The translations under genes were made by a program, and so were the position numbers. From Candidatus Poribacteria bacterium (GTDB taxonomy: Bacteria; Poribacteria; WGA-4E; WGA-3G), in NCBI GenBank assembly GCA_022822085.1, contig JAJECK010000104.1:1-64000 (forward strand): a stretch of DNA of 64,000 nt, read 5' to 3'. Of this stretch, positions 1 to 64,000 are shown in pieces. How positions within the stretch are numbered: the first letter of the stretch is position 1; each line of letters begins with the position of its first letter. The notes below the pieces were generated by a model. The model saw only the letters and a list, made by a program, of their open reading frames with translations. It was not told where the DNA came from and did not search any database.

Positions 1-142
1 ATGTTCTTTCACGATTTTATTCAAAAATATAGTCTAAATTGCTGTGATTTCAAACAGAAAATGAGAAGCAAAAGTGTTTACACAACTATTTTCTTCCCTG
101 TTGAAAGTCTTGACGGGTTTAAACTGTCCAAACTATAGTAAA

Positions 143-300
143 TTATAGTGGAATCTATAATTACTTGCACACTTATGTAGCGTCCACTTTCCAGTTTGCG
201 CACACTACTGTCCAAACTGGAAAGTTTGTGGGACGGCACAGGCCGGCGGTTTAGGTTTAACGTGCCAAAAGTGTGCATATATTTTTGGATTTTACTATAA
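143..300. repeat. MITE-like inverted-repeat element, family A
   Basis: The ends are imperfect inverted repeats of about 30 bases: TTATAGT near 143, and its complement ACTATAA at 294-300, with matching CACAC/GTGTG blocks inside each end. The interior (about 200-235) has a second inverted pair around CCAAACTGG and CCACTTTCCAG. The same outer ends and interior recur at 25984-26258, and the ends recur at 28427-28576. No coding capacity is credible. The remainder of 1-311 shows nothing else recognisable. Confidence 0.7.
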
Positions 301-311
301 TACCAACTAAC

Positions 312-1367
312 CTAAAACTGTCCGGAAACAGAGATACGTTGTGTACCGCCAAGTGTGTGGCTGTTGAATGCATAGTCAACAAAGAATGTCATATTACTCA
401 CTTGTAATTGGAGACCAGAACCTGCAGAAAATCCTTGTCCATTCCAACCACAACGTAATGCAAGAGTATTGAATAGCAGATATTCAGCACCTGTACGAAA
501 GACAATCCCACCTGAGTCTGTTCCTTCTTCATAATCAGCTTGATCAGTTTCAAAGTCAATACCAATACTGCCATTGCCAAAACTTGGAAAAGTGAATTGA
601 TATGACGCACCAAATCTTAACCTACGTCCGCGAGTGAATACCGGTTTATCAGCAGTATCCCACCGAATCTGTGTTCCCGTTGCATCAAGCAACATAGTTC
701 CAACTCTAAGACTTGTGATAGGCATTAGGATAAGTCCGATATCAATTCCAAACCCTCTTCCAGTGTTATTAAATATAGATTGACTAAGCAGTTTTACATT
801 TCCACCCACGGCGATCATTGAATGCATTTGACGCGCATAAGAGATTATTAGTGCATTGTCTGTATTACTAAAATAATCAGCGACTGTCGGTCTATCAATG
901 TAAGGTTCACCTTCATCTTTAACGCCGTTTCCATTAATATCCTGAAAATCTCCAAGATTTCCATTATTATCAATGTCTATGAAGGTTGTTCTTGGAATGT
1001 CGTCAATTCCGAGTCGTATCCAACTCAGACCTATGCTACCAATATCTTCAATCTGATGGACATAATTAACGAAATTGTAATTTACAAGACCTTTACTAAA
1101 AAAACTTCCATCACCAGACCTAAACGTATCTGAATACATCGCGGAGAAACTATTCTTTTTCACGTTCGTTAATCCAGCGGGATTCCAATATGTAGCTGTA
1201 GAATCATCAGCGATTGCAACAAACGCACTTCCCATACCGATTGCCCGAGCACCGACCCCATGGCTGAGAAATTCAGCTGCATGCGCACCTTCATCTGCCG
1301 CAAAAGACTGTGAGGACACCAACAAAACAAGTATAATAACAGTGTAATATTTATTTGATATTCTCAT
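312..1367 (-). CDS. PorV/PorQ-like outer-membrane beta-barrel protein
   Basis: A 351-residue protein with an N-terminal signal peptide (hydrophobic stretch about residues 8-22, cleavage likely after SFA-AD). It then has the PorV/PorQ (UPF0164, FadL-like fold) opening: a GARAIGMGSAFVAIADD-type block and YWNPAGL near residues 35-65. The rest alternates beta-strand-like segments and ends in aromatic Phe, as expected for a barrel. In Bacteroidetes such proteins serve type IX secretion; in other diderm phyla the role is unknown, so only an outer-membrane location is inferred. It lies 9 bases downstream of the DUF6785 gene and is probably co-transcribed with it. Family assignment is good, function open. 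Confidence 0.8.
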   Translation of the reverse strand: MRISNKYYTVIILVLLVSSQSFAADEGAHAAEFLSHGVGARAIGMGSAFVAIADDSTATYWNPAGLTNVKKNSFSAMYSDTFRSGDGSFFSKGLVNYNFVNYVHQIEDIGSIGLSWIRLGIDDIPRTTFIDIDNNGNLGDFQDINGNGVKDEGEPYIDRPTVADYFSNTDNALIISYARQMHSMIAVGGNVKLLSQSIFNNTGRGFGIDIGLILMPITSLRVGTMLLDATGTQIRWDTADKPVFTRGRRLRFGASYQFTFPSFGNGSIGIDFETDQADYEEGTDSGGIVFRTGAEYLLFNTLALRCGWNGQGFSAGSGLQLQVSNMTFFVDYAFNSHTLGGTQRISVSGQF

Positions 1368-1376
1368 GATGTATAA

Positions 1377-3350
1377 TTAACCTGGTGCAAAATCGTAGAT
1401 AGGTTCACGGATGATAACACTTAAGACGCTCCAGAACGCACCTATACAGTATTCACCGAGGATAACTCCAAAGAAGAAGAAAATCATTTTATGATAAGTA
1501 CTTGGACCTCCAAACCGGAGAGCCATCCACTTAAGAAATGTACTGATAACTAAACAACTCCAAAAATACCCTACACCGAAGGTCATGGAAATGGGATAGC
1601 CTGCAGGATGTAGGGGCCACCATATAAAACGCATACGCATAAACATTAACAGGAAGGTGAAACCCATGCCACCCGCCATAAAACTCATCGCATGGACATT
1701 GGGATCACGCGGAAATGCAAATAGACCAGCAAGCCAACCGAATTGTCCGATATGCCCTACTGATGGACCAATTCCTCCACCAGCACCGGTAACAGCCCCT
1801 CCGAGACGATAAAGTTCGCTAAGTGTTGCCCAGAACGAGGCAAGTGCACCGAGAACAACGGCGATCACCATTGCTAAAACCAGCCGCTTTGTATTCATAT
1901 TTGCGCGTTCTGCCATCTTGAACGCTTCAAGCTGGTGTGGCATAATATGTTCACGATATCCTCGTCCACTAAAAAACCAAAAGAATGGAAAAACTGTAAG
2001 GTTGTTCGGTCCGATTCGTCGTGTGCCCAGAATGTTGACTAAAAATTGTTGGGCATTACACATTCCAGCCATTTCATGAGCCGGAGGACCAATTTCTGCG
2101 CGAACACGTGTGATACCGATTGATATTGCATAAAAGAAACCAAAGAAGGGCAAGATGATTGGCAGTGTCATACCTGCCTTCAGACAGAACCAAATTATAT
2201 ACAGAGTTGCAAGGACTATGATAAAAAATGCTGTCCTATATCGAATCGGTTCAGTTGAATCATCTATACCATTTGACATACCCAAGATAGTTCTTACGAC
2301 CTTGACGATGTGCCTTCGAGTAACAAGCAAAGCGATTATAAATATCGCCATCCATCCACCGATTGATTGCTCACTACCGTAAGGGAATGGAGCTGGAATA
2401 CCAACAGCACTACCGAAAACTCGTTGTATCTTCTCAAACAGATAGAAGAACCACAATGAGAATGACAAATCAAGTGGCAAAAGAAACCCTAATCCGATTA
2501 CAAATGGATAAAGCGGAACAGGGATATTACCGACTGCGTTCCACGGTTTTTCCGTGAAAAATGCACCCCAATTTCGAGCATTGTGTCGAACACTGAAATC
2601 GGGTAGGATTGGGAAAAAATGTGCTAAACCGTGCCAAACATTTGCAGCAGCCGCGATTATAAATCCATACCATAAAATGCGATTTCGGAAGAGTTGAGCT
2701 CTTCCGCCTCCTTCAGTTATAGCCATTGGTAGTTGGATGATCGGATATGCCAGCTTTTCATGTTCTGTCCACTGTTTACGGATAAGGACATTCAGACATA
2801 TCATTATCGCCCCGAGTGCAAGGATAAATGATGTCCACCATAAGGTAGGCATTATCCATGCCCCACCAATCTGTGCATTATAAAACGGAGTATCGCCTTC
2901 ATAGAATCCGCGTAATATATCTTTGTCGGAAACCACGAGATGTTGTGGAATATAAGTGTGGAAAGTATCTGCCCAATCGTTCTCCAATGTTGCAAACCAA
3001 AACGCATGCGGAAGCGCAGGGATTGTTAATGCCAATGTATCGTGTCCTGCCAGTCCCGATGCTATAGAAAGCATTGCATATATGGTGATCATTTCACCTT
3101 GTGTCAGCGCGGCTTTCGGTGCAACACGTTTTATTATCAGATTTAATAATATGAGAAAAAAGATGTTTAGAACGACATTCCAAAACAGCGAGATGGTCGT
3201 TGGATGTCCCGAATGCCATACACATTCAACTACAATTACCCAATATACATTGGGTGGAATCAAGAGTATAGCAATAAGTATGGCACGCCATGTGACACCA
3301 AAATCTCGTCTGCTATTTGGATCGCTAAAGTTTTCCACAGATGAATCCAT
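1377..3350 (-). CDS. DUF6785/DUF6784 family polytopic membrane protein
   Basis: A 657-residue integral membrane protein with roughly 14-16 hydrophobic segments, starting after a short charged N-terminus (about residue 22). The architecture and segments such as GWMAIF, RAEIGPPAHEMAGM (mid-protein) and the Gly-rich GAGGGIGPSVGHIGQFGW stretch match the large DUF6785/DUF6784 proteins, which are distantly related to OPT transporters and common in Poribacteria and Planctomycetes. The substrate is unknown. The PorV-like barrel follows 9 bases later, suggesting an envelope operon of two. No truncation is visible. Confidence 0.75.
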   Translation of the reverse strand: MDSSVENFSDPNSRRDFGVTWRAILIAILLIPPNVYWVIVVECVWHSGHPTTISLFWNVVLNIFFLILLNLIIKRVAPKAALTQGEMITIYAMLSIASGLAGHDTLALTIPALPHAFWFATLENDWADTFHTYIPQHLVVSDKDILRGFYEGDTPFYNAQIGGAWIMPTLWWTSFILALGAIMICLNVLIRKQWTEHEKLAYPIIQLPMAITEGGGRAQLFRNRILWYGFIIAAAANVWHGLAHFFPILPDFSVRHNARNWGAFFTEKPWNAVGNIPVPLYPFVIGLGFLLPLDLSFSLWFFYLFEKIQRVFGSAVGIPAPFPYGSEQSIGGWMAIFIIALLVTRRHIVKVVRTILGMSNGIDDSTEPIRYRTAFFIIVLATLYIIWFCLKAGMTLPIILPFFGFFYAISIGITRVRAEIGPPAHEMAGMCNAQQFLVNILGTRRIGPNNLTVFPFFWFFSGRGYREHIMPHQLEAFKMAERANMNTKRLVLAMVIAVVLGALASFWATLSELYRLGGAVTGAGGGIGPSVGHIGQFGWLAGLFAFPRDPNVHAMSFMAGGMGFTFLLMFMRMRFIWWPLHPAGYPISMTFGVGYFWSCLVISTFLKWMALRFGGPSTYHKMIFFFFGVILGEYCIGAFWSVLSVIIREPIYDFAPG

Positions 3351-3449
3351 TCTTTATAATCAAGTTGGCATTCAATGTTATCTAAAGCAATTACCTCTCA
3401 TATATAAGGATTTACTTATATTGATGCGTTAATTACAGTGTTTCTTCAT

Positions 3450-4916
3450 TTAAAAGTGTGTCACAGGTTCATTCTCTCTCAATTCCCAGACAATATGTCC
3501 AAATTCGATGGCACCTTGTGAAGAACCTGTAAAAGTTTCCGTTTCTATTCCCCATGCTAATTTATAGGCTGAGAGGATTTGTGTAAGGGATGTAGATATA
3601 TCGCCATAACAGAGTAAAGCCACAGTCCCACCACCGCCACCACCTGTGATTTTTGCTCCGTAGATACCACCTTGTTCACCGATTTTTTGTGCTATATTTA
3701 CAATACCATCTATCTCTGGGGCTCCAAGTCCTGCTAAATCCCGGTAACTTGCATTTGATTGATACATCAGAATCCCAGCTTCCTTGAGATAGATTGCAGC
3801 TCTCTCTGGAAAACTGTTTACCCTCTTCAGAGCGGATATAAACTGTTGAACTCTTTCGTTTTCAAATATTGGATGTTTTACGCGATCTCTAACAGCATAA
3901 ATTTTATCAGGGTCTACTTTAGTAACTAAGTCTACGGTTTCACCGTATTTATTAAGAAATTCCCTTCCCAGCATCTGTTGGGGTAATAATGGTTCGCAAT
4001 AATCGTTGTATTCTTGGACAGAAATATTACATAGATAGTTGTCATCAAGTTTTTCCCAATTGAGTTCCTGTTTTAATATTGATAAACCCATAAACGCTGC
4101 TGTCCGTGTGTCAATATAAGCACTACTTTTTGTGCTACGAGGGACTTTTGTATGAATTCCAATGAAACTTACATCGTGAGGACAATCAACATATTCAAGG
4201 ATTTTATCTGGTTGACAGACAATAGATAAAATTTTGTTCTTCAAACCAGAAGTTGATGTCACCTGATCCATAATTCCACACGGTGCACCAACGATTCTAT
4301 TTTCTGTAATCTGTGCAAGATGCGCGATTTCTGTAGGGTTTAGTTGTAGATCGTATAATTGATTAATTGCTGATAAAGTTGCCACTTCAACTGCTGCGGA
4401 TGAGGCTATGCTTGATCCCATCGGAATATCACTTTTGATAACAATTACTGCTCCGTGGGGGAACTTCTCAACCTTTCTTTCTTTTAGCAGTGTAAAGAAA
4501 CAACCGAGGACGTAGCCTGTCCAAGTCGTAAATGTATCTGTGGAAAAAAGAGATGAAACCTGATCATACGATTTTAAATCACCATCAGTATAGAAATCAT
4601 CAAGAGAAATGTGAAAATTCTGTTTTATTCTGCTATCAATTTGCAATGTTATGGCTGAAATGATACTATCTTCTCTTGCTTGACATGCGGCGACTACAGC
4701 ACGATTAAGTGGCATTTCAAATACATGCGATCCGCAGTAATCCGCTATGCCTCCCATTATATCCAACCTTGCTGGAGCACGGGTGACAATGATTTTACCT
4801 TCTTTCTGTATACCGAAAGAAGACAAGACAGCAGGTGAGTCGCTTTGTATAAGGTATTCAAGTTCAACAACCTGCAAAGGTTTTACTTTAGGACCGTGTA
4901 GCTGCTCAACTTTCAT
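3450..4916 (-). CDS. GHMP kinase, L-arabinokinase/galactokinase-like
   Basis: A 488-residue GHMP-superfamily sugar kinase. Motif 1 is APARLDIMGG (residues 47-56), the ATP-binding motif 2 is PMGSSIASSAA (165-175), and motif 3 is a run of six glycines (425-430). The wording of motif 1 (RLD-MGGIADY), the VGAPCGIMDQ block and a CQP segment resemble the kinase half of plant L-arabinokinase more than GalK, whose motif 1 is usually GRVNLIGEH. The expected activity is C1 phosphorylation of arabinose or galactose with ATP in the cytoplasm. The exact sugar is not decided by sequence. It stands alone, with a repeat element between it and the efflux genes. Confidence 0.8.
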   Translation of the reverse strand: MKVEQLHGPKVKPLQVVELEYLIQSDSPAVLSSFGIQKEGKIIVTRAPARLDIMGGIADYCGSHVFEMPLNRAVVAACQAREDSIISAITLQIDSRIKQNFHISLDDFYTDGDLKSYDQVSSLFSTDTFTTWTGYVLGCFFTLLKERKVEKFPHGAVIVIKSDIPMGSSIASSAAVEVATLSAINQLYDLQLNPTEIAHLAQITENRIVGAPCGIMDQVTSTSGLKNKILSIVCQPDKILEYVDCPHDVSFIGIHTKVPRSTKSSAYIDTRTAAFMGLSILKQELNWEKLDDNYLCNISVQEYNDYCEPLLPQQMLGREFLNKYGETVDLVTKVDPDKIYAVRDRVKHPIFENERVQQFISALKRVNSFPERAAIYLKEAGILMYQSNASYRDLAGLGAPEIDGIVNIAQKIGEQGGIYGAKITGGGGGGTVALLCYGDISTSLTQILSAYKLAWGIETETFTGSSQGAIEFGHIVWELRENEPVTHF

Positions 4917-4964
4917 CTATTATATCAATCTGCAAAACGGAGTTCTATAGGATTTTATACTTTT

Positions 4965-5073
4965 AACGCCAGTAGGAGGTTAAAAGTCGCTATTTTAGTG
5001 TTTAACCCCCTAAATCCCCCTTATCAAGGGGACTTTAAGAGGAATACGCCTGTCCTATTATCAAACTCACGCT
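4965..5073. repeat. Inverted-repeat element, family C (left part truncated)
   Basis: Contains TTTAACCCCCTAAATCCCCC, CTTATCAAGGGG and a right end TTATCAAACTCACG that match the complete family C copies at 34052-34221 and 38883-39048. The left half is shorter and starts with AACGCCAGT instead of the usual AACGTGAGTTTGATAA end. No gene lies in the 4917-5167 gap. Confidence 0.65.
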
Positions 5074-5167
5074 ACGTTTACAAAATTGTTTTTCATCTCA
5101 TGGTGTAATAATGTATTATGCACAAGGGCAACGTAGTGTTTAAATTGTCCTGAAATTTTATCTAATT

Positions 5168-6775
5168 TCAAGGATTTACAACATTAACGATTTCATCAAC
5201 TTTTAATGAGTGTTGTCCAGCAATAATAACAGCTTCACCTTCATTGAGCCCTTTGAGGATTTCAACTTCAGCACCACGAGCAAGACCAATCTCAACAGAA
5301 CGCAGTTTGCTAACCCCGTTCTCAACTACAAATACGTTCTGTGTTCTTGACTCAACATCTTCAATAATCGATATTCGTGGAATGAGAATTGTATTTTCTC
5401 GCACATCAACTGGAACAGTAACTTTAGCAAACATACCCGGTTTTATAGTAGCATCCGGATTTTCAATTAGGAATTCTATCTTTGCAGTCCTTTGTATCGG
5501 TTGTAAAGTAGGACTGATATAAGTGATTGTGCTAGTCAGGACACTATTAATCCCCTCAATCGTAATTGAGGCTTCTTGATCCAGAGTCAATTCACTCAAA
5601 TGTGATTCAATTACATCTGTTGTTACTTTGACAGTATCAATATCTACAATCTCAAAGATGGGGGCAGTTGGAACTGCCATACCACCTAAATCTAAATACC
5701 TTTGTGATACAACACCGGAAATTGGTGCTTTAATGGTAGCATCACGAAGCCGTTTTTGTGCCAGTTTTAGGGCAATGCTGGCTTGTGTTTTGGCAGTTTT
5801 TGCCGTAATTATATCGGCTTCCCAGCTTTTTGCTGATTCTAACGCTTGTGCTGATAATAAAACTGCTTGTGCAGTATCAACTTGCGATTGTGCAAGGGCA
5901 ATATCTTTTTCCCATGTTTTTGAAGAGACTTGGGCTTGTGTGAGTCTTAGAGATGCCTTTGCTTGTTCTACTTGAGCTTCAATCGCAATAATATCTTCAT
6001 TGCGTGCTCCATTTTCTATTAATTGCAGTTGTTCAGAAGCAATCTTGTACTGTGCCTTCACCACATCTAATTGAGTCTGACTATTTTCAAGTGATTGTTG
6101 ACTAATTGCACCATTCTTAAATAGATTTTCAAATCGAATATGATTTTTTTCTGCATTATCAAGATTTACCTTTACTTGATTCAATCCTGCTTGTGCCTGT
6201 TGACGGTCTTCATCGCGTGCCCCATTTTTTATCTTGTCCATATTCGCAACAAGCGACCTTAACCCAGCTTCGGCTTGTTCAATTTGTGATACTGTTCGAA
6301 TTTCAGAGAGTTCTTTAACCTGTTGAAGTGATACCTCTGCAGCTTTTAATTGTGCTTTTGTCTGCATCACTTGGGATTCTACCTTAACCTTAGCGAGTTG
6401 TTGTGCTTGTGAATACCCAGATTCTGCGGAGGCAAGTGTTGCTTCAGCTTGTTGAACTGCCAACTGTAATTCTTCGTGTTCAATAACTGCCAGTATTTCC
6501 CCCTTTGCTACTTTTTCCCCCTCTAAAACCTCCATGCCAATTATTCGACCTGATATTTTGGGAACAACCATTATACGAGATTTCGCTTCAATTGTACCAG
6601 ATAGTTGCAGCTCAGTGCGAATTTCACCACGTTTTGCCTTTGCAATCTCTACAGGTATTATCTCATCTGTCTGGGCAGTATCTCCAATTGCTGGTTGTTC
6701 AGGCTTTAAGAATCGGAACATTGCTATTACTGCTACTACCAAAATTATGAAAATAGGAATCCAAAATCTTTTCAA
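5168..6775 (-). CDS. Efflux periplasmic adaptor (HlyD/MFP family)
   Basis: A 535-residue membrane-fusion protein. An uncleaved or signal-type TM is at about residues 5-22. The biotinyl-lipoyl half-motifs are near residues 68-110 and 350-375 (KAPISGVVSQRYLDLGG), with the beta-barrel and membrane-proximal domains C-terminal. The alpha-hairpin is unusually long (about 110-340) and internally duplicated: NGARDED and NGARNED recur about 70 residues apart. The start is TTG, with GGAGAA ten bases upstream. It follows the TolC gene by 66 bases, so the two should form a periplasm-spanning channel. The inner-membrane pump expected with them (RND or ABC) is not in this window. Confidence 0.88.
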   Translation of the reverse strand: MKRFWIPIFIILVVAVIAMFRFLKPEQPAIGDTAQTDEIIPVEIAKAKRGEIRTELQLSGTIEAKSRIMVVPKISGRIIGMEVLEGEKVAKGEILAVIEHEELQLAVQQAEATLASAESGYSQAQQLAKVKVESQVMQTKAQLKAAEVSLQQVKELSEIRTVSQIEQAEAGLRSLVANMDKIKNGARDEDRQQAQAGLNQVKVNLDNAEKNHIRFENLFKNGAISQQSLENSQTQLDVVKAQYKIASEQLQLIENGARNEDIIAIEAQVEQAKASLRLTQAQVSSKTWEKDIALAQSQVDTAQAVLLSAQALESAKSWEADIITAKTAKTQASIALKLAQKRLRDATIKAPISGVVSQRYLDLGGMAVPTAPIFEIVDIDTVKVTTDVIESHLSELTLDQEASITIEGINSVLTSTITYISPTLQPIQRTAKIEFLIENPDATIKPGMFAKVTVPVDVRENTILIPRISIIEDVESRTQNVFVVENGVSKLRSVEIGLARGAEVEILKGLNEGEAVIIAGQHSLKVDEIVNVVNP

Positions 6776-6841
6776 TTGTGATATTCTCCTTCAATGTATT
6801 CAGATTGTCACGGGTTGTAATGTCATAATGTCGTAATGTCA

Positions 6842-8230
6842 CTATTCTATTTGTTGTCCGATTGCTTTTTCAAGTTGTGCTAATCCGACAACATAATCGT
6901 ATTGTGCTTGAAGGCGATTGACTTTAGCTTGCATCAGGGCAAGTTGTGTATCTGTGAGTTCAACGGTCGTGATCATACCGTTCTCAAATTGCAAGTTTGC
7001 AATTCTGACACTTTCTTCAGCTTGTGCGACTGTTTCTCTTTGGACATCAATAAGTGTCTTTGCTTCAAGTAACGTAAGGTAAGCATTACGAACTTCAAAT
7101 TCAACTGTGGACTTTATTTGTTTTGTGCCCAACCGTAGTTGTGTTACTATTGATTCATTTTGTTTGATGGCTGCTCCTGTCGCGAAACCATCAAAAATGG
7201 GTATGTTGATTTGTAATCCCAAACTCCAGATACGGTTCATTTCCGTTAGTCTTTCGTTGTGTGATATTTGATAGTTTGAAAAGAAGGATAAATCAGGTAG
7301 ACGTCGTGTTTTAGTGGCATTGAGTTGTTTTTCACTTGCTTGTTCGTTGAGTTGAGACTGGATGATTTCAGGTCGCTTTTCGTGTGCTAACTTAATTAAT
7401 TCATCCAATTGGATTTTAACTTCTGGTGTTTCAAAAGTGCCTTTTACTGCTATCTGTTCAGTGAGTTGTATATTTAACAGCGTTTTGAATGAATTTTTCG
7501 CAGTACTTACAGCGTTGTTTGCACGTATCAATTGCGATTTTGCATTTGCGAGTTGAACATTCGCACGAAGCACATCAAAATTCGCAGTAACTCCTTCTTC
7601 AAAAGATGTTTCCGCTATTTTTAATTGTTTTTCAACAAGTTCTACACTCTGTTCAGCAACCGTCACAAATTCTTGTGCGATTAAAACACGATAAAACGCC
7701 TGATGTACATCCAATCTAAGTTTATTCTCAGCAGCATTGAAATCTTTTTCTGCTGCTTCGTATTGCAGTTTAGCAGCCTGATATCCGTAGTAAAATCGTC
7801 CCCAAGCGAAAACTGGTTGTGTCAAACTTACATTGCCCTGCAGATTATGGTGTGCCCCAAACTCCAATTCAATTAATTCAGCTTCATTATCAGCATTGGG
7901 AGTAGGCATCTCATCCATGTCTTCACCTGGCATAGGAAAACCGAATCCACCATCAGCAGAAATCACAGACTTCTGTACGTCTTTGAAATATGTATAATTG
8001 GCAGTAGAAGATATTCGTGGAAGTAGTGATGATCGGGCAATTTTAAGTTGCGCCTTAGATGACTCCAAACCTTGTTCTGCTACTTTTAGAATAAGGTTAC
8101 TTTGTTTTGCTATTTGTAGACTATCTTCCAGAGTTAACACCTTGTGCTCCTCTGCTGAAATAGTAATAGCGATCGAAAGTAATAAAATGGTTCCCACCCA
8201 ATATAGGTAACGGAACCGTAGTGAAGACAT
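6842..8230 (-). CDS. TolC-family outer-membrane efflux protein
   Basis: A 462-residue protein from the ATG at 8230, which has GGAGGAA about ten bases upstream. An extended frame reaches 8332 but would overlap the preceding gene, so the shorter start is preferred. A signal peptide spans about residues 1-26. Two copies of the OEP repeat follow, rich in long amphipathic helices (EQGLESSKAQLKIARSSLLPR; QFENGMITTVELTDTQLALMQAK near the C-terminus), which is typical of TolC trimeric channels. It sits between the YCF48 protein and the adaptor in the same direction. The cargo is unknown. Confidence 0.88.
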   Translation of the reverse strand: MSSLRFRYLYWVGTILLLSIAITISAEEHKVLTLEDSLQIAKQSNLILKVAEQGLESSKAQLKIARSSLLPRISSTANYTYFKDVQKSVISADGGFGFPMPGEDMDEMPTPNADNEAELIELEFGAHHNLQGNVSLTQPVFAWGRFYYGYQAAKLQYEAAEKDFNAAENKLRLDVHQAFYRVLIAQEFVTVAEQSVELVEKQLKIAETSFEEGVTANFDVLRANVQLANAKSQLIRANNAVSTAKNSFKTLLNIQLTEQIAVKGTFETPEVKIQLDELIKLAHEKRPEIIQSQLNEQASEKQLNATKTRRLPDLSFFSNYQISHNERLTEMNRIWSLGLQINIPIFDGFATGAAIKQNESIVTQLRLGTKQIKSTVEFEVRNAYLTLLEAKTLIDVQRETVAQAEESVRIANLQFENGMITTVELTDTQLALMQAKVNRLQAQYDYVVGLAQLEKAIGQQIE

Positions 8231-8267
8231 AAATAAAATATTCCTCCATCCGTATGTATATGAAAGA

Positions 8268-10154
8268 TTAATAGCGGAGAATTGTCGTCGAATCTCCGAT
8301 AATCCACAATGTACCGTTCTTTGTTCTAACAATATCCCTTAGATTATTTATTGTGGGTGAACTATGTTTCAACCAGGTTACACCACCATCTTGTGTATAT
8401 AATATAATGCCTTTATCCCCAACTGCCCAACCTTCTTTCTCAGTAATAAAAAGAACAGCATTAATGTTTTCTTCTGTAGGTACAGTTTGGTCAATCCAAG
8501 ATACGCCGCCATCAGTTGTGACCATGATTGTTCCTTGGCTTCCAACTGCCCATGCTGTTAGCGGGTTGATAGCAAAAACATCTTGTAACTCTGCGAATCC
8601 AGATGTAATCTTCCAAGTCATCCCACCATCTGCTGTGCCTGCTATTGTACCTCCAGCCCCAACTATCCAACCTGTTTTATTGTCAATAAAATGTACACCG
8701 AACAGATTATTAAATCCTGCCACTGGATTCCCATCAGAAGCGATGTCAACACCTACCCATGTTTTACCACCATCTGATGTGGTCATGGCTTTGCCAGTTT
8801 CTCCAACCGCCCAACCGTGTGTTGAAGATCCAAAACTCAATGCATAAGAACCCATTGCACTCTTCCAACTCATATCCCCACCGAACTGAATTCTTGTTGC
8901 TCTTCCGTGTCCCTCATCACCAGGATCGCTGACACTTTTCCATGTTTTTCCACCATCAAGTGTTTCAAGTAAAGCTGCATTACTACCAACTATGTAACCT
9001 CTTTTTGCATCTACAAATCCAACACCGAAAAGTTCAAAAACATCACCACTATTTTGTGGTAACCAATTTTCTCCACCATCATTAGTATGTAGGACACTTC
9101 CTGCTAATCCAACTGCCCATCCAAGTTGATCGTTATGAAAATGAACAGCTCGTAATTCACTTGTATTAGAAACAACATCCCAAGTTTTTCCACCATCCGT
9201 TGTGTGGAGTATTGTTGACTTATCTCCAACTACCCAGGCTTCAGCGGCACTTTTCATGTGTGCACCTTGTAAACGAGCAGCAACAGGCCGATAGTTAAGC
9301 GGTTCCCATGATTTTCCGCCATCAAAGGTTCTAAGAATTACACCAAATTCCGCTGCAGCAATACCGACATTTTTATTAGCGAAATGGACATCCCATATAG
9401 GTTCTGGCATTCCATTCGAATTAGGCACGTTACTCTGTTGAACTTCCCAATTAATTCCATCCATTGTAGAAACAACAGCACCACCAGCACCTACAGCCCA
9501 TCCGGTTGTATCATCAAGCATGGAGATAGCATCAAGCGTATTGACTGTTGCACTGGTTTGGAACTGCCAATTCATACCACCATCAATGGTATGAAGTAAA
9601 GTTCCGCCTCCACCAGCAGCCCACCCAACTTCAGGGGTTACAAAGTGAACACCTTCAATTGTGTTATTTGTATCTATGGTTTGCTGTTGCCATGACATTC
9701 CACCGTTGTTTGTATGCATCAAGAAGCCGCCATCCCCACATGCCCATCCGTGTTGTTCATCAACAAATGATACACCTAATAGAGCAACGCGAGTACGGGT
9801 ATTTAATTTGGACCATTCTTGTCCACCATCAGTTGTTTTTAGAACCATTCCGTTTTCACCTACAATCCAACCGATTTTAGGCGTAATAAATCTGACTTTC
9901 TTAAACTCATTTATAAACGGAAGGAGTTGATTCGGTTGCTGATTCCAGGTTTTCCCACCGTCATTGGTATTCAATATTGTTGAATTGCTTCCTACTATCC
10001 AACCGTTCATATCATCTACAAAAAAGACATCAGAAAAACTTGCTTGCCATTTAGATTCATTGACCACTTTCCAATCTTTTTGGGCAAAGACAAACGGTGT
10101 TACGTAAAATAAAATGGTCATCAATAGAGATGCGAAAATAATTCTCCGTTTCAT
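8268..10154 (-). CDS. YCF48/BNR-repeat beta-propeller protein, secreted
   Basis: A 628-residue protein with a signal peptide (about residues 1-24, ending VFAQ). It then has about 13 repeats of roughly 43 residues containing the (D/N)GG-x-x-W core followed by a GWAVG strand, the photosystem-II stability factor HCF136/YCF48 type. Two propellers are likely. A strong GGAGGAGGAATTGA precedes the ATG. No photosynthesis genes are present, so the protein is better read as an extracytoplasmic binding or sialidase-like scaffold of unknown ligand. It is the first gene of a run with tolC and the adaptor, 37 bases upstream of the chosen tolC start. Confidence 0.85.
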   Translation of the reverse strand: MKRRIIFASLLMTILFYVTPFVFAQKDWKVVNESKWQASFSDVFFVDDMNGWIVGSNSTILNTNDGGKTWNQQPNQLLPFINEFKKVRFITPKIGWIVGENGMVLKTTDGGQEWSKLNTRTRVALLGVSFVDEQHGWACGDGGFLMHTNNGGMSWQQQTIDTNNTIEGVHFVTPEVGWAAGGGGTLLHTIDGGMNWQFQTSATVNTLDAISMLDDTTGWAVGAGGAVVSTMDGINWEVQQSNVPNSNGMPEPIWDVHFANKNVGIAAAEFGVILRTFDGGKSWEPLNYRPVAARLQGAHMKSAAEAWVVGDKSTILHTTDGGKTWDVVSNTSELRAVHFHNDQLGWAVGLAGSVLHTNDGGENWLPQNSGDVFELFGVGFVDAKRGYIVGSNAALLETLDGGKTWKSVSDPGDEGHGRATRIQFGGDMSWKSAMGSYALSFGSSTHGWAVGETGKAMTTSDGGKTWVGVDIASDGNPVAGFNNLFGVHFIDNKTGWIVGAGGTIAGTADGGMTWKITSGFAELQDVFAINPLTAWAVGSQGTIMVTTDGGVSWIDQTVPTEENINAVLFITEKEGWAVGDKGIILYTQDGGVTWLKHSSPTINNLRDIVRTKNGTLWIIGDSTTILRY

Positions 10155-10458
10155 TCAATTCCTCCTCCGATTCTCATGATTTTTTATACAAATTTGCCAT
10201 ATATGTTAAACTAACTGCTATCAATATTACGAAAAAATATCTATAAATCCGTTAAAGTATACCACTTCTCATAGATTTGAGTCAACGTGAATTTGGAATA
10301 TGTCTATAACCTAAATCTGTGAAATTGTCCTTGCCATAGTGCGTCAAATTTGCTATGATTGTGATATAATCTCACATCAATATAATTTACAGTAAAACTT
10401 ATTTGTATTCATATAGACTGCAAAATATCGCAGACAAAACTTCATTTAGGAAAATAGC
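10155..10458. other. Divergent intergenic region
   Basis: A 304-base AT-rich gap between the YCF48 gene (minus) and the oligogalacturonate lyase gene (plus). It holds a candidate plus-strand promoter at 10331-10359, listed separately. No RNA gene or repeat was recognised. Confidence 0.5.
10331..10359 (+). promoter_or_regulatory. Candidate sigma-70-type promoter for PL22 gene
   Basis: TTGCCA (10331-10336), 17 bases, TATGAT (10354-10359), about 100 bases ahead of the lyase start. A second TATAAT lies just after, at 10365-10370. Pattern match only. Confidence 0.4.
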
Positions 10459-11586
10459 ATGATCAGATACGGTAAAGGTTCGGTTCATCCTTCAGAACTA
10501 CAGGAATTTGAAGACGAAAAAACTGAAGCACATATTTTTCAACTCACCAATGACAACACGATCAACCATAACTTATATTTTCTCACCTCATCCTTTACAC
10601 CAGACCAAAAACATCTGATCTTTACCTCATATCGGTCTGGTAGTGCAAACTTTTATAAACTTGAATTTCCGAATGGTGAAATAGTCCAATTGACAGATGG
10701 AGAAGAAGTGCATGGATATTCTGGTGTAATATCAAAGGATGGAAAACAACTCTATTATACCGAGGGTGATTCCATTAAAGCAATCCATCTTTCCTCACTT
10801 GAGGAAACAGTATTGGCGAAATTTTCGGAAGGAAGTCTTGGCGAATGTAGTGTAAGTGCTGACGAGAAGTTCATTGTAACAGCAATGAAACATGATGGGA
10901 AGTCACATATCACCGTTACTGCTACCGATGGCAGCGGGGGTGAGATTATCTATACATCACCCGAGCAAACGATTATCCATCCTCAGTTCCATCCCACACA
11001 TGCAGATTTGATTGCGTATTCAGGAGATCCCGCACCCCGCATGTGGACAATCAAACGTGATGGATCCGATAACCGTAATCTCTATCAACACGATAACAGT
11101 GAGTTTCTTGTGCATGAAACCTTTCTCGGTTCTCAGGACGAATTGATAGTAACACATTGGCCCTATTCCCTACGACGCATTTCGTTAGATAATCTTGAGA
11201 TGAAGACTATCTCAGATTTTAATGCATGGCACATTGCAAGTAATCGCGCGGGAACAAAGGTGTTATGTGATACTGTCCATCCAGATATTGGTTTACGGTT
11301 GGTTGATGTGGCAACAGGTGAACATACACCAATCTGTTATCCACAGAGTTCGTCAAGTGGTAGCCAGTGGAAAAAGGATAGATATGCAGTCGCAGAAGAT
11401 TGGGCAGCGGCGCAACAGGCAGGAGATCGGGAAAAATCGTTGAGTTGGATGGAGATGAAAGTAGATACTGTATATGGACCGCAGTGGACACATCCGCATC
11501 CGTCATTCAGTCCTGATGAAACATCGGTGGTATATACATCAGATGTATCTGGACATTCACAGGTATATGTCGCTGAGATTCAGTGA
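10459..11586 (+). CDS. ogl: Oligogalacturonate lyase (PL22)
   Basis: A 375-residue cytoplasmic-type protein (no signal peptide) with a seven-bladed TolB/PD40-like propeller. Key PL22 residues are visible. Q342-x-x-H345-x-H347 in GPQWTHPHPSF reproduces the Mn-binding triad known from Yersinia oligogalacturonate lyase (Gln350, His353, His355). H219 (LVHETF) and H258 (AWHIAS) are likely the further catalytic/metal histidines. The enzyme would cleave short unsaturated galacturonate oligomers from pectin by beta-elimination to 5-keto-4-deoxyuronate. AGGAAAATAGC precedes the ATG. It is monocistronic here, with the downstream gene convergent. The Mn-triad match makes this more specific than a generic PD40 call. 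Confidence 0.85.
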   Translation: MIRYGKGSVHPSELQEFEDEKTEAHIFQLTNDNTINHNLYFLTSSFTPDQKHLIFTSYRSGSANFYKLEFPNGEIVQLTDGEEVHGYSGVISKDGKQLYYTEGDSIKAIHLSSLEETVLAKFSEGSLGECSVSADEKFIVTAMKHDGKSHITVTATDGSGGEIIYTSPEQTIIHPQFHPTHADLIAYSGDPAPRMWTIKRDGSDNRNLYQHDNSEFLVHETFLGSQDELIVTHWPYSLRRISLDNLEMKTISDFNAWHIASNRAGTKVLCDTVHPDIGLRLVDVATGEHTPICYPQSSSSGSQWKKDRYAVAEDWAAAQQAGDREKSLSWMEMKVDTVYGPQWTHPHPSFSPDETSVVYTSDVSGHSQVYVAEIQ

Positions 11587-11624
11587 AATTAATATGGATG
11601 AAGTAATCTAAATAATTATGATTG

Positions 11625-12314
11625 TTATTCGTTCATTATAGGTAAAATATTCTTTAATGCGTTTTCTTGTTCAGCGAAATCTTTGAGTGCAGGATCAAGA
11701 TCAATTGCTTTCTGTAGTGAACTGACTGATTTTGAATGTTCTTCCGTGAGCGCGTAAGCTATCGCAAGGTTATAGTGAAGTAATGGATTGTCTGGGAATT
11801 TTTGTAAAGCATGGATACATATTTCACGAGCATTCATAGGTTCATTTATACGTAAATAGACGGTAGCAAAATTGACAAAACCTTCAGGAATATCTGAATT
11901 CATCTTAATTACTTTTTTAAAGGTGTCAATGGCTTCAGTAAATTGACCAGCATACATGTATGCCTGTCCAAGGTTATTATATGCCGACGGTTCATTTTTA
12001 AAGAATATAGTACGTCTTTTGTTTTTAATCGCTTTCTGATACGATTCTATTGCCTTTTCAGGTTCTCCATTTCGCATGAAGAATAAGGCTTCTCTATAGT
12101 TGTCGTTGAACTGCGATTGATGCTGCCATACCCACAAGAATAACAAAGTCACTACAATACAAAATGTCATACAACCGAATCTGAATCCTTTATTTGTAGG
12201 TGCTTGTTCAGCATCAGAATCTTCTAATACATCTGTTTCATGATTGATGTTAGAGTCTGATACAACAGTTTCTATAGGTTCTTTATTTCGTTTAAAAGTA
12301 TTGTTAGTATTCAT
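11625..12314 (-). CDS. Membrane-anchored TPR-repeat protein
   Basis: A 229-residue protein: an acidic, Asn/Thr-rich N-terminus of about 45 residues, one transmembrane helix (about 46-64, GCMTFCIVVTLLFLWVW), then three to four tetratricopeptide repeats (about 75-215) with the YNLGQAYMYAGQFTEAIDTFKKV pattern. The TPRs probably face the periplasm as a protein-interaction scaffold; partners are unknown. It is transcribed divergently from the Gfo/Idh gene across a 66-base gap. Confidence 0.8.
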   Translation of the reverse strand: MNTNNTFKRNKEPIETVVSDSNINHETDVLEDSDAEQAPTNKGFRFGCMTFCIVVTLLFLWVWQHQSQFNDNYREALFFMRNGEPEKAIESYQKAIKNKRRTIFFKNEPSAYNNLGQAYMYAGQFTEAIDTFKKVIKMNSDIPEGFVNFATVYLRINEPMNAREICIHALQKFPDNPLLHYNLAIAYALTEEHSKSVSSLQKAIDLDPALKDFAEQENALKNILPIMNE

Positions 12315-12380
12315 AATTTGCTATAATATAGTTATTACTAACCGAGATTATCATAAATTTAATGAGGAATATTACAAGTA

Positions 12381-13436
12381 ATGAAAATATACGGTTTTGG
12401 TATCATAGGCTGCGGAATGATTTCAGATTTTCATTCTGCTGCAATTGCTGATTTAGAACACGGTCAGTTAGTTGCTGTGAGTTCTCGTAATGCTGACAAT
12501 GCAAAACGACTTACTGATAAATACAATGTTGACGGTTATACTGACTACAATGAAATGCTCAAACGCGACGACCTTGATATTGTTTGTGTTTGCACCCCAA
12601 GTGGTGCACATCTTGAACCTGCAGTTGCCGCAGCCAAAGCAGGTAAACATGTTATTGTAGAAAAGCCGCTTGAAATAACATTACAACGTTGTGATGAAAT
12701 TATACAAGCCTGTGATGATGCAGATGTCCATCTATGTGCCATATTCAATTCACGTTTTACCGAAGGTTCTCAACTCATTAAATCTACCATAGATAGTGGA
12801 CGGTTTGGTAAGTTAACATTAGGCAGTTCATATATTAAATGGTATCGTTCTCAAGAATACTACGACAGTGGTGGTTGGCGTGGCACATGGAACCTTGATG
12901 GTGGCGGTGCATTGATGAATCAATCTATTCACGCTATTGACCTGTTACAGTATTATATGGGACCTGTCAAGTCTGTACAAGCCTTTACAGATACTTTAGC
13001 ACATGAACGCATTGAGGTAGAAGATGCTGCTGTTGCTGCACTCCGGTTTGAAAATGGTGCGTTAGGTGTTATTGAAGGCACTACTGCTGCTTACCCCGGT
13101 ATGTTCAAAAAGACTGAAATTTGTGGAACAAAAGGAACTGCAATTTTGGAAGAAGAGGACATCGTAAAATGGGAATTTGATCCTGAACTTCCTGAAGACG
13201 CAGAAATTCGTGAGAAATTTGCACAACAGACTGATACTGGTGGCGGTGCATCTGACCCACGCGCAATCAATAACGCAAATCATAGACGACAAATGGAAAA
13301 CTTTATCATTGGTCTTGAAACTGATGCCTCTCATTTAGTTGATGGACGCGAAGGTCGGAAATCAGTTGAAATTATTCTCGCAATCTATCAATCAAGTCGC
13401 GAAGGTCGTATCGTTGAATTGCCTCTCCCTGTTTAA
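12381..13436 (+). CDS. Gfo/Idh/MocA family NAD(P)-dependent oxidoreductase
   Basis: A 351-residue cytoplasmic sugar-type dehydrogenase. The N-terminal Rossmann fold has GIIGCGMISDFHSAAI (residues 7-22). The family EKP motif (VEKPLEIT, about 94-101) contains the catalytic Lys, and the C-terminal alpha/beta domain includes the GGGALMNQSIHAIDLL segment, where the His is the usual proton donor. TGAGGAATATTACAAGTA precedes the ATG. The substrate cannot be told from sequence; the neighbourhood has several sugar enzymes. Confidence 0.9.
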   Translation: MKIYGFGIIGCGMISDFHSAAIADLEHGQLVAVSSRNADNAKRLTDKYNVDGYTDYNEMLKRDDLDIVCVCTPSGAHLEPAVAAAKAGKHVIVEKPLEITLQRCDEIIQACDDADVHLCAIFNSRFTEGSQLIKSTIDSGRFGKLTLGSSYIKWYRSQEYYDSGGWRGTWNLDGGGALMNQSIHAIDLLQYYMGPVKSVQAFTDTLAHERIEVEDAAVAALRFENGALGVIEGTTAAYPGMFKKTEICGTKGTAILEEEDIVKWEFDPELPEDAEIREKFAQQTDTGGGASDPRAINNANHRRQMENFIIGLETDASHLVDGREGRKSVEIILAIYQSSREGRIVELPLPV

Positions 13437-13473
13437 TAGTAGTAGGCACATTCCGAAGTGCAGCCATCAGACA

Positions 13474-14439
13474 TTACGGATAATCCAATACTATCTTGAC
13501 TGCTTGATCCTTCTTGTGCAATGCCATCTCAAAACCTTTTTGTGCATCGGTAAATGGTATATGATGTGTGATAATCGGTGATACATCAATTCGTCCTTGG
13601 GCAATCATATCCATCGCTAATGGAAAATCATTTGGGACATCCGGTCCAACAGAACCGATTAATTGAATGTTCTTTCTGAATAACTCAGAGAAATTAAAGT
13701 TGTAGACTTCATCGTCTGGTACGCCAAAAGCAAGGAGAGTTCCACCGCGTTTGATAAGTTGGAGACATGTGTTGATTGTCTCTGTTTGATGTCCCACTAC
13801 CTCAATAACAAGATCTGCCATTCTTCCATCGGTTATCTCCTTTACAACAGCGACAATGTCTTCATTTGCTGAATTAATCGTATGTGTGGCACGCATCTGT
13901 TTTGAAATATCAAGACGGAAGTCGACTAAATCAGTCGTTATGACAGTTTTAGCACCAAGATTGCTGATCGTATGCGTTAACAGTAAACCCATTGGTCCCT
14001 GACCAATGATAACAACATCAAGATTAAGAAGGTTACCCAATTTTCTACATGCCCATACGACTGTACCTAAGGGTTGTGCCATCAGTAAACAGTCTTTCCT
14101 GTGAAAATCTCCCAAAGGTATAGTAACACTCTCATCAGACAGAAAGAATTCTGAACATGCACCACCATGACGTGGAAGGGCAAGCACTTCATCTCCCACC
14201 TTGAATTGCTTTGATTTACTATCTATTATAACACCAATTGCCTCGTGAATGGAAAGTCCTTTTCCAAGAGGATAATGATCTGTTGGGTATTCGAGGACAA
14301 AATGTGGCATATCACTTCCACATATTGCACTGTGAACTGTTTTGATGATTACTGTGCCATCTGGATAATCTGCAAGATTCGGTTTCTCCATATCAATTAT
14401 TTCTATTTGAAATGGAGCAACGATCTGTCCTGCTTTCAT
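13474..14439 (-). CDS. Zinc-type medium-chain alcohol/polyol dehydrogenase
   Basis: A 321-residue MDR-family enzyme. A GroES-like domain carries a Cys zinc ligand in ICGSDMPHF (about residue 39) and HE in GLSIHEAIG. The Rossmann domain has the nucleotide-binding IIGQGPMGLLL (about residues 145-155) and a D that favours NAD. The expected reaction is NAD-dependent oxidation of a sugar alcohol, threonine-like alcohol or glucose-type substrate. AAGGAG sits seven bases before the ATG. It is the last gene of a minus-strand run from rsmD through GH36 and the CysQ-like phosphatase, so a carbohydrate role is plausible. Confidence 0.85.
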   Translation of the reverse strand: MKAGQIVAPFQIEIIDMEKPNLADYPDGTVIIKTVHSAICGSDMPHFVLEYPTDHYPLGKGLSIHEAIGVIIDSKSKQFKVGDEVLALPRHGGACSEFFLSDESVTIPLGDFHRKDCLLMAQPLGTVVWACRKLGNLLNLDVVIIGQGPMGLLLTHTISNLGAKTVITTDLVDFRLDISKQMRATHTINSANEDIVAVVKEITDGRMADLVIEVVGHQTETINTCLQLIKRGGTLLAFGVPDDEVYNFNFSELFRKNIQLIGSVGPDVPNDFPLAMDMIAQGRIDVSPIITHHIPFTDAQKGFEMALHKKDQAVKIVLDYP

Positions 14440-14485
14440 AATAACTCCTTGTTATCTTCTGCTGAATGTAATCGGATAGCCTTCT

Positions 14486-15469
14486 TCAAATTGTTGAAAT
14501 GATAGATAGGACTTTTTTATGTAATGTTCCGTTAGTAGCAACAACACCGTGGTTGTCTTTCATCCTTCTACCACTAAGAAAGTTGAGCGGATCTCCTTTT
14601 GCGTCAGTTACTTTTCCGCCTGCCTCTTCAACAACAAGAAGCCCGGCAGCATGGTCCCAAATACATTCTCTGTAGTCTGGGTATGCAGGATTCGGAAGAC
14701 GGATATATAGTGATGCTTCTCCACGGGCAACAACACCGTATTTCGCTTGACTGTCAATCTGAAGTGGCGGCTCATTTAATCCAAGTTGATTAGCGATTTT
14801 GATATGTGTGTTACTATCACCGTGAGTAGATTCATAACTTTCGGCTAACCGAGAGGATTTATTTGTTACTTTTGCATCTCTAATATATTTTCCTTTTAAG
14901 GTATATATTGATGTTCCTTCTCCTTTAACAGCAACAAATATACAACCGCGTTTTGACTCTGGATTATTGTCATATTGATATGGAAGATTAGGACATCCTA
15001 ATACCCCGAGTTGTACCTCACCCTTTACTATCCATGCCAATGCAATAGCGTACTGATCTTGTCGAAGAAAACCCTTAGTTCCGTCAATCGGATCAAGCGT
15101 CCAGAAACTGTCTCCGATATCACTACTTCCCAAATCAATCCAATCACAGACCTTTTCAGATAAGAATTTGTTTATATTTTCTGTTTTCTTTGGAACAAAC
15201 CGTTGAACATATTCAGTCACCCTTTCTAATAATTGAGGATTCTTTTTCAAGGCTTGGGCATTTTCTTCTGCTACTATGATGTCATCAGGAAATGCATCAC
15301 TAATTGCTTTACATATCAGTGCTTGCGATCCGAAGTCAGCCACTGTTACGGGACTTCGGTCATTCTTTTGAATTGCATCTGTCAACACCATCTCTGATTG
15401 AACTTGCTGACATAGTTCACTTGCTCTAATTACTGCGTCAAATGCAATCTTATTTTTTTTGTTATGCAT
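14486..15469 (-). CDS. 3'(2'),5'-bisphosphate nucleotidase / inositol-phosphatase family (CysQ/HAL2-like)
   Basis: A 327-residue Mg-dependent, Li-sensitive-type phosphatase. Metal-binding motifs are EE near residue 67 (VAEENAQ), DPIDGTKGF (about 124-132) and WDHAAG (about 268-273). DPIDGTKGFLR plus the extra N-terminal length resemble eukaryotic HAL2/SAL1-type PAP phosphatases more than E. coli CysQ. The role would be removal of 3'-phosphoadenosine 5'-phosphate from sulfate/sulfation metabolism, or a related inositol/nucleotide phosphatase activity. It lies 46 bases from the dehydrogenase and 24 bases from GH36. Confidence 0.87.
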   Translation of the reverse strand: MHNKKNKIAFDAVIRASELCQQVQSEMVLTDAIQKNDRSPVTVADFGSQALICKAISDAFPDDIIVAEENAQALKKNPQLLERVTEYVQRFVPKKTENINKFLSEKVCDWIDLGSSDIGDSFWTLDPIDGTKGFLRQDQYAIALAWIVKGEVQLGVLGCPNLPYQYDNNPESKRGCIFVAVKGEGTSIYTLKGKYIRDAKVTNKSSRLAESYESTHGDSNTHIKIANQLGLNEPPLQIDSQAKYGVVARGEASLYIRLPNPAYPDYRECIWDHAAGLLVVEEAGGKVTDAKGDPLNFLSGRRMKDNHGVVATNGTLHKKVLSIISTI

Positions 15470-15493
15470 GCGATATCTAAAATAATTAGTGAT

Positions 15494-18070
15494 TTATGAC
15501 TTGGAACTGCCTTCTATCTTCATAAATTGTATACTGGCATTGATCAGTGCGTCAGTTGCTGCAAAAGTCAACCGATATATTGGTTTATTCCAACTATATT
15601 TGTAATCACTTCCATAGGCAGATACCCCAACCGGTATATAGTTCTCTGGCACATGAATAAACAGTGTCCCTTCTACCTGTCGAGGAGGTTGACAGATGAC
15701 AAGAAAACTCTGACTATGTTCATCCCAACCTGTAGATAAAATCTCAATACTTCCTTGTGTATAATGAAAGTCTGTAGAAAGTAATTGCGGAATTGGTTGT
15801 TGTTCTTTAAGGCACAGTAATTTTGCTGTTCGTGGTGCCACATTTAGCAGTGTAACATTTTTAGACACTACACCTAAATAATCACGCATCCAAAAATCGT
15901 GAACAAGATAATCTTTATCAGGATGCAGACCTACGTCATCTAAATTTAATTGTACATCATCCTGTACGTCTTTCCAGTTAAAGATGCCAATTAGATCCCA
16001 AGATTCATTCTCAGTTTCAATGGGTAGGTGCCATATACGTGGGAGGGTTTCATCTAAGAGATCGACCAATTTCGCGGCTTGACCAACTAATGGGAATATC
16101 TTTGCTACTAATTCAGCACGATGAGTAGTAAGTTGATTAGGTGTGTTTGCACAAAATACAGTTGCCCCACTCAATGCAGCTGCGGTAATTTCTACGATTG
16201 CTTCATTCACAGGACGGGGCTCGTCAATAACTAAATCGCCGAAAACATGATTCCATAATATGTTATGTTCGTGTAAAGTTGTAGCATAACGGCAGAGTCT
16301 ATGTTTTGTACCATTCTGCTGATGCCATGTATCACTATGATCAACATTTTTACGTCGTAATAACGGATAATTCAGTGGAAAACTCCCGACACTAACACTA
16401 TCAATAACATTATATCCTGAAAGAATCACCTTTCTATTACAATATTTAACTGTCTCGTTAAGTAATTTCAATGCGTTTTGGTATAATTCTGCAGAGGAAA
16501 GGGATGTATCATTCCAAATTGCATTTGAAGCAACCGTCATCATCCCACTTGTATAACTTGATAGGTCTACTTTAATAATATCGTATCCCCAATCATCTAC
16601 AATTTTCTTTATGAGATTTTTTACATGTTTTTGGGTCTGCGGGTGAGAGACATCTAAGATTGTAAGTGCTTTTTCTCTACCCGGTAAATGGATTTCAACA
16701 GGGTCGTTTGCATTAACTTGAGCTGGTTTCTTTTCCCCAGTTTCAGAAGTTTCAGATGATTTATACCTTAAACAGGCATTAGGATTTTTCTTTATAAATT
16801 CAGAATTACGTTCAATAGCAAAAGGATCAATACAAATACCTGCCATCAATTCGTTATTATGAATCGATTCCACCACTGGTGCCATTCCTTCAGGAAAACT
16901 ATCTCTATGCAAGTTCAAGTTCCCAGGATGTGGTTGCCAACCTGATTCTATATGGATAAAATCTATCCCACCCAAATAAGATGGGGCAAAAAGTGAACTA
17001 TCGGTAATAGAGTTGATCTGTTCTTTAATAGATTTGGCACTAACTTTACCGGACAAGTTTTCTGTTGAGAAATTCCATCCAATTCCAGTTTTCTGATAGG
17101 AATTATTCTGCAGCTTGTTATTGATGATATTGTCACAGTTCACAAGTGCATTAGTTTCCACTGCCAGACGATCTGCATATCGCTTGTATGATGATCTTCC
17201 ATTCTCTGAGAAATCTAAAAATCCGATTTCAGATGCAACGAATTCGCCAGATTGACACTCTATGTTTTCACATTCGTTATAGAGAGTCCATGTTGTCAAA
17301 CCTTGCTGAGATTTCTTTTTTTGAACTTCATATCCTATCTGCATACGGGGCCACCACTTTTCAGATGTGATGAAACCAAAAACAAACGACTTTTTACTTA
17401 ATGTGTCGTGTAGAATGCCATCTTGACACGGTTGTAAAGTGTTATCCTTGTTAAAATAAAACCCGTCATAGATTTTCTGACGTGAAGTAGCACTGGGAGA
17501 AATTGGAGGTGTTTTAAGGAATAGATTATATTGGGATGGATGACTATCTAATTGGATTGACCCACTTTGTGATGAAATATCAATTAGTGTTATGTTTGTT
17601 AAACAGATAGAGGTAGTATTTAAGTTTTCAACTTCAACTTTTAACAAGACATAAGGTTGTTCAGCATAACATGTCAGATAGGTATGTAAACGGATACCAG
17701 ATTCGCTGGGAACTTCATCTGTATCCACTGATTCTTTATCTGTCTTATCATCGGAGGCATTTTGTTGCGTTTTCTGAGAAGGTACTTGAGATGGTTTGTT
17801 TTCGTAAATAAAATGGAAGGTTTGGTAAGATCCATGAGCATCAGAATTCACAGGAATCGTTCGGAATTCTCTAAATCCTGGATTAAGGGTATTTAGGGTA
17901 GTTCCATCTGCTAAACTAATATGTGTGAACCCATTTTTGATGACTGTCTTTCCATTATAGTCGCTATAGTTCCATGTTCCCTTTGTTAGATTATATTCAA
18001 TTTTATATTTTTCATGATTTATCACGACTTGTTTCCCCTGTCGTGATATGGATAGGTCCTCAATTTTCAT
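15494..18070 (-). CDS. GH36-like alpha-galactosidase family glycoside hydrolase
   Basis: An 858-residue protein with no signal peptide. The N-terminal super-sandwich covers about residues 1-330, including an acidic low-complexity insert (about 93-122). The catalytic TIM barrel covers about 340-680 and the C-terminal beta domain about 690-850. The nucleophile candidate is the Asp in DIIKVDLSSY. The acid/base region is VDHSDTWHQQNG, and IHIESGWQPHPGNL matches the substrate-loop region of GH36/clan D. It would release alpha-galactosyl or related residues inside the cell, or on imported oligosaccharides. AAAGGAAATCGTGC precedes the ATG. Specificity within GH36/GH31-like families is uncertain. Confidence 0.75.
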   Translation of the reverse strand: MKIEDLSISRQGKQVVINHEKYKIEYNLTKGTWNYSDYNGKTVIKNGFTHISLADGTTLNTLNPGFREFRTIPVNSDAHGSYQTFHFIYENKPSQVPSQKTQQNASDDKTDKESVDTDEVPSESGIRLHTYLTCYAEQPYVLLKVEVENLNTTSICLTNITLIDISSQSGSIQLDSHPSQYNLFLKTPPISPSATSRQKIYDGFYFNKDNTLQPCQDGILHDTLSKKSFVFGFITSEKWWPRMQIGYEVQKKKSQQGLTTWTLYNECENIECQSGEFVASEIGFLDFSENGRSSYKRYADRLAVETNALVNCDNIINNKLQNNSYQKTGIGWNFSTENLSGKVSAKSIKEQINSITDSSLFAPSYLGGIDFIHIESGWQPHPGNLNLHRDSFPEGMAPVVESIHNNELMAGICIDPFAIERNSEFIKKNPNACLRYKSSETSETGEKKPAQVNANDPVEIHLPGREKALTILDVSHPQTQKHVKNLIKKIVDDWGYDIIKVDLSSYTSGMMTVASNAIWNDTSLSSAELYQNALKLLNETVKYCNRKVILSGYNVIDSVSVGSFPLNYPLLRRKNVDHSDTWHQQNGTKHRLCRYATTLHEHNILWNHVFGDLVIDEPRPVNEAIVEITAAALSGATVFCANTPNQLTTHRAELVAKIFPLVGQAAKLVDLLDETLPRIWHLPIETENESWDLIGIFNWKDVQDDVQLNLDDVGLHPDKDYLVHDFWMRDYLGVVSKNVTLLNVAPRTAKLLCLKEQQPIPQLLSTDFHYTQGSIEILSTGWDEHSQSFLVICQPPRQVEGTLFIHVPENYIPVGVSAYGSDYKYSWNKPIYRLTFAATDALINASIQFMKIEGSSKS

Positions 18071-18136
18071 GCACGATTTCCTTTTACTGACAATCAGACA
18101 CGGCTCAATATATGAAATATCTGGGATATATCAGGG

Positions 18137-18697
18137 TCATTCGTATCGGTAGAAACTTAAACAAGTATCTCCGTATTGTTTTTTTCTATAGCAGCATAAT
18201 TTACCAGATAGAATTGGCAAGTCAGTTTGCTTACGATGTTCTACGAGTAAAATTCCAGAAGTTTCAAGTATGCGAGAGTCCGAAATGTGTGAGAGGCATT
18301 TATTATACAAATTAGAGTCATAAGGTGGATCAAAATAAATGAGTTCAAATGTCGCAGAATTTTGATGTAACTGATTTATTCCATGTAGGACATCTACTCG
18401 TATCAGCTGTACTTCAGGCTTACTTTGATCTAATCCGAATACTTGTAGATTCTGCTCAATTAATCGAATAGATGACAGGTTGTTATCCAAAAAAGTTACC
18501 TGCTTTGCACCACGACTAAGTGCCTCAAAACCTATATTACCTGTTCCTGCGCATAGATCTAAAAAATTAGCATCAATTACACGATCTTGTATAATACTAA
18601 AGACAGATTCCTTGACTCTATCACTTGTTGGTCTGACATTTGCCCCTTTAGGTGTAGTCAACTGTCTACCTTTATATTGACCTGCAATAACACGCAT
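18137..18697 (-). CDS. rsmD: 16S rRNA (guanine(966)-N2)-methyltransferase RsmD
   Basis: A 186-residue SAM-dependent methyltransferase matching RsmD in length and layout: MRVIAGQYKGRQL at the N-terminus, RPTSDRVKESVFSI (about 27-40), the SAM-binding LDLCAGTGNIGFEALSRGA (about 46-64), and the catalytic DPPY (about 123-126) that flips the target guanine. It methylates G966 of 16S rRNA in the 30S subunit. It is first in the minus-strand run leading to GH36, 66 bases away. Confidence 0.93.
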   Translation of the reverse strand: MRVIAGQYKGRQLTTPKGANVRPTSDRVKESVFSIIQDRVIDANFLDLCAGTGNIGFEALSRGAKQVTFLDNNLSSIRLIEQNLQVFGLDQSKPEVQLIRVDVLHGINQLHQNSATFELIYFDPPYDSNLYNKCLSHISDSRILETSGILLVEHRKQTDLPILSGKLCCYRKKQYGDTCLSFYRYE

Positions 18698-18754
18698 TTA
18701 ATTGTACCAACGCACCAAATCTATTGCTGGTAGATAGTATGTGCTGACTTTGAT

Positions 18755-19036
18755 TACTATAACCCAAGTTGCTACCTATAAGTTTTTAGATATGGAAACA
18801 CCGTCTTTAATAAAAAATGCTGATAATTAACTGATATTTTGTAGTGTGAACTTCCAACTTGCGCTTTCATGACACAAACTGGATGATAATTAAAAAATAA
18901 TTTCGGTAATGTGGCGAGGTTAGGAAACCTCGCCAGCGGAGGAGTGAAACCTGCCTCGTACGGATAAAAAAGACCGAATTAATAAATTAATCTTCATGAA
19001 GTTTGTGCTACATAGGTGGCAACTTAGGTTACTATA
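18755..19036. repeat. Composite inverted-repeat element with nested family B copy
   Basis: The outer ends are imperfect inverted repeats: AACCCAAGTTGCTACCTATA at 18761-18780 and its near-complement ACATAGGTGGCAACTTAGGT at about 19010-19029. The family B element at 18873-19007 lies inside. No ORF is credible in the whole 18698-19087 gap. Confidence 0.65.
18873..19007. repeat. MITE-like element, family B, copy 1
   Basis: 135 bases bounded by CACAAACTGGATGATAATTA and the inverted end TTAATCTTCATGAAGTTTGTG (one base longer at the outer edge). The core has GGCGAGGTTAGGAAACCTCGCC, which is itself a hairpin. It is nearly identical to 26054-26189. Confidence 0.85.
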
Positions 19037-19087
19037 TGTATTAGACACTATCAATGACATTAACCCATATTCACGTTCTCACGTTGA

Positions 19088-20395
19088 TTAAACAAACAAT
19101 TCTTCAACAACACTACCATCATTGACAACACGGATAGGACGACCAGAGCGTGACATATTCTCTTCCTGATAGTCAATACCGAGAGCAAAGCATAGCGATG
19201 CAAACAGGTCAGGTACACCAACGGGAGCTGAGACAACTTTAGATCCATCTTCATTAGTACTGCCAACAACTTGTCCACCGCGGACACCGCCTCCGGCTAT
19301 GACTGCGGACCAACCGTTCGGATGGTGATCACGTCCATCATTCATATTAATTTTTGGTGTACGACCAAATTCTCCAAGCCACAATACGATGGTTTCATCA
19401 AGAAGATCGCGTTCACTTAAGTCTTTGATTAGCATTGCATAAGCAGGATCAACAACATCCAATAGTTCTTTTGTCCTTTCAAAGTTGTTTTCATGTGTAT
19501 CCCAACCATCAAGTGTTATTTCTACAAATTTTACACCTGATTCAATGAGTCTTCTCGCCATCAAACAACCTTGTCCAAACCGATTCATACCGTAAGCTTG
19601 TTTTACCTCTATCGGTTCTTCATCAAGTTCAAATGCCTTAATTTTAGGTGAGTTGATCAGTTCATCTGCTTTTTTGTAGATGGCTTCATGTGTTTCTGTT
19701 CCTACGCCAGAACGATTAGCGATGAAATCTTTCTCAAGGTTTCTAAGCATTTTGAGACGTTCACTGAAACGTTTTGAATCCATCAGTTCTGGGTACTTAA
19801 TATCATCTACTTCTTTCGTTGGGTCATTGACAACAAACGGATCATGTGCAGCACCAAGAAATCCACCTGAATATGTTGGAGAACTTATATTAACACAGGC
19901 GGGAAGTTGTGACTCATCGTCATCAAGATAGTAAGATGTCAATGATCCTAATGTGGGATGCCGAACAGCACCACCTGGTGCATAACCGGTGTGTAATAGA
20001 TAGCGTGCTCGTTCATGATTTCCTTCTCGACTTACCATTGAACGTATAATAGAAAGGTGATGTGCTTGTTCTGCAACATTCGGCAAATGTTCTGAAATTT
20101 CAATTCCATTTACACTTGTAGGAATTGCTTTAAATGGCCCACTGTTCTTTTCTGATGGATCTTTCGGATCAAAAGTATCCAATTGGCTTGGTCCACCACT
20201 CATAAACATTACGATACATTGTTTGGCACGAGGTATGACCTGATCTAACTGTGCATAACCTGATGAACCAAAGTGCTGCATCGCCACAAGACCGAGAAAA
20301 CTACTGACACCGTACTTGAAAAAACTACGACGAGATATCTCTGAATGCCATATTTCTGGTGTATCATATTCAGGGATCCATATTCCTGTTCTCAT
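19088..20395 (-). CDS. DUF1501 family protein, Tat-exported
   Basis: A 435-residue sulfatase/alkaline-phosphatase-like DUF1501 protein. The N-terminus has an exact twin-arginine motif SRRSFFK (residues 21-27) followed by a short hydrophobic stretch, so it should be exported folded by Tat. Family blocks include FMSGGPSQLDTFDPK (about 64-78), DGWDTHENNF and LGEFGRTPKINMNDGRDHHPNGW near the C-terminal third, with metal-ligand-like Asp and His. In Planctomycetes DUF1501 genes are usually paired with a DUF1549/DUF1553 cytochrome-like gene; no partner is adjacent here. The biochemical role is unknown. Confidence 0.9.
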   Translation of the reverse strand: MRTGIWIPEYDTPEIWHSEISRRSFFKYGVSSFLGLVAMQHFGSSGYAQLDQVIPRAKQCIVMFMSGGPSQLDTFDPKDPSEKNSGPFKAIPTSVNGIEISEHLPNVAEQAHHLSIIRSMVSREGNHERARYLLHTGYAPGGAVRHPTLGSLTSYYLDDDESQLPACVNISSPTYSGGFLGAAHDPFVVNDPTKEVDDIKYPELMDSKRFSERLKMLRNLEKDFIANRSGVGTETHEAIYKKADELINSPKIKAFELDEEPIEVKQAYGMNRFGQGCLMARRLIESGVKFVEITLDGWDTHENNFERTKELLDVVDPAYAMLIKDLSERDLLDETIVLWLGEFGRTPKINMNDGRDHHPNGWSAVIAGGGVRGGQVVGSTNEDGSKVVSAPVGVPDLFASLCFALGIDYQEENMSRSGRPIRVVNDGSVVEELFV

Positions 20396-20725
20396 TATTC
20401 TTTACAGCATATCTTACGTAAGCAAAAATGCCGACGAATGCCACTCCTAAATTTGTGACCCGCAATAAACGTCATGTAAAATACATCTGCGGGAAAGATG
20501 TTAAATCTGACGCAATATATCACACATTATTTGCTATTACTTCTGTGACAAATAGTTCTAAAGATAGATAATATGTATATAATAACATAATTATATTTCT
20601 TTATCAAGTAAAAATGTTAAAATGCCAAAGTCGCACATTTTTCGAGATTCACCTTACAAAATCATCCTTGCGTAATATAATCTCCTATGCTAATATACAG
20701 TAAAAGTATCAAAGGAGACATATAT
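20396..20725. other. Divergent intergenic region
   Basis: A 330-base AT-rich gap between DUF1501 (minus) and the isomerase gene (plus). Apart from the candidate promoter at 20654-20681, nothing structured was recognised. Confidence 0.5.
20654..20681 (+). promoter_or_regulatory. Candidate sigma-70-type promoter for the 20.7-25.8 kb gene run
   Basis: TTACAA (20654-20659), 16 bases, TATAAT (20676-20681). The predicted start of transcription is near 20688, about 38 bases before the isomerase ATG, leaving room for its AAAGGAGA. Confidence 0.55.
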
Positions 20726-21595
20726 ATGTTTAAAATTGGTGTTATAGGAGATGAAGTTTCCCAAGACTTCGCTACAGTCGTCAAATTTGTTCAAGAGCAC
20801 AACTTAGACTCAATCGAAATTCGATCGGTATGGGATAAACAACCTCATCAACTCACTAACAAAGATATTGACGAAATGAAAAGACTGATGAATGACACTG
20901 ATTGTGAGATTATCGGGGTTGCCTCTCCCTTTTTCAAATGCGATATGGACAATGCAGAAGAACGCCGGGAACATCTTGACATCTTAAGAGGATGTATCCG
21001 AACAGCAAAGACTTTTGATACAAATCTGATTCGCACTTTTGTATTTTGGGATACCGGTAAAACCGAGGAACGATGGGATGAAGTTATCACTGCCTACGAT
21101 GAACCACGCAGAATAATTGATGGAGAAGGCATAATTCTCGGTATGGAAAATGAATCCACTACTTCCCTTAGTACTGCCAAACTTACCGCACGTTTTATTG
21201 AGGAAATTGACTCACCTAACATACGTGGGATTTGGGATCCTGCAAATGAGGCACATGCAAAGGACGGTGTAACACCATATCCAGATGCATACAATCAGAT
21301 GAAATCCACGATGATACACGCACATCTAAAGGACGCTGCACCAAATCCTGATACAGGTGAGATGGAATCTGTTCCTGTTGGAGATGGAATCATTGACTGG
21401 CAAGGACAACTACAAGCTTTTGTAGACGATGGATATGAAGGTCATCTATGTCTTGAAACGCATTGGAGACCTACACTAAAAATTGACGATGATCTCCTTA
21501 ACAGACCAGGTGGTAAAGCTTTCTCTGAAGCGGGTGAAGAAGCATCACGTATATGCACTGAAAATTTAAAGGGAATGATCAATAAACTAAAATAG
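20726..21595 (+). CDS. Sugar phosphate isomerase/epimerase family (xylose-isomerase-like TIM barrel)
   Basis: A 289-residue protein from the ATG at 20726, chosen because AAAGGAGA lies seven bases upstream and because the MFKIGVIGDEVSQDF opening is family-like. A frame extending to 20687 lacks a ribosome-binding site and would start at the predicted transcription start. AP-endonuclease-2/xylose-isomerase-like barrel features are metal-ligand Glu in LGMENESTTSL, GIWDPANEAHA, HAHLKDA and LCLETHW. The sugar or inositol-type substrate is not known. First of six co-directional genes. Confidence 0.85.
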   Translation: MFKIGVIGDEVSQDFATVVKFVQEHNLDSIEIRSVWDKQPHQLTNKDIDEMKRLMNDTDCEIIGVASPFFKCDMDNAEERREHLDILRGCIRTAKTFDTNLIRTFVFWDTGKTEERWDEVITAYDEPRRIIDGEGIILGMENESTTSLSTAKLTARFIEEIDSPNIRGIWDPANEAHAKDGVTPYPDAYNQMKSTMIHAHLKDAAPNPDTGEMESVPVGDGIIDWQGQLQAFVDDGYEGHLCLETHWRPTLKIDDDLLNRPGGKAFSEAGEEASRICTENLKGMINKLK

Positions 21596-21982
21596 TTATA
21601 TAAAAATGATCTCAATCGGAAGAAAACCAGATATGCATATATTGGTGTTCGCGAATATTTCCTATACGATCCTGAACGCAGCTACTTATCTGACTCATTG
21701 ATGGGTTTCCGGTTAAATGATAATGGTAAATTTGACGCTATAAACTATCTCCCACATGGTGGTATACATTCAGAAGTATTAGGTATAGAATTCAGAATTC
21801 AAGGAGATGAAATAGGTCTACTTGGCGCAGCTTCAGGTGAATGGTTACAAACACCCGAAGAGAAGGTATCAGCAATAGCACAACAAGAAATTTTAGCAAG
21901 ACAAAATGCTGAAGCTGAAGTAGCACGTCTACGCACAGAAATAGAAAAGTTAAAGACTATACAAGAGAAACATGAAAATTAA
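21596..21982 (+). pseudogene. Uma2/DUF820 endonuclease-like protein, 5'-truncated remnant
   Basis: Reading in frame from just after the isomerase stop codon (TAG 21593-21595) gives RYAYIGVREYFLYDPERSY, followed by RGYRL-like GFRLND and a C-terminal coiled tail (ARQNAEAEVARLRTEIEKLK). This is the typical C-terminal half of Uma2-family (PD-(D/E)XK) proteins. The N-terminal half with the catalytic core is absent, and no start with a ribosome-binding site precedes the conserved part. An ATG at 21698 would give only 94 residues. The remnant overlaps the next gene by 11 bases. Uma2 genes are abundant and mobile in several phyla; this one looks like debris. Confidence 0.7.
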
Positions 21983-23057
21983 ATCTGTTCGCACGTCACT
22001 ATACGACATTCCACCACAAGTAGAACGTACCGATGCAATTCAAGCTTTTGTCTCAATGGAATTTCCATTTATTGAGATTGAAGATACTGATGGGGTAGTT
22101 GGCACTGGTTTCTCCTACACTATTGGTAAAGGTGGAGAAGCAATAAAACAGGTTATGGATGCTTATCTCACACCAATCCTCCTTGAAGAGGATGCTTCTA
22201 ACATTGAACGGATATGGAATCGGATGTGGATGGAAACACATTGGGTAGGCAGAGGTGGCATCGTCGGTTTAGGTATGGCAGCTGTAGATATAGCACTTTG
22301 GGACCTAATGGCAAAACGTTCAGAATTACCTTTATATCAACTGCTGGGTGGTGCAAAATCATCTGTACCAGTCTACAATACAGATGGGGGATGGCTGCAT
22401 CTTACTGAAGAAGAACTTGTCAGACAATCCGTTGAATATGTAGAACAAGGATTCAAAGGCATCAAAATCAAAGTCGGACGTGACAGTCTTCATGAGGATA
22501 TTGCCCGGATTTTCGCAGTCCGAAAAGCAATTGGACAAGAACCTTACCTTATGATTGATGCAAATATGAAATGGAATGCACGAGAAGCTATACAATTGGC
22601 ATGCCGTGTTGAAGGTGCTGACCTGTTCTGGTTTGAAGAACCTATTGAAGCGGACGATGTTGAGAGTCATGTCACTTTGCGCGAGAAAACTACCATCCCC
22701 ATCGCAATTGGCGAAACAATCTATAACAAATATGTCTTTAAGGAATATATTACACAAGGGGCAGCAGACATCTTACAACCCGATGCTGTCCGAGTTGGTG
22801 GAATTACTGAGTGGTTGAAAGTAGCGCACACTGCAGAATGTTTTGGTCTCTCCGTTTCTCCACATTTTTTAATGGATTTGCATGTCCATCTCTCCGCGGC
22901 TGTACCACATTCACTTTTTGTAGAGTACATCCCGTCATTTGACCCTGTATTGAGTGATACCTTAACCCTCAAAGATGGACATTTTTCACCACCTGACCGT
23001 CCAGGACATGGTATTCTATTTGATAAAAAGAAATTGGCAAAGTATAAAGTACTGTAA
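21972..23057 (+). CDS. Mandelate racemase/muconate lactonizing enzyme family (enolase superfamily)
   Basis: A 361-residue two-domain enolase-superfamily enzyme with a capping domain (1-125) and a barrel. The catalytic base motif is KIK (K165, K167). Metal ligands are D196 (DAN), E222 (FEEP) and E248 (GET), and H298 in VSPHFLMDLH is placed like the His of the mandelate-racemase Asp-His dyad. The likely reaction is dehydration or epimerisation of a sugar acid (aldonate/uronate type). It follows sugar isomerase and precedes an SDR, consistent with an acid-sugar catabolic operon. The substrate needs assay. Confidence 0.88.
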   Translation: MKIKSVRTSLYDIPPQVERTDAIQAFVSMEFPFIEIEDTDGVVGTGFSYTIGKGGEAIKQVMDAYLTPILLEEDASNIERIWNRMWMETHWVGRGGIVGLGMAAVDIALWDLMAKRSELPLYQLLGGAKSSVPVYNTDGGWLHLTEEELVRQSVEYVEQGFKGIKIKVGRDSLHEDIARIFAVRKAIGQEPYLMIDANMKWNAREAIQLACRVEGADLFWFEEPIEADDVESHVTLREKTTIPIAIGETIYNKYVFKEYITQGAADILQPDAVRVGGITEWLKVAHTAECFGLSVSPHFLMDLHVHLSAAVPHSLFVEYIPSFDPVLSDTLTLKDGHFSPPDRPGHGILFDKKKLAKYKVL

Positions 23058-23147
23058 GACATATTACATGTGAAAAAATATTTTCAGTTTCAATAAAAAA
23101 CAGGAATGAATAATTTGATTGACATCAACCTAATTTGAGGTTATTTT

Positions 23148-23858
23148 GTGAAACTTAAAGACAGAATAGCAATTATCACTGGTGCTGGTCGCGGCATTGG
23201 TCGGGCAACTGCTTTAGCATTTGCAAGAGAAGGTGGAGATATCGTTCTCGCATCAAGAACCGAATCGGAAATAAAATCCGTAGCATCAGAAATTGAAAAA
23301 CTCGGTAGACGCGCGCTACCTATCAAGACTGACGTTCAGAAGAAAAATGAAGTAGAAAACTTAGTATCAGCTGCAATTAACAAATTCGGTAAGGTAGACA
23401 TTCTTGTCAACAATGCTGGTGTTGCTATACATAATCCTATTCACAAAATTCGTGAAGAGGATTGGGATTTGACAATGGGAGTGAATTTAAAAGGAGTATT
23501 CCTTTGCACACAGGCAGTATTCAGCCTGATGTGTGAACAAAAACACGGTCATATTGTCAATGTTTCATCAGTATCAGGTAAATATGGCCATGTCAATGGT
23601 GGAGCATATTGTGCCTCAAAATTCGCTGTCATCGGTTTAACCGAAACCACTAACAATGAAGGTAGACAACACAGCGTGAAAGCTTCTGTCGTTTGTCCCG
23701 GTCCTGTTGATACGAAAATGCGCCGTGATAACCATCCGGACGATATTGTTGAAAACTTAACGCAACCTGAAGATGTCGCCGATCTAATCCTATTCCATGT
23801 CACACAATCGCCACGTGCCCACACACTTGAATCAGTAATAAGAACACCTTTGATGTAG
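23148..23858 (+). CDS. SDR-family NAD(P)-dependent oxidoreductase
   Basis: A 236-residue classical short-chain dehydrogenase. The cofactor motif is TGAGRGIG (11-18), NNAG is at about 88-91, the catalytic Ser is at about 141 and YCASK (Y154, K158) follows. The start is GTG, with GAGG eight bases upstream. It resembles FabG-type 3-ketoacyl reductases and sugar dehydrogenases; the sugar-gene setting favours a polyol or sugar substrate but does not prove it. The stop is followed after one base by tatD. Confidence 0.9.
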   Translation: MKLKDRIAIITGAGRGIGRATALAFAREGGDIVLASRTESEIKSVASEIEKLGRRALPIKTDVQKKNEVENLVSAAINKFGKVDILVNNAGVAIHNPIHKIREEDWDLTMGVNLKGVFLCTQAVFSLMCEQKHGHIVNVSSVSGKYGHVNGGAYCASKFAVIGLTETTNNEGRQHSVKASVVCPGPVDTKMRRDNHPDDIVENLTQPEDVADLILFHVTQSPRAHTLESVIRTPLM

Positions 23859-23859
23859 T

Positions 23860-24627
23860 ATGTACATAGATTCGCACGCACATATTCAAATATCTCAATT
23901 CAATTCTGATCGTGAAGCCGTTATAAAACGTGCAATTGATGCAAATGTATCAAATATCTTAATAATTGGATTTGATTTAGAATCCAGCACGAATGCTGTC
24001 CACCTTGCAGAGAAACATGATAATCTATATGCAACCGTAGGAATGCATCCACACGGTGCAAAGGATTTGACTCCAGACATATTAAAAACATTCAGACAAC
24101 TTCTAAATCATACCAAAGTCATTGCCCTCGGGGAAATTGGGTTGGACTACTACCGAAATCTCTCTCCACATCGAGCGCAGAAGGATGCTTTTGACACACA
24201 ATTAGATTTAGCAGAGGAATTTAAAATCCCAATTATAGTTCATAACCGAGATGCATATATGGATATCCTACCAATGCTGGAAGCACGAAGCGGTAAAATA
24301 AGTGGGGTTTTACACTGCTTCACGGGTAATGTTGAAATGATGCATAGAAGTGTTGAATTAGGTTTTTATATCGGTATAGGCGGTATTGTAACCTATCCGA
24401 ATGCAAAAGATGTCCAATCTGTTGCACAACAACTTCCATTGGAACACCTCTTGATAGAAACCGATTGCCCGTGGCTTACACCCCAATTCCGCCGTGGCAA
24501 ACGTAATGAACCTGCCTATGTCATTGCTGTCGCTGATAAAATTGCTGAATTACGAGATACTTCGGTTGAGGAAATCGGTAAAATAACGACAAACAACTTT
24601 AATAATTTGTTTGGTACTGATTTGTAG
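23860..24627 (+). CDS. TatD-family metal-dependent deoxyribonuclease/hydrolase
   Basis: A 255-residue amidohydrolase-fold TatD protein: H-x-H metal site at residues 6 and 8 (DSHAHIQ), the GEIGLDYYR block with bridging Glu (about 93), HNRDAY, CFTGNVEM and the ETDCPWLTP end block. TatD proteins are 3'-exonucleases linked to DNA repair or quality control. It starts one base after the SDR stop, so translation is likely coupled. Confidence 0.93.
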   Translation: MYIDSHAHIQISQFNSDREAVIKRAIDANVSNILIIGFDLESSTNAVHLAEKHDNLYATVGMHPHGAKDLTPDILKTFRQLLNHTKVIALGEIGLDYYRNLSPHRAQKDAFDTQLDLAEEFKIPIIVHNRDAYMDILPMLEARSGKISGVLHCFTGNVEMMHRSVELGFYIGIGGIVTYPNAKDVQSVAQQLPLEHLLIETDCPWLTPQFRRGKRNEPAYVIAVADKIAELRDTSVEEIGKITTNNFNNLFGTDL

Positions 24628-24645
24628 CCGGACATAACAATCTGT

Positions 24646-25761
24646 ATGAAACATCTGAATCTCCGCACTTATGCGATGGTGATTGCCCTCATCTGTATCT
24701 GGATATTCTTCAATTTTCTAACAAATGGAACTTTCCTTTCAACCAAAAATTTATCAAACTTATCTAAACAAGTTTCTGTGACTGCCATTCTTGCAATCGG
24801 AATGGTATTGGTCATCACCTCTGCTAACATTGACCTGTCTGTCGGTTTTGGTTCAGGTCTACTGGGTACCATCACTGCGATATTACATGTTTGGTGGGAA
24901 TTACCTATTATTTGGACTCTAATTGCAGTACTATGCATTGGCACCATAATTGGTCTCACCCACGGTTTTTTAGTTGCCTATCAACGTATACCAGCATTTA
25001 TCGTTACGCTTGGCGGATTTCTGGTATATCGTGGTTTGATGTTAGCATTTACGAAAGGTGTTACTATCCCTCTTCCAGAAAATTGGCTACAGGCAATAGG
25101 TACTGCTCACCTACACCCATCTGTCGGGTGGTGGATCATGCTAATAGGTATTGCTGTGAGTGGGTATATATATATACGGCAAATTACAATCTTACCGACT
25201 ACTAATAAATTCAGAATATTCATACCAATAATACTTAAAATCTACATAACATGGGGGTGCATCATTGCCTTCGTATTGGTAATGAATTCTAACAAAGGCA
25301 TCCCACTACCTGCCTGTATACTTTTCAGTCTTGCTTTCATATTTCATTTCATAGCGAACCATACCCGATTCGGAAGGTATGTATATGCTGTCGGAGGCAA
25401 TGCTGAAGCGGCGTATTTGTCAGGTGTTAATGTTCGTCTCATAACATTACAAGTATTTGCTATTATGGGTGCACTTATGGCAGTAGCAGGTGTCGTTATG
25501 ACCGCCCGTCTCGGAAGCGCAGGACCGGGAGCTGGAAGGCTGCTTGAATTAGATGCAATTGCGGCATGTGTCATTGGTGGAGCGAGTTTGATGGGTGGAA
25601 AGGGTACTGTATTTGGTGCGATTTTAGGGGCATTTGTTATGACAAGTCTCAGTAATGGAATGAGTTTAGCGAATATGGGACCAGCATGGCAGGACATCAT
25701 TAAAGGTGTTGTCCTTGTTGGCGCAGTTGGTTTTGACATGGCTTCAAGAAGAAACAACTGA
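24646..25761 (+). CDS. Sugar ABC transporter permease (RbsC/XylH-like)
   Basis: A 371-residue inner-membrane permease with about ten hydrophobic segments. Family markers of BPD_transp_2 are MVLVITSANIDLSVGFGSGLLG (about 46-70), GGFLVYRGLML, and YAVGGNAEAAYLSGVNVR (about 245-262), which contacts the ATPase. A longer insertion at about 165-215 resembles XylH. No cognate ATPase or sugar-binding protein is adjacent, so it must use partners from elsewhere or be left from a lost operon. It lies 18 bases downstream of tatD. Confidence 0.87.
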   Translation: MKHLNLRTYAMVIALICIWIFFNFLTNGTFLSTKNLSNLSKQVSVTAILAIGMVLVITSANIDLSVGFGSGLLGTITAILHVWWELPIIWTLIAVLCIGTIIGLTHGFLVAYQRIPAFIVTLGGFLVYRGLMLAFTKGVTIPLPENWLQAIGTAHLHPSVGWWIMLIGIAVSGYIYIRQITILPTTNKFRIFIPIILKIYITWGCIIAFVLVMNSNKGIPLPACILFSLAFIFHFIANHTRFGRYVYAVGGNAEAAYLSGVNVRLITLQVFAIMGALMAVAGVVMTARLGSAGPGAGRLLELDAIAACVIGGASLMGGKGTVFGAILGAFVMTSLSNGMSLANMGPAWQDIIKGVVLVGAVGFDMASRRNN

Positions 25762-25983
25762 TACCATTTCTAAATGATATTATTACCGATCAACACCAAA
25801 TGGGTTTGGTGGAGTGTACGAATTGCGTTCTGCTTGATTGGTGCTGAGTGCCCTATTGTGCCTTATTGTGCCCTATTTTTCAGCTATTTAGAATTACTAG
25901 ATCCTTGTACGGTCTATGTTTTGAGTGTTTTTTCGGTTGCTTGTGACTCAGATTCGGGCACTGGTCTGGTGTTTTGTCAAATG
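25762..25983. other. Gap before repeat element
   Basis: 222 bases with an open frame of 71 codons (25774-25989, plus). The frame ends inside the repeat, has no ribosome-binding site and resembles nothing known; it is not called as a gene. The remaining gap to 26339 is the composite repeat plus about 80 AT-rich bases that should contain the promoter of the fusion gene. Confidence 0.4.
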
Positions 25984-26258
25984 TTATAGTGGAATCTATA
26001 ATTACTTGCACACCTATGTCCTGTCCACTTTCCAGTTTGCGCACACACTACTGCACAAACTGGATGAAGATTAAAAAATAATTTCGGTAATGTGGCGAGG
26101 TTAGGAAACCTCGCCAGCGGGGGAGCGAAACTTGCTTCGTACGGATAAAAAATTACCGAATTAATAAATTAATCTTCATGAAGTTTGTGGGACAGCACAG
26201 TCCGGCTGTTTAAGTGCCACGGATCAAAAGCGTGTAAATATTTTGGATTTTACTTTAA
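25984..26258. repeat. MITE-like element family A with family B element nested inside
   Basis: Its outer ends (TTATAGTGGAATC at 25984 and GGATTTTACTTTAA at 26245-26258) and interior match the 143-300 element, but at the CCAAACTGG position it is interrupted by the 136-base family B element (26054-26189). It lies directly upstream of the sigma-FtsZ gene. Confidence 0.75.
26054..26189. repeat. MITE-like element, family B, copy 2
   Basis: 136 bases from CACAAACTGGATGAAGATTA to the inverted end TTAATCTTCATGAAGTTTGTG (one base trimmed each way), with the same GGCGAGG...CCTCGCC core hairpin as 18873-19007. The two copies differ at only about ten positions by eye. Confidence 0.88.
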
Positions 26259-26339
26259 ATTCACGATTTTACAATTTTTTTAAACCAATTCTTCATTTTA
26301 CTACCTCTGTATAACCAAATTCTAATTGGGATAATATTT

Positions 26340-28100
26340 ATGCACCACAATTTTGATGATTTAAACAACCTGATGGATGCAGATTTGATTCGTCTTGTTC
26401 AATGCCAAGATGAAAATGCGTTCACAGAATTGGTATCACGGTTTAGTCCACGAATTTGGAATGCCGTTGTTCAAAATTCCAGACAAACACGAGACGCAGA
26501 AGAAATACTTATGGATATCTGGTTGGCTGTTTGGCAGAACGTTATTGGTCTACGTAAGGTTGAAAGTTTTGGGGCATGGTTACATAAAATTGCACATACT
26601 GCTTGTAATAGATACTATGCTTCAAAAAGGAATCAACAGGACGAAATCATAATGAGTTATGAAGATTTAGCTGCCCAGATTGATAGAGAATCAGAGCAAA
26701 GATTCCAAAGTGCAAAACTGCGAGCGGATGCAAGAGAAGCAGTTCATCAACTACCACAAAAAGTGCGTCCTATCGCACAAATGTATTACTTAGATTTATC
26801 GAGTGTTAAGGAAATTGCAGATGAATTTAACTTACCGATTGGAACGGTAAAGTCTAAACTTAGTGAAACGCGAAAACTATTACAAAAAGAGTTTGAAATC
26901 GAATCAAAAAGGAGCAAATCAATGACACAAAAGCCTGAAAAACCTGAAACTGAAAAAACTATATGTAAGATAATTGGTGTCGGTGGTGCAGGATGCAGTG
27001 CGGTGAAACAGTTAATCAATGATAAAGCGAATGATATTGAATTTTACGCAATTGACACTGATACTGAGACACTTAATGCATGCGACGAGTTAATCAGAAT
27101 ACAAATTGGTGAAAAGGCCACACTGGGTCAAGGAACAGATGGGAGTCTTGAACTTGGTAGGAGGGCAGCAGCAGAAAACATAGATCAACTTCAATCTGTT
27201 GTGTCAGATGCTGATATGATCTTTATTATCGCTGGTATGGGTGGTGGAACGGGGACAGCCGTTGCCCCAGTTATCGCATCAATTGCACGATCAAAGAAGA
27301 TTCTAACAGTCTGCTTAGCAACTCGACCTTTTTTTGAAGAAGGACTACGCCGAATAGAAATAGCGAAACACGGATTGTATGAACTTAGCGATGAGCCCGA
27401 TTCAGCTGCAGATGCTATTATCTTAGTCCCTAATCCGGACATATTAAATCGAGATAGTCTGATTGATTCGTTTAGTGAAATGATACAGTACAACGAACAT
27501 ATACTTATTCACAGTGTTAAATCCATATTAGATATATTTACTACTGCTGGTGAGATTAATGTTGACTTTGATGACATACAGACTCTATTCCGTAATCAAG
27601 GAACAATGGTTATGGGTTTTGGGAAAGCAACGGGTGAAAATCGTGCGAAAATTGCTGCGCAAAACGCTATAGAATCATCATTATTTCAAGAAGAGAGTGT
27701 TACGAAAGAGCCTTCAATGTTAGTGAATATATCATCTCCACCCAATTTTACAATGCATGAACTTGATCAAGCAATGTGTGTCATTGGAGAGAAATATCAG
27801 GATGCAAGTCCTATCTTTGGATTAGTCTATGATGATAAATTAGAACAAAACGATGAAGTCATAGTAACTGTAATTGCAAGTGGATCTGAATCACAAAGTC
27901 CATCTACTCCATCTATTTCTACCAGAAGTCAGGGAAATACTTCAAAACAAGATCAAGAAACAATATCTTCAACTGATTCAGATACTGTAAAATCGTCAAA
28001 TCTTAGTTTTTATGGTATGCTGTTTGGGCAGGAACATATTCCAGAGAGTGTCCAAATAACAATTGACAACATTGCATCTATTGAAATATTGCCAGATTAG
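26340..28100 (+). CDS. ECF sigma factor fused to an FtsZ domain
   Basis: A single 586-codon frame. Residues 15-95 are sigma region 2 (RDAEEILMDIWLAVWQNV at 51-68) and 130-182 are region 4 with its helix-turn-helix (VKEIADEFNLPIGTVKSKL). Residues 208-515 are a full tubulin-like FtsZ fold: GVGGAGCSAV (213-222), the GTP-binding signature GMGGGTGTA (299-307), and the T7 loop NVDFDD (407-412), whose acidic residues complete GTP hydrolysis in the neighbouring subunit. A Ser/Thr/Gln-rich linker (515-550) and a short C-terminal segment follow, without the usual FtsA/ZipA-binding tail peptide. At the junction an AAAAAGGAG and an in-frame ATG (codon 195) could start FtsZ alone. No anti-sigma gene is adjacent. 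Both domains are certain; that one polypeptide joins them is what the sequence shows. Confidence 0.9.
   Translation: MHHNFDDLNNLMDADLIRLVQCQDENAFTELVSRFSPRIWNAVVQNSRQTRDAEEILMDIWLAVWQNVIGLRKVESFGAWLHKIAHTACNRYYASKRNQQDEIIMSYEDLAAQIDRESEQRFQSAKLRADAREAVHQLPQKVRPIAQMYYLDLSSVKEIADEFNLPIGTVKSKLSETRKLLQKEFEIESKRSKSMTQKPEKPETEKTICKIIGVGGAGCSAVKQLINDKANDIEFYAIDTDTETLNACDELIRIQIGEKATLGQGTDGSLELGRRAAAENIDQLQSVVSDADMIFIIAGMGGGTGTAVAPVIASIARSKKILTVCLATRPFFEEGLRRIEIAKHGLYELSDEPDSAADAIILVPNPDILNRDSLIDSFSEMIQYNEHILIHSVKSILDIFTTAGEINVDFDDIQTLFRNQGTMVMGFGKATGENRAKIAAQNAIESSLFQEESVTKEPSMLVNISSPPNFTMHELDQAMCVIGEKYQDASPIFGLVYDDKLEQNDEVIVTVIASGSESQSPSTPSISTRSQGNTSKQDQETISSTDSDTVKSSNLSFYGMLFGQEHIPESVQITIDNIASIEILPD
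26906..26924 (+). promoter_or_regulatory. Internal Shine-Dalgarno and ATG at the sigma/FtsZ boundary
   Basis: AAAAAGGAG (26906-26914), a seven-base gap, then ATG (26922-26924), in frame as codon 195 of the fusion gene. It falls just after sigma region 4 and just before the FtsZ fold, so a stand-alone 392-residue FtsZ could be made from the same message. Confidence 0.7.
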
Positions 28101-28202
28101 CAGTATTCATCATAATTCATAAAGGTTTGTTCGAGGTTATTTAGTTACGTATCTCATTAATTGAGTGTGTTTCATAGATAGCAAATGTCAGATTTACACT
28201 TA

Positions 28203-28317
28203 AAAGTAGTAGGCACACTCCGTGTGCCGTCCTCGGACATCCTCAAGCCTACAACACTCCGTGTGCCGTCCTCGGACATCCTCAAGTCTACGGCACACGG
28301 AGTGTGCCTACTACTTT
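28203..28317. repeat. Long palindrome with internal direct repeat
   Basis: The left arm AAGTAGTAGGCACACTCCGT and the right arm ACGGAGTGTGCCTACTACTT are perfect inverted complements. Between them the unit ACACTCCGTGTGCCGTCCTC with its continuation to CTCAAG is directly repeated about 47 bases apart. A partial arm (AGTAGTAGGCACATTCCG) also occurs at 13439. Confidence 0.85.
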
Positions 28318-28426
28318 GCATTGATGCCATTAATACCTAACTATTTATAAAACACATCAACTGCTATTTATAAAATAATTAATCCTGTAACACCATTAAC
28401 ATCCTTGACTTTATATCTACTCTTTG

Positions 28427-28576
28427 TTATAGTAAAAACCACAATTACCTGGACATTGGCGAGGTTCGGAAGAAATCAACGGGACCAATGCCATTAAGGC
28501 ATTCCCCGCCTCGCCAGCGCGAGTGTGGGGATTGATGTTCATTGAAATGTGAACATATTTTCGGATTTTACTATAA
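28427..28576. repeat. MITE-like element, family A-type ends
   Basis: TTATAGTAAAAACC at the left and GGATTTTACTATAA at the right are inverted complements with one mismatch and match the family A ends. The interior differs: GGCGAGGTTCGG and CCCCGCCTCGCC. It ends 31 bases before the comF start and probably carries or separates its promoter. Confidence 0.75.
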
Positions 28577-28607
28577 ACTACTATGAATTCAAAAATAGTT
28601 ACATCAA

Positions 28608-29345
28608 ATGCACATACGACCAAACCTATTACAACAATCCATTCAAACAGCAATATCATTCATATATCCATCACAATGTAAGGTCTGTAAAGAGCACCTC
28701 AGTCTCGATGCCAAACCTTATATATGTATGTCATGCTGGAAAGACATAGAATACATAAACCCACCATGGTGTGAAATCTGTGGAGGACCAAACGATGCCA
28801 ACTTATGTGATTCTTGTGCATCTCTACCTCCCAGATATGGAAAACTTCGAACGATCGCAGTTTATGAAAAAACCATCCAACAGGCGATACATCTCTTTAA
28901 ATTTGAAAAACGAACTTCTCTAAGACACTCCTTAGTCCAACTACTTCTGGATAATATACCTAACGATTTAAACCTACAAGACTACGACTACGTCCTTCCT
29001 ATACCTATTCACAAAAAACGATTGCGTGAACGTGGATTTAACCAATCCTTGTTACTGGCGGAAGGTTTAGCGAAAGCAACAGATATCAAAGTATTAAAGG
29101 ATGCTCTTGTTAGAAGGAAGAACACTTCTCCACAAAGCAGCCTACACAAAGAAGCACGACAGACCAATATTTTAGGTGCATTTGAACTAAAGAATTCAGA
29201 CTATATTCAATCAAAACAGATACTTGTTCTTGATGATGTTTATACTACGGGGGCTACGGTTCGAGAAGTAGTAAAGATATTATGGGATGCTGATCCAGTC
29301 GAAATCGATGTGTTAACTTTAGCGAGAACCTTACACCCTTATTGA
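28608..29345 (+). CDS. comF: ComF family protein (zinc finger plus phosphoribosyltransferase)
   Basis: A 245-residue protein. The N-terminal double zinc ribbon has CKVC (about 24-27), CMSC, CEICGG and CDSC. The C-terminal type I phosphoribosyltransferase domain includes VLPIPIHKKRLRERGFNQS (about 128-146) and the PRPP-binding loop ILVLDDVYTTGAT (about 206-218). ComF proteins aid DNA uptake and recombination restart in transformable bacteria; no other competence gene is visible here. It is followed by smc. Confidence 0.9.
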   Translation: MHIRPNLLQQSIQTAISFIYPSQCKVCKEHLSLDAKPYICMSCWKDIEYINPPWCEICGGPNDANLCDSCASLPPRYGKLRTIAVYEKTIQQAIHLFKFEKRTSLRHSLVQLLLDNIPNDLNLQDYDYVLPIPIHKKRLRERGFNQSLLLAEGLAKATDIKVLKDALVRRKNTSPQSSLHKEARQTNILGAFELKNSDYIQSKQILVLDDVYTTGATVREVVKILWDADPVEIDVLTLARTLHPY

Positions 29346-29461
29346 AACCAAACACATTTTTTATGCGTATTATCTTAAAGGTTAGGTTAACTATACAATA
29401 ATATATCGTTAAGTCTATTGTTGATGATACGATGGACGCTATTATTGGTAGGAGGTGCGAT

Positions 29462-32400
29462 TTGCAATTAAAAAGCATAAAAGTCAGCGGATTTAAAAGT
29501 TTCTCCGAAGAGGTAGATCTCTTACTTGAACCCGGTATTACAACGATTGTCGGTCCAAACGGGTGTGGGAAAAGTAACGTCTCCGATGCGATTCGGTGGG
29601 TATTAGGAGAACAGAGTGCGCGTGCACTACGATGCACGAGTATGCGAGACCTATTGTTCAATGGTGGAGCAAATTTTAATCCATCACAGAGAGCAAGTGT
29701 AACAATCTCTTTCACCAATATCAATGAAAACCTATCTATCAATTCACCAGATGTGGAAGTTTGCAGACAACTCACACGCGATGGAAAAAGTAGTTATCTT
29801 ATCAACAAGACTCCATGTAGACTTCGGGATATAAGCGAGCTCTTTATGGATACTGGAGTCGGGGTGGATGCATATTCTGTTATGGAACAGAGTAAAATTG
29901 ATATGATACTTAACGTACGACCCGAGGAACGACGATTCCTATTTGACGAAGTTGCAGGTATTACAAAATCTAAGCATAATAAGAAAACTGCTATTCAAAA
30001 ATTAGAAGAGACGAAACAGAACTTAGTTAGAATCAACGATGTTATTCAGGAATTAGAACGTGAAACTGCATCTTTGAAAGAACAAGCGGAACAGGCAGAG
30101 CACTATAAATCGCTGAAAGAACAACAACAAAAATTAGAATTAAGTCTTGCATGTCGAGAATACGAAAAACTCGTATTAGAACATCATGATGCTCAAAATA
30201 AATTAGATGAAATATCAAACCAAGTTAGTGATGCAAATCAGGAGATACAAGATGCTGAAGATAGTGTTGAAAACGCTTCAATAAAGAGAACTGAGTTGGA
30301 GGATGCCATTGCTTCTGCTCAAAAGAAGAAAGATGAGATTTCTGCAAAGAATGACAATATTGAACGACAGATTGTTATCTACAAAGAAAATCAACAAAAT
30401 ATTACGCAGCAACGACATAGAGCACAGCAAACTCTGGAATCATTAAATTCACAACTTACCCATTTACAAACACAGAAAAGGACAAGGACACAAGAAAAGA
30501 AACGAACTGAAGCTGCATTAAAGATAGAAGAAAGTCGTTTATCTGGACGCAAACAGGTCTTACAGGAGTTGAATTCACGGATTGAAAAAGCAGATGAGAA
30601 TGTACAGAATGCACGTCAGGAACTACAAGAAACGATCACTGAACTTTCTCAATATGAGAACAAGAAAATATCTATAACTGACAGGGTGACAAATACACAG
30701 AGTAGTCTTAACCGTATTAAAGAAACTACAGATGCCTTGAATGCTGAACTCAAAATTGCTACAGAAAATCGTGAGGAGATACAACATTCAGCGACAAAAT
30801 TAGATGCTGACTTAATACAGATTAATAATGAAAAGAGTAAAGCTGAAAAAACTTTCAATGAATCTCAAGAGGCACTTAGGCAAATTGATACTAAGATTCG
30901 AGGATTACAGGATACTTTAGGTGTCAATGAAACACAACATAGAACCTTGATGCAAATGCAATCTTCATATAGGGGCTACTACTCTGGCGTAAGTGCAATC
31001 ATGCAAGCAAAAGAGCATTATCCTGAGCAATTTAGGGGAGTATGTGGGGTTGTTGCTGAGCTCATACAGACACAGAACGAATATGAAATTGCAATTGAAG
31101 TCGCACTCGGTAGTGCTATACAAAATGTCATTGCTGAGACTGCAGAAGATGCTGACGCAGGAATCAAATTTCTGAAAAAAAATCAGGCAGGTAGAGTCAC
31201 ATTTCTACCGCTTGATATTATTCGCAGACGTAATTTCACCGATGATCTTCTACTTGATGAACCCGGAGTCATTGGTGTTGCTGAAGATTTAGTGGAGTTC
31301 GATCACATATACCATCCGGCAGTACAACATCTGTTAGGAAACACCCTTGTCGTAGATAGTTTGGATACTGCTATCGCATTAAAAAGACGCTTCAATCCAA
31401 ATGCTCGCATGGTTACTTTAGAGGGTGAATTGGTTAATACTACAGGTGCAATTTCCGGAGGACATACAGAGCAACGAAAAACTGGTCTATTAAGTCGAAA
31501 CAATGAACTTGATGTTCTACAATCTAAGATTGATGATTTGGCAAAAATAGTCGATCAAACTAAAGAAAAACGCAAAGTGTATGCAGCGACAATAGCAGAA
31601 GCACAACAAACAAGACAGAAACTCTCTGTCCAGTGGCAAGATAAAAAAATTGAGAAAGCTGCAATAGAAAAGGATATTGAACAGATAGACCAAAATATTG
31701 ATCGTATTGAAAAACATATTGCAGAGAATGAAGTTGAAAATAGACAACAACAGGAATCCGTAGATATTTCGATAGAGGAACAACAACAAGTTGATGACAG
31801 AATCCAGGAACTTACGAAAAAAAGATCACAAACTGAAAATCGCATTAAGCGCATCAACGAGGGGATAGCAAGTGAAACCCGGAAGCATGAAGAAGTTGCT
31901 CATGAAGTCCAGGAGAAGGAAATATTCTTGGCAGGACAGCAAGGAAATATAAATGGTATGATCAATGAACTTGAAGGTTTTGAGGAGCGAGAAGTTCAAA
32001 TTGAGGAAGAAAAGAGAAAACAGCAAGATATTATTGATAATGACGAACAAACTAAACAAGGTATATCTGACCAAATTAGAGAAGCACAGCGTAAATTCCT
32101 ACAAATACAAGGTGATTTCGCTGAAGCAGAAGCAGAATGTGATGAACTAACTGAAGAACGTGATTCGCTGCTTGAGGAGATTGAAACACTACAAAAAGAG
32201 ATGCGAGCCACTCGGAAATTACATGAAAAGCAGAATAATAAACGAACCAATCTTGAGATAAAGACAACACAACTTGAGATGCGGATAAAATCCATCTCAA
32301 ATCGTATACAAGATAAATACCAAGTATCAATTGATGAACTCCCAAAACCGATGATCGCTGTTTCTGAAGCTGAAAATGAAACTAATCAACCTGAAATCAA

Positions 32401-33049
32401 TGAAATTGATATGTTGGACAGCATTGAAAAGTTGAAAGCAGAAATATCAGCTATGGGGGATGTCAATCTCAAAGCCATTGAAGCACATGAAGAACATCAG
32501 AAACGTCTGGAGTTCCTCGTTACACAACGGGAAGACGTTCAGCAATCTATTGAAACATCATATCAAGCAATTCAGAAAATCAACGAAACTTCACGCGAGT
32601 TGTTCCTCAAAACATTTGAACAGGTGAAAAACAATTTCCAAGAAGTTTTTGTAGAACTCTTTGGGGGTGGAGAAACAGAATTACGATTAACCGATGAATC
32701 CAATGTTTTAGAATCAGGTATTGACATTATTGCGCGACCTCCGGGCAAACGTCCACAAAGTATCACACAGTTGTCTGGAGGTGAACGTTCTCTTGTAGCA
32801 ATCGGTTTATTGTTTGCAGTATTTAAAATCAAACCCAGTCCATTTTGTGTGCTTGATGAAGTAGATGCCGCACTTGACGAGGCAAATGTACTCCGATTTA
32901 CAAATCTTATCCGTGCCTATTCAGATGATACGCAGTTCGTAATTATCACACATAACAATCGCACGATGGAAATTGCTGATGTGATGTACGGTGTTACAAT
33001 GGAACAAGCAGGAATGTCAAAAATCGTCTCAGCAAAGTTTTCGAGATAA
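29462..33049 (+). CDS. smc: Chromosome segregation protein SMC
   Basis: A 1195-residue protein from the TTG at 29462, chosen for the GGAGG six bases upstream and because LQLKSIKVSGFKSF is the family start; an ATG at 29432 would add ten unrelated residues. Order: Walker A GPNGCGKS (31-38), a long coiled coil, a hinge around 495-640 (YYSGVSAIMQAK, the AGRVTFLPL block, GAISGGHTEQRKTG), the returning coil, the ABC signature LSGGERSLVAIGLLFAV and Walker B FCVLDEVDAALDEAN near the C-terminus. It is an ATP-driven dimer that organises and separates chromosomes, normally with ScpA and ScpB, which are not in the window. Confidence 0.96.
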   Translation: MQLKSIKVSGFKSFSEEVDLLLEPGITTIVGPNGCGKSNVSDAIRWVLGEQSARALRCTSMRDLLFNGGANFNPSQRASVTISFTNINENLSINSPDVEVCRQLTRDGKSSYLINKTPCRLRDISELFMDTGVGVDAYSVMEQSKIDMILNVRPEERRFLFDEVAGITKSKHNKKTAIQKLEETKQNLVRINDVIQELERETASLKEQAEQAEHYKSLKEQQQKLELSLACREYEKLVLEHHDAQNKLDEISNQVSDANQEIQDAEDSVENASIKRTELEDAIASAQKKKDEISAKNDNIERQIVIYKENQQNITQQRHRAQQTLESLNSQLTHLQTQKRTRTQEKKRTEAALKIEESRLSGRKQVLQELNSRIEKADENVQNARQELQETITELSQYENKKISITDRVTNTQSSLNRIKETTDALNAELKIATENREEIQHSATKLDADLIQINNEKSKAEKTFNESQEALRQIDTKIRGLQDTLGVNETQHRTLMQMQSSYRGYYSGVSAIMQAKEHYPEQFRGVCGVVAELIQTQNEYEIAIEVALGSAIQNVIAETAEDADAGIKFLKKNQAGRVTFLPLDIIRRRNFTDDLLLDEPGVIGVAEDLVEFDHIYHPAVQHLLGNTLVVDSLDTAIALKRRFNPNARMVTLEGELVNTTGAISGGHTEQRKTGLLSRNNELDVLQSKIDDLAKIVDQTKEKRKVYAATIAEAQQTRQKLSVQWQDKKIEKAAIEKDIEQIDQNIDRIEKHIAENEVENRQQQESVDISIEEQQQVDDRIQELTKKRSQTENRIKRINEGIASETRKHEEVAHEVQEKEIFLAGQQGNINGMINELEGFEEREVQIEEEKRKQQDIIDNDEQTKQGISDQIREAQRKFLQIQGDFAEAEAECDELTEERDSLLEEIETLQKEMRATRKLHEKQNNKRTNLEIKTTQLEMRIKSISNRIQDKYQVSIDELPKPMIAVSEAENETNQPEINEIDMLDSIEKLKAEISAMGDVNLKAIEAHEEHQKRLEFLVTQREDVQQSIETSYQAIQKINETSRELFLKTFEQVKNNFQEVFVELFGGGETELRLTDESNVLESGIDIIARPPGKRPQSITQLSGGERSLVAIGLLFAVFKIKPSPFCVLDEVDAALDEANVLRFTNLIRAYSDDTQFVIITHNNRTMEIADVMYGVTMEQAGMSKIVSAKFSR

Positions 33050-33089
33050 TTTGTCTAACTTTTCCTACCAACTATATTAATTACTACCA

Positions 33090-34052
33090 ATGTTTGATCG
33101 TTCCAAACTAAACATCTTACCCCTATCAGAACGTCAACATAAAATGACTGTTAATGACATCTACCCTTTAGATGCTGAAACTCCTGATTATGAAAATGAA
33201 CATCTAAACATCGTTGCAGAGCGAATAGTGCAAGCACGCAAAAACGGCAAAGAAGTCATTTGGATGATGGGTGCTCACGTCTTACGAAGGGGTAACTCAA
33301 GATATATTATTGATCTGATGAATCGACATGTGATAACGCATATAGCAACCAATGGTGCTTGTGCTATACACGATTTCGAATTGGCACACATAGGTGCAAC
33401 GCTGGAAGATGTTGAGTTATACATAAAAGATGGGAAGTTCGGAAACTGGGAGGAAACCGGTAGATATCTAAACGAAGCTATCGTTAGAGGTTACACTGAC
33501 AAAATCGGTTTTGGTGAAGCAATCGGTAGACTTATACAGAACGAAGAAGAGGATTTAGTTATTCCACATCTTGACATTAGCATATTTGCAGCAGCATACC
33601 GTTTAGGTATGGAGATAACGGTTCACAAAGGTATCGGTTATGATATTACTGACCAACACCCTGCAGCAGATTACGCAGCCCTCGGTTGGACAAGTGGAGA
33701 AGACTTCCTACGGTTCGCGTATGTTGTTTCACGTTTAGAAGGAGGCGTTTTTCTAAACTTAGGTTCTGCTGTTATGGGTCCGGAAGTTTATCTCAAAAGC
33801 CTGTCTATGGCACGGAACATCGCAGCACAGCGCGGAGAAGAAATCCGACATTTCACCACTGCCAATTTCGACCTGATTGATTTTACTGATTTTCAAGAGG
33901 AGGGGAAACCAACAGATGCACATTACTATCACCGACCTAAAAAGACTATTCTCATTCGTACTGTAAAGGACGGTGGAGAAAGTTATCACATCTCTGGAGA
34001 TTTTTCTGTTACTATTCCACGCCTATATCAATTGATACTTGAATATAGTTAA
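33090..34052 (+). CDS. Deoxyhypusine synthase-like protein
   Basis: A 320-residue soluble protein. The blocks WMMGAHVLRRGNSRYIIDLM, ATNGACAIHDFELAHIG (about 89-105), DGKFGNWEETG, VTVHKGIGYDITDQHP and VFLNLGSAVMGPEVYLKSL resemble the NAD-binding fold of deoxyhypusine synthase. The catalytic Lys region of true eIF5A-modifying enzymes is not evident, and bacteria lack eIF5A. Bacterial members are usually left as conserved hypotheticals. The stop codon TAA (34050-34052) abuts, and shares bases with, the family C repeat end. Fold similarity moderate, reaction unknown. Confidence 0.6.
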   Translation: MFDRSKLNILPLSERQHKMTVNDIYPLDAETPDYENEHLNIVAERIVQARKNGKEVIWMMGAHVLRRGNSRYIIDLMNRHVITHIATNGACAIHDFELAHIGATLEDVELYIKDGKFGNWEETGRYLNEAIVRGYTDKIGFGEAIGRLIQNEEEDLVIPHLDISIFAAAYRLGMEITVHKGIGYDITDQHPAADYAALGWTSGEDFLRFAYVVSRLEGGVFLNLGSAVMGPEVYLKSLSMARNIAAQRGEEIRHFTTANFDLIDFTDFQEEGKPTDAHYYHRPKKTILIRTVKDGGESYHISGDFSVTIPRLYQLILEYS

Positions 34053-34221
34053 ACGTGAGTTTGATAATAGGACAGGGCAGACGCATTCCTCTTAAAGTCC
34101 CCCTTGATAAGGGGGTTAGGGGGTTAAATCGCAGAAATAGCACCTTTTAACCCCCTAACCCCCTTATCAAGGGGGAATGTGTCCATCCTATCAAAATAAA
34201 TTCTTTTATCAAACTCACGTT
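34052..34221. repeat. Inverted-repeat element, family C, complete copy
   Basis: Ends AACGTGAGTTTGATAA and TTATCAAACTCACGTT are exact inverted complements. Inside, two long arms (around 34101-34130 and 34140-34177) built from CCCCCTTGATAAGGGGG, TTAGGGGG and their complements form an almost perfect 30-base stem with a short loop. It fills the space between two convergent genes and could act as a bidirectional terminator. Confidence 0.9.
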
Positions 34222-34223
34222 AG

Positions 34224-36965
34224 TTAACCAACAGATGCTATTTCCAAATGTCCTTTCCAATGTGCATTTAACATCTTATTTAGGAGTTGGTGTTCGGCTT
34301 TTTCTAACTTAGGGTCGTGTTTGATCAGTTCCATCGCTTCAGTCTTTGCAGTTTCCAATAAGGTCGCATCACTGATAATATTTGCTATCTTGAATTTAGG
34401 CAGTCCTGACTGACGAGTCCCAAAGAATTCACCTGGGCCTCGGATATTCAAATCCTCTTCAGCGATTTCAAATCCGTTGTTTGAGCGCACCATCACCTGA
34501 ATCCTACGGAATGATTCATCTGTTTTGGGTGTTGCTACAAGGTAGCAATAGGATTTATCGCTGCCTCTGCCGACTCTACCGCGTAACTGATGTAGCTGCG
34601 CTAATCCGAATCGTTCGGCATTTTCTATCACCATTAATGTTGCATTTGGAACATCAATACCTACTTCTATTACCGTAGTAGCAACTAATATATCAAGTTC
34701 TTTGGCATTAAAACTCGACATCACTTCCTGCTTTTCTATTGACTTCATCTGTCCGTGAAGTAACCCCACGCGTAATTGTGGGAAGACATCTTTTTGTATA
34801 TGTTCTGCCATACTTGTCGCAGCTTTTAGTTCCTCCATCTTTTCAGATTCTTCAACAAGTGGATAGACAACATAAGCTTGTTTACCGCTACGGACTTCCC
34901 GTTGGATTTTCGTATACAATTCACTACGATCCTTTTCTTTTACCCAACGAGTATCAACCTTTTGTCTTCCAGGAGGCATCTCATCTATAACAGATATGTT
35001 CAGATCACCATAAATTGTAAGAGATAGTGTTCTTGGTATAGGAGTAGCAGTCATAACTAACACATCGGGTTCATATTCCACTTCATTGTTATTATTAGTT
35101 GGTGATGATTTGGCTTTTCCCATGAGAGTCGCTCGTTGCATCACACCAAATCGGTGTTGTTCATCTATAATGACGAGCCCAAGTTCGTGAAATTCCACGC
35201 CTTCCTGTATCAACGCTTGTGTTCCAACTATGATGTCTGCTGAACCATTAGAGATTGCAGATAATGCCTCTTCGCGTTCTGATTTTGACAGATCACTCTT
35301 GAGAAGAACTACCTGGACATCAAGTGGCGTTAATAACGACGAAAGATTTTGGTGATGTTGTTCTGCAAGGATTTCTGTCGGAACCATAATTGCACCTTGA
35401 TACCCGTTCTGGATCGCACATAAAAGTGCCATCGCTGCCACGGCAGTTTTACCAGAACCGACATCTCCCTGAATCAGTCGGTTCATTACTCTTTGACTTT
35501 GCATGTCATTTTGGATTTCATTAAACACCCTTTTTTGTGCGTTGGTTAGCTTAAACGACAAGGAATTAACAAATCTCCTCAAAAGTGAATTGCTGTCTTG
35601 CCTTGCAGTCTCAATCTCAAATTGGATGCCTTTTTGTGATGTCCTGTTGTCTTTCCGCATCTCCATACCAAGACTTAACAGAAAGAATTCATCAAAAGCA
35701 AGACGACGTTGTGCAGCAGCTCTATGTGCATCTGATGTAGGAAAATGGATTTCGTTAATTGCTTCTTGCCTATCAATCAATTTGTGTTTATTCCGTAAAG
35801 AGAAAGGTAAGATTTCTGGGATTTCATCTCCATGTTGGTCTAAAGCATTCCGGACTGCCGCCCGTACCAGCTTTGCTGTAAGTTTGGCAGTAAGTGGATA
35901 TTTTGGTACAATTCGTTTTGTGTGTATCAGGTTCTCTTCATCAAATATCTCAAATTCATAATCTGTCGTTTGAATCTCATTGTAACGTCTGCTGAATTTA
36001 CCGCTGATCACAACTTCAGTATCAGTCGGGAGGATTGACTTTATATACCCTATCCGCCTGCCAAAGTTCACCAATATCGCAACGCCAGTGCCATCGTATA
36101 TTGAAACTTTACCAATACTTTTCCCACCTTTCTTTATTGGTGGAGTTGTAACATGATTGACAACTCTACCCTGAATTGTCTCAGGTTCACCATCTTCTCT
36201 TCTACCAACGCTATATATTTCCACTGTCTTGGATCTATCTATATAATCTCTCGGGTAGTATTCCAGCAATCCACCAACCGTTCGGATATCTATTTCTTCC
36301 TCTATTATTTCCGCACGTTTAGGACCAATTCCCTTCACAAATTGGAGTGAATTATTGAATATATCAAGTGATTCTATATCTGTTGAAACAGGTGTATCCC
36401 CAATCAAAACAGGAGGGTTATTTTCGTCATTCCTCTCTTTTTGAGTTTCAGTATTTGTATCAAAGGGAAATAGGTTATCTTCGGAATTATGTCTTTGAGT
36501 TTCGGTAGGCGATATATCAGGAGTCTGTTCTCTTTCTTGTGGAACATTCATATCCTGAAACAGTGGTAAGCTCTCACTATGATTTACAGGTGTTTGTTTA
36601 GTTTGTTTTTTATCAACACCTTTATCTATTTTATCAGTATTTGTCTGTAATTGTTCCTTATCTTCAGTAGAGGATGCATATTGTATTAGATTACCTGATA
36701 TTGCTGCCTCAATTAGGTCAGTTGCTTTTTCTATGGCACTTTTCCGTTCAATAGGTGACATACCTGAGTAGTTGTCAAATAAACCTATAACGTCATTGAG
36801 AAACTGTGTTTGCTCGGACGTAAGTTTTAGTTTTCTTGCATTCTCTACCCAAAGTTGAACATAAGCTTCCAACCCATTGATTACTACATCATCCTGACAA
36901 CCTTTACGGATTTCTTGTTGAAATGGACGGGTAATAGTAGACAAAATCTTATTTAATTCGTTCAT
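34224..36965 (-). CDS. recG: ATP-dependent DNA helicase RecG
   Basis: A 913-residue protein from the ATG at 36965, preferred because AGAAGGA lies about five bases upstream; an ATG at 36980 has a weaker site. The N-terminal extension (about 1-200) is unusual and has a low-complexity Gln/Thr/Asp/Asn-rich part (about 100-195). The wedge domain starts with FVKGIGPKRAEII (about 209). Walker A is GDVGSGKT (500-507), DEQH is at 601-604, motif VI is QLRGRVGRG and the RecG-specific C-terminal helical hairpin is present. It remodels stalled forks and Holliday junctions. It overlaps the preceding gene's end by 17 bases. Confidence 0.95.
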   Translation of the reverse strand: MNELNKILSTITRPFQQEIRKGCQDDVVINGLEAYVQLWVENARKLKLTSEQTQFLNDVIGLFDNYSGMSPIERKSAIEKATDLIEAAISGNLIQYASSTEDKEQLQTNTDKIDKGVDKKQTKQTPVNHSESLPLFQDMNVPQEREQTPDISPTETQRHNSEDNLFPFDTNTETQKERNDENNPPVLIGDTPVSTDIESLDIFNNSLQFVKGIGPKRAEIIEEEIDIRTVGGLLEYYPRDYIDRSKTVEIYSVGRREDGEPETIQGRVVNHVTTPPIKKGGKSIGKVSIYDGTGVAILVNFGRRIGYIKSILPTDTEVVISGKFSRRYNEIQTTDYEFEIFDEENLIHTKRIVPKYPLTAKLTAKLVRAAVRNALDQHGDEIPEILPFSLRNKHKLIDRQEAINEIHFPTSDAHRAAAQRRLAFDEFFLLSLGMEMRKDNRTSQKGIQFEIETARQDSNSLLRRFVNSLSFKLTNAQKRVFNEIQNDMQSQRVMNRLIQGDVGSGKTAVAAMALLCAIQNGYQGAIMVPTEILAEQHHQNLSSLLTPLDVQVVLLKSDLSKSEREEALSAISNGSADIIVGTQALIQEGVEFHELGLVIIDEQHRFGVMQRATLMGKAKSSPTNNNNEVEYEPDVLVMTATPIPRTLSLTIYGDLNISVIDEMPPGRQKVDTRWVKEKDRSELYTKIQREVRSGKQAYVVYPLVEESEKMEELKAATSMAEHIQKDVFPQLRVGLLHGQMKSIEKQEVMSSFNAKELDILVATTVIEVGIDVPNATLMVIENAERFGLAQLHQLRGRVGRGSDKSYCYLVATPKTDESFRRIQVMVRSNNGFEIAEEDLNIRGPGEFFGTRQSGLPKFKIANIISDATLLETAKTEAMELIKHDPKLEKAEHQLLNKMLNAHWKGHLEIASVG

Positions 36966-38376
36966 GTTTTTCCTTCTCATACTTCTTCAAAAAAATATCA
37001 CCACTATCTCGTTGACTGTTGCTCCAGATGACAGATATCGTTCCATTACCAACAGGGACTACAAATGGTGGAAAATGTTCTCCTTTGCTTGTTGATACAG
37101 GTATTCCTTCATCATCCCATAATAAATTTCCATCTAAATCTATTTTTTGGCAATAGATAGAATCAACGCTCTTTTCACCATAATCACCCCGAAAATCTAA
37201 CCAAGCAATAAAGATATGATTATCAGCGGATCTAACAATAAAAGGTCTATCTTGATTACCGCCTACTGTGCAAATAGGTATTCCATTTTCCTTCCAGACT
37301 AATGAACCATCAGCACGGATCCGTTGTGCATATAGGTCAGAATAGATGTCACGTTCATCACTCCATACAACAAATGCGCCACCTTCTCCATCGTCCACAA
37401 TTGCTGCATTTTTTTGAATGCCGTCAGCAGTACATATTGGTATACCTTTCTCTTGCCATAACTTGCTACCGTCAGATGAAATACGTTGCGCGTAGAATTG
37501 ATCGTTTATGAAATTCTCATAGACCTGCCACACAACGATGATGCCGCCTTTTCCATCAGTAACAGCAAGAGGAACACCTTGCATACCATCTTTTGGCGTG
37601 ACAAGGAGGGGTGTATCCCATAACGGTTTACCATCATAACTAAATCTAAATGCCATGATATGCCATTCATCAGAACCAATAACATCCCACCAAACTATAA
37701 AAAATCCATCTTTTCCACCTGAAATCAAAATCGGATTACTTTGAAGTGACTCTGACTGATAAACAAGCATCCCATCGTGTTCCCATAAGGTTTGCCCTTC
37801 TGAATTTACACGTTGAATATATAGGTCTTGGAATTCTGTGCTTCTTCTTTCGTCTTCCCAAACGAATATAGCACCGTCTTCTTCATCACTCAAAATCGCT
37901 TGTGTGGATTGGTCAGCAGTATTTGTACATATAGGTATCGCATCTTTTCCCCATAGAGTTTCTCCATCAATACTGACAGCTTGCGCGTAGATGTCCCAAT
38001 TACTTCTCACCCGTCTATCATTCCAAACTACAATTGCATGTGTGTCATATCCCACCATCCGCAATCGTCTTTGATTAAATGGTGCGATTGAAAGTGGAAT
38101 ACCGTTCTGATTCCACATTGCAGTATTCTTTTCGTCCACACGTTGAGCATATACATCCCAATCCTTGCCGGTCCTATAATCCTCCCACACAATTATAATC
38201 CCACCTTTTCCGTCTGGTACTCCTTGCGGAAAAAGTTGACCATCTACCGCATTAGCAACAGTAATATCAGCAGATGTCATTGTAGTCAGAAAAAGGGTGA
38301 AAAGAACGACTGTGCATGATAAGACCAAAACAGTTGACAGGCAATTTAGTCTTTGAATAGTGTTTTGGGAGTCCAT
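36949..38376 (-). CDS. Secreted repeat (beta-propeller-like) protein of unknown function
   Basis: A 475-residue protein from the ATG at 38376; a TTG at 38421 would add 15 residues and deepen the overlap with sixA. The N-terminal hydrophobic stretch (about 10-36, ending TSAD) is a signal peptide. About seven repeats of roughly 55 residues follow, each with the pattern (I/V)VW-D-R--D-Y-AQR-(D/S)-DG--LW---GIPI. This suggests a beta-propeller with WD/YAQR strand motifs. No enzymatic motif was seen. It overlaps sixA by 31 bases and recG by 17 bases, so the three form a compact transcription unit. Confidence 0.75.
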   Translation of the reverse strand: MDSQNTIQRLNCLSTVLVLSCTVVLFTLFLTTMTSADITVANAVDGQLFPQGVPDGKGGIIIVWEDYRTGKDWDVYAQRVDEKNTAMWNQNGIPLSIAPFNQRRLRMVGYDTHAIVVWNDRRVRSNWDIYAQAVSIDGETLWGKDAIPICTNTADQSTQAILSDEEDGAIFVWEDERRSTEFQDLYIQRVNSEGQTLWEHDGMLVYQSESLQSNPILISGGKDGFFIVWWDVIGSDEWHIMAFRFSYDGKPLWDTPLLVTPKDGMQGVPLAVTDGKGGIIVVWQVYENFINDQFYAQRISSDGSKLWQEKGIPICTADGIQKNAAIVDDGEGGAFVVWSDERDIYSDLYAQRIRADGSLVWKENGIPICTVGGNQDRPFIVRSADNHIFIAWLDFRGDYGEKSVDSIYCQKIDLDGNLLWDDEGIPVSTSKGEHFPPFVVPVGNGTISVIWSNSQRDSGDIFLKKYEKEKHERIK

Positions 38377-38843
38377 AAATTGACCAAGTTTCCTTTTGTG
38401 GTTAAATCCAACGTTTTCCAATCATCAATAGGGAGTTCAAAGTGTGCAATTGCAGCAGTAGGCATCTGATGTATTTCGCCTGATAGGTATGAAACAAGTT
38501 GTTCCATTGTTGGGTTATGTCCAACTACCATTACAGACTGATATTTGTTGGATTGTGTCCTTAAATTTTCATAATAAACACCTGAAGATGCATGGTATAG
38601 GTTATCTAAACGGATGATTTTGCCATTATATCCACACGCTTTCGCAACTTTTTTTGCGGTTTTTCTCGCCCTTTTCGCTGATGAGGTGAGGATACGATCA
38701 GGTAGGACACCAGTTTGTTTTAGGTGTCCCCCAATCCGCGGGGCATCTCGTTTACCACGTTTGTTTAATGGACGGTCATAATCAGATAGTGCTGGATTAT
38801 CCCAACTGGATTTTGCATGTCGTAGGATAAGAAGGGTTTTCAT
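38346..38843 (-). CDS. SixA-like histidine phosphatase family protein
   Basis: A 165-residue phosphoglycerate-mutase-fold protein with the RHG-type motif in LILRHAKSSWD (residues 5-15, catalytic His at about 9). The second catalytic His is in VVGHNPTMEQL (about 106-116). SixA enzymes dephosphorylate phosphohistidine on phosphorelay or PTS proteins; target unknown. It is the first gene of the run leading to recG. Confidence 0.9.
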   Translation of the reverse strand: MKTLLILRHAKSSWDNPALSDYDRPLNKRGKRDAPRIGGHLKQTGVLPDRILTSSAKRARKTAKKVAKACGYNGKIIRLDNLYHASSGVYYENLRTQSNKYQSVMVVGHNPTMEQLVSYLSGEIHQMPTAAIAHFELPIDDWKTLDLTTKGNLVNLWTPKTLFKD

Positions 38844-38882
38844 GTTTTTTATATGTCTGTCGTAAGTTTAGAAAGTGTTTAT

Positions 38883-39048
38883 AACGTGAGTTTGATAAGA
38901 GGATAGACAGACTCCTCTTAAAGTCCCCTTGATAAGGGGGATTTAGGAGGTTAAACACTGAAATAGCGACTTCTAACCCCCTAACCCCCTTATCAAGGGG
39001 GGAATGCGTCTGTCTTATCAAAATTGAATTCTTTTATCAAACTGGCGT
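38883..39048. repeat. Inverted-repeat element, family C, near-complete copy
   Basis: Starts AACGTGAGTTTGATAAG and ends TTATCAAACTGGCGT, with internal CCCTTGATAAGGGG and CCCCTTATCAAGGGGG arms as in 34052-34221. It separates the MDR dehydrogenase 3' end from sixA. Confidence 0.85.
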
Positions 39049-39058
39049 GTTTATAGAA

Positions 39059-40069
39059 TTATATTTGTGTCCAATCCATAATGACACCTAAATATTTGTC
39101 TTTATGGTCAGTCAAACCATCGTAAGCAGATTGTGCATCTTCTGGGTTGATGACATGGGTGAGTAACTCCTCAACCTTGAATTTACCATCCTTAATGAGA
39201 GCATGGACAATTTGTGAATTCCGTTCAAGTGAATGTTTTGATTCACCTGAATGCATTGTTGGATACACCCATTCATGTGCGCTCTTCAACGTTATTGCTC
39301 CTCTACCAATAAGATGTGTATAATTGAATATATCAGTAACATTCGTAACATATTCACCGCGCGGTGAACCGAGTAGGATTACCTCACCCTTATGTCCTGT
39401 CAGTTGATACGCCAGTTCAACGAGACGCGGGTTACCAATGGCTTCAACGGTTACATCCGCTTTATGTCCACCTGTTAGAGTTTTGACCCGTTCGTGTACA
39501 TCTTCTTCGTCAGGATTTATCAGGTGTTGTATACCACATTTACGTGCGATTTCTAAACGTTCAGGAACTCGTTCTACGCTTATAACGTTCATCCCTGCTA
39601 AGTTGAAGATTTGGGAAGCTGAATTACCTACTAATCCTAAACCGATAATTACAACCGAATCACCGAATTCTGCAGATGAAACCCGTAGAGATGTCATTGC
39701 TACCGTTGCCATACGGATAAACGGGACCAACTTGGTGCCAATCTCTAAAGGTGGTTTGAACGACAACATAACCGAGGTAGATTTTACTATAGAAGCGTGT
39801 GAAGAGTAACAGTAAGCAAAATCTCCCACTTCACATTTTGTCACTTGATCCCCTACCTTAAGGACTTCCCCAATAGCCGTATAACCAGATCCGTGTGGAA
39901 ATCGGACACCACTTTCTAAGCCAGTATAGCCTGCCCCTTCTGTCCCCGGACTTATTAAGCTATAATGTGTCTTGAGTAGTATTTGGTTCGGAGCAAGTGT
40001 TTCGTCAAGTTCAAAATCATCCAACGTTGCTTTACGTTTTTCAGGCATAATTATCTGTTTGCCTTTCAT
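39059..40069 (-). CDS. Zinc-binding-type medium-chain dehydrogenase
   Basis: A 336-residue MDR protein from the ATG at 40069 (AGGTG about seven bases upstream; a GTG three codons earlier is possible). The GroES-like domain has SLISPGTEGAGYTGL (about 41-55) instead of the usual catalytic-zinc CGTD motif, like the BchC or threonine-dehydrogenase-like sugar-ring group. The Rossmann motif is IIGLGLVGNSA (about 141-151). The substrate is unknown. Downstream in a minus-strand series of sarcosine-oxidase-like, PhyH and creatininase genes, but 115 bases separate it from the nearest. Confidence 0.82.
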   Translation of the reverse strand: MKGKQIIMPEKRKATLDDFELDETLAPNQILLKTHYSLISPGTEGAGYTGLESGVRFPHGSGYTAIGEVLKVGDQVTKCEVGDFAYCYSSHASIVKSTSVMLSFKPPLEIGTKLVPFIRMATVAMTSLRVSSAEFGDSVVIIGLGLVGNSASQIFNLAGMNVISVERVPERLEIARKCGIQHLINPDEEDVHERVKTLTGGHKADVTVEAIGNPRLVELAYQLTGHKGEVILLGSPRGEYVTNVTDIFNYTHLIGRGAITLKSAHEWVYPTMHSGESKHSLERNSQIVHALIKDGKFKVEELLTHVINPEDAQSAYDGLTDHKDKYLGVIMDWTQI

Positions 40070-40193
40070 ATACAACACCTCATCATGATATTATTCTTTT
40101 GTATCGGATGCCCTATAATAACAGGTATAGGTAGAATTGTCAATCTGTTCTTCAAATGAAAACTACGTATGATGTTAGAGACTATAAATTGGA

Positions 40194-41330
40194 TTAAACT
40201 TCATGCGTCTTTCTACTAATAGAAAATGGACTGATGTCAAAATCGGTTTTACTTCTCATTGCCAAGTCCCCCATAATGCGCCCCACAAGAGAACAAAACT
40301 TAAATCCGTGTCCTGAAAAACCAGCTGCGATTAGAATATCTTCACACTCAGGGTGTGTGTCTATGATGAAATCTTCGTCAGGTGTTTCTGTATAAAGACA
40401 AACTTCAGCATGTGTAGATTTACCAAGTCCCGGGATACGTTCTTTTACGTAGGTATCTATGTGTTCAATATAATCTGCATCGGGTTGCCGATTACATTCA
40501 TCGGGTGGATAGGCCTGTCCCATTCCGTGTCTTGCCACTTTTGCACCGTTCTTTCCAAAATATGAGATACCGTAGATAAATTCACCGTCATCTGTAATTT
40601 CTGTGAAAACAGGATAATTGTTGGGTAGAAACATCTCTGTATTAGTGGGTTTGTAATAGCACACTTGCTGCTTGGTTACCGTAAGTGGAAGGTTAAGAGT
40701 TGAAAGTAGAGAGGAAGTCCACGCACCCGCTGTAACAATAACTTTTCTTCCGAGAAAATTATCCTTTTCAGTATGAATGGTAGGAACATCTGTTTGCCAA
40801 TCAATCCGCTTCACAGATGTGTTTTCACGGACAATCGCACCGTTTCGTTCTGCTAACTGTAAATGCGTTAACACACATTCAGAGGCATAGAGAAAACCGG
40901 TATCCTTTTGCCAGAGAATATCATAGTCATGTGGAACTTGGAATTGTGGGAACCGTTTAGACAAATCTTTTAAATTCCACCATTCATAATTGACTCTCGC
41001 TTCATCTAAACTTTCACTAACTGCTTTAGTATATTGATTTCCCTTTTTGCCTATACTGATACTGCCAGAAATAAATAGCAGTTCCTTATTTGACTCTGAT
41101 TCAAGGTTACGCCATTCTTCATAAGCTGTTTTCATCAATTTGGTGTAGAAAGGTTTGTCGTAGAAGAAGCGTATAATCCGAGTTTCACCGTGTGAACTGC
41201 CGAATGTATGTCCGCGCTGGAACTGTTCTAAAACAAGTACATCCGCACCTGATTTTGCTATATGGTAGGCTGATGCACTCCCCATGCCGCCTGCACCGAT
41301 GACGATTGCATCATAGATGTGAGAACTCAT
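40194..41330 (-). CDS. Monomeric sarcosine oxidase / N-methyltryptophan oxidase-like FAD enzyme
   Basis: A 378-residue DAO-fold flavoenzyme. The FAD-binding GAGGMGSASAYHIA (about 12-25) is followed by an ELEQF-like acid at the strand end. HGETRIIRFFY (about 48-58) is the family's arginine-rich loop. The Cys in VCLYTETPDEDFIID (about 315) is positioned like the covalent flavin Cys of MSOX and SolA. It would oxidatively demethylate N-methyl amino acids to formaldehyde and H2O2. Together with the creatininase-family gene this hints at creatine/sarcosine-type methylamine use, but that is inference. Confidence 0.87.
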   Translation of the reverse strand: MSSHIYDAIVIGAGGMGSASAYHIAKSGADVLVLEQFQRGHTFGSSHGETRIIRFFYDKPFYTKLMKTAYEEWRNLESESNKELLFISGSISIGKKGNQYTKAVSESLDEARVNYEWWNLKDLSKRFPQFQVPHDYDILWQKDTGFLYASECVLTHLQLAERNGAIVRENTSVKRIDWQTDVPTIHTEKDNFLGRKVIVTAGAWTSSLLSTLNLPLTVTKQQVCYYKPTNTEMFLPNNYPVFTEITDDGEFIYGISYFGKNGAKVARHGMGQAYPPDECNRQPDADYIEHIDTYVKERIPGLGKSTHAEVCLYTETPDEDFIIDTHPECEDILIAAGFSGHGFKFCSLVGRIMGDLAMRSKTDFDISPFSISRKTHEV

Positions 41331-41386
41331 TTATTTTCTTATATGATGTTTTGTCCAGAATGAATTGACATTAAAAAAGAATAAAT

Positions 41387-42148
41387 TTAATGAGACAATG
41401 GGTATGGATTTGGGACTGATGTAAAATTATGATGTTTGTCTTCTCCACGCAACAAAATAGGTTTCCAAGGTCGTTTCAATGAATTGTCTTCTGCTTGTCT
41501 GATTGATGGAGAGATGTATCGGATTGTCAATCCGCAACGTCTACGCGTAGAATGGTTTGGTAAGCTGCCGTGAATTATCATACCGTGATGAATTGACATC
41601 TCACCCGCTTGTAGAATCAAATCAACTGCTGTATCTGCTTCATCTTCTGTTACAGGAACTTCCTGATTGATACTCAGTAGATTCCCCTCCTGATCAGATT
41701 TCCCATGTTCTTGGACACCTTTGTGATGGCTACCTGGAATCACCTGCATACATCCATTACCAACATCACTATCATCAATAGCATACCAGGCGGTGACAGC
41801 GTCAGGTGGTTCGAGTCCCCAATAAGTCACATCTTGATGCCAAGCAACGAATTTCTCACGGGGTCCATACTTGCAGAAAAAATGTGTTGCTAAGAGCATC
41901 ACGTCTGGTCCGATAAGTTCTTCAATAACATCAAGAATTTTTGGAAGCGTTGATATTTTCCAAATAAACTCATAGTCAAAATGCCAATCAATGAGTCCAA
42001 TTTCGCATTTTTCTTTCCCAACTTCTGCTTCTAATGCATCATATTCGTTCCTGTAAGTTAATGCTTGCGTATCATCTGCTACGCGAATTCCTGTTAAGTA
42101 TCCCTCTTTTTGATAAGTAGTTAAGAGTTGTCCATTTGTTGATTTCAT
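41387..42148 (-). CDS. Phytanoyl-CoA dioxygenase (PhyH) family protein
   Basis: A 253-residue Fe(II)/2-oxoglutarate oxygenase of the PhyH family. The iron triad is visible as H104-x-D106 (WHQDVTYW) and a distal His at about 193 (MIIHGSLPNHS). An Arg for 2-oxoglutarate follows in TRRRCGLTIRYI. GAGGACATCAC precedes the ATG. Such genes are numerous in Poribacteria and their substrates are mostly unknown. Between the sarcosine-oxidase-like and creatininase genes, 13 bases from the latter. Confidence 0.92.
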   Translation of the reverse strand: MKSTNGQLLTTYQKEGYLTGIRVADDTQALTYRNEYDALEAEVGKEKCEIGLIDWHFDYEFIWKISTLPKILDVIEELIGPDVMLLATHFFCKYGPREKFVAWHQDVTYWGLEPPDAVTAWYAIDDSDVGNGCMQVIPGSHHKGVQEHGKSDQEGNLLSINQEVPVTEDEADTAVDLILQAGEMSIHHGMIIHGSLPNHSTRRRCGLTIRYISPSIRQAEDNSLKRPWKPILLRGEDKHHNFTSVPNPYPLSH

Positions 42149-42161
42149 GTGATGTCCTCAA

Positions 42162-43049
42162 TTATTCAATTTCTGGTATTTTCCACTGGTGAAACCATAG
42201 AGAGTCTTCGGGTGGCGGTTCACTTGAATTTTGCATAGTTAGAAAGGTATTCAGGACGGGTTTGACTTGTTCAGTCCAAATCTGTTCAACTTTTCCAAAA
42301 GTCACTGGTTGACGGTCTGATATATTCAGTTGTGTATATTTCTCAAGCAATTCTTGCATTTTGTTCCCGAGCCACGTCACTTCATCGTTCACCATTCGTT
42401 CTCCAATGCGACGATCAGAGTCAAAAGCATTTCCACCCATTGCAAAGTGTGGACCGGGTTCGTCTTTATCTGGCATACGAGACATATCAACACAATCAGG
42501 TTCTAATGCCCACAACAGTGAAGTTTCAACTCTACCTGCGTGGTCAGCACCGTCGCCTTGGTTGCTGAACCCGATGTGGTTTGCCTCAAAATCTGGTAGT
42601 CCATATAGACGCATTGCGAAGTGGGGTTGAAGGACCTCAAGCAGTGTTTTGAGGTCTTGCCAGTTGGGTCCGTAATGTCCTGTGAGGAAAATAGCTGCAT
42701 GGAATCCGAGTGCATCGGCAGCACGCACATGATAGCATATATTCTTGAAATGTTGCCATGCTGGCATTGCAGTCATCCAACTCCGCACTTCACCGACATT
42801 CTGTTGTGCCCAATTCGCATAAGTTCCTGTTTCGTGGATGTGCCAATAATCTGGCGGTGCGACAATGCCGCCGTGTATCTGTGCAGTACGACATGCGATT
42901 GCGTGTGCTTTGAGTGCATCCAGGCCGACTGTGTTTTGTGGTCCGTGGGGTTCACAGAGACCGTAGGTGAAATAGACTGCTGGACAGTTTTCAAAAGCTG
43001 CTTCTAATTCATCTGGGAACATCCGTTCCCATTGCACTTCGTTTCGCAT
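42162..43049 (-). CDS. Creatininase-family amidohydrolase
   Basis: A 295-residue protein of the creatininase/ArfB fold. The metal motif is E33-P-H35-G with D44 downstream (LCEPHGPQNTVGLD); the second His of the common EQHGPH version is Gln here. FLTGHYGPN (about 117-125) supplies a further His, and the RVETSLLW block follows. It would hydrolyse a cyclic or linear amide such as creatinine, mycofactocin precursor or formamide; substrate unknown. GAGGAGATAGATC precedes the ATG. First gene of the creatininase-PhyH-sarcosine oxidase unit. Confidence 0.88.
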   Translation of the reverse strand: MRNEVQWERMFPDELEAAFENCPAVYFTYGLCEPHGPQNTVGLDALKAHAIACRTAQIHGGIVAPPDYWHIHETGTYANWAQQNVGEVRSWMTAMPAWQHFKNICYHVRAADALGFHAAIFLTGHYGPNWQDLKTLLEVLQPHFAMRLYGLPDFEANHIGFSNQGDGADHAGRVETSLLWALEPDCVDMSRMPDKDEPGPHFAMGGNAFDSDRRIGERMVNDEVTWLGNKMQELLEKYTQLNISDRQPVTFGKVEQIWTEQVKPVLNTFLTMQNSSEPPPEDSLWFHQWKIPEIE

Positions 43050-43106
43050 GATCTATCTCCTCGCTAACGCTAACGATTTGGTTGTTTGTATCACACGTTT
43101 ACTTCA

Positions 43107-44663
43107 TCAATCGTCAGTGTCATTGCCAAAAATGATTTCCTTCAATTCATTGTAAGTTTGCATCCCAGGCTTGATTAACGGAGCAAGTGTATTGCTCAGA
43201 AAGCCTTGATATTTTTCTCCGACCCCGTGCACTCCCCAGTTATCTAACTTGTTCCGGATTTGAATAGGAGTGCCTTTTATATCTTCAGCATTGTCTCGTA
43301 ATTTTATCAATTCAGCTACCTTTTCCGGATGAGGCTCTAATCCCTTATTTTTACATAGGACATCCAATACATCATCAGCAAGCAGGTAGTTTTCGATTTT
43401 CCCACGTTGTAGAACCTTTATTCCTTCTTTTTCTAACTGAACTACATCATCAGGTGAAGTATTCCTATCAGAATCCCTGAGTCCAAAGACCTTTGCCCCT
43501 TTCGCAACCGCTTCAACAACTGAAATGTAATTTAAGAGGTCTCTTTTTCCTCCCGCAGAGACAAACTTTGTATCGGGAAATTCCTCAGCAAAGATCAGAT
43601 TATAACATTCTGCGTCAAAACCCTCATCTCCAGGTCTCCCTTCACAAATGACAATTTGATCTGGTGCGACGAGGGCACCTAAATCGTCCAAAGCAACTTC
43701 ATGCGTCTGTTCCCAGAATCTGCGATTAGGATTGACAGGTTCTATAAAGACTGAACTATCAAAATCCCGGTTGCTAAAATCCAGAAATATAACTTGTTCC
43801 CCATATTGCTTGTGCAGTTGCAATGCTTTTCGCATCATTCCAATAGCATGTGTCGCGATCCACAATTGCGATTTATCATTCATAAGACGAAAAAGTTCAT
43901 CAAGGAGTTTTCCTTGTAATCTTGGATTCATGTGTGCTTCTGGTTCGTCTATACAAAAAACAGTGTCATCGTACTCCTCTCTCTTAATAAAGATATCGAG
44001 CAGCAAATCAAAAGCCGCCTTTTCTCCTCCAGAGAGGTTCTTATAAAGAAAATTCCTACTTGTTCCCTTGTCAAAAGTAAAACTTCTGTCGTTGAGTGGG
44101 TTGCCAAGACCATTAAGCACCAAATCCGGAAAGAGTCGTTCCATAGCATCTTGGATTTCTCCAAGGGTTTCATCTTGAAAGTTCCCTAAGCTTTTCGCCC
44201 GATCTTCTCTTCTAAATGCCCGTTCTAAAGCATTAGAAACAAGTCTCTGAAAATTGCCAGTAACCGCCGCATCATTTTCAATCATAGTTCTAAATCTTGT
44301 TTCTGTAATTACCGATGGCATTGTTTGTATCGCACCAATATTTAAAACAGGGTCATTACGGTAGGCGGTTCGCACATAAATGGCTTTTGTTTTATCAGAT
44401 TGTGAATCGTTATGAAATTTAATATCTATTGGTTCAACCCGCCTGTTTTGAGCAGACGTTTTGGAATAGTAATCAAGATCGTCACTGCCACGGTTCAATC
44501 TCCTATATTCATAAGATTTGTAATACATTGCATCAAACAACGATGATTTACCACAACCGTTGGGTCCAAGAAGAACAACAAGTTTAGCTGTCGCTGGAAT
44601 GTTTTGAATTCTCAAGTCTGTAAATCGCTTGAAATTCTGTAAATGTATCGACTCTATTTTCAA
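43107..44663 (-). CDS. OLD-like AAA ATPase with TOPRIM/DUF4435-like C-terminus (R-M associated)
   Basis: A 518-residue SMC/ABC-type ATPase. Walker A is GPNGCGKS (33-40), the ABC signature LSGGEK (210-215) and Walker B VFCIDEPEAH (235-244). The C-terminal half has a TOPRIM-like acidic set: E341-G (VICEGRPGDEGFD), GG at 371-372, and D397-S-D399 (GLRDSD), followed by IENYLLADDVL, as in OLD/DUF4435 proteins. It overlaps the mod stop by four bases (ATGA), so translation is coupled to the methyltransferase. A DNA-damage or abortive defence effector role attached to the restriction system is inferred; nuclease activity is not proven by sequence. Confidence 0.8.
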   Translation of the reverse strand: MKIESIHLQNFKRFTDLRIQNIPATAKLVVLLGPNGCGKSSLFDAMYYKSYEYRRLNRGSDDLDYYSKTSAQNRRVEPIDIKFHNDSQSDKTKAIYVRTAYRNDPVLNIGAIQTMPSVITETRFRTMIENDAAVTGNFQRLVSNALERAFRREDRAKSLGNFQDETLGEIQDAMERLFPDLVLNGLGNPLNDRSFTFDKGTSRNFLYKNLSGGEKAAFDLLLDIFIKREEYDDTVFCIDEPEAHMNPRLQGKLLDELFRLMNDKSQLWIATHAIGMMRKALQLHKQYGEQVIFLDFSNRDFDSSVFIEPVNPNRRFWEQTHEVALDDLGALVAPDQIVICEGRPGDEGFDAECYNLIFAEEFPDTKFVSAGGKRDLLNYISVVEAVAKGAKVFGLRDSDRNTSPDDVVQLEKEGIKVLQRGKIENYLLADDVLDVLCKNKGLEPHPEKVAELIKLRDNAEDIKGTPIQIRNKLDNWGVHGVGEKYQGFLSNTLAPLIKPGMQTYNELKEIIFGNDTDD

Positions 44664-46783
44664 ACTGTCACCTCTACAATTGTCATCGTATCATTGCCGA
44701 AAATGTCTACAACTTTAACAGCAATTTTCCGCGGTCCGGGTTCACATTCATGCGCAATACTCGTTAATTCCAAAGAACGATCCTTTCTTGTACGGAAACT
44801 TTGCCACTCATTTTCAAAGACATAATCACCAGTCCACTGTTCTTCCCACTCCTCAGTTTCTGAATTTTGCACACGGATGATCTCACGTTTGCTCTCAAAT
44901 TCAAAATCAACTGACCAATAATCTATCCAATCTGTCCAGTGTTCTGTCAATTGTTTACGACTAACAACCCCATCTGCATCTTTGCTAACCTTTATGACCT
45001 TGCCTCTTTCCACCACGATCTTACTACCCTTATTCTTTAATGTCTGCTGGGCATCGGAGACAGAATCTTGGGAGTAAAAGACAGAAAAATCGGTTAGTTC
45101 TACTGCTATTGTAGCGGGTCTATCTCCTTCTGCTACTGTTACATGAGGTTTGACTTCAATAAACGCCACGTCATGAAACACAACCTGATTCTGATCTACT
45201 GCACGTTTATCAAATACTTCGGCAGGGATGTATTTCGGGGCAAGGTCAATGCCTTTGTTTTTCGCTTCTTCTAACAGGTTAGGGAACAATCCCATTTCAA
45301 ACTCAAAACCGAGAACATCAACACGGGTGATCTGATGCTTGCGGCATTCAAGGATAATCTCCTCTATGAACAGGCGTGTCACAGGTAAATTGACAGGTCC
45401 GATTGCGATAAGCCTCCCCGCCTTTTTACCTTGAAAACTGGCGAAACCTTCTGCTTTTTCAGCAGAATAGGCGCGCAGGATTAGCTCCATAAATGCATTC
45501 TCCTTTTCCTCCAATTGTTTCTGCTGTTCAACCTCACGTAGATTCGGATTGATGCCAACGTAGTGTTGACGTTCATACTTACCGAGGTTAAGGATTTCAA
45601 AGGCGCGGTAGTCTTCACCGTCCGCTTTAAGCTGTCGCTGAACACCTATCATTCGTTTGCGTGTGGTATGGATAGCAAACTTGCCGAGGTCTGTAACAAT
45701 CCACTTTCGCCCCAATTTTTCAGCAACAGCGGCGGTTGTGCCAGAGCCGCAGAAGAAGTCAGCAACGAGATCGCCTTCGTTTGAGGATGCTTTGGTGATG
45801 CGTTCAAGAAGGGCTTCTCTTTTTTGAGTGGGATAATTCAAATATTCGTCAGATGTAGCATCTTGTTGAAAAGACTTTATATCTCTCCAGACATCAGGGA
45901 CCGCTATACCCTCAAGTTCATCAAGATACTGTTTTTTTCCTCCTCCTCTATCATCTCTATATTTTCTGCCATCATCATCTACATTCTTGAACCGCTTTAA
46001 GTATTCCTCATCATACGGTGTAAATTGCTTGTTGAATAATCTCTTATTATGATCCTTTGAATAGAACAGAATAGTATCATGACTTCTTACCCAATTCTTT
46101 ACTGCAGACTTATAACCCGACTTTGTATCAAAAGACCAGATCACTTCACGTTCAAAATTACTTCTAAACACTTCATCTAAAGCTAAGCGAATATGACTAT
46201 TTACCCGCCAATCACAATGAACATAGATACTCCCATCCTCTGCAAGCAAATCCCGCATCAATACCAACCGTTCGTAAATCATAGCAATAAACGAGTCCGC
46301 CCCCTTACCCCATGTGTCACGGTAGGCGATCTCTTCAAGAATGTTAGGGTTTTTGGTAAGTGTTTCGCCGCCGATCTCAATATCCATAGAGAAATCCGCA
46401 CCTACGTCAAAGGGTGGATCAATATAGATAAGTTTGAGTCCGCCTTGTTCTTCGATTTCTTCGCGCAGCGGTCCGTTCTTGAGTGATGACAAAATTAGTT
46501 TATTGTCACCCCAGATCAATTTGTTTGTCCATCCTTTGCGTTGTCTACCGCGTTCGTCAAATAAACCGAGTTGTTCATTGGATTCAGCACGGGGTTCGTC
46601 TACGTGTTCAATTGTCTGGAATGGCAGCACGATATTGCAGACTTCGTTTGTTTTGCCGTTCCAAACGAGTTCTACTTCGCGTTTGTCTTCAAAAAGTAGA
46701 AAGCGGTATTTTTCGGGCAGCGGTTTGTCTGCTTCTATGAAGCGGATGATTTCTTGTTGTTCTTGTTCTGTGAGTCGTGGCAT
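44660..46783 (-). CDS. mod: Type III restriction-modification DNA methyltransferase (Mod)
   Basis: A 707-residue beta-class N6-adenine methyltransferase. The catalytic DPPF (122-125) comes before the SAM-binding FCGSGT (344-349), with the target-recognition segment between them. A long C-terminal part (about 400-707) includes beta-rich segments ending in an Ig-like IVEVTV strand. It would methylate one strand of an asymmetric site to protect host DNA and give specificity to the Res subunit. The order is res, two small-gene pairs, mod, ATPase. A partial copy of its first 27 codons lies at 47771-47850. Confidence 0.92.
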   Translation of the reverse strand: MPRLTEQEQQEIIRFIEADKPLPEKYRFLLFEDKREVELVWNGKTNEVCNIVLPFQTIEHVDEPRAESNEQLGLFDERGRQRKGWTNKLIWGDNKLILSSLKNGPLREEIEEQGGLKLIYIDPPFDVGADFSMDIEIGGETLTKNPNILEEIAYRDTWGKGADSFIAMIYERLVLMRDLLAEDGSIYVHCDWRVNSHIRLALDEVFRSNFEREVIWSFDTKSGYKSAVKNWVRSHDTILFYSKDHNKRLFNKQFTPYDEEYLKRFKNVDDDGRKYRDDRGGGKKQYLDELEGIAVPDVWRDIKSFQQDATSDEYLNYPTQKREALLERITKASSNEGDLVADFFCGSGTTAAVAEKLGRKWIVTDLGKFAIHTTRKRMIGVQRQLKADGEDYRAFEILNLGKYERQHYVGINPNLREVEQQKQLEEKENAFMELILRAYSAEKAEGFASFQGKKAGRLIAIGPVNLPVTRLFIEEIILECRKHQITRVDVLGFEFEMGLFPNLLEEAKNKGIDLAPKYIPAEVFDKRAVDQNQVVFHDVAFIEVKPHVTVAEGDRPATIAVELTDFSVFYSQDSVSDAQQTLKNKGSKIVVERGKVIKVSKDADGVVSRKQLTEHWTDWIDYWSVDFEFESKREIIRVQNSETEEWEEQWTGDYVFENEWQSFRTRKDRSLELTSIAHECEPGPRKIAVKVVDIFGNDTMTIVEVTV

Positions 46784-46853
46784 AGGTTTTTTCTATAGTT
46801 ACCTACAAATTCAACAAATTTTACAGTTCTGTTAAAACGATTTCATTCCTGCC

Positions 46854-47201
46854 TCAGTTATTTCGTGTCTTATCGTAAGGAATAACAACATCTCCAATTT
46901 TTATCGGGACACTATTGGTAGGTAAAAGAGCCGTAGCGTAAGGTCCGATATCTCTTCCTACAATAGTTTTTTCAAGTGTGGATGCCACAGATAATTTTTC
47001 CTGGACATCAATAACTTGTATTAAAAGCTTAGGTCGTTCTACATTACCCAATATTGACGAGGAATCAGGATCTTTTATCTGTGTGGTTTCTACTACATTA
47101 TAGTACACGCCTTCATTTACACCGTGCATAGATCCTATATTTATGACAAGTTCCTTATTACTAAGGATTTTTGCAACTTTTCCGCGAATTGGTTTATTCA
47201 C
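46854..47201 (-). CDS. FlgT-C-like small protein, copy A
   Basis: A 115-residue beta-rich protein: INIGSMHGVNEGVYYNVVE (about 20-38), the IKDPDSSSILGNVERPKLLIQVIDVQEKLSVA block (about 42-73) and a short tail. The pattern I-x-IG-x-x-x-GV-x-x-G-x-x-(Y/F)-x-V followed by DPD(S/T)G-x-x-LG resembles FlgT C-terminal and related OB/SH3-like domains. It overlaps the upstream two-TM gene by eight bases. It is homologous to copy B at 47868-48308 but lacks that copy's internal TM-like stretch (about 90-125). Function unknown. Confidence 0.7.
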   Translation of the reverse strand: MNKPIRGKVAKILSNKELVINIGSMHGVNEGVYYNVVETTQIKDPDSSSILGNVERPKLLIQVIDVQEKLSVASTLEKTIVGRDIGPYATALLPTNSVPIKIGDVVIPYDKTRNN

Positions 47202-47664
47202 TCTCTATCACCCCTTGTATTTTAGATTCAAGATTTTGTTTTAATTCTTCAACATCTTCTGGAACAATGTCTCTCCAATCTTCCAACGCATCATCCGCAG
47301 CAGTAAGTTGTTCAGTAACAATTGCGTCAAGTTTCGCAATTACTACTCGAATGTCATCAGTTGACTCTGAATTTTCTGTCAATTGTATCTCAGTTGATGC
47401 CTGGGAGAGACTTTCGTAAAGAGATACAAGCCGTCTGAACGCTGACCGTGCATGTGGTTTGATAATTTCTCTTGCAGCTTCTTTAGCAGACTGTTGACCA
47501 AGAATAAATGAACCCGCAAGTCCTGCAGTAAGGACAAAGACTTGCCAAATTGTACTTTCAACGACAGTTAAAGTTCTTGTGGTTGTTGTGTACACGACTA
47601 AGGCTGATATACCTATAGCAATAAGGACAAGCAAGCCTGCAAGAACCCGATTTAAGTTTTTCAT
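47194..47664 (-). CDS. Two-TM small membrane protein, copy A
   Basis: A 156-residue protein with TM1 at about 7-27, TM2 at about 38-58 (WQVFVLTAGLAGSFILG), then a cytoplasmic helical tail with a positively charged AAREIIKPHARSAFRRLVSLYESL segment and acidic coiled C-terminus (about 100-150). No known family was recognised. It is preceded by its own promoter (47673-47701) and overlaps the FlgT-C-like gene. Strongly similar to copy B at 48292-48828. Confidence 0.75.
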   Translation of the reverse strand: MKNLNRVLAGLLVLIAIGISALVVYTTTTRTLTVVESTIWQVFVLTAGLAGSFILGQQSAKEAAREIIKPHARSAFRRLVSLYESLSQASTEIQLTENSESTDDIRVVIAKLDAIVTEQLTAADDALEDWRDIVPEDVEELKQNLESKIQGVIESE

Positions 47665-47672
47665 AATTTACC

Positions 47673-47701
47673 ATTGTATCAAAAAAAGTAGTGTTTGTCA
47701 A
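47673..47701 (-). promoter_or_regulatory. Promoter of small-gene pair A, near-leaderless
   Basis: On the minus strand TTGACA (47701-47696), 17 bases, TACAAT (47678-47673), then only eight bases to the ATG at 47664. Transcription would begin about at the start codon, and no Shine-Dalgarno is present. The same arrangement precedes copy B. Confidence 0.65.
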
Positions 47702-47717
47702 AAATAACAATTATTAT

Positions 47718-47850
47718 TAAGCTGTCCAGCATTATGATTTATATTCAGTAAACCGTTAAGGAGTTTAAATGGATATTTGTCGGGTAGTGGTTTGTCTGCT
47801 TCTATGAAGCGGATAATTTCTTGTTGTTCTTGTTCTGTGAGTCTTGGCAT
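47718..47850 (-). pseudogene. Fused mod 5'-end / res 3'-end remnant
   Basis: On the minus strand 47850-47771 matches the first 27 codons of mod (MPRLTEQEQQEIIRF and on to PLPDKY). It then switches directly, at 47770-47718, to a sequence matching the last codons and 3' flank of res (compare CTGAATATAAATCATAATG at both sites, with one base lost). It is left over from a second mod and res after deletion between them. Confidence 0.85.
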
Positions 47851-47867
47851 ACTAAACTTGTCTTTCG

Positions 47868-48308
47868 TTATTTTTCGTTATCTGTTTCGCTGGTTTCAAG
47901 GACTTGCACGACAGGGTCGCCGATCTTGATAGAGGCAGCCGGACTTCTTTTTTGCCATATCTTACGCGTTGCTAACAACGAAGGTGTCATAAGAGCCATA
48001 GCGATTGGACCGAAAGTTGCCATTGATATGAATGTAAAATCTTTTAAGATGTCAGTATCCGCTCCGTTTACGTTGGGCGCGGTTGCTACCGATAATTTCT
48101 CTTGGGCGTGTGTCACCTTAACTCTTACTTTTGGGCGGTCAATATAACCTAACACTTCGCCGGTATCGGGGTCTGTGATATTTTGGTGGTTTGCATCGAT
48201 AACATCAAAGTACATGCCAACAGTTACACCATGTGCAGTTCCGATATTCATTGCGATTTCTTGTGTATTAAGAATACGTGACACCTTTCCGTTAATTTGC
48301 TGGATCAT
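47868..48308 (-). CDS. FlgT-C-like small protein, copy B
   Basis: A 146-residue protein from the ATG at 48308, chosen for GGAGG six bases upstream (an ATG at 48326 also exists). Blocks are AMNIGTAHGVTVGMYFDVID, ITDPDTGEVLGYIDRPKVRVKVTHAQEKLSVATA (about 40-75) and a hydrophobic stretch FTFISMATFGPIAMALMTPSLLA (about 88-110) that copy A lacks, then IKIGDPVVQV. The hydrophobic part could be a membrane segment. It overlaps the upstream two-TM gene by 17 bases. Function unknown. Confidence 0.7.
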   Translation of the reverse strand: MIQQINGKVSRILNTQEIAMNIGTAHGVTVGMYFDVIDANHQNITDPDTGEVLGYIDRPKVRVKVTHAQEKLSVATAPNVNGADTDILKDFTFISMATFGPIAMALMTPSLLATRKIWQKRSPAASIKIGDPVVQVLETSETDNEK

Positions 48309-48828
48309 CTTTGTCCTCCATTTCATAGTCAGGCAAAAGTTTTTGGATTAGTGCTTCTACTTCTTCTTGTATTGCAACGTTATCTTGAAGTTTTTGGATT
48401 AGATCTTCCACCTCTTCCTCAAGAATATCTCGCCAGTTTTCTAATGCGTCATCTGCTGTAGCGAGTTGTTCGGTAAAAATTGCAGTAAGGTAAGCGCGGA
48501 TAACGGAGTAATGTTGATAAGATTCAAAACCTTGTGGTAATTCTACTGCTGCTACTGACCTTGCGCGTGAAATACTCTTATAGAGTGACACAAGGTACCG
48601 GGCAGCACCTCGGGCATGTGGTTTAAGGATTTCTTTCGCTGCCTCACGTGCCGACTGACGACCAAAAATGAACGAACCTGCAAGTCCTGCTGTAAGGGCA
48701 AAGACTTGCCAAATGATGCTTTCAACAGCAGTTAATGCTCTTGTAGTTGATATGTATACGACTAAAGCTGATACCGCTAAAGCAATAAATATAAGTGAGG
48801 CAGCCGGGACCCAATTTAAGTTTTTCAT
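48292..48828 (-). CDS. Two-TM small membrane protein, copy B
   Basis: A 178-residue homologue of copy A: TM1 about 7-27, TM2 about 38-58 (WQVFALTAGLAGSFIFG), SAREAAKEILKPHARGAARYLVSLYKSI, then a longer acidic helical tail containing a duplicated (V)EALIQKL / VEDLIQKL heptad-like segment (about 145-170). Its promoter (48837-48865) is the same type as that of copy A. It sits immediately downstream of res, separated by a family D repeat. Confidence 0.75.
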   Translation of the reverse strand: MKNLNWVPAASLIFIALAVSALVVYISTTRALTAVESIIWQVFALTAGLAGSFIFGRQSAREAAKEILKPHARGAARYLVSLYKSISRARSVAAVELPQGFESYQHYSVIRAYLTAIFTEQLATADDALENWRDILEEEVEDLIQKLQDNVAIQEEVEALIQKLLPDYEMEDKDDPAN

Positions 48829-48836
48829 AATATATC

Positions 48837-48865
48837 AGTGTATCAAAAAAAGTGGTCTTTGTCAA
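48837..48865 (-). promoter_or_regulatory. Promoter of small-gene pair B, near-leaderless
   Basis: On the minus strand TTGACA (48865-48860), 17 bases, TACACT (48842-48837), then eight bases to the ATG at 48828. The spacing is identical to the copy A promoter. Confidence 0.6.
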
Positions 48866-48877
48866 AAATAACTACAG

Positions 48878-48997
48878 TATATCTCATAAATCATAATAGG
48901 ACACCTTCATCGTCCGGGCGAGGTTACCTCGTCCCAATAAGAAAGGATTCTCCTAAACGGGCGGGGAGACCCCGCTACAAGTGATTTATGAGATACG
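48878..48997. repeat. MITE-like element, family D
   Basis: TATCTCATAAATCA (48880-48893) and TGATTTATGAGATA (48982-48995) are exact inverted ends, flanking GGGCGAGGTTACCTCGTCCC and GGCGGGGAGACCCCGCT hairpins. It is inserted between res and small-gene pair B; the equivalent place by copy A lacks it. A short relative without interior lies at 52173-52204. Confidence 0.8.
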
Positions 48998-49023
48998 CTC
49001 TATTAAGATTAAGTGGCCTGACA

Positions 49024-51705
49024 TTATGATTTATATTCAGTAAACCCGTCAAGCAGCTGCTGGCATGTTGTCGGTGAATATGTCCGAAAACTCTCCTCAT
49101 CTACAAAAACATAATCATAGACAACGTCTGATGAGATATTATTAACATCCTCACACCATTGCGATAAACGTTGCATCTTGAGCGGTACATCTAAATCTTC
49201 TAATCCTTTGGTCTCAACTACAACCACACTACCATCTGTCAACTTAACGATAAAGTCGGGATAGTAGTTAGAGATGTCACCATCGGCATTGACATAATCA
49301 AGTTTAAACTGCACACCGTAGTAGTTTTTTGTATAGGATACGACATCTGGGGAATCCTCCAGGAATTTAGCAAATTCCAACTCCAAATGACTATCACCAG
49401 TGATAATGTTAAATACAGATTTCGTTGGTTCTAAATGTTCTTGGTCCTTAACCATAAAAGGTCTTGTACTGCTAATTTTAGTTGTTTCGTTTAATTCTGC
49501 ACTTCCTTTGTCCTGGACTGTAAGTTCGTTGATGGCGCGTTTAAATGTTTCAATGATAGTTTTTGTTGCGCGGAGTTCAGCGAGATTCTTTATGGTGACG
49601 GGATCGTCTAATGCCACCGTTTCACCAAAGAGATGGTGCTGGACAAACTCTTTTACCTTTGCATACAACACATCATAACCACCGACGAGTCGGAGTTCTT
49701 TCATGAGCGTCTGTGCAAAATAACCGAGAGCGTTTCGGTAGTCTTCAGCTCCTGGACTTTCCAATATTGTTGTATGTGCCACTTCACTTGTTGCCATATA
49801 TCGGAATTCAATTTCACGTAGTTCATCTACACCATAGGACAAATATACTATCGGCTTAAAGTCAAGACTACTCACATTCAAGTTTTCAAGATACTTATAT
49901 TCACGATAGACGCGTCGTGTCAAAATCGGAATTTCAATATCAAGTGCTCCAATGTCTTTGTCAACATTTTCATTGTCTACTTCAATCACAAGTGGAGCAA
50001 TGGGTTTTGTGCCTTCCCCCATCTCTTTACGTTCTAATTCAACGCCTTCTTCTTGTATCTTTTCCACAAAATCCATGAAGGCATCGGTCCCGACGACACT
50101 CACAGCCTCATCAATTTCATTCAGATACATCCTACGGAGTCCGCGCCCAAGTGTTTGTTCAGGAAGGATATTGCTTTTAGCGGTATATGCACGGAGTCCT
50201 ACGATAGTGGTAACGTTCTTTACATCCCATCCCTCTTTGAGCATTAACACGGAGACAATTGCTTTGTACGGATTTTCCTGAGAATCGATCTCATTCGCTT
50301 GCTTTCGGAGTTTTTCAAGTTCTTCTTTCTTCTTGGCAGATGTCGCCTCGGAGATTTCACCGTTATTCTTTGTATGTATAACAAGTACTGCATCTTGTAA
50401 GTCTGGGTACCGATTTTCAAGATATTCTGCTACCTCATCGCAGTTTTTGGTATCATCTGTCATAACGAATAGAATGGCTTTCTTACCCAATTTTTCGTGC
50501 CGTTCAAACGCTTTCTGCCACTCAATGACCCCAAGGTGTAGATAGTCTGCATATTTCTCCGTGAACTTAGCACTAAGTCTTTCTTCAAGTTTTTTCCTAC
50601 TTTCATCATCTGGGAGAATTGGGTGTTTAACGACATTTTGCGAAATCGCCTCGACAAGCGGATAATCCGAGACGGTTTGGACAAAGATTGCGCCGTTGTT
50701 ATGCTTTGGGGTTGCTGTTACATCAACTTGCAATGATAACTCGCTGCCCTTTTGCACAAGTCGGTTGTGAATATCTTCAATTGACATAAACCATGCCATG
50801 CTGGGGTCATGGATATGATGTGCCTCATCATTGAGTACCATCAGTTCGTCAATGTCTCGGACAATATCCCCAAGGTCTACTTTGGAATCTGTAGTCGCAC
50901 CAGTCGGTTTTTTGCCTAAATAGTAGTCCATAGTATTGTCGTCATCGGGTGAGGGAGGTGTTTGGTCACTGGAATAGACACGGTGAATATTCGTGAGAAA
51001 GATGTTACCTGTAGCGCGGGTGGTCCGCACCTCATCTTGGACATGTAAGGTGAGTTGAAAATCGTTTCGCCAATTCTGTCCTTCATAACCGTTGTCTGGT
51101 AGCACGGGGTCATCAAAAAAGATACGTAATCCTTGGAAATCGTGATAGAGTCTATCAAGCACAATGATATTGGGGGCGATGACAAGGAAATTCCGTGAGA
51201 GTTCGGAATCGGGTTCATACAATTTGTGAAAGAAACTCCAAGCGATAGCGAGACTCAGAACCTTTGTTTTGCCTGTACCTGTTGCCATTTTTATGACGAA
51301 CCTTTTCCAATTTTCGTCAAACATTCCTGCAGAAACGGCACCGGAACTGTCGAACCGCATCAGGTCGAATTCATCTTGGACCTTGACAACATCATGTAGG
51401 TATACAATAGTTTCCAGTGCCTCGCGTTGTGCAAAGTAATACTGAAACTCTGTCGTTGTACCGTCAGATTGTTCTTTCAAGTGCGGTTCCTTGAACCACC
51501 AATTGAGTAGTGTTTTGCTTGTCTCGGATGCCCCCTTATAATTGTCGTCACGCCATGTTTTTACATTCTCACGAATCTTTTGTACAAGTGGTGGGAGTAA
51601 CAAACCGTTCGTAAATAGTTGTAATTGTGCTGCATCTGGTGTCCAGCGGACTGAAGGATCAATAACTTCGTGTGGAGATTCAGGAAATTCTGGGGGTAAT
51701 GGCAT
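49024..51705 (-). CDS. res: Type III restriction enzyme Res subunit (helicase/endonuclease)
   Basis: An 893-residue superfamily-2 helicase-nuclease. Walker A is ATGTGKT (141-147), the DEAH box is at 293-296 (LNDEAHHIH), motif VI is QTLGRGLRRMY, and a C-terminal PD-(D/E)xK nuclease core has P816-D817 (YYPDFIVK) and E831-x-K833 (VVVETKGLED). Together with Mod it would cut unmodified foreign DNA after ATP-driven communication between two sites. It is separated from mod by the two small-gene pairs, which is unusual, since mod and res are normally adjacent. Confidence 0.93.
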   Translation of the reverse strand: MPLPPEFPESPHEVIDPSVRWTPDAAQLQLFTNGLLLPPLVQKIRENVKTWRDDNYKGASETSKTLLNWWFKEPHLKEQSDGTTTEFQYYFAQREALETIVYLHDVVKVQDEFDLMRFDSSGAVSAGMFDENWKRFVIKMATGTGKTKVLSLAIAWSFFHKLYEPDSELSRNFLVIAPNIIVLDRLYHDFQGLRIFFDDPVLPDNGYEGQNWRNDFQLTLHVQDEVRTTRATGNIFLTNIHRVYSSDQTPPSPDDDNTMDYYLGKKPTGATTDSKVDLGDIVRDIDELMVLNDEAHHIHDPSMAWFMSIEDIHNRLVQKGSELSLQVDVTATPKHNNGAIFVQTVSDYPLVEAISQNVVKHPILPDDESRKKLEERLSAKFTEKYADYLHLGVIEWQKAFERHEKLGKKAILFVMTDDTKNCDEVAEYLENRYPDLQDAVLVIHTKNNGEISEATSAKKKEELEKLRKQANEIDSQENPYKAIVSVLMLKEGWDVKNVTTIVGLRAYTAKSNILPEQTLGRGLRRMYLNEIDEAVSVVGTDAFMDFVEKIQEEGVELERKEMGEGTKPIAPLVIEVDNENVDKDIGALDIEIPILTRRVYREYKYLENLNVSSLDFKPIVYLSYGVDELREIEFRYMATSEVAHTTILESPGAEDYRNALGYFAQTLMKELRLVGGYDVLYAKVKEFVQHHLFGETVALDDPVTIKNLAELRATKTIIETFKRAINELTVQDKGSAELNETTKISSTRPFMVKDQEHLEPTKSVFNIITGDSHLELEFAKFLEDSPDVVSYTKNYYGVQFKLDYVNADGDISNYYPDFIVKLTDGSVVVVETKGLEDLDVPLKMQRLSQWCEDVNNISSDVVYDYVFVDEESFRTYSPTTCQQLLDGFTEYKS

Positions 51706-51872
51706 TTATTCTCTCAGTTCTAATTTTCTTAGAAATTGTATCGGAATTAGTCGTTTTGGACTTGGAAAAAGTGATTAAAAAGTGTGCTAAACCCTTGTGT
51801 ATAGTGGGTTTATATGGTCCAATATAGACAAGAAATTAGGGGGTTGTCACCCCCTAATAAACTCAAAAAAGC

Positions 51873-51939
51873 GAGTTGCTTTTCTGACGTTCAAACTTAT
51901 CTGATTATTGTATCAGAATCTGTCAGAAAAAAGCAACTC
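51873..51939. repeat. Inverted repeat upstream of transposase remnant
   Basis: GAGTTGCTTTTCTGAC (51873-51888) and GTCAGAAAAAAGCAACTC (51922-51939) are inverted complements with a two-base size difference, loop about 33 bases. It ends 18 bases before the transposase ATG, so it may mark the element's end or a transcription attenuator. Confidence 0.65.
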
Positions 51940-51957
51940 CAATTAAGGGGTATTCTG

Positions 51958-52169
51958 ATGGATTTGATAAAGATTCTGGAGATGTTCCCTGATCAAGCGG
52001 CGTGTATCGCACATTTAGAGTGTTTGCGGTGGCAAGGAACACCTGAATGTCTACATTGTGAGTCTAAACATGTCAACGAGCACAATGAAACGGCTACAGG
52101 GGGATCGGACGCTGGAATTGCCACGATTGTCATAGCACTTTCAGAGTTACATCTGGGACAATAGACATT
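51958..52169 (+). pseudogene. IS1595-family (ISXO2-like) transposase N-terminal remnant
   Basis: The frame from 51958 reads LIKILEMFPDQAACIAHLE, then LRWQGTPECLHC, the zinc-ribbon N-terminus of IS1595 transposases. After about 52082 the homology continues in a different frame (RWNCHDCHSTFRVTSGTI), so a frameshift is present. Sequence similarity stops near 52169; the catalytic DDE domain is missing. Confidence 0.8.
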
Positions 52170-52210
52170 ACAGCGTATCTCATTAAAATATTTATGAGAT
52201 ATGCTTTACA

Positions 52211-52336
52211 TGAAAGGTCACAAACTGGAAGTTTATGGTACCTGAAGGTCACAAACTGGAAGTTTATGGTACCTGAAGGTCACAAACTGGAAGTTTATGG
52301 TACCTGAAAGGTCACAAACTGGAAGTTTATGGTACA
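52211..52336. repeat. Four-copy tandem repeat, 31-32 base unit
   Basis: The unit reads GAAGGTCACAAACTGGAAGT followed by TTATGGTACCT. Copies begin at 52211, 52243, 52274 and 52305; copies 1 and 4 have an extra A. The tail AAGAGACTATAATTATCAGA after the last copy recurs with a single unit-like sequence at 62267-62332. Confidence 0.9.
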
Positions 52337-52684
52337 TCAAAGAGACTATAATTATCAGAAAAGGTATAACCTATCCATCATCGACGTGACCAATGCCTTT
52401 TGGCATTCACTGGGACTAAAGAGATGTAGGAAATTCGTCCTCTATAAACATATCGTCCGGACTGGACTAAAAACATGGACAATATGCCGAAGGAGAATAT
52501 TAACGGAATAGCAAAGAATCGTTGAAAATATTGAAAACTGATACCCTGAAATAACCCTGTATTTTTGCAGAAAAATTTGCTTTTTTCAAATTATTTTGAA
52601 TTTTGTCCTGTGGGGCAAATATGTGCCTCTTCATGTCCATAGCTGTCGGTGTCATCATAAAGTCTTGGTTCATGCAAAGAAGAT

Positions 52685-52718
52685 AAAACAAAAGGACAGG
52701 CATAAATACCTGTCCTTC
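52685..52718 (-). terminator. Rho-independent terminator of glnB
   Basis: On the minus strand the nine-base stem AAGGACAGG / CCTGTCCTT with an eight-base loop is followed by TTGTTTTATCTT. It lies about 33 bases after the glnB stop codon. Confidence 0.8.
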
Positions 52719-52749
52719 TTACGAATAAACATGTGCGACAGAAATAAAT

Positions 52750-53151
<402 letters not shown>

Positions 53152-53267
53152 TTAGATTGTCATAAGGTTGTTTAATGAACGGATATATAGTCCATCCACA
53201 CATACTAAAAAATGGTATCTAATTAACACTTGCCAATATGTATCATCTTTTAAGAAATACATGATGT

Positions 53268-53366
53268 AGAACCCCGTGCTGCGAAATAGATAGATAACCA
53301 ACCTTCCGACGTTTATGCCTTATAAAACGACTTCTACACAGATTCTATCTCTTAGAACGGGGTTCT
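53268..53366. repeat. Inverted repeat between glnA and glnB
   Basis: AGAACCCCGT (53268-53277) and ACGGGGTTCT (53357-53366) are exact inverted complements, with further inner matches ATAGATAG / CTATCT. It starts within about 20 bases of the glnA stop codon and may act as terminator or be a small MITE. Nothing else was recognised in 53089-53386. Confidence 0.75.
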
Positions 53367-53386
53367 TGCCTTTACAAAAATTTGTT

Positions 53387-54802
53387 CTATATATCGTGAT
53401 AGAGGTAAAATTCATAAGGATGTGGACGCATGTTAACGGCATCTACCTCATTTTCCCGTTTGTAATCGATCCAGACATCAAGGACATCTTCCGTAAAGAC
53501 ATCACCTTTGAGAAGATACTCATGGTCGTCCTCAAGTGCATCAAGTGCATCACCAAGAGAAACAGGCGTAGATTCAATATCGTCAAGTTCTTCTGGTTCA
53601 AGGTCGTATAGGTCTTTATCCAATGGATCTCCTGGATGTATTCGGTTCTGAATTCCGTCGAGTCCTGCCATAAGTAAGGCACTGAATGCCAGGTATGGAT
53701 TACAAGATGGATCCGGCGTTCGGAATTCGACCCGTTTTGCATTTTCACTCTTGGAATATACTGGTATCCGTACACAAGCACTACGGTTTCTTTGTGAATA
53801 TGCGATGTTGACTGGTGCTTCATATCCAGGTACTAACCGTTTATAGGAATTCGTAGTTGGTGCAATGATTGCACACAATGAACGTGCATGTGCAAGTAAA
53901 CCCCCAATATAGTAGAGTGCTGTTTCACTAAGAAGCGAGTAGCCTTGCGGGTCAAAGAATACATTTTTTCCATCTTTCCACAAACTCTGGTGTACGTGCA
54001 TACCGGAACCGTTATCTTGGAAAAGCGGTTTGGGCATGAACGTTGCGACCAAATTGTGTGAACGGGCAACATTCTTAACAATGTATTTGTACAAGGCAAT
54101 TTTATCACCGACTGTGGTGAGTGTGTCATAACGGATGTCAATTTCACCTTGTCCTGCTGTTCCGACCTCATGGTGATGGACTTCTACATCTATACCAGAT
54201 TCAATGAGTTTCAGACAGATTTCGGAACGGATGTCTTGAAGTGTATCTGACGGTGGAACAGGGAAATATCCTTCTTTATAACGGGGTTTGTAACCGAGGT
54301 TGGGGTTTTCTTCACGACCTGAATTCCAACTACCTTCGACTGAATCTACGTGATAAAAGCCTGAATTTTGCGTCTGACTGTAACGAATATCGTTCAATAG
54401 ATAAAATTCCGCTTCGGGCCCCCAATAACTTATATCTGCGAGCCCAGTGGACTGAAGATATGCTTCAGCCTTTTGTGCGATATGTCGCACGTCACGCGTG
54501 TAATTTTCCAATGTAATTGGGTCTTTGATATTACATGTGATGCTCAATGTTGGTATTTGGCATACTGGGTCAATCAAAGCCGTTGCTGGGTCGGGAAAGA
54601 GTAACATATCACTCTCGTTAATGGCTTGAAAACCGCGAATACTTGACCCATCAAAACCGATACCTTCTGTAAACAAGTCTTCACTCAATTCACCGACCAT
54701 AATAGAGAAGTGTTGCCACATCCCTGGTAGGTCCATGAATTTTAGGTCAACTATCTTAACATTTTTTTCTTTTGCAAGTGCAACCACCTCACTTGGTGTC
54801 AT
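53387..54802 (-). CDS. glnA: Glutamine synthetase, type I
   Basis: A 471-residue GSI enzyme from the ATG at 54802, which AGGAGG precedes by eight bases; an ATG two codons earlier is too close to the same site. Key blocks are the Asp/Ser latch GFDGSSIRGF, the metal/ATP segments AEFYLL and HEVGTAGQGEIDIRY (about 205-220), the ammonium/glutamate loop NSYKRLVPGYEAPVN, and Tyr399 in DKDLYDLEPEE, equivalent to the adenylylation site of E. coli GlnA. It makes glutamine from glutamate, ammonia and ATP as a dodecamer. A candidate sigma-54 promoter lies upstream and glnB downstream. Confidence 0.96.
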   Translation of the reverse strand: MTPSEVVALAKEKNVKIVDLKFMDLPGMWQHFSIMVGELSEDLFTEGIGFDGSSIRGFQAINESDMLLFPDPATALIDPVCQIPTLSITCNIKDPITLENYTRDVRHIAQKAEAYLQSTGLADISYWGPEAEFYLLNDIRYSQTQNSGFYHVDSVEGSWNSGREENPNLGYKPRYKEGYFPVPPSDTLQDIRSEICLKLIESGIDVEVHHHEVGTAGQGEIDIRYDTLTTVGDKIALYKYIVKNVARSHNLVATFMPKPLFQDNGSGMHVHQSLWKDGKNVFFDPQGYSLLSETALYYIGGLLAHARSLCAIIAPTTNSYKRLVPGYEAPVNIAYSQRNRSACVRIPVYSKSENAKRVEFRTPDPSCNPYLAFSALLMAGLDGIQNRIHPGDPLDKDLYDLEPEELDDIESTPVSLGDALDALEDDHEYLLKGDVFTEDVLDVWIDYKRENEVDAVNMRPHPYEFYLYHDI

Positions 54803-54909
54803 TCGCATTTCCTCCTAATGAATCATATTTTGCAATCAAAACTCTTGGAAGTGTTATGATATTGATCGTCCAAATTATAATATTTCACAAGAATCCTTAT
54901 GAAAGACTA

Positions 54910-54926
54910 TGCAATGTCTATGCCAA
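54910..54926 (-). promoter_or_regulatory. Candidate sigma-54 (RpoN) promoter of glnA
   Basis: On the minus strand TTGGCATAGACATTGCA gives the -24 GG and -12 GC elements exactly ten bases apart, and matches the TGGCAC-N5-TTGCW consensus at all but one position. The predicted start is near 54898, about 95 bases before the glnA ATG. Confidence 0.6.
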
Positions 54927-54951
54927 TATGATAACATTTTAATTATTGAAG

Positions 54952-54964
54952 TGTGTTAAACACA
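54952..54964. promoter_or_regulatory. Palindrome upstream of glnA promoter
   Basis: TGTGTTAAACACA, a perfect 6+1+6 palindrome, 26 bases upstream of the -24 element on the transcribed orientation. A candidate operator or activator site; the protein is unknown. Confidence 0.35.
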
Positions 54965-55109
54965 TTAAATTATGAACACTTCATACACAATATAGTAATA
55001 AGTTCAGTGAATATGTGAATTTGACTATGATATCTATAATTATAATCTAAAAAGATGCCAAAAACATGCTAAATTATTAGGCATAAAATTGCCCAAAATT
55101 TCAGCAGAA

Positions 55110-55703
55110 TCAAGATTTTTTTTCTTTCTTTAATTCTATATCTTCAGCAAATCTGCTTGTTTCAGGTCCATCTTGCCCTGCATACTTATTCGACGGTTTA
55201 TGTCGGTAAGGCATGCTTGATGGTGAAGAAAGTTGTTCAAATGTGAAAGCGCAAATTCGCATACCTGGATAGAGCATCACCGGCATTCGACCGAGATTAC
55301 CTAATTCCAGCGTTGCATTTCCTACCCACCCTGGGTCGAATAACCCTGCGGTACTGTGTACGATAATCCCAAGTCTTCCGAGGCTACTTCGTCCTTCAAG
55401 TCGTGCCATCACATCGTCAGCTAATTCAAGTTTTTCATAAGTTGCAGCGAGCACGAATTCGCCAGGTTGCATTGTAAATGCCTCTCCATCAGGCACCTTA
55501 ACTTTCCGCATGAGATCATCTGGGTCGACCTTCTGCTTCAAATCGATAAACGGATGTTTACTATGCTCAAAAACGCGAAAAATGTTACCTAATCTGAAAT
55601 CGATTGAACAACTTCCCCATTGTGTTTCAGAATCTGGCTCGGGGGTAATTTTAATTTTCCCTTCGCGCATATATTTTTCTATGTCTACATTTGATAAAAC
55701 CAT
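55110..55703 (-). CDS. dcd: dCTP deaminase
   Basis: A 197-residue trimeric dUTPase-fold enzyme with the deaminase motif RLEGRSSLGRLGIIVHSTAGLFDPGW (about 103-128), where the Glu-Ser-Arg cluster and the following Gly-rich loop form the active site shared between subunits, and the nucleotide-binding RICAFTFEQLS. It deaminates dCTP to dUTP (possibly bifunctional to dUMP) for thymidylate supply. It is last in the minus-strand series from def. Confidence 0.93.
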   Translation of the reverse strand: MVLSNVDIEKYMREGKIKITPEPDSETQWGSCSIDFRLGNIFRVFEHSKHPFIDLKQKVDPDDLMRKVKVPDGEAFTMQPGEFVLAATYEKLELADDVMARLEGRSSLGRLGIIVHSTAGLFDPGWVGNATLELGNLGRMPVMLYPGMRICAFTFEQLSSPSSMPYRHKPSNKYAGQDGPETSRFAEDIELKKEKKS

Positions 55704-55805
55704 ATAATTATTTTATCATTAATTTGGAAAGTTGTCACGTTTTTTGTAATTAGGATGTAATGTATTGGTTATTCGCGATAATAATGATGTCCTGAATGTG
55801 AGTAT

Positions 55806-57137
55806 TTAATATTCCTCCCAATTGTCTGGAGGGAGCCCGCGATAGGCATAATCTAATAGCGTCACAGGATGCATCGCTTTCATATCTAATTCGTATTTTG
55901 ATATTCCTTGTTGAATCTGTAGCAAACATCCAGGGTTTCCGGTTGCGACAATATCTGCCTTAGTGTCGGCTATGTGTTCCATTTTCCGATCAAGTATCTC
56001 TTGTGAAAGTTCAGGTTGAGTTATGTTATAGATACCCGCACTGCCACAACACCAGTCAGATTCTGTCAATTCAATTAGTTCAAGTTCAGGTATTGTTTGT
56101 AAGACTTTTCGGGGTTGCGATTTTACGCGCTGTCCGTGCAGCAGATGGCACGGTTCATCATAGGTGACCCGTAATGGAATTTTACCATTCGGTGGGATCA
56201 TCTCAATTTCTGCTAAAAATTCGCTGATGTCACGCATTTTGTGACTGAAGTTTTCGGCCTTTTCTATGTAATTTGCATCATGTTCAAGGAGCCCTTCATA
56301 TTCTTTCAATGCTGCCCCACAACCTGCGGAGTTAATGATAATTGCGTCTAAATGTTCGTTTTCAAATGCATCAATGTTCTGTTTTGCGAGGTCTGCAGCG
56401 AAATCCCGTGCCCCGTTATGTAAATGTAGTGCGCCACAGCAGGTCTGCTTACGGGGTGTAACAACTTCACAACCGTTTTCTGATAATACTCGGATCGTTG
56501 CTAAATTTGTATCAGTAAATACTTGGTTCATGATACAGCCGGGGATAAAACCGACGCGGTAACGGGTTTCACCCACTGCTGGGGTAACATCACGAATCGT
56601 ATATTTTAAACTTGGCGAAGGGATTTTAGGTAGGAACGATTCCATCTGCCCAAGTTGTCCCATCAACTTTAGAATACCGGATTTCTGAACTAACCAGCGG
56701 ATTCCAAGTTTTTGGTAGAGCCACATTAGTTCAAAGATTAGGTCTAACCTTTCTTTGTTCGTTAGGATTTGTTTGAAAACGAGGTTGCTCCAGAATCGAT
56801 GACTATTGGAACGTTTTGCGTTTTGTTCATAGATTGCACGTGCCTGTTCCAAGAGTTCTCCAAAATGGACTCCGGAGGGACATGCAGTTTCACAGGCGCG
56901 ACAATCCAAACACCGATAGATATACTCTCCCCACTCTTCGTTGAGCGGTGTGGCGTCTTGCGGTTTGAACGCACTTCCCATGAGGTATAATCTACCTCTT
57001 GGGGAATCGGTTTCTAATCCTAATTCACGATAGGTTGGACAAGTGGGTAAACAGAGACCGCAGTGGGTACAAGCATCCCATTTTTTCCAATTGAAGGTCT
57101 CTAAGCCGTTTAGTTGTTGGGGTTGATGGGTGGACAT
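55806..57137 (-). CDS. glcF: Glycolate oxidase iron-sulfur subunit (GlcF-like)
   Basis: A 443-residue protein with two 4Fe-4S ferredoxin motifs, CTHCGLCLPTCP (about 19-30) and CLDCRACETACP (about 74-85), and two CCG domains: CCGALHLHNG (about 236) with an upstream PGCIMNQVF, and EPCHLLHGQ plus WCCGSAGIYN (about 330 and 363) typical of GlcF. It would transfer electrons from the GlcD/GlcE flavoprotein oxidising glycolate or another 2-hydroxy acid. The flavoprotein subunits are not in this window. It follows a small membrane-protein gene by 45 bases. Confidence 0.9.
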   Translation of the reverse strand: MSTHQPQQLNGLETFNWKKWDACTHCGLCLPTCPTYRELGLETDSPRGRLYLMGSAFKPQDATPLNEEWGEYIYRCLDCRACETACPSGVHFGELLEQARAIYEQNAKRSNSHRFWSNLVFKQILTNKERLDLIFELMWLYQKLGIRWLVQKSGILKLMGQLGQMESFLPKIPSPSLKYTIRDVTPAVGETRYRVGFIPGCIMNQVFTDTNLATIRVLSENGCEVVTPRKQTCCGALHLHNGARDFAADLAKQNIDAFENEHLDAIIINSAGCGAALKEYEGLLEHDANYIEKAENFSHKMRDISEFLAEIEMIPPNGKIPLRVTYDEPCHLLHGQRVKSQPRKVLQTIPELELIELTESDWCCGSAGIYNITQPELSQEILDRKMEHIADTKADIVATGNPGCLLQIQQGISKYELDMKAMHPVTLLDYAYRGLPPDNWEEY

Positions 57138-57182
57138 ATAAAGTATATTGCTTTTGTAATAACTAATTTCATTATTGACAGT

Positions 57183-57590
57183 TTAATATTTTTGGAATTT
57201 CAACAGGATCATCCCAATAACGAATAACAGTGAGAGCAGAATTAATCCGAGTGTTGCAAATATCATCCCCTTGGAACCAACAGTGCTAGCAAAACTTTTC
57301 TTTAGATTTCCTCTTCTACTTTCATTTATCTTTTCAGCCAACATTCGCTTATCGTAATCTGTCAGGTTCTTTTTTTGTGAAGGTAATAGACTTGATGGTG
57401 TGCGTCTATATGGACTGCTTTTCCACTTCCTGTATAAGATACGAAATAGGACAACGATTCCTACAGTTCCGAATAGGACAGCAATGATAATCAGAATATC
57501 TTTTAAAGGCAGGAATTCAATCGGATCAATAGGACTGGGGTCAGCGTACAATACTTGAGCTAATGAGAAAACTGCCTGAATAGCATCCAT
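57183..57590 (-). CDS. Small two-TM membrane protein, unknown
   Basis: 135 residues: an N-terminal hydrophobic stretch that may be a signal (about 5-16), TM at about 30-52 (DILIIIAVLFGTVGIVVLF), a basic cytoplasmic loop (about 53-100, RKWKSSPYRR, KRMLAEKINESRRGNLKK), and a second TM at about 108-131. No family was recognised. Its ATG is one base after the larE stop codon, so it is translated together with larE; it may anchor something for that pathway, but there is no direct evidence. Confidence 0.65.
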   Translation of the reverse strand: MDAIQAVFSLAQVLYADPSPIDPIEFLPLKDILIIIAVLFGTVGIVVLFRILYRKWKSSPYRRTPSSLLPSQKKNLTDYDKRMLAEKINESRRGNLKKSFASTVGSKGMIFATLGLILLSLLFVIGMILLKFQKY

Positions 57591-57591
57591 T

Positions 57592-58425
57592 TTAGTTTCC
57601 TGCGATGATTTTAGTTATCCCTTCATTCAGACTACCTGAGCGATATCCCTGTAGATCGAGTGTAACGTGTTCATACCCGAGTGTTTTATAGTGATCGTTG
57701 ATTTGATTTCGTATTGTGTTTTGGCGTAAGAGCGAGATTTCTTCCGCATCAAGTTCAATTCTTGCCAGTTCACCGTGGTGGCGGACACGAAATTGGCGTA
57801 TACCTAAATCGTAGAGAAATTGTTCAGCTGCGTCAACTTGACGTAGCAATTCACGCGTAATACGCATGCCGTAAGGAAACCTTGAGGACAAACATGCAAA
57901 AGCAGGTTTATCCCATGTTGGAAGATCCCAGGCTTTAGATATTTCACGTATTTCTGCTTTTGTGAGGTCTACCTCAATTAAAGGAGCTTTGATTCCCATC
58001 TGTTTTGCTGCATCCATACCAGGGCGGTGGTCTCCTACATCATCTGGTATTGCGCCATATACAATTGTCCCAACATCATATTTATCAGCGATAGGACGTA
58101 GTTTATCAAAAAGTTCTGTCTTGCAGAAGAAGCATCTATTTGTCGGGTTACTTGCGTATCCTTCCAGTTCTAATTCTTCAGTGTGAACCGTTTCAAATCG
58201 GATGCCTATCTGTTTGGCAATATCCTGTGCAGCTTTCATTTCACGGACTGGATAGGAATCGGAGATTGCGGTAACCGCGAGCGCATTTCCACCTAATGCA
58301 TGGTGTGCTGCTTCTGCGAGAAATGTGCTATCAACACCGCCTGAGAAGGCGACAATTACTTTTTTATAATCGCTCAAGCAACCGTAGAGTCGGTCAACTT
58401 TTGTTTGTAATGGATTAGGTAACAT
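57592..58425 (-). CDS. larE: ATP-dependent sacrificial sulfur transferase LarE
   Basis: A 277-residue PP-loop protein: SGGVDS (28-33) for ATP pyrophosphate, the NRCFFCKTELFD block (about 97-108), and Cys178 in FACLSSRFPYG, equivalent to the sacrificial Cys176 of Lactobacillus LarE. It supplies sulfur to the pyridinium thiocarboxylate precursor of the nickel-pincer cofactor used by lactate racemase and related enzymes. LarB, LarC and LarA are not nearby. It lies between def (18 bases) and the small membrane protein (one base). Confidence 0.93.
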   Translation of the reverse strand: MLPNPLQTKVDRLYGCLSDYKKVIVAFSGGVDSTFLAEAAHHALGGNALAVTAISDSYPVREMKAAQDIAKQIGIRFETVHTEELELEGYASNPTNRCFFCKTELFDKLRPIADKYDVGTIVYGAIPDDVGDHRPGMDAAKQMGIKAPLIEVDLTKAEIREISKAWDLPTWDKPAFACLSSRFPYGMRITRELLRQVDAAEQFLYDLGIRQFRVRHHGELARIELDAEEISLLRQNTIRNQINDHYKTLGYEHVTLDLQGYRSGSLNEGITKIIAGN

Positions 58426-58442
58426 AATATAACTTTCTAAGT

Positions 58443-59033
58443 CTACAAAGGTCTGTCGGCTTGATGGATTTTCTTAAGTTCATCTCTGAGTAATTGTCTT
58501 TTCAATCCGCTAATTCTATCAATAAAAAGAGTGCCATTAAGATGGTCAATTTCGTGTTGAAGTACACGTGACATAAGACCCACTGCTTCAAATTGGATTT
58601 CATTCTTATTAATGGTTACGGCTTTCACGGCAATTTTCTCAGGACGTTTCACATCCGCCCGGATGTCTGGAATACTCAAACACCCTTCCTCTGCGACAGA
58701 TTCACCTTCTGCACTTAATATTTCAGGGTTAAACAGTAGTAAGGGGTCAAATTCATTTTCCTCATCGTCACTACCTATGTCTACAACGAGAAATCGCTTT
58801 AACACACCAACTTGTGTTGCAGCAAGCCCGATGCCATTACCAGTAGCGTAAAGTGTCATCAACATATCCTCTGCAAGTTTGATTTCGGCTTCGGTAATTT
58901 CCAGAACGGGTTCAGCTCTTTTGCGGAGGACAGGATCACCGTAATAACGAAGTTGTAATGGCTTTGTTTTAGATAAGAGTGGTGCTTCGTCTACGGTTTG
59001 ATTGTTATTTCGTCTTCTTTTTGGCTTTGACAT
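58443..59033 (-). CDS. def: Peptide deformylase
   Basis: A 196-residue protein from the ATG at 59033 (GGAGAC about 11 bases upstream); a GTG at 59090 would add 19 residues not seen in the family. PDF motifs are GIGLAATQVG (about 67-76), EEGCLSIP with the metal-ligand Cys (about 113-120) and QHEIDHLNG with the HExxH metal site (about 155-163). It removes N-formyl groups from nascent proteins. A basic, Asn-rich N-terminal extension of about 27 residues precedes the usual start. First gene of the def-larE-TM-glcF-dcd run. Confidence 0.95.
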   Translation of the reverse strand: MSKPKRRRNNNQTVDEAPLLSKTKPLQLRYYGDPVLRKRAEPVLEITEAEIKLAEDMLMTLYATGNGIGLAATQVGVLKRFLVVDIGSDDEENEFDPLLLFNPEILSAEGESVAEEGCLSIPDIRADVKRPEKIAVKAVTINKNEIQFEAVGLMSRVLQHEIDHLNGTLFIDRISGLKRQLLRDELKKIHQADRPL

Positions 59034-59249
59034 GTGATGGATATGTCTCCATTTATCTTTCTCTTTAGACAAGTTTAAATATCTTAACACTTGTGAGGAA
59101 TTATGTCAAGTACATTATTCTAAGCATATAAATTTCAGGAATTGATATGTGATATTGAGTAAATGATATTGAGTAAATCTCGGCTACACAATAAAGTGGA
59201 TTATCTTTAGCAATAGCAAAATACAAATTAATAATAAGAAAGAAATAAT

Positions 59250-60833
59250 CTAATGTGCTCTGATAAGATAAAGATGAAAACCCTCATTACCAATTGTTGA
59301 TCCCGTGAATGATGTCAACAGTTCAAGTTCATATTGTTCAATCAACTCTACCTGTAAAGTGCGATTCATGATAATTAACACATCTTGGTCTGTTTGGGTA
59401 CTTAGTAAATTGGCTGTTTCCACAATTTTTGGGTTTGATACCCCGTGTGTTCTGGCTTTGTCCCATCTGACAAAAGAACCGAATCTACTGCCCTTCGGAT
59501 AATATATCTCCTTCTTCTCTAAATATCCGACGACAGTACTGATAGCAAAATCTGTGTCTCCAACCATCAACAAGTCCTGCATCCCTTGTTCCTTGATATA
59601 TTCAGCAGTTCTTTTTCCATTTGAGAAGATATACTTATAGTCCATAGTAATGGCAGTGATACCTCCAAGATAATGAAAAATCAGAATACCTGTGAAAACA
59701 ATACTGAAACCTATTTGTGAAATTTTACTAAGAGAGGGGAATTTTATGTTAAGTTCTGGACAATCGTGGTATATCCAACTTGTCAAAACGAATGTAATAA
59801 ATAGGAATCCGTGATGACGTATACTACCTCCATATTTGACATAGAAAAAAGCAAGAAGGCCAATTGTGCCTATCAGATAGATTAGGAGTGCGGTAGGACG
59901 TTTTATGAAACGCAGAATACACCACCAAACAATTAGATAACATAACGGCAATCGGATAAATTGGAAAATCGCATAACTGTTCAGTTGGTGGCTTCCCCAA
60001 AACCCCATACTTGCTCTTGGCGATGGAAACATTGCTTGTGTAATGATTTTTGTGATGTTGTTGATACGTTGTAACTCAAACTTAAAGTGCCAGGCTACGG
60101 CAAAACCGGTATCAGATGGTGGATTGAGTTGTAACACAGCAGTTAGGATACCTAAACCGATGAGCACAAAACCGATCCATATATGTTGTCTATTTTCAGG
60201 TTGTTCCTTTTCCTTATAACAGTAAAAATAGATATACTCATAGGTGAGGGCAATCCCAATTGCGATAGTTACTATTAATGCATGCACGCTTGTGTGAGCG
60301 AGTAGAATTAGGACAATTCCTATCCATATAAAGCGTTTATAGCGATCTCTGTAGAGCACACAAAAGATTGTGATAAGAAGCACACCTATTGCATAATTTC
60401 TGGCAACAATAGCGTATTCGTATAGTGCGAAATATCCAAAAGAGAAGAGAAATTTTTGAACTTTATTGAACGGTGCAAATCGGACAAATAGGAAAACTGT
60501 AGCGGCAGCAATCAGAAGATGGAGGACCTGCATGATAATCGGGGATGCAGTAATTCTGCTGAGAGGCATTAGGCATAAATGCCATAAGGCGGGATGCCCC
60601 TCATACTTCATATTTGCGAAGAGTTCAACAACAGATGTACTATCCCTTGCAAGGAGCCAAGCCTGTATTTCGTCTCGCCACATTTCATGATGTAATGCAG
60701 AAAAACCACCAACGAGAATGAAAGCAGTAGTTACAACGATTGCATAGTATTTTTCATTTGATTGCATAGGGACAGGACGTGAAGATTCTAATGTATGGTT
60801 TGGTGTAGATTGACAGAAATGTTGGAGAAACAT
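59250..60833 (-). CDS. GT-C fold (GT39/ArnT-like) polytopic membrane protein
   Basis: A 527-residue integral membrane protein with about 11-12 hydrophobic segments. The first extracytoplasmic loop has MWRDEIQAWLLARDS (about 52-66), where the acidic pair after W-R resembles the catalytic D/E of PMT/ArnT-like GT-C glycosyltransferases using polyprenyl-linked sugars. EGHPALWHL and a soluble C-terminal part follow. It starts nine bases after the VWA gene stop. A start 22 codons further in is possible. Acceptor and donor unknown. Confidence 0.7.
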   Translation of the reverse strand: MFLQHFCQSTPNHTLESSRPVPMQSNEKYYAIVVTTAFILVGGFSALHHEMWRDEIQAWLLARDSTSVVELFANMKYEGHPALWHLCLMPLSRITASPIIMQVLHLLIAAATVFLFVRFAPFNKVQKFLFSFGYFALYEYAIVARNYAIGVLLITIFCVLYRDRYKRFIWIGIVLILLAHTSVHALIVTIAIGIALTYEYIYFYCYKEKEQPENRQHIWIGFVLIGLGILTAVLQLNPPSDTGFAVAWHFKFELQRINNITKIITQAMFPSPRASMGFWGSHQLNSYAIFQFIRLPLCYLIVWWCILRFIKRPTALLIYLIGTIGLLAFFYVKYGGSIRHHGFLFITFVLTSWIYHDCPELNIKFPSLSKISQIGFSIVFTGILIFHYLGGITAITMDYKYIFSNGKRTAEYIKEQGMQDLLMVGDTDFAISTVVGYLEKKEIYYPKGSRFGSFVRWDKARTHGVSNPKIVETANLLSTQTDQDVLIIMNRTLQVELIEQYELELLTSFTGSTIGNEGFHLYLIRAH

Positions 60834-60842
60834 TGAGTTCTT

Positions 60843-61895
60843 CTACTGTGCACCTAAACTTTTAATTGGCAACCACAAACCGCCAGTGCTGCGTGTGATG
60901 AATTTTTGAAAAGGTTCATCGCGTCCTATTACATCCACCTTGATTTTTACTTGTCGCATTTTCCTCAAAACATCACTTGCAGAATAGTTACCACTAACAA
61001 ATTCATCAGTAATTAAGACGAAGTGTATATCAGCACTTTTCCTATAGACAACTTCATCAGCAGCACGTATAAGTGCATCTAATGCCTTTTCACCGCCGCT
61101 GCATTTTACTTGTGCCAGTCGTCTTTTGATTTGGGGAACAGAACGTGTTTGTGGAAAAATATCAAAATCACATCCTAACATTTTTTCACGAAAAATAACG
61201 GCTCCAAGGGTAAAATCGAGGTCTGCATCATCAAAAAATTTAGTCATACGGTTAAGATGTGTTCTAACTGCATTGATGTTATCCTTCATACTACCACTAC
61301 CATCAATAACAAAGACGATATCCACCAGATCAGTGGTACGGTTTGAGACAATATGATAGCCTATTCGAGCCATGATCGCACTCGGCATCTTAAGATCACT
61401 TACTTGTGGTAGGGTATTATCAACGTGTGGTTTGAAAGGTTGCGGTTTTGTAACTCGTACCACACCAGGTGATTCTAATTTGCCTATATCTGATTGTCTT
61501 CCTAAATTCGAATTTAATGTCTGCGCATTTGTATTTAGATTGGAATTCCCAATACCTAATGCTCGTGGATTCGGTAGTGGTATTCCTGTGAAAGGAACAA
61601 CAGAATTCTGGTGTGAAATTGGTTGTGGTGTTTGAAATGATAATTCAGGTGGATTAATGTCTACTTCAATCTGCGTTTGTTTTGTAGGTGTAATCTTAGG
61701 AGCGGAATATTGTTCGTGTTTAATAGCGCGTAGAGTTCGTTTTGTTGGCACCTCTGTTATTTCAAGGAACGTAATTTCGTTTATCGCACGCGGTTCATGT
61801 TGGTATAATCTTATCAGAACCCCAACAAGTATAATATGTATACATACGGAAAGAATGAGAGCATTTCGAATATTTTTTAATACTTTTGGTTTCAT
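60843..61895 (-). CDS. VWA-domain protein with TonB-like N-terminal anchor
   Basis: A 350-residue protein from the ATG at 61895 (a TTG at 61931 would extend it). The N-terminal basic segment and TM (about 9-28) resemble TonB/energy-transducer anchors. A long Pro/Gln/Asn-rich linker (about 45-170) follows, then a von Willebrand A domain with the MIDAS motif DGSGS in VFVIDGSGSMKDN (about 197-209) and LITDEFVSGN. The linker would span periplasm and the VWA domain would bind metal and partner protein. No ExbB/ExbD is nearby. Coupled to the GT-C gene downstream. Confidence 0.8.
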   Translation of the reverse strand: MKPKVLKNIRNALILSVCIHIILVGVLIRLYQHEPRAINEITFLEITEVPTKRTLRAIKHEQYSAPKITPTKQTQIEVDINPPELSFQTPQPISHQNSVVPFTGIPLPNPRALGIGNSNLNTNAQTLNSNLGRQSDIGKLESPGVVRVTKPQPFKPHVDNTLPQVSDLKMPSAIMARIGYHIVSNRTTDLVDIVFVIDGSGSMKDNINAVRTHLNRMTKFFDDADLDFTLGAVIFREKMLGCDFDIFPQTRSVPQIKRRLAQVKCSGGEKALDALIRAADEVVYRKSADIHFVLITDEFVSGNYSASDVLRKMRQVKIKVDVIGRDEPFQKFITRSTGGLWLPIKSLGAQ

Positions 61896-62266
61896 CTCAC
61901 ATACCCAAACATTTAGAAAATATGCATACAATCCTTGGTAAGAAATTTAACCCGATGAACGTCCTTGCATTGTCAATTATCACATGAACTTATGTGATAT
62001 TTCAAGTTAAATCGTCAAACCTTTTATTTGTTCTATACACCCATATTGGATGGTTCAACCCGATTTACCAACAAATTCGTTTGTAGTCTTGCAATTTATT
62101 ACGTCTCTTTATAGTGAATTATGGAAATATGTTGGCATGTTTTTCTGAGTTGACACGTCTGTAAAAAGGTTTTCCTAAACCGATTGGCATCAATTTATGG
62201 TTATTCTTTATATAATACCGTTTCTATAAATGTTTATCCCGTGAAGAGTTGTAAAAGCAGGTCTTG

Positions 62267-62332
62267 AAGGACCGCACAGACTGGAAGTTTATGGGACATG
62301 AAAGAGACTATAATTATCAGAAATGGTATAAG
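62267..62332. repeat. Dispersed copy of the 52.2 kb tandem-repeat unit
   Basis: CAGACTGGAAGTTTATGGGA followed by CATGAAAGAGACTATAATTA and TCAGAAATGGTATAA matches the last repeat unit and flank at 52305-52370, about ten kilobases away. Confidence 0.8.
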
Positions 62333-62373
62333 TTGATTATTATTAAAACCAAATAGGTTTAGATAAAAAAGAA

Positions 62374-62401
62374 TTGACAAAAATAAATCAAATCTGATAA
62401 T
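62374..62401 (+). promoter_or_regulatory. Promoter of Nudix gene, near-leaderless
   Basis: TTGACA (62374-62379), 16 bases, GATAAT (62396-62401), then ten bases to the GTG start at 62412. Transcription would start about at the first codon, and no Shine-Dalgarno is present. Confidence 0.6.
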
Positions 62402-62411
62402 ATACTTATTA

Positions 62412-62840
62412 GTGTATTGTTATGATTACCCACGCCCTTCAGTTACTGTTGATATTGTGCTCTTGTTGGATGCCTTACCGTGTCCACAGGTTTTATTAGT
62501 TCGTCGTAAGAATCCACCATTCAGGAACTTGTGGGCACTTCCTGGTGGCTTTCTGGAAATGGATGAATCTCTTCAAGAGAGTGCCCTTCGCGAGTTACAT
62601 GAAGAAACTGGTATATCAGACGTAAAATTAACGCAAATAGGTGCGTTTGGTAATCCAAATCGTGATCCACGTGGCCGTGTCATTACTATCGCTTACTTAG
62701 GGATTGTAAAATCAGAACAACAGAAAGCAGTTGCAGGTTCCGATGCATCAGAAGTTGCATGGTTTTCTACATCAGATTTACCCGAACTTGCTTTTGATCA
62801 TAATGACATTCTAAAAAAGGCGTTGAAAGAATTAAAATGA
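62412..62840 (+). CDS. Nudix hydrolase
   Basis: A 142-residue protein with a perfect Nudix box, G-x5-E-x7-REUxEExGU, in GFLEMDESLQESALRELHEE (about 47-66) followed by TGI. The N-terminus YDYPRPSVTVDIVLL is typical of ADP-ribose/ADP-sugar pyrophosphatase-type members, which supports the GTG at 62412 as the true start. It hydrolyses a nucleoside diphosphate linked to another group; substrate undetermined. It overlaps the RhaM-like gene by four bases (ATGA). Confidence 0.92.
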   Translation: MYCYDYPRPSVTVDIVLLLDALPCPQVLLVRRKNPPFRNLWALPGGFLEMDESLQESALRELHEETGISDVKLTQIGAFGNPNRDPRGRVITIAYLGIVKSEQQKAVAGSDASEVAWFSTSDLPELAFDHNDILKKALKELK

Positions 62841-63169
62841 AACATTTCGGTCTAACATTGAACCTAAAAGACGATCCTGAACTAATAGAACAATACAAGA
62901 CATATCACCAAGATGCTTGGAAAGAGACATTAGCCGGTTTAAAAGCAGTGGGTATCACGAAGATGAATATCTATCTGTTAGGCAGACAGTTATTTATGGC
63001 GATGGAGGCCGTAGATACATTTGATATAGAACGTGATTTTCCACGGTATCTTGAAGAACATCCGAGGTGCAGAGAATGGGATGAATTAATGCGAACTTTT
63101 CAAGAACCTGTTGAAGAAGCGAAACCGGATGAATGGTGGGCACAGATGGAACCCGTTTTTGAACTATAA
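62837..63169 (+). CDS. rhaM: L-rhamnose mutarotase-like protein (RhaM family)
   Basis: A 110-residue dimeric ferredoxin-like fold protein matching RhaM in length. Y20-x-x-x-H24 (EQYKTYHQDAW) corresponds to the catalytic Tyr18/His22 of E. coli RhaM. The KMNIYLLGRQLFMAMEA strand and the C-terminal WW-x-x-MEPVFEL are family features. It interconverts alpha and beta rhamnose or fucose-like sugars. Translationally coupled to the Nudix gene. No rhamnose isomerase or kinase is visible in the window. Confidence 0.87.
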   Translation: MKHFGLTLNLKDDPELIEQYKTYHQDAWKETLAGLKAVGITKMNIYLLGRQLFMAMEAVDTFDIERDFPRYLEEHPRCREWDELMRTFQEPVEEAKPDEWWAQMEPVFEL

Positions 63170-63200
63170 AATTGAGGATATGATTGAGTTGGTATAAACA

Positions 63201-64000
63201 ATGACAATTACTTATGACTTCATTGCATTTAGTGGAAGACTAGCCGACAATAGATGGACTCTTGGAATGAAAGCAATTCAAGGTGAAGTTCCGTTAGATA
63301 TTGTTTTGCCGAATATGCAAGTATCAGATTCTGAGGAAAACGATATAATTGGGGTGTTGACGAAAGAAGGGATAGCGCGAGAAAGTACCGATGTGATGGA
63401 ACTCTATCGGTATCTACGCCAGTTAAATCCCAAAACGAATCAGGCATTCGGGTATAATGAAGTTGCTATACGAAATATCCATACCCATCTCAATTCTCTA
63501 AAGGTAGATCAGGAACTTCGTGTCCAAATTACTTATTCCGAACGAAAAGAGAGTTATATTGCCGCATCGTACAATATTAAGTTATTGGGTATTTCTCCGC
63601 TTCATTCCACAGAATCTCAGGGTTTAGACACAGATATTTCTGAAGAAATTGAATTAACTCAACCTGAAGAAAATATGGATGTGCTGTCTAATGATATGAA
63701 AGAAACGCCAACCAGCGAGGAAAAATCTATAATACCTACTGACTTCTCTTCAACAACTCCAGATATACCTGTATATAAAACAACTAATACATTGGAAAAA
63801 TTAATTGCCTTCACTCGATCATTGCAGGCTGAATTGAAAGACGCAACCGATAAACTTACCTTAATGACTGAAAGGCTGCAATCATTGGAAGAACAACAAC
63901 AACGATACCGTGAGCAAGAAAAACTTCTTCAGGAAATTTATGATCAATTAAACATCTTAGATAACTTTGACAGACGAATTAACGCCCTTGAAACTGACCG
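63201..64000 (+). CDS. Coiled-coil protein, unknown, 3'-truncated by window edge
   Basis: An open frame from the ATG at 63201 continues to the last base (at least 266 codons). The start MTITYDFIAFSGRL is followed by a folded-looking N-terminal domain (about 1-125), an acidic Ser/Thr/Glu-rich linker (about 130-190), and a coiled coil (about 195-266: LQAELKDATDKL, RLQSLEEQQQRYREQEKLL). No family was recognised. 31 bases downstream of rhaM. Because it runs off the window, the C-terminal part is unseen. Confidence 0.75.
   Translation, partial: MTITYDFIAFSGRLADNRWTLGMKAIQGEVPLDIVLPNMQVSDSEENDIIGVLTKEGIARESTDVMELYRYLRQLNPKTNQAFGYNEVAIRNIHTHLNSLKVDQELRVQITYSERKESYIAASYNIKLLGISPLHSTESQGLDTDISEEIELTQPEENMDVLSNDMKETPTSEEKSIIPTDFSSTTPDIPVYKTTNTLEKLIAFTRSLQAELKDATDKLTLMTERLQSLEEQQQRYREQEKLLQEIYDQLNILDNFDRRINALETD

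Follow-up and report, generated by a model that had tools for sequence, protein, structure and literature searches.

The window, the 64-kb stretch of DNA that was analysed, lies on contig C63 of the Poribacteria genome G000 (5.63 Mb in 158 contigs). It includes an ORF on the forward strand (26340–28100) of 586 codons that begins with ATG and contains no internal stop. The first part of this ORF (26340–26903, +) encodes an ECF sigma factor, with Pfam matches to Sigma70_r2 (PF04542; residues 31–97, E 5e-7) and Sigma70_r4_2 (PF08281; residues 131–181, E 1.5e-7) and without region 3, and the fusion scores 71.8 bits against the NCBIfam sigma70-ECF model, above the cut-off of 42.9. The remainder encodes an FtsZ, made up of a Tubulin/FtsZ GTPase domain with the GGGTGTA box (26967–27446, +; residues 210–369; Pfam, E 9e-33), the T7 (synergy) loop NVDFDD, which fits NxDxxD (27558–27575, +), and the C-terminal domain FtsZ_C (27600–27884, +; residues 421–515; Pfam, E 6.5e-15). 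Taken alone, the FtsZ part matches solved FtsZ chains (E 6e-64, over residues 14–342 of this part). The first-pass annotation had claimed that a sigma factor and a full FtsZ core share one frame, and this is confirmed by the uninterrupted ORF, by the Pfam domains and by the independent assemblies considered below; the GGGTGTA signature and the NVDFDD loop are both intact, as it had stated. Against the NCBIfam ftsZ equivalog model, the fusion reaches 268.9 bits and falls below the cut-off of 295.2, and the fused FtsZ should therefore not be filed as the division FtsZ of the cell. Canonical FtsZ copies end with the tail peptide DIPxFLRVQ, and comparison with them showed that the long fusions lack this tail, which is a C-terminal peptide of the FtsA-binding type (D/E-IPxFLR). 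An AlphaFold model of the fusion, made from five sequences (mean pLDDT 54.9), backs the FtsZ fold only and includes no reliable contact between sigma and FtsZ. The fusion gene is flanked by inverted repeats (26054–26189 and 28203–28317 of the window), with 38-nt arms and a perfect 28-nt pair, which resemble small mobile elements or repeats.

There are three FtsZ loci in G000, namely a canonical ftsZ on contig C55 that directly adjoins the FtsA gene, the fusion in the window, and a second, shorter sigma-FtsZ fusion on contig C109. Because a separate canonical ftsZ sits beside ftsA, the FtsZ in the window is a duplicated, extra copy, and the possibility that the fusion is the sole, misplaced ftsZ of the cell was rejected. 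The first-pass annotation had drawn attention to an FtsZ lying outside an FtsA cluster, and had raised the question of whether a stand-alone FtsZ is found elsewhere in the genome. The fusion is indeed separate from the division cluster, but as an addition to an ftsZ that has kept its usual place. In a tree of FtsZ sequences from the Poribacteria phylum only, the long, short and canonical groups each lie on one side of a branch, and horizontal acquisition of the fused FtsZ was not supported.

Of 59 genomes of the Poribacteria family to which G000 belongs, at least 43, closed chromosomes included, have the long form of the fusion in one frame, which supplies the conservation within the phylum by which the first-pass annotation had proposed to judge it. 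The short paralogue is present in 44 of the 59. At least one of the two forms was found in 56 of the 59 (a count read from tables), and both are missing only from G019 and G022, which belong to one genus, and from G067, which is a fragmented assembly. Neither form was found above threshold in 26 genomes of nine other Poribacteria families, an absence that covers those families within the phylum. Four Poribacteria records of another genome collection keep the fusion with 55–64 % identity, one of them a single-contig chromosome of 5.3 Mb; this collection was scanned with a single query and short peptide patterns, a search whose reach is limited to close relatives. Recurrence in independent assemblies, including closed chromosomes, led to rejection of an assembly artefact, and the sigma-FtsZ fusion did not arise by chance either.

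The frame is longer in most relatives, at about 1,350–1,450 aa, with the core of a DNA polymerase III alpha (DnaE) following FtsZ. This module contains the PHP, polymerase and finger parts, and HhH in some, and is without the C-terminal OB and tau-binding parts. The C-terminal tail of the window protein (27993–28097, +), which ends in IPESVQITIDNIASIEILPD where relatives have IPDMVQWAIENSSPAVALTD, probably derives from the first part of the PHP domain of a DnaE that has been lost. IPESVQ-like tails close both the window copy and the fusion in G010, and they align with the PHP start IPDMVQWAIEN, while the fusion in G020 terminates after EFVHLHNHSEYSLLV. On the FtsZ tree, at least six changes are needed to account for the presence of DnaE, which indicates that DnaE has been lost repeatedly with sigma-FtsZ staying. 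The ancestral protein was probably sigma-FtsZ-DnaE, from which the window copy would have lost DnaE, leaving a short remnant. The reverse arrangement, a related sigma joined straight to DnaE with no FtsZ between, occurs in G012. A tblastn search downstream of the window gene gave no DnaE fragments. Besides the 1,191-aa DnaE on C22, G000 has one further DnaE paralogue, which is truncated (959 aa; L209:388–3264, contig C95). In G063 (L119), a sigma-FtsZ-DnaE frame of 1758 codons continues into unrelated-looking sequence, and is either real or a misjoined assembly.

Pairwise dN/dS values for thirteen pairs of relatives were 0.04–0.20 for sigma, 0.13–0.40 for FtsZ and 0.10–0.18 for DnaE. All three parts are under purifying selection, and sigma is the most constrained segment in most pairs. 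As the values are well below 1, a decaying pseudogene was also rejected. The GGGTGT GTP-binding box is kept in nearly all of the fused FtsZs, and the T7 loop in most of the long ones. However, in G010, which is the closest relative of the window copy, the T7 loop has lost its N and one D. The FtsZ of the short paralogue ends just before the T7 loop, with a common ending near SISEFHSST, and represents the GTP-binding half without either the T7 loop or the C-terminal domain. With this predicted domain content, the short paralogue cannot hydrolyse GTP by the normal route. Because some copies have lost T7 residues (G010) or the T7 loop together with the C-terminal domain (the short paralogue), polymerisation cannot be the mechanism common to all fused copies. 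In an alignment of the DnaE modules, the two polymerase aspartates and the later FD/LD aspartate, whose roles we take to be those of the corresponding E. coli DnaE residues, are intact in nearly all, the exceptions being G065/G059 and G012, where position D401 is changed. A plainly dead DnaE module was rejected on the same grounds, as the polymerase aspartates are kept in all but these.

FtsZ and DnaE are not the only modules found behind sigma factors of this type. In G070, which is a closed genome, and in G062, the locus of the window fusion, with the same permease gene in front, is occupied by a fusion of sigma to DnaN, the beta clamp (L200:480–2243 and L201:5265–7028, respectively), with a strong internal Shine-Dalgarno (SD) before the DnaN start, and close relatives of this sigma-DnaN were found elsewhere in five further genomes. 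Many members of the family also have DnaN fused to sigmas of a second, unrelated ECF clade, and the gene is often separated by a few kilobases from that of the short sigma-FtsZ (L260:12787–14529, L265:6254–8017, L269:3623–5359 and, in G000 itself, L276:606–1637). The G000 copy, on C81, has a frame break inside DnaN. DnaN joined to FtsZ without a sigma was found in two genomes, G019 (L182:2429–4510) and G022. In G000, the nearest sigma paralogues carry WD40 propellers, and in the sigma tree the long and short sigma-FtsZ proteins group together, beside these ECF-WD40 paralogues, with moderate support (80/97). About 68 ECF-like matches were found in G000, mostly in frames of 800–1,050 codons, which makes sigma-plus-module the usual layout in this genome. 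Judged by the predicted domains, FtsZ is one of several modules (with DnaE, DnaN and WD40) on this sigma lineage, and an explanation that relies on FtsZ polymerisation only fails to cover the family.

Other ECF fusions in G000 are to a prolyl-oligopeptidase-type S9 peptidase and to a beta/gamma-crystallin domain (L279:455–3361 and L275:527–1894). At L164:1269–2228 and L165:1066–2037, an ECF sigma precedes another, partial sigma or helix-turn-helix-like module (PF12645), and an internal SD is present here too. The ECF-WD40 genes form tandem clusters (L009–L015 and L166–L173), some of which adjoin stand-alone WD40 genes that resemble the fused module.

At the junction of sigma and FtsZ in the window, an internal SD, AGGAG (26910–26914, +; pairing energy −8.1), lies 7 nt before an ATG (26922–26924, +). 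Comparison of the junctions showed that this start is conserved, as GTG in two relatives, and that an SD-like stretch with a start codon is found close behind region 4 in all 58 of the fusions read. The linker residues vary (KRSKSM, KENTM, RRGTM, KGKTM or RRKTV) while the SD and the ATG or GTG persist. In all 39 long fusions compared, the junction SD is stronger than the one that precedes the first start codon of the gene (median −8.1 versus −4.2 kcal/mol), though these are related genes and not 39 independent tests. When codons were reshuffled with the residues fixed, the signal for a single gene was modest (median p 0.11), since part of the motif follows from the encoded residues. The case for an internal start lies instead in the persistence of the SD despite residue change. 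Because the SD and start are kept while the amino acids drift, sigma-FtsZ and free FtsZ are both probable products of the gene.

A junction SD with a start codon is also found in the ECF-WD40 paralogues, in the sigma-DnaN fusions of both clades and in the S9-peptidase fusion. Canonical ftsZ genes have weak ribosome-binding sites, and the SD at the FtsZ junction was therefore not inherited from ftsZ, while that of the second-clade sigma-DnaN resembles the native site of canonical dnaN. This last match, the strong internal SD and start, and a sigma/FtsZ linker predicted to be disordered in the AlphaFold model would all be expected if sigma and FtsZ were two ordinary proteins in one frame, acting separately after internal initiation or proteolysis, with the joined form an unimportant by-product of a stop lost from an operon. 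However, a neutral by-product should sometimes regain its stop, and although the first-pass annotation had raised the possibility of a stop ahead of the ATG at 26922 in relatives, neither a stop nor a frameshift was found at any of the 58 sigma-module junctions. The FtsZ junction SD is also unlike that of canonical ftsZ and is common to the ECF-WD40 genes, and we regard separate action of two ordinary proteins as improbable.

Upstream of the window gene is a candidate ECF-type promoter, with a −35-like element, TTTTTTTAAACC (26275–26286, +), which is conserved with a spacing of 17 nt to CCTCTTTATA, and a −10-like element, CCTCTGTATAA (26304–26314, +). The arrangement TTTTTTTAAACC-N17-CCTCTTTATA is conserved upstream of the long fusions, the short fusion and the ECF-WD40 paralogues. 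The AAAC-like −35 and CTC-containing −10 are of the ECF kind (TTTAAACC-N17-CCTCTTTATA), and in G000 the motif is family-specific. Genome-wide, only seven sites with up to one mismatch were found, each of them upstream of a member of this sigma clade, and a control with the reversed pattern gave none. The eighth clade member in G000 has a site with two mismatches, a level at which chance matches are common. We infer that the sigma recognises its own putative promoter, TTTAAACC-N17-CTCTTTATA, and the location of this motif upstream of all eight clade members in G000 suggests autoregulation. No clear target promoters beyond the sigma's own clade were found genome-wide in G000 with this motif.

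ECF sigma factors that are controlled by fused C-terminal extensions, with no anti-sigma, are an established principle (PMC8999054), and by this rule the fused FtsZ would be the sensor. The reading we favour, with a probability of about 0.5, is that the window gene encodes an autoregulated ECF sigma with a C-terminal sensor module, here a duplicated FtsZ, that would read the state of the division machinery. Translation from a weak ribosome-binding site would yield the full sigma-FtsZ, and translation from the stronger internal site would yield free FtsZ, so that one gene would have two products. Free FtsZ could pair with other free copies, with copies attached to sigma or with the canonical FtsZ. 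Whether the sigma is free to join RNA polymerase and fire its own promoter would then depend on how this pool is assembled or bound, under the control of GTP. Since the GTPase site of FtsZ is built at the interface of adjacent subunits (PMC8936486), assembly could be reported by a fused FtsZ, and the free form made from the internal start could tune the response. What the sequences show directly is the fusion with its conservation, the selection on each part, the conserved internal start, the family-specific promoter and the exchange of modules; we infer the production of both proteins, activation of the promoter by the sigma and gating of the sigma by the state of FtsZ. Gating by polymer state, which the first-pass annotation had proposed, is possible and is the leading functional guess.

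The output might instead be division itself. The sigma would then serve to drive its own gene, and what matters would be the additional FtsZ, in free or fused form, which would co-assemble with or cap canonical FtsZ and so delay or reshape division. The internal start is predicted to be stronger than the sigma start, no other promoter targets were found in G000, and the short half-FtsZ present in 44 of the 59 genomes should block the addition of subunits, the active site being intersubunit (PMC8936486), all of which would fit. We give this alternative little credence, as it leaves WD40 or DnaN on the same sigma lineage unexplained and the sigma is the part that is most constrained in most pairs.

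The autoregulated sensor reading can be widened to the other modules. The general rule would be that the sensor of the sigma is a copy of a division or replication machine whose state the cell reads. This would amount to a new class of regulator, made up of an ECF sigma and an attached, functional copy of the cell's FtsZ, DnaE or DnaN, with sigma-bound and free module coming from one gene and with transcription directly reading the assembly state or the inhibition of the engine; we advance this tentatively, at somewhat less than even odds. The choice of targets is accounted for equally well if the modules are integrated decoys, that is, baits for phage proteins or antibiotics directed against these essential targets, with binding of the inhibitor altering the fused module and switching the sigma on. 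Three unrelated essential targets are fused to sigmas of two ECF clades, natural products against DnaE and DnaN exist, and canonical copies coexist, so that catalysis by the fused copies would not be needed. Purifying selection also persists although catalytic residues are lost in some copies (DnaE position D401 in G065/G059 and G012, and the T7 loop of the short paralogue). However, a pure bait has no need of the catalytic residues that most fused FtsZ and DnaE copies retain, no match to a defence gene family was obtained, and no defence or resistance genes were found under the same promoter. We consider decoys unlikely. A known anti-phage defence system was rejected, as PADLOC gave no family, only weak partial matches to known defence families (best E 4e-4 over 71 residues, in the area of region 4).

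The window protein resembles the known ECF sigmas with a C-terminal extension (PMC8999054) in that regions 2 and 4 are followed by a module presumed to replace the anti-sigma, and in that its sigma groups with WD40-carrying paralogues. It differs from them in that the module is a copy of core division or replication machinery (FtsZ, and in relatives FtsZ-DnaE, DnaE or DnaN) and has its own in-frame ribosome-binding site. Compared with FtsZ, the window copy has the complete GTPase and C-terminal domains, the GTP box and the T7 loop, but it lies behind a sigma and outside the division cluster, scores below the NCBIfam cut-off and has no peptide of the FtsA-binding type. In Bacillus subtilis, sigma-F and SpoIIE likewise tie sigma activity to the FtsZ-dependent divisome (PMC4714977), and we use this as a working analogy only; there the link is a chain of anti-sigma, anti-anti-sigma and phosphatase, whereas in the Poribacteria fusion FtsZ is attached covalently. 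One frame with two starts, the short form being the C-terminal part, is also found in Cas11b (PMC11899642) and VirF (PMC5101355). Unlike those, the internal start recurs across the FtsZ, DnaN, WD40 and S9 peptidase modules fused to sigmas. The first-pass annotation knew of no described sigma-FtsZ fusion, and we likewise found no description in the open-access literature; no sigma-DnaE or sigma-DnaN fusion was met in the open-access literature searched by FtsZ terms. An ECF sigma with a C-terminal extension is already known, whereas these modules and the two-product layout are apparently new, at least to us.

How gene expression is coupled to division and replication in bacteria is an open question, and the usual answer is long relay chains. 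Here, physical joining of a sigma factor to FtsZ, the replicative polymerase or the sliding clamp has happened repeatedly, in two lineages of sigma, and the joints have long been kept. With the link being covalent, one or two proteins would be enough to examine the coupling directly in vitro. The recurrence of an in-frame ribosome-binding site at the joint also suggests that some fusion genes with a single frame actually give two products, which gene annotation would miss.

In G035, which belongs to another family, an FtsZ paralogue (L256:1428–2861) has an N-terminal extension that has no Pfam match but by eye is like a ribbon-helix-helix with a zinc-finger region. This is possibly an independent fusion of a DNA-binding protein to FtsZ.
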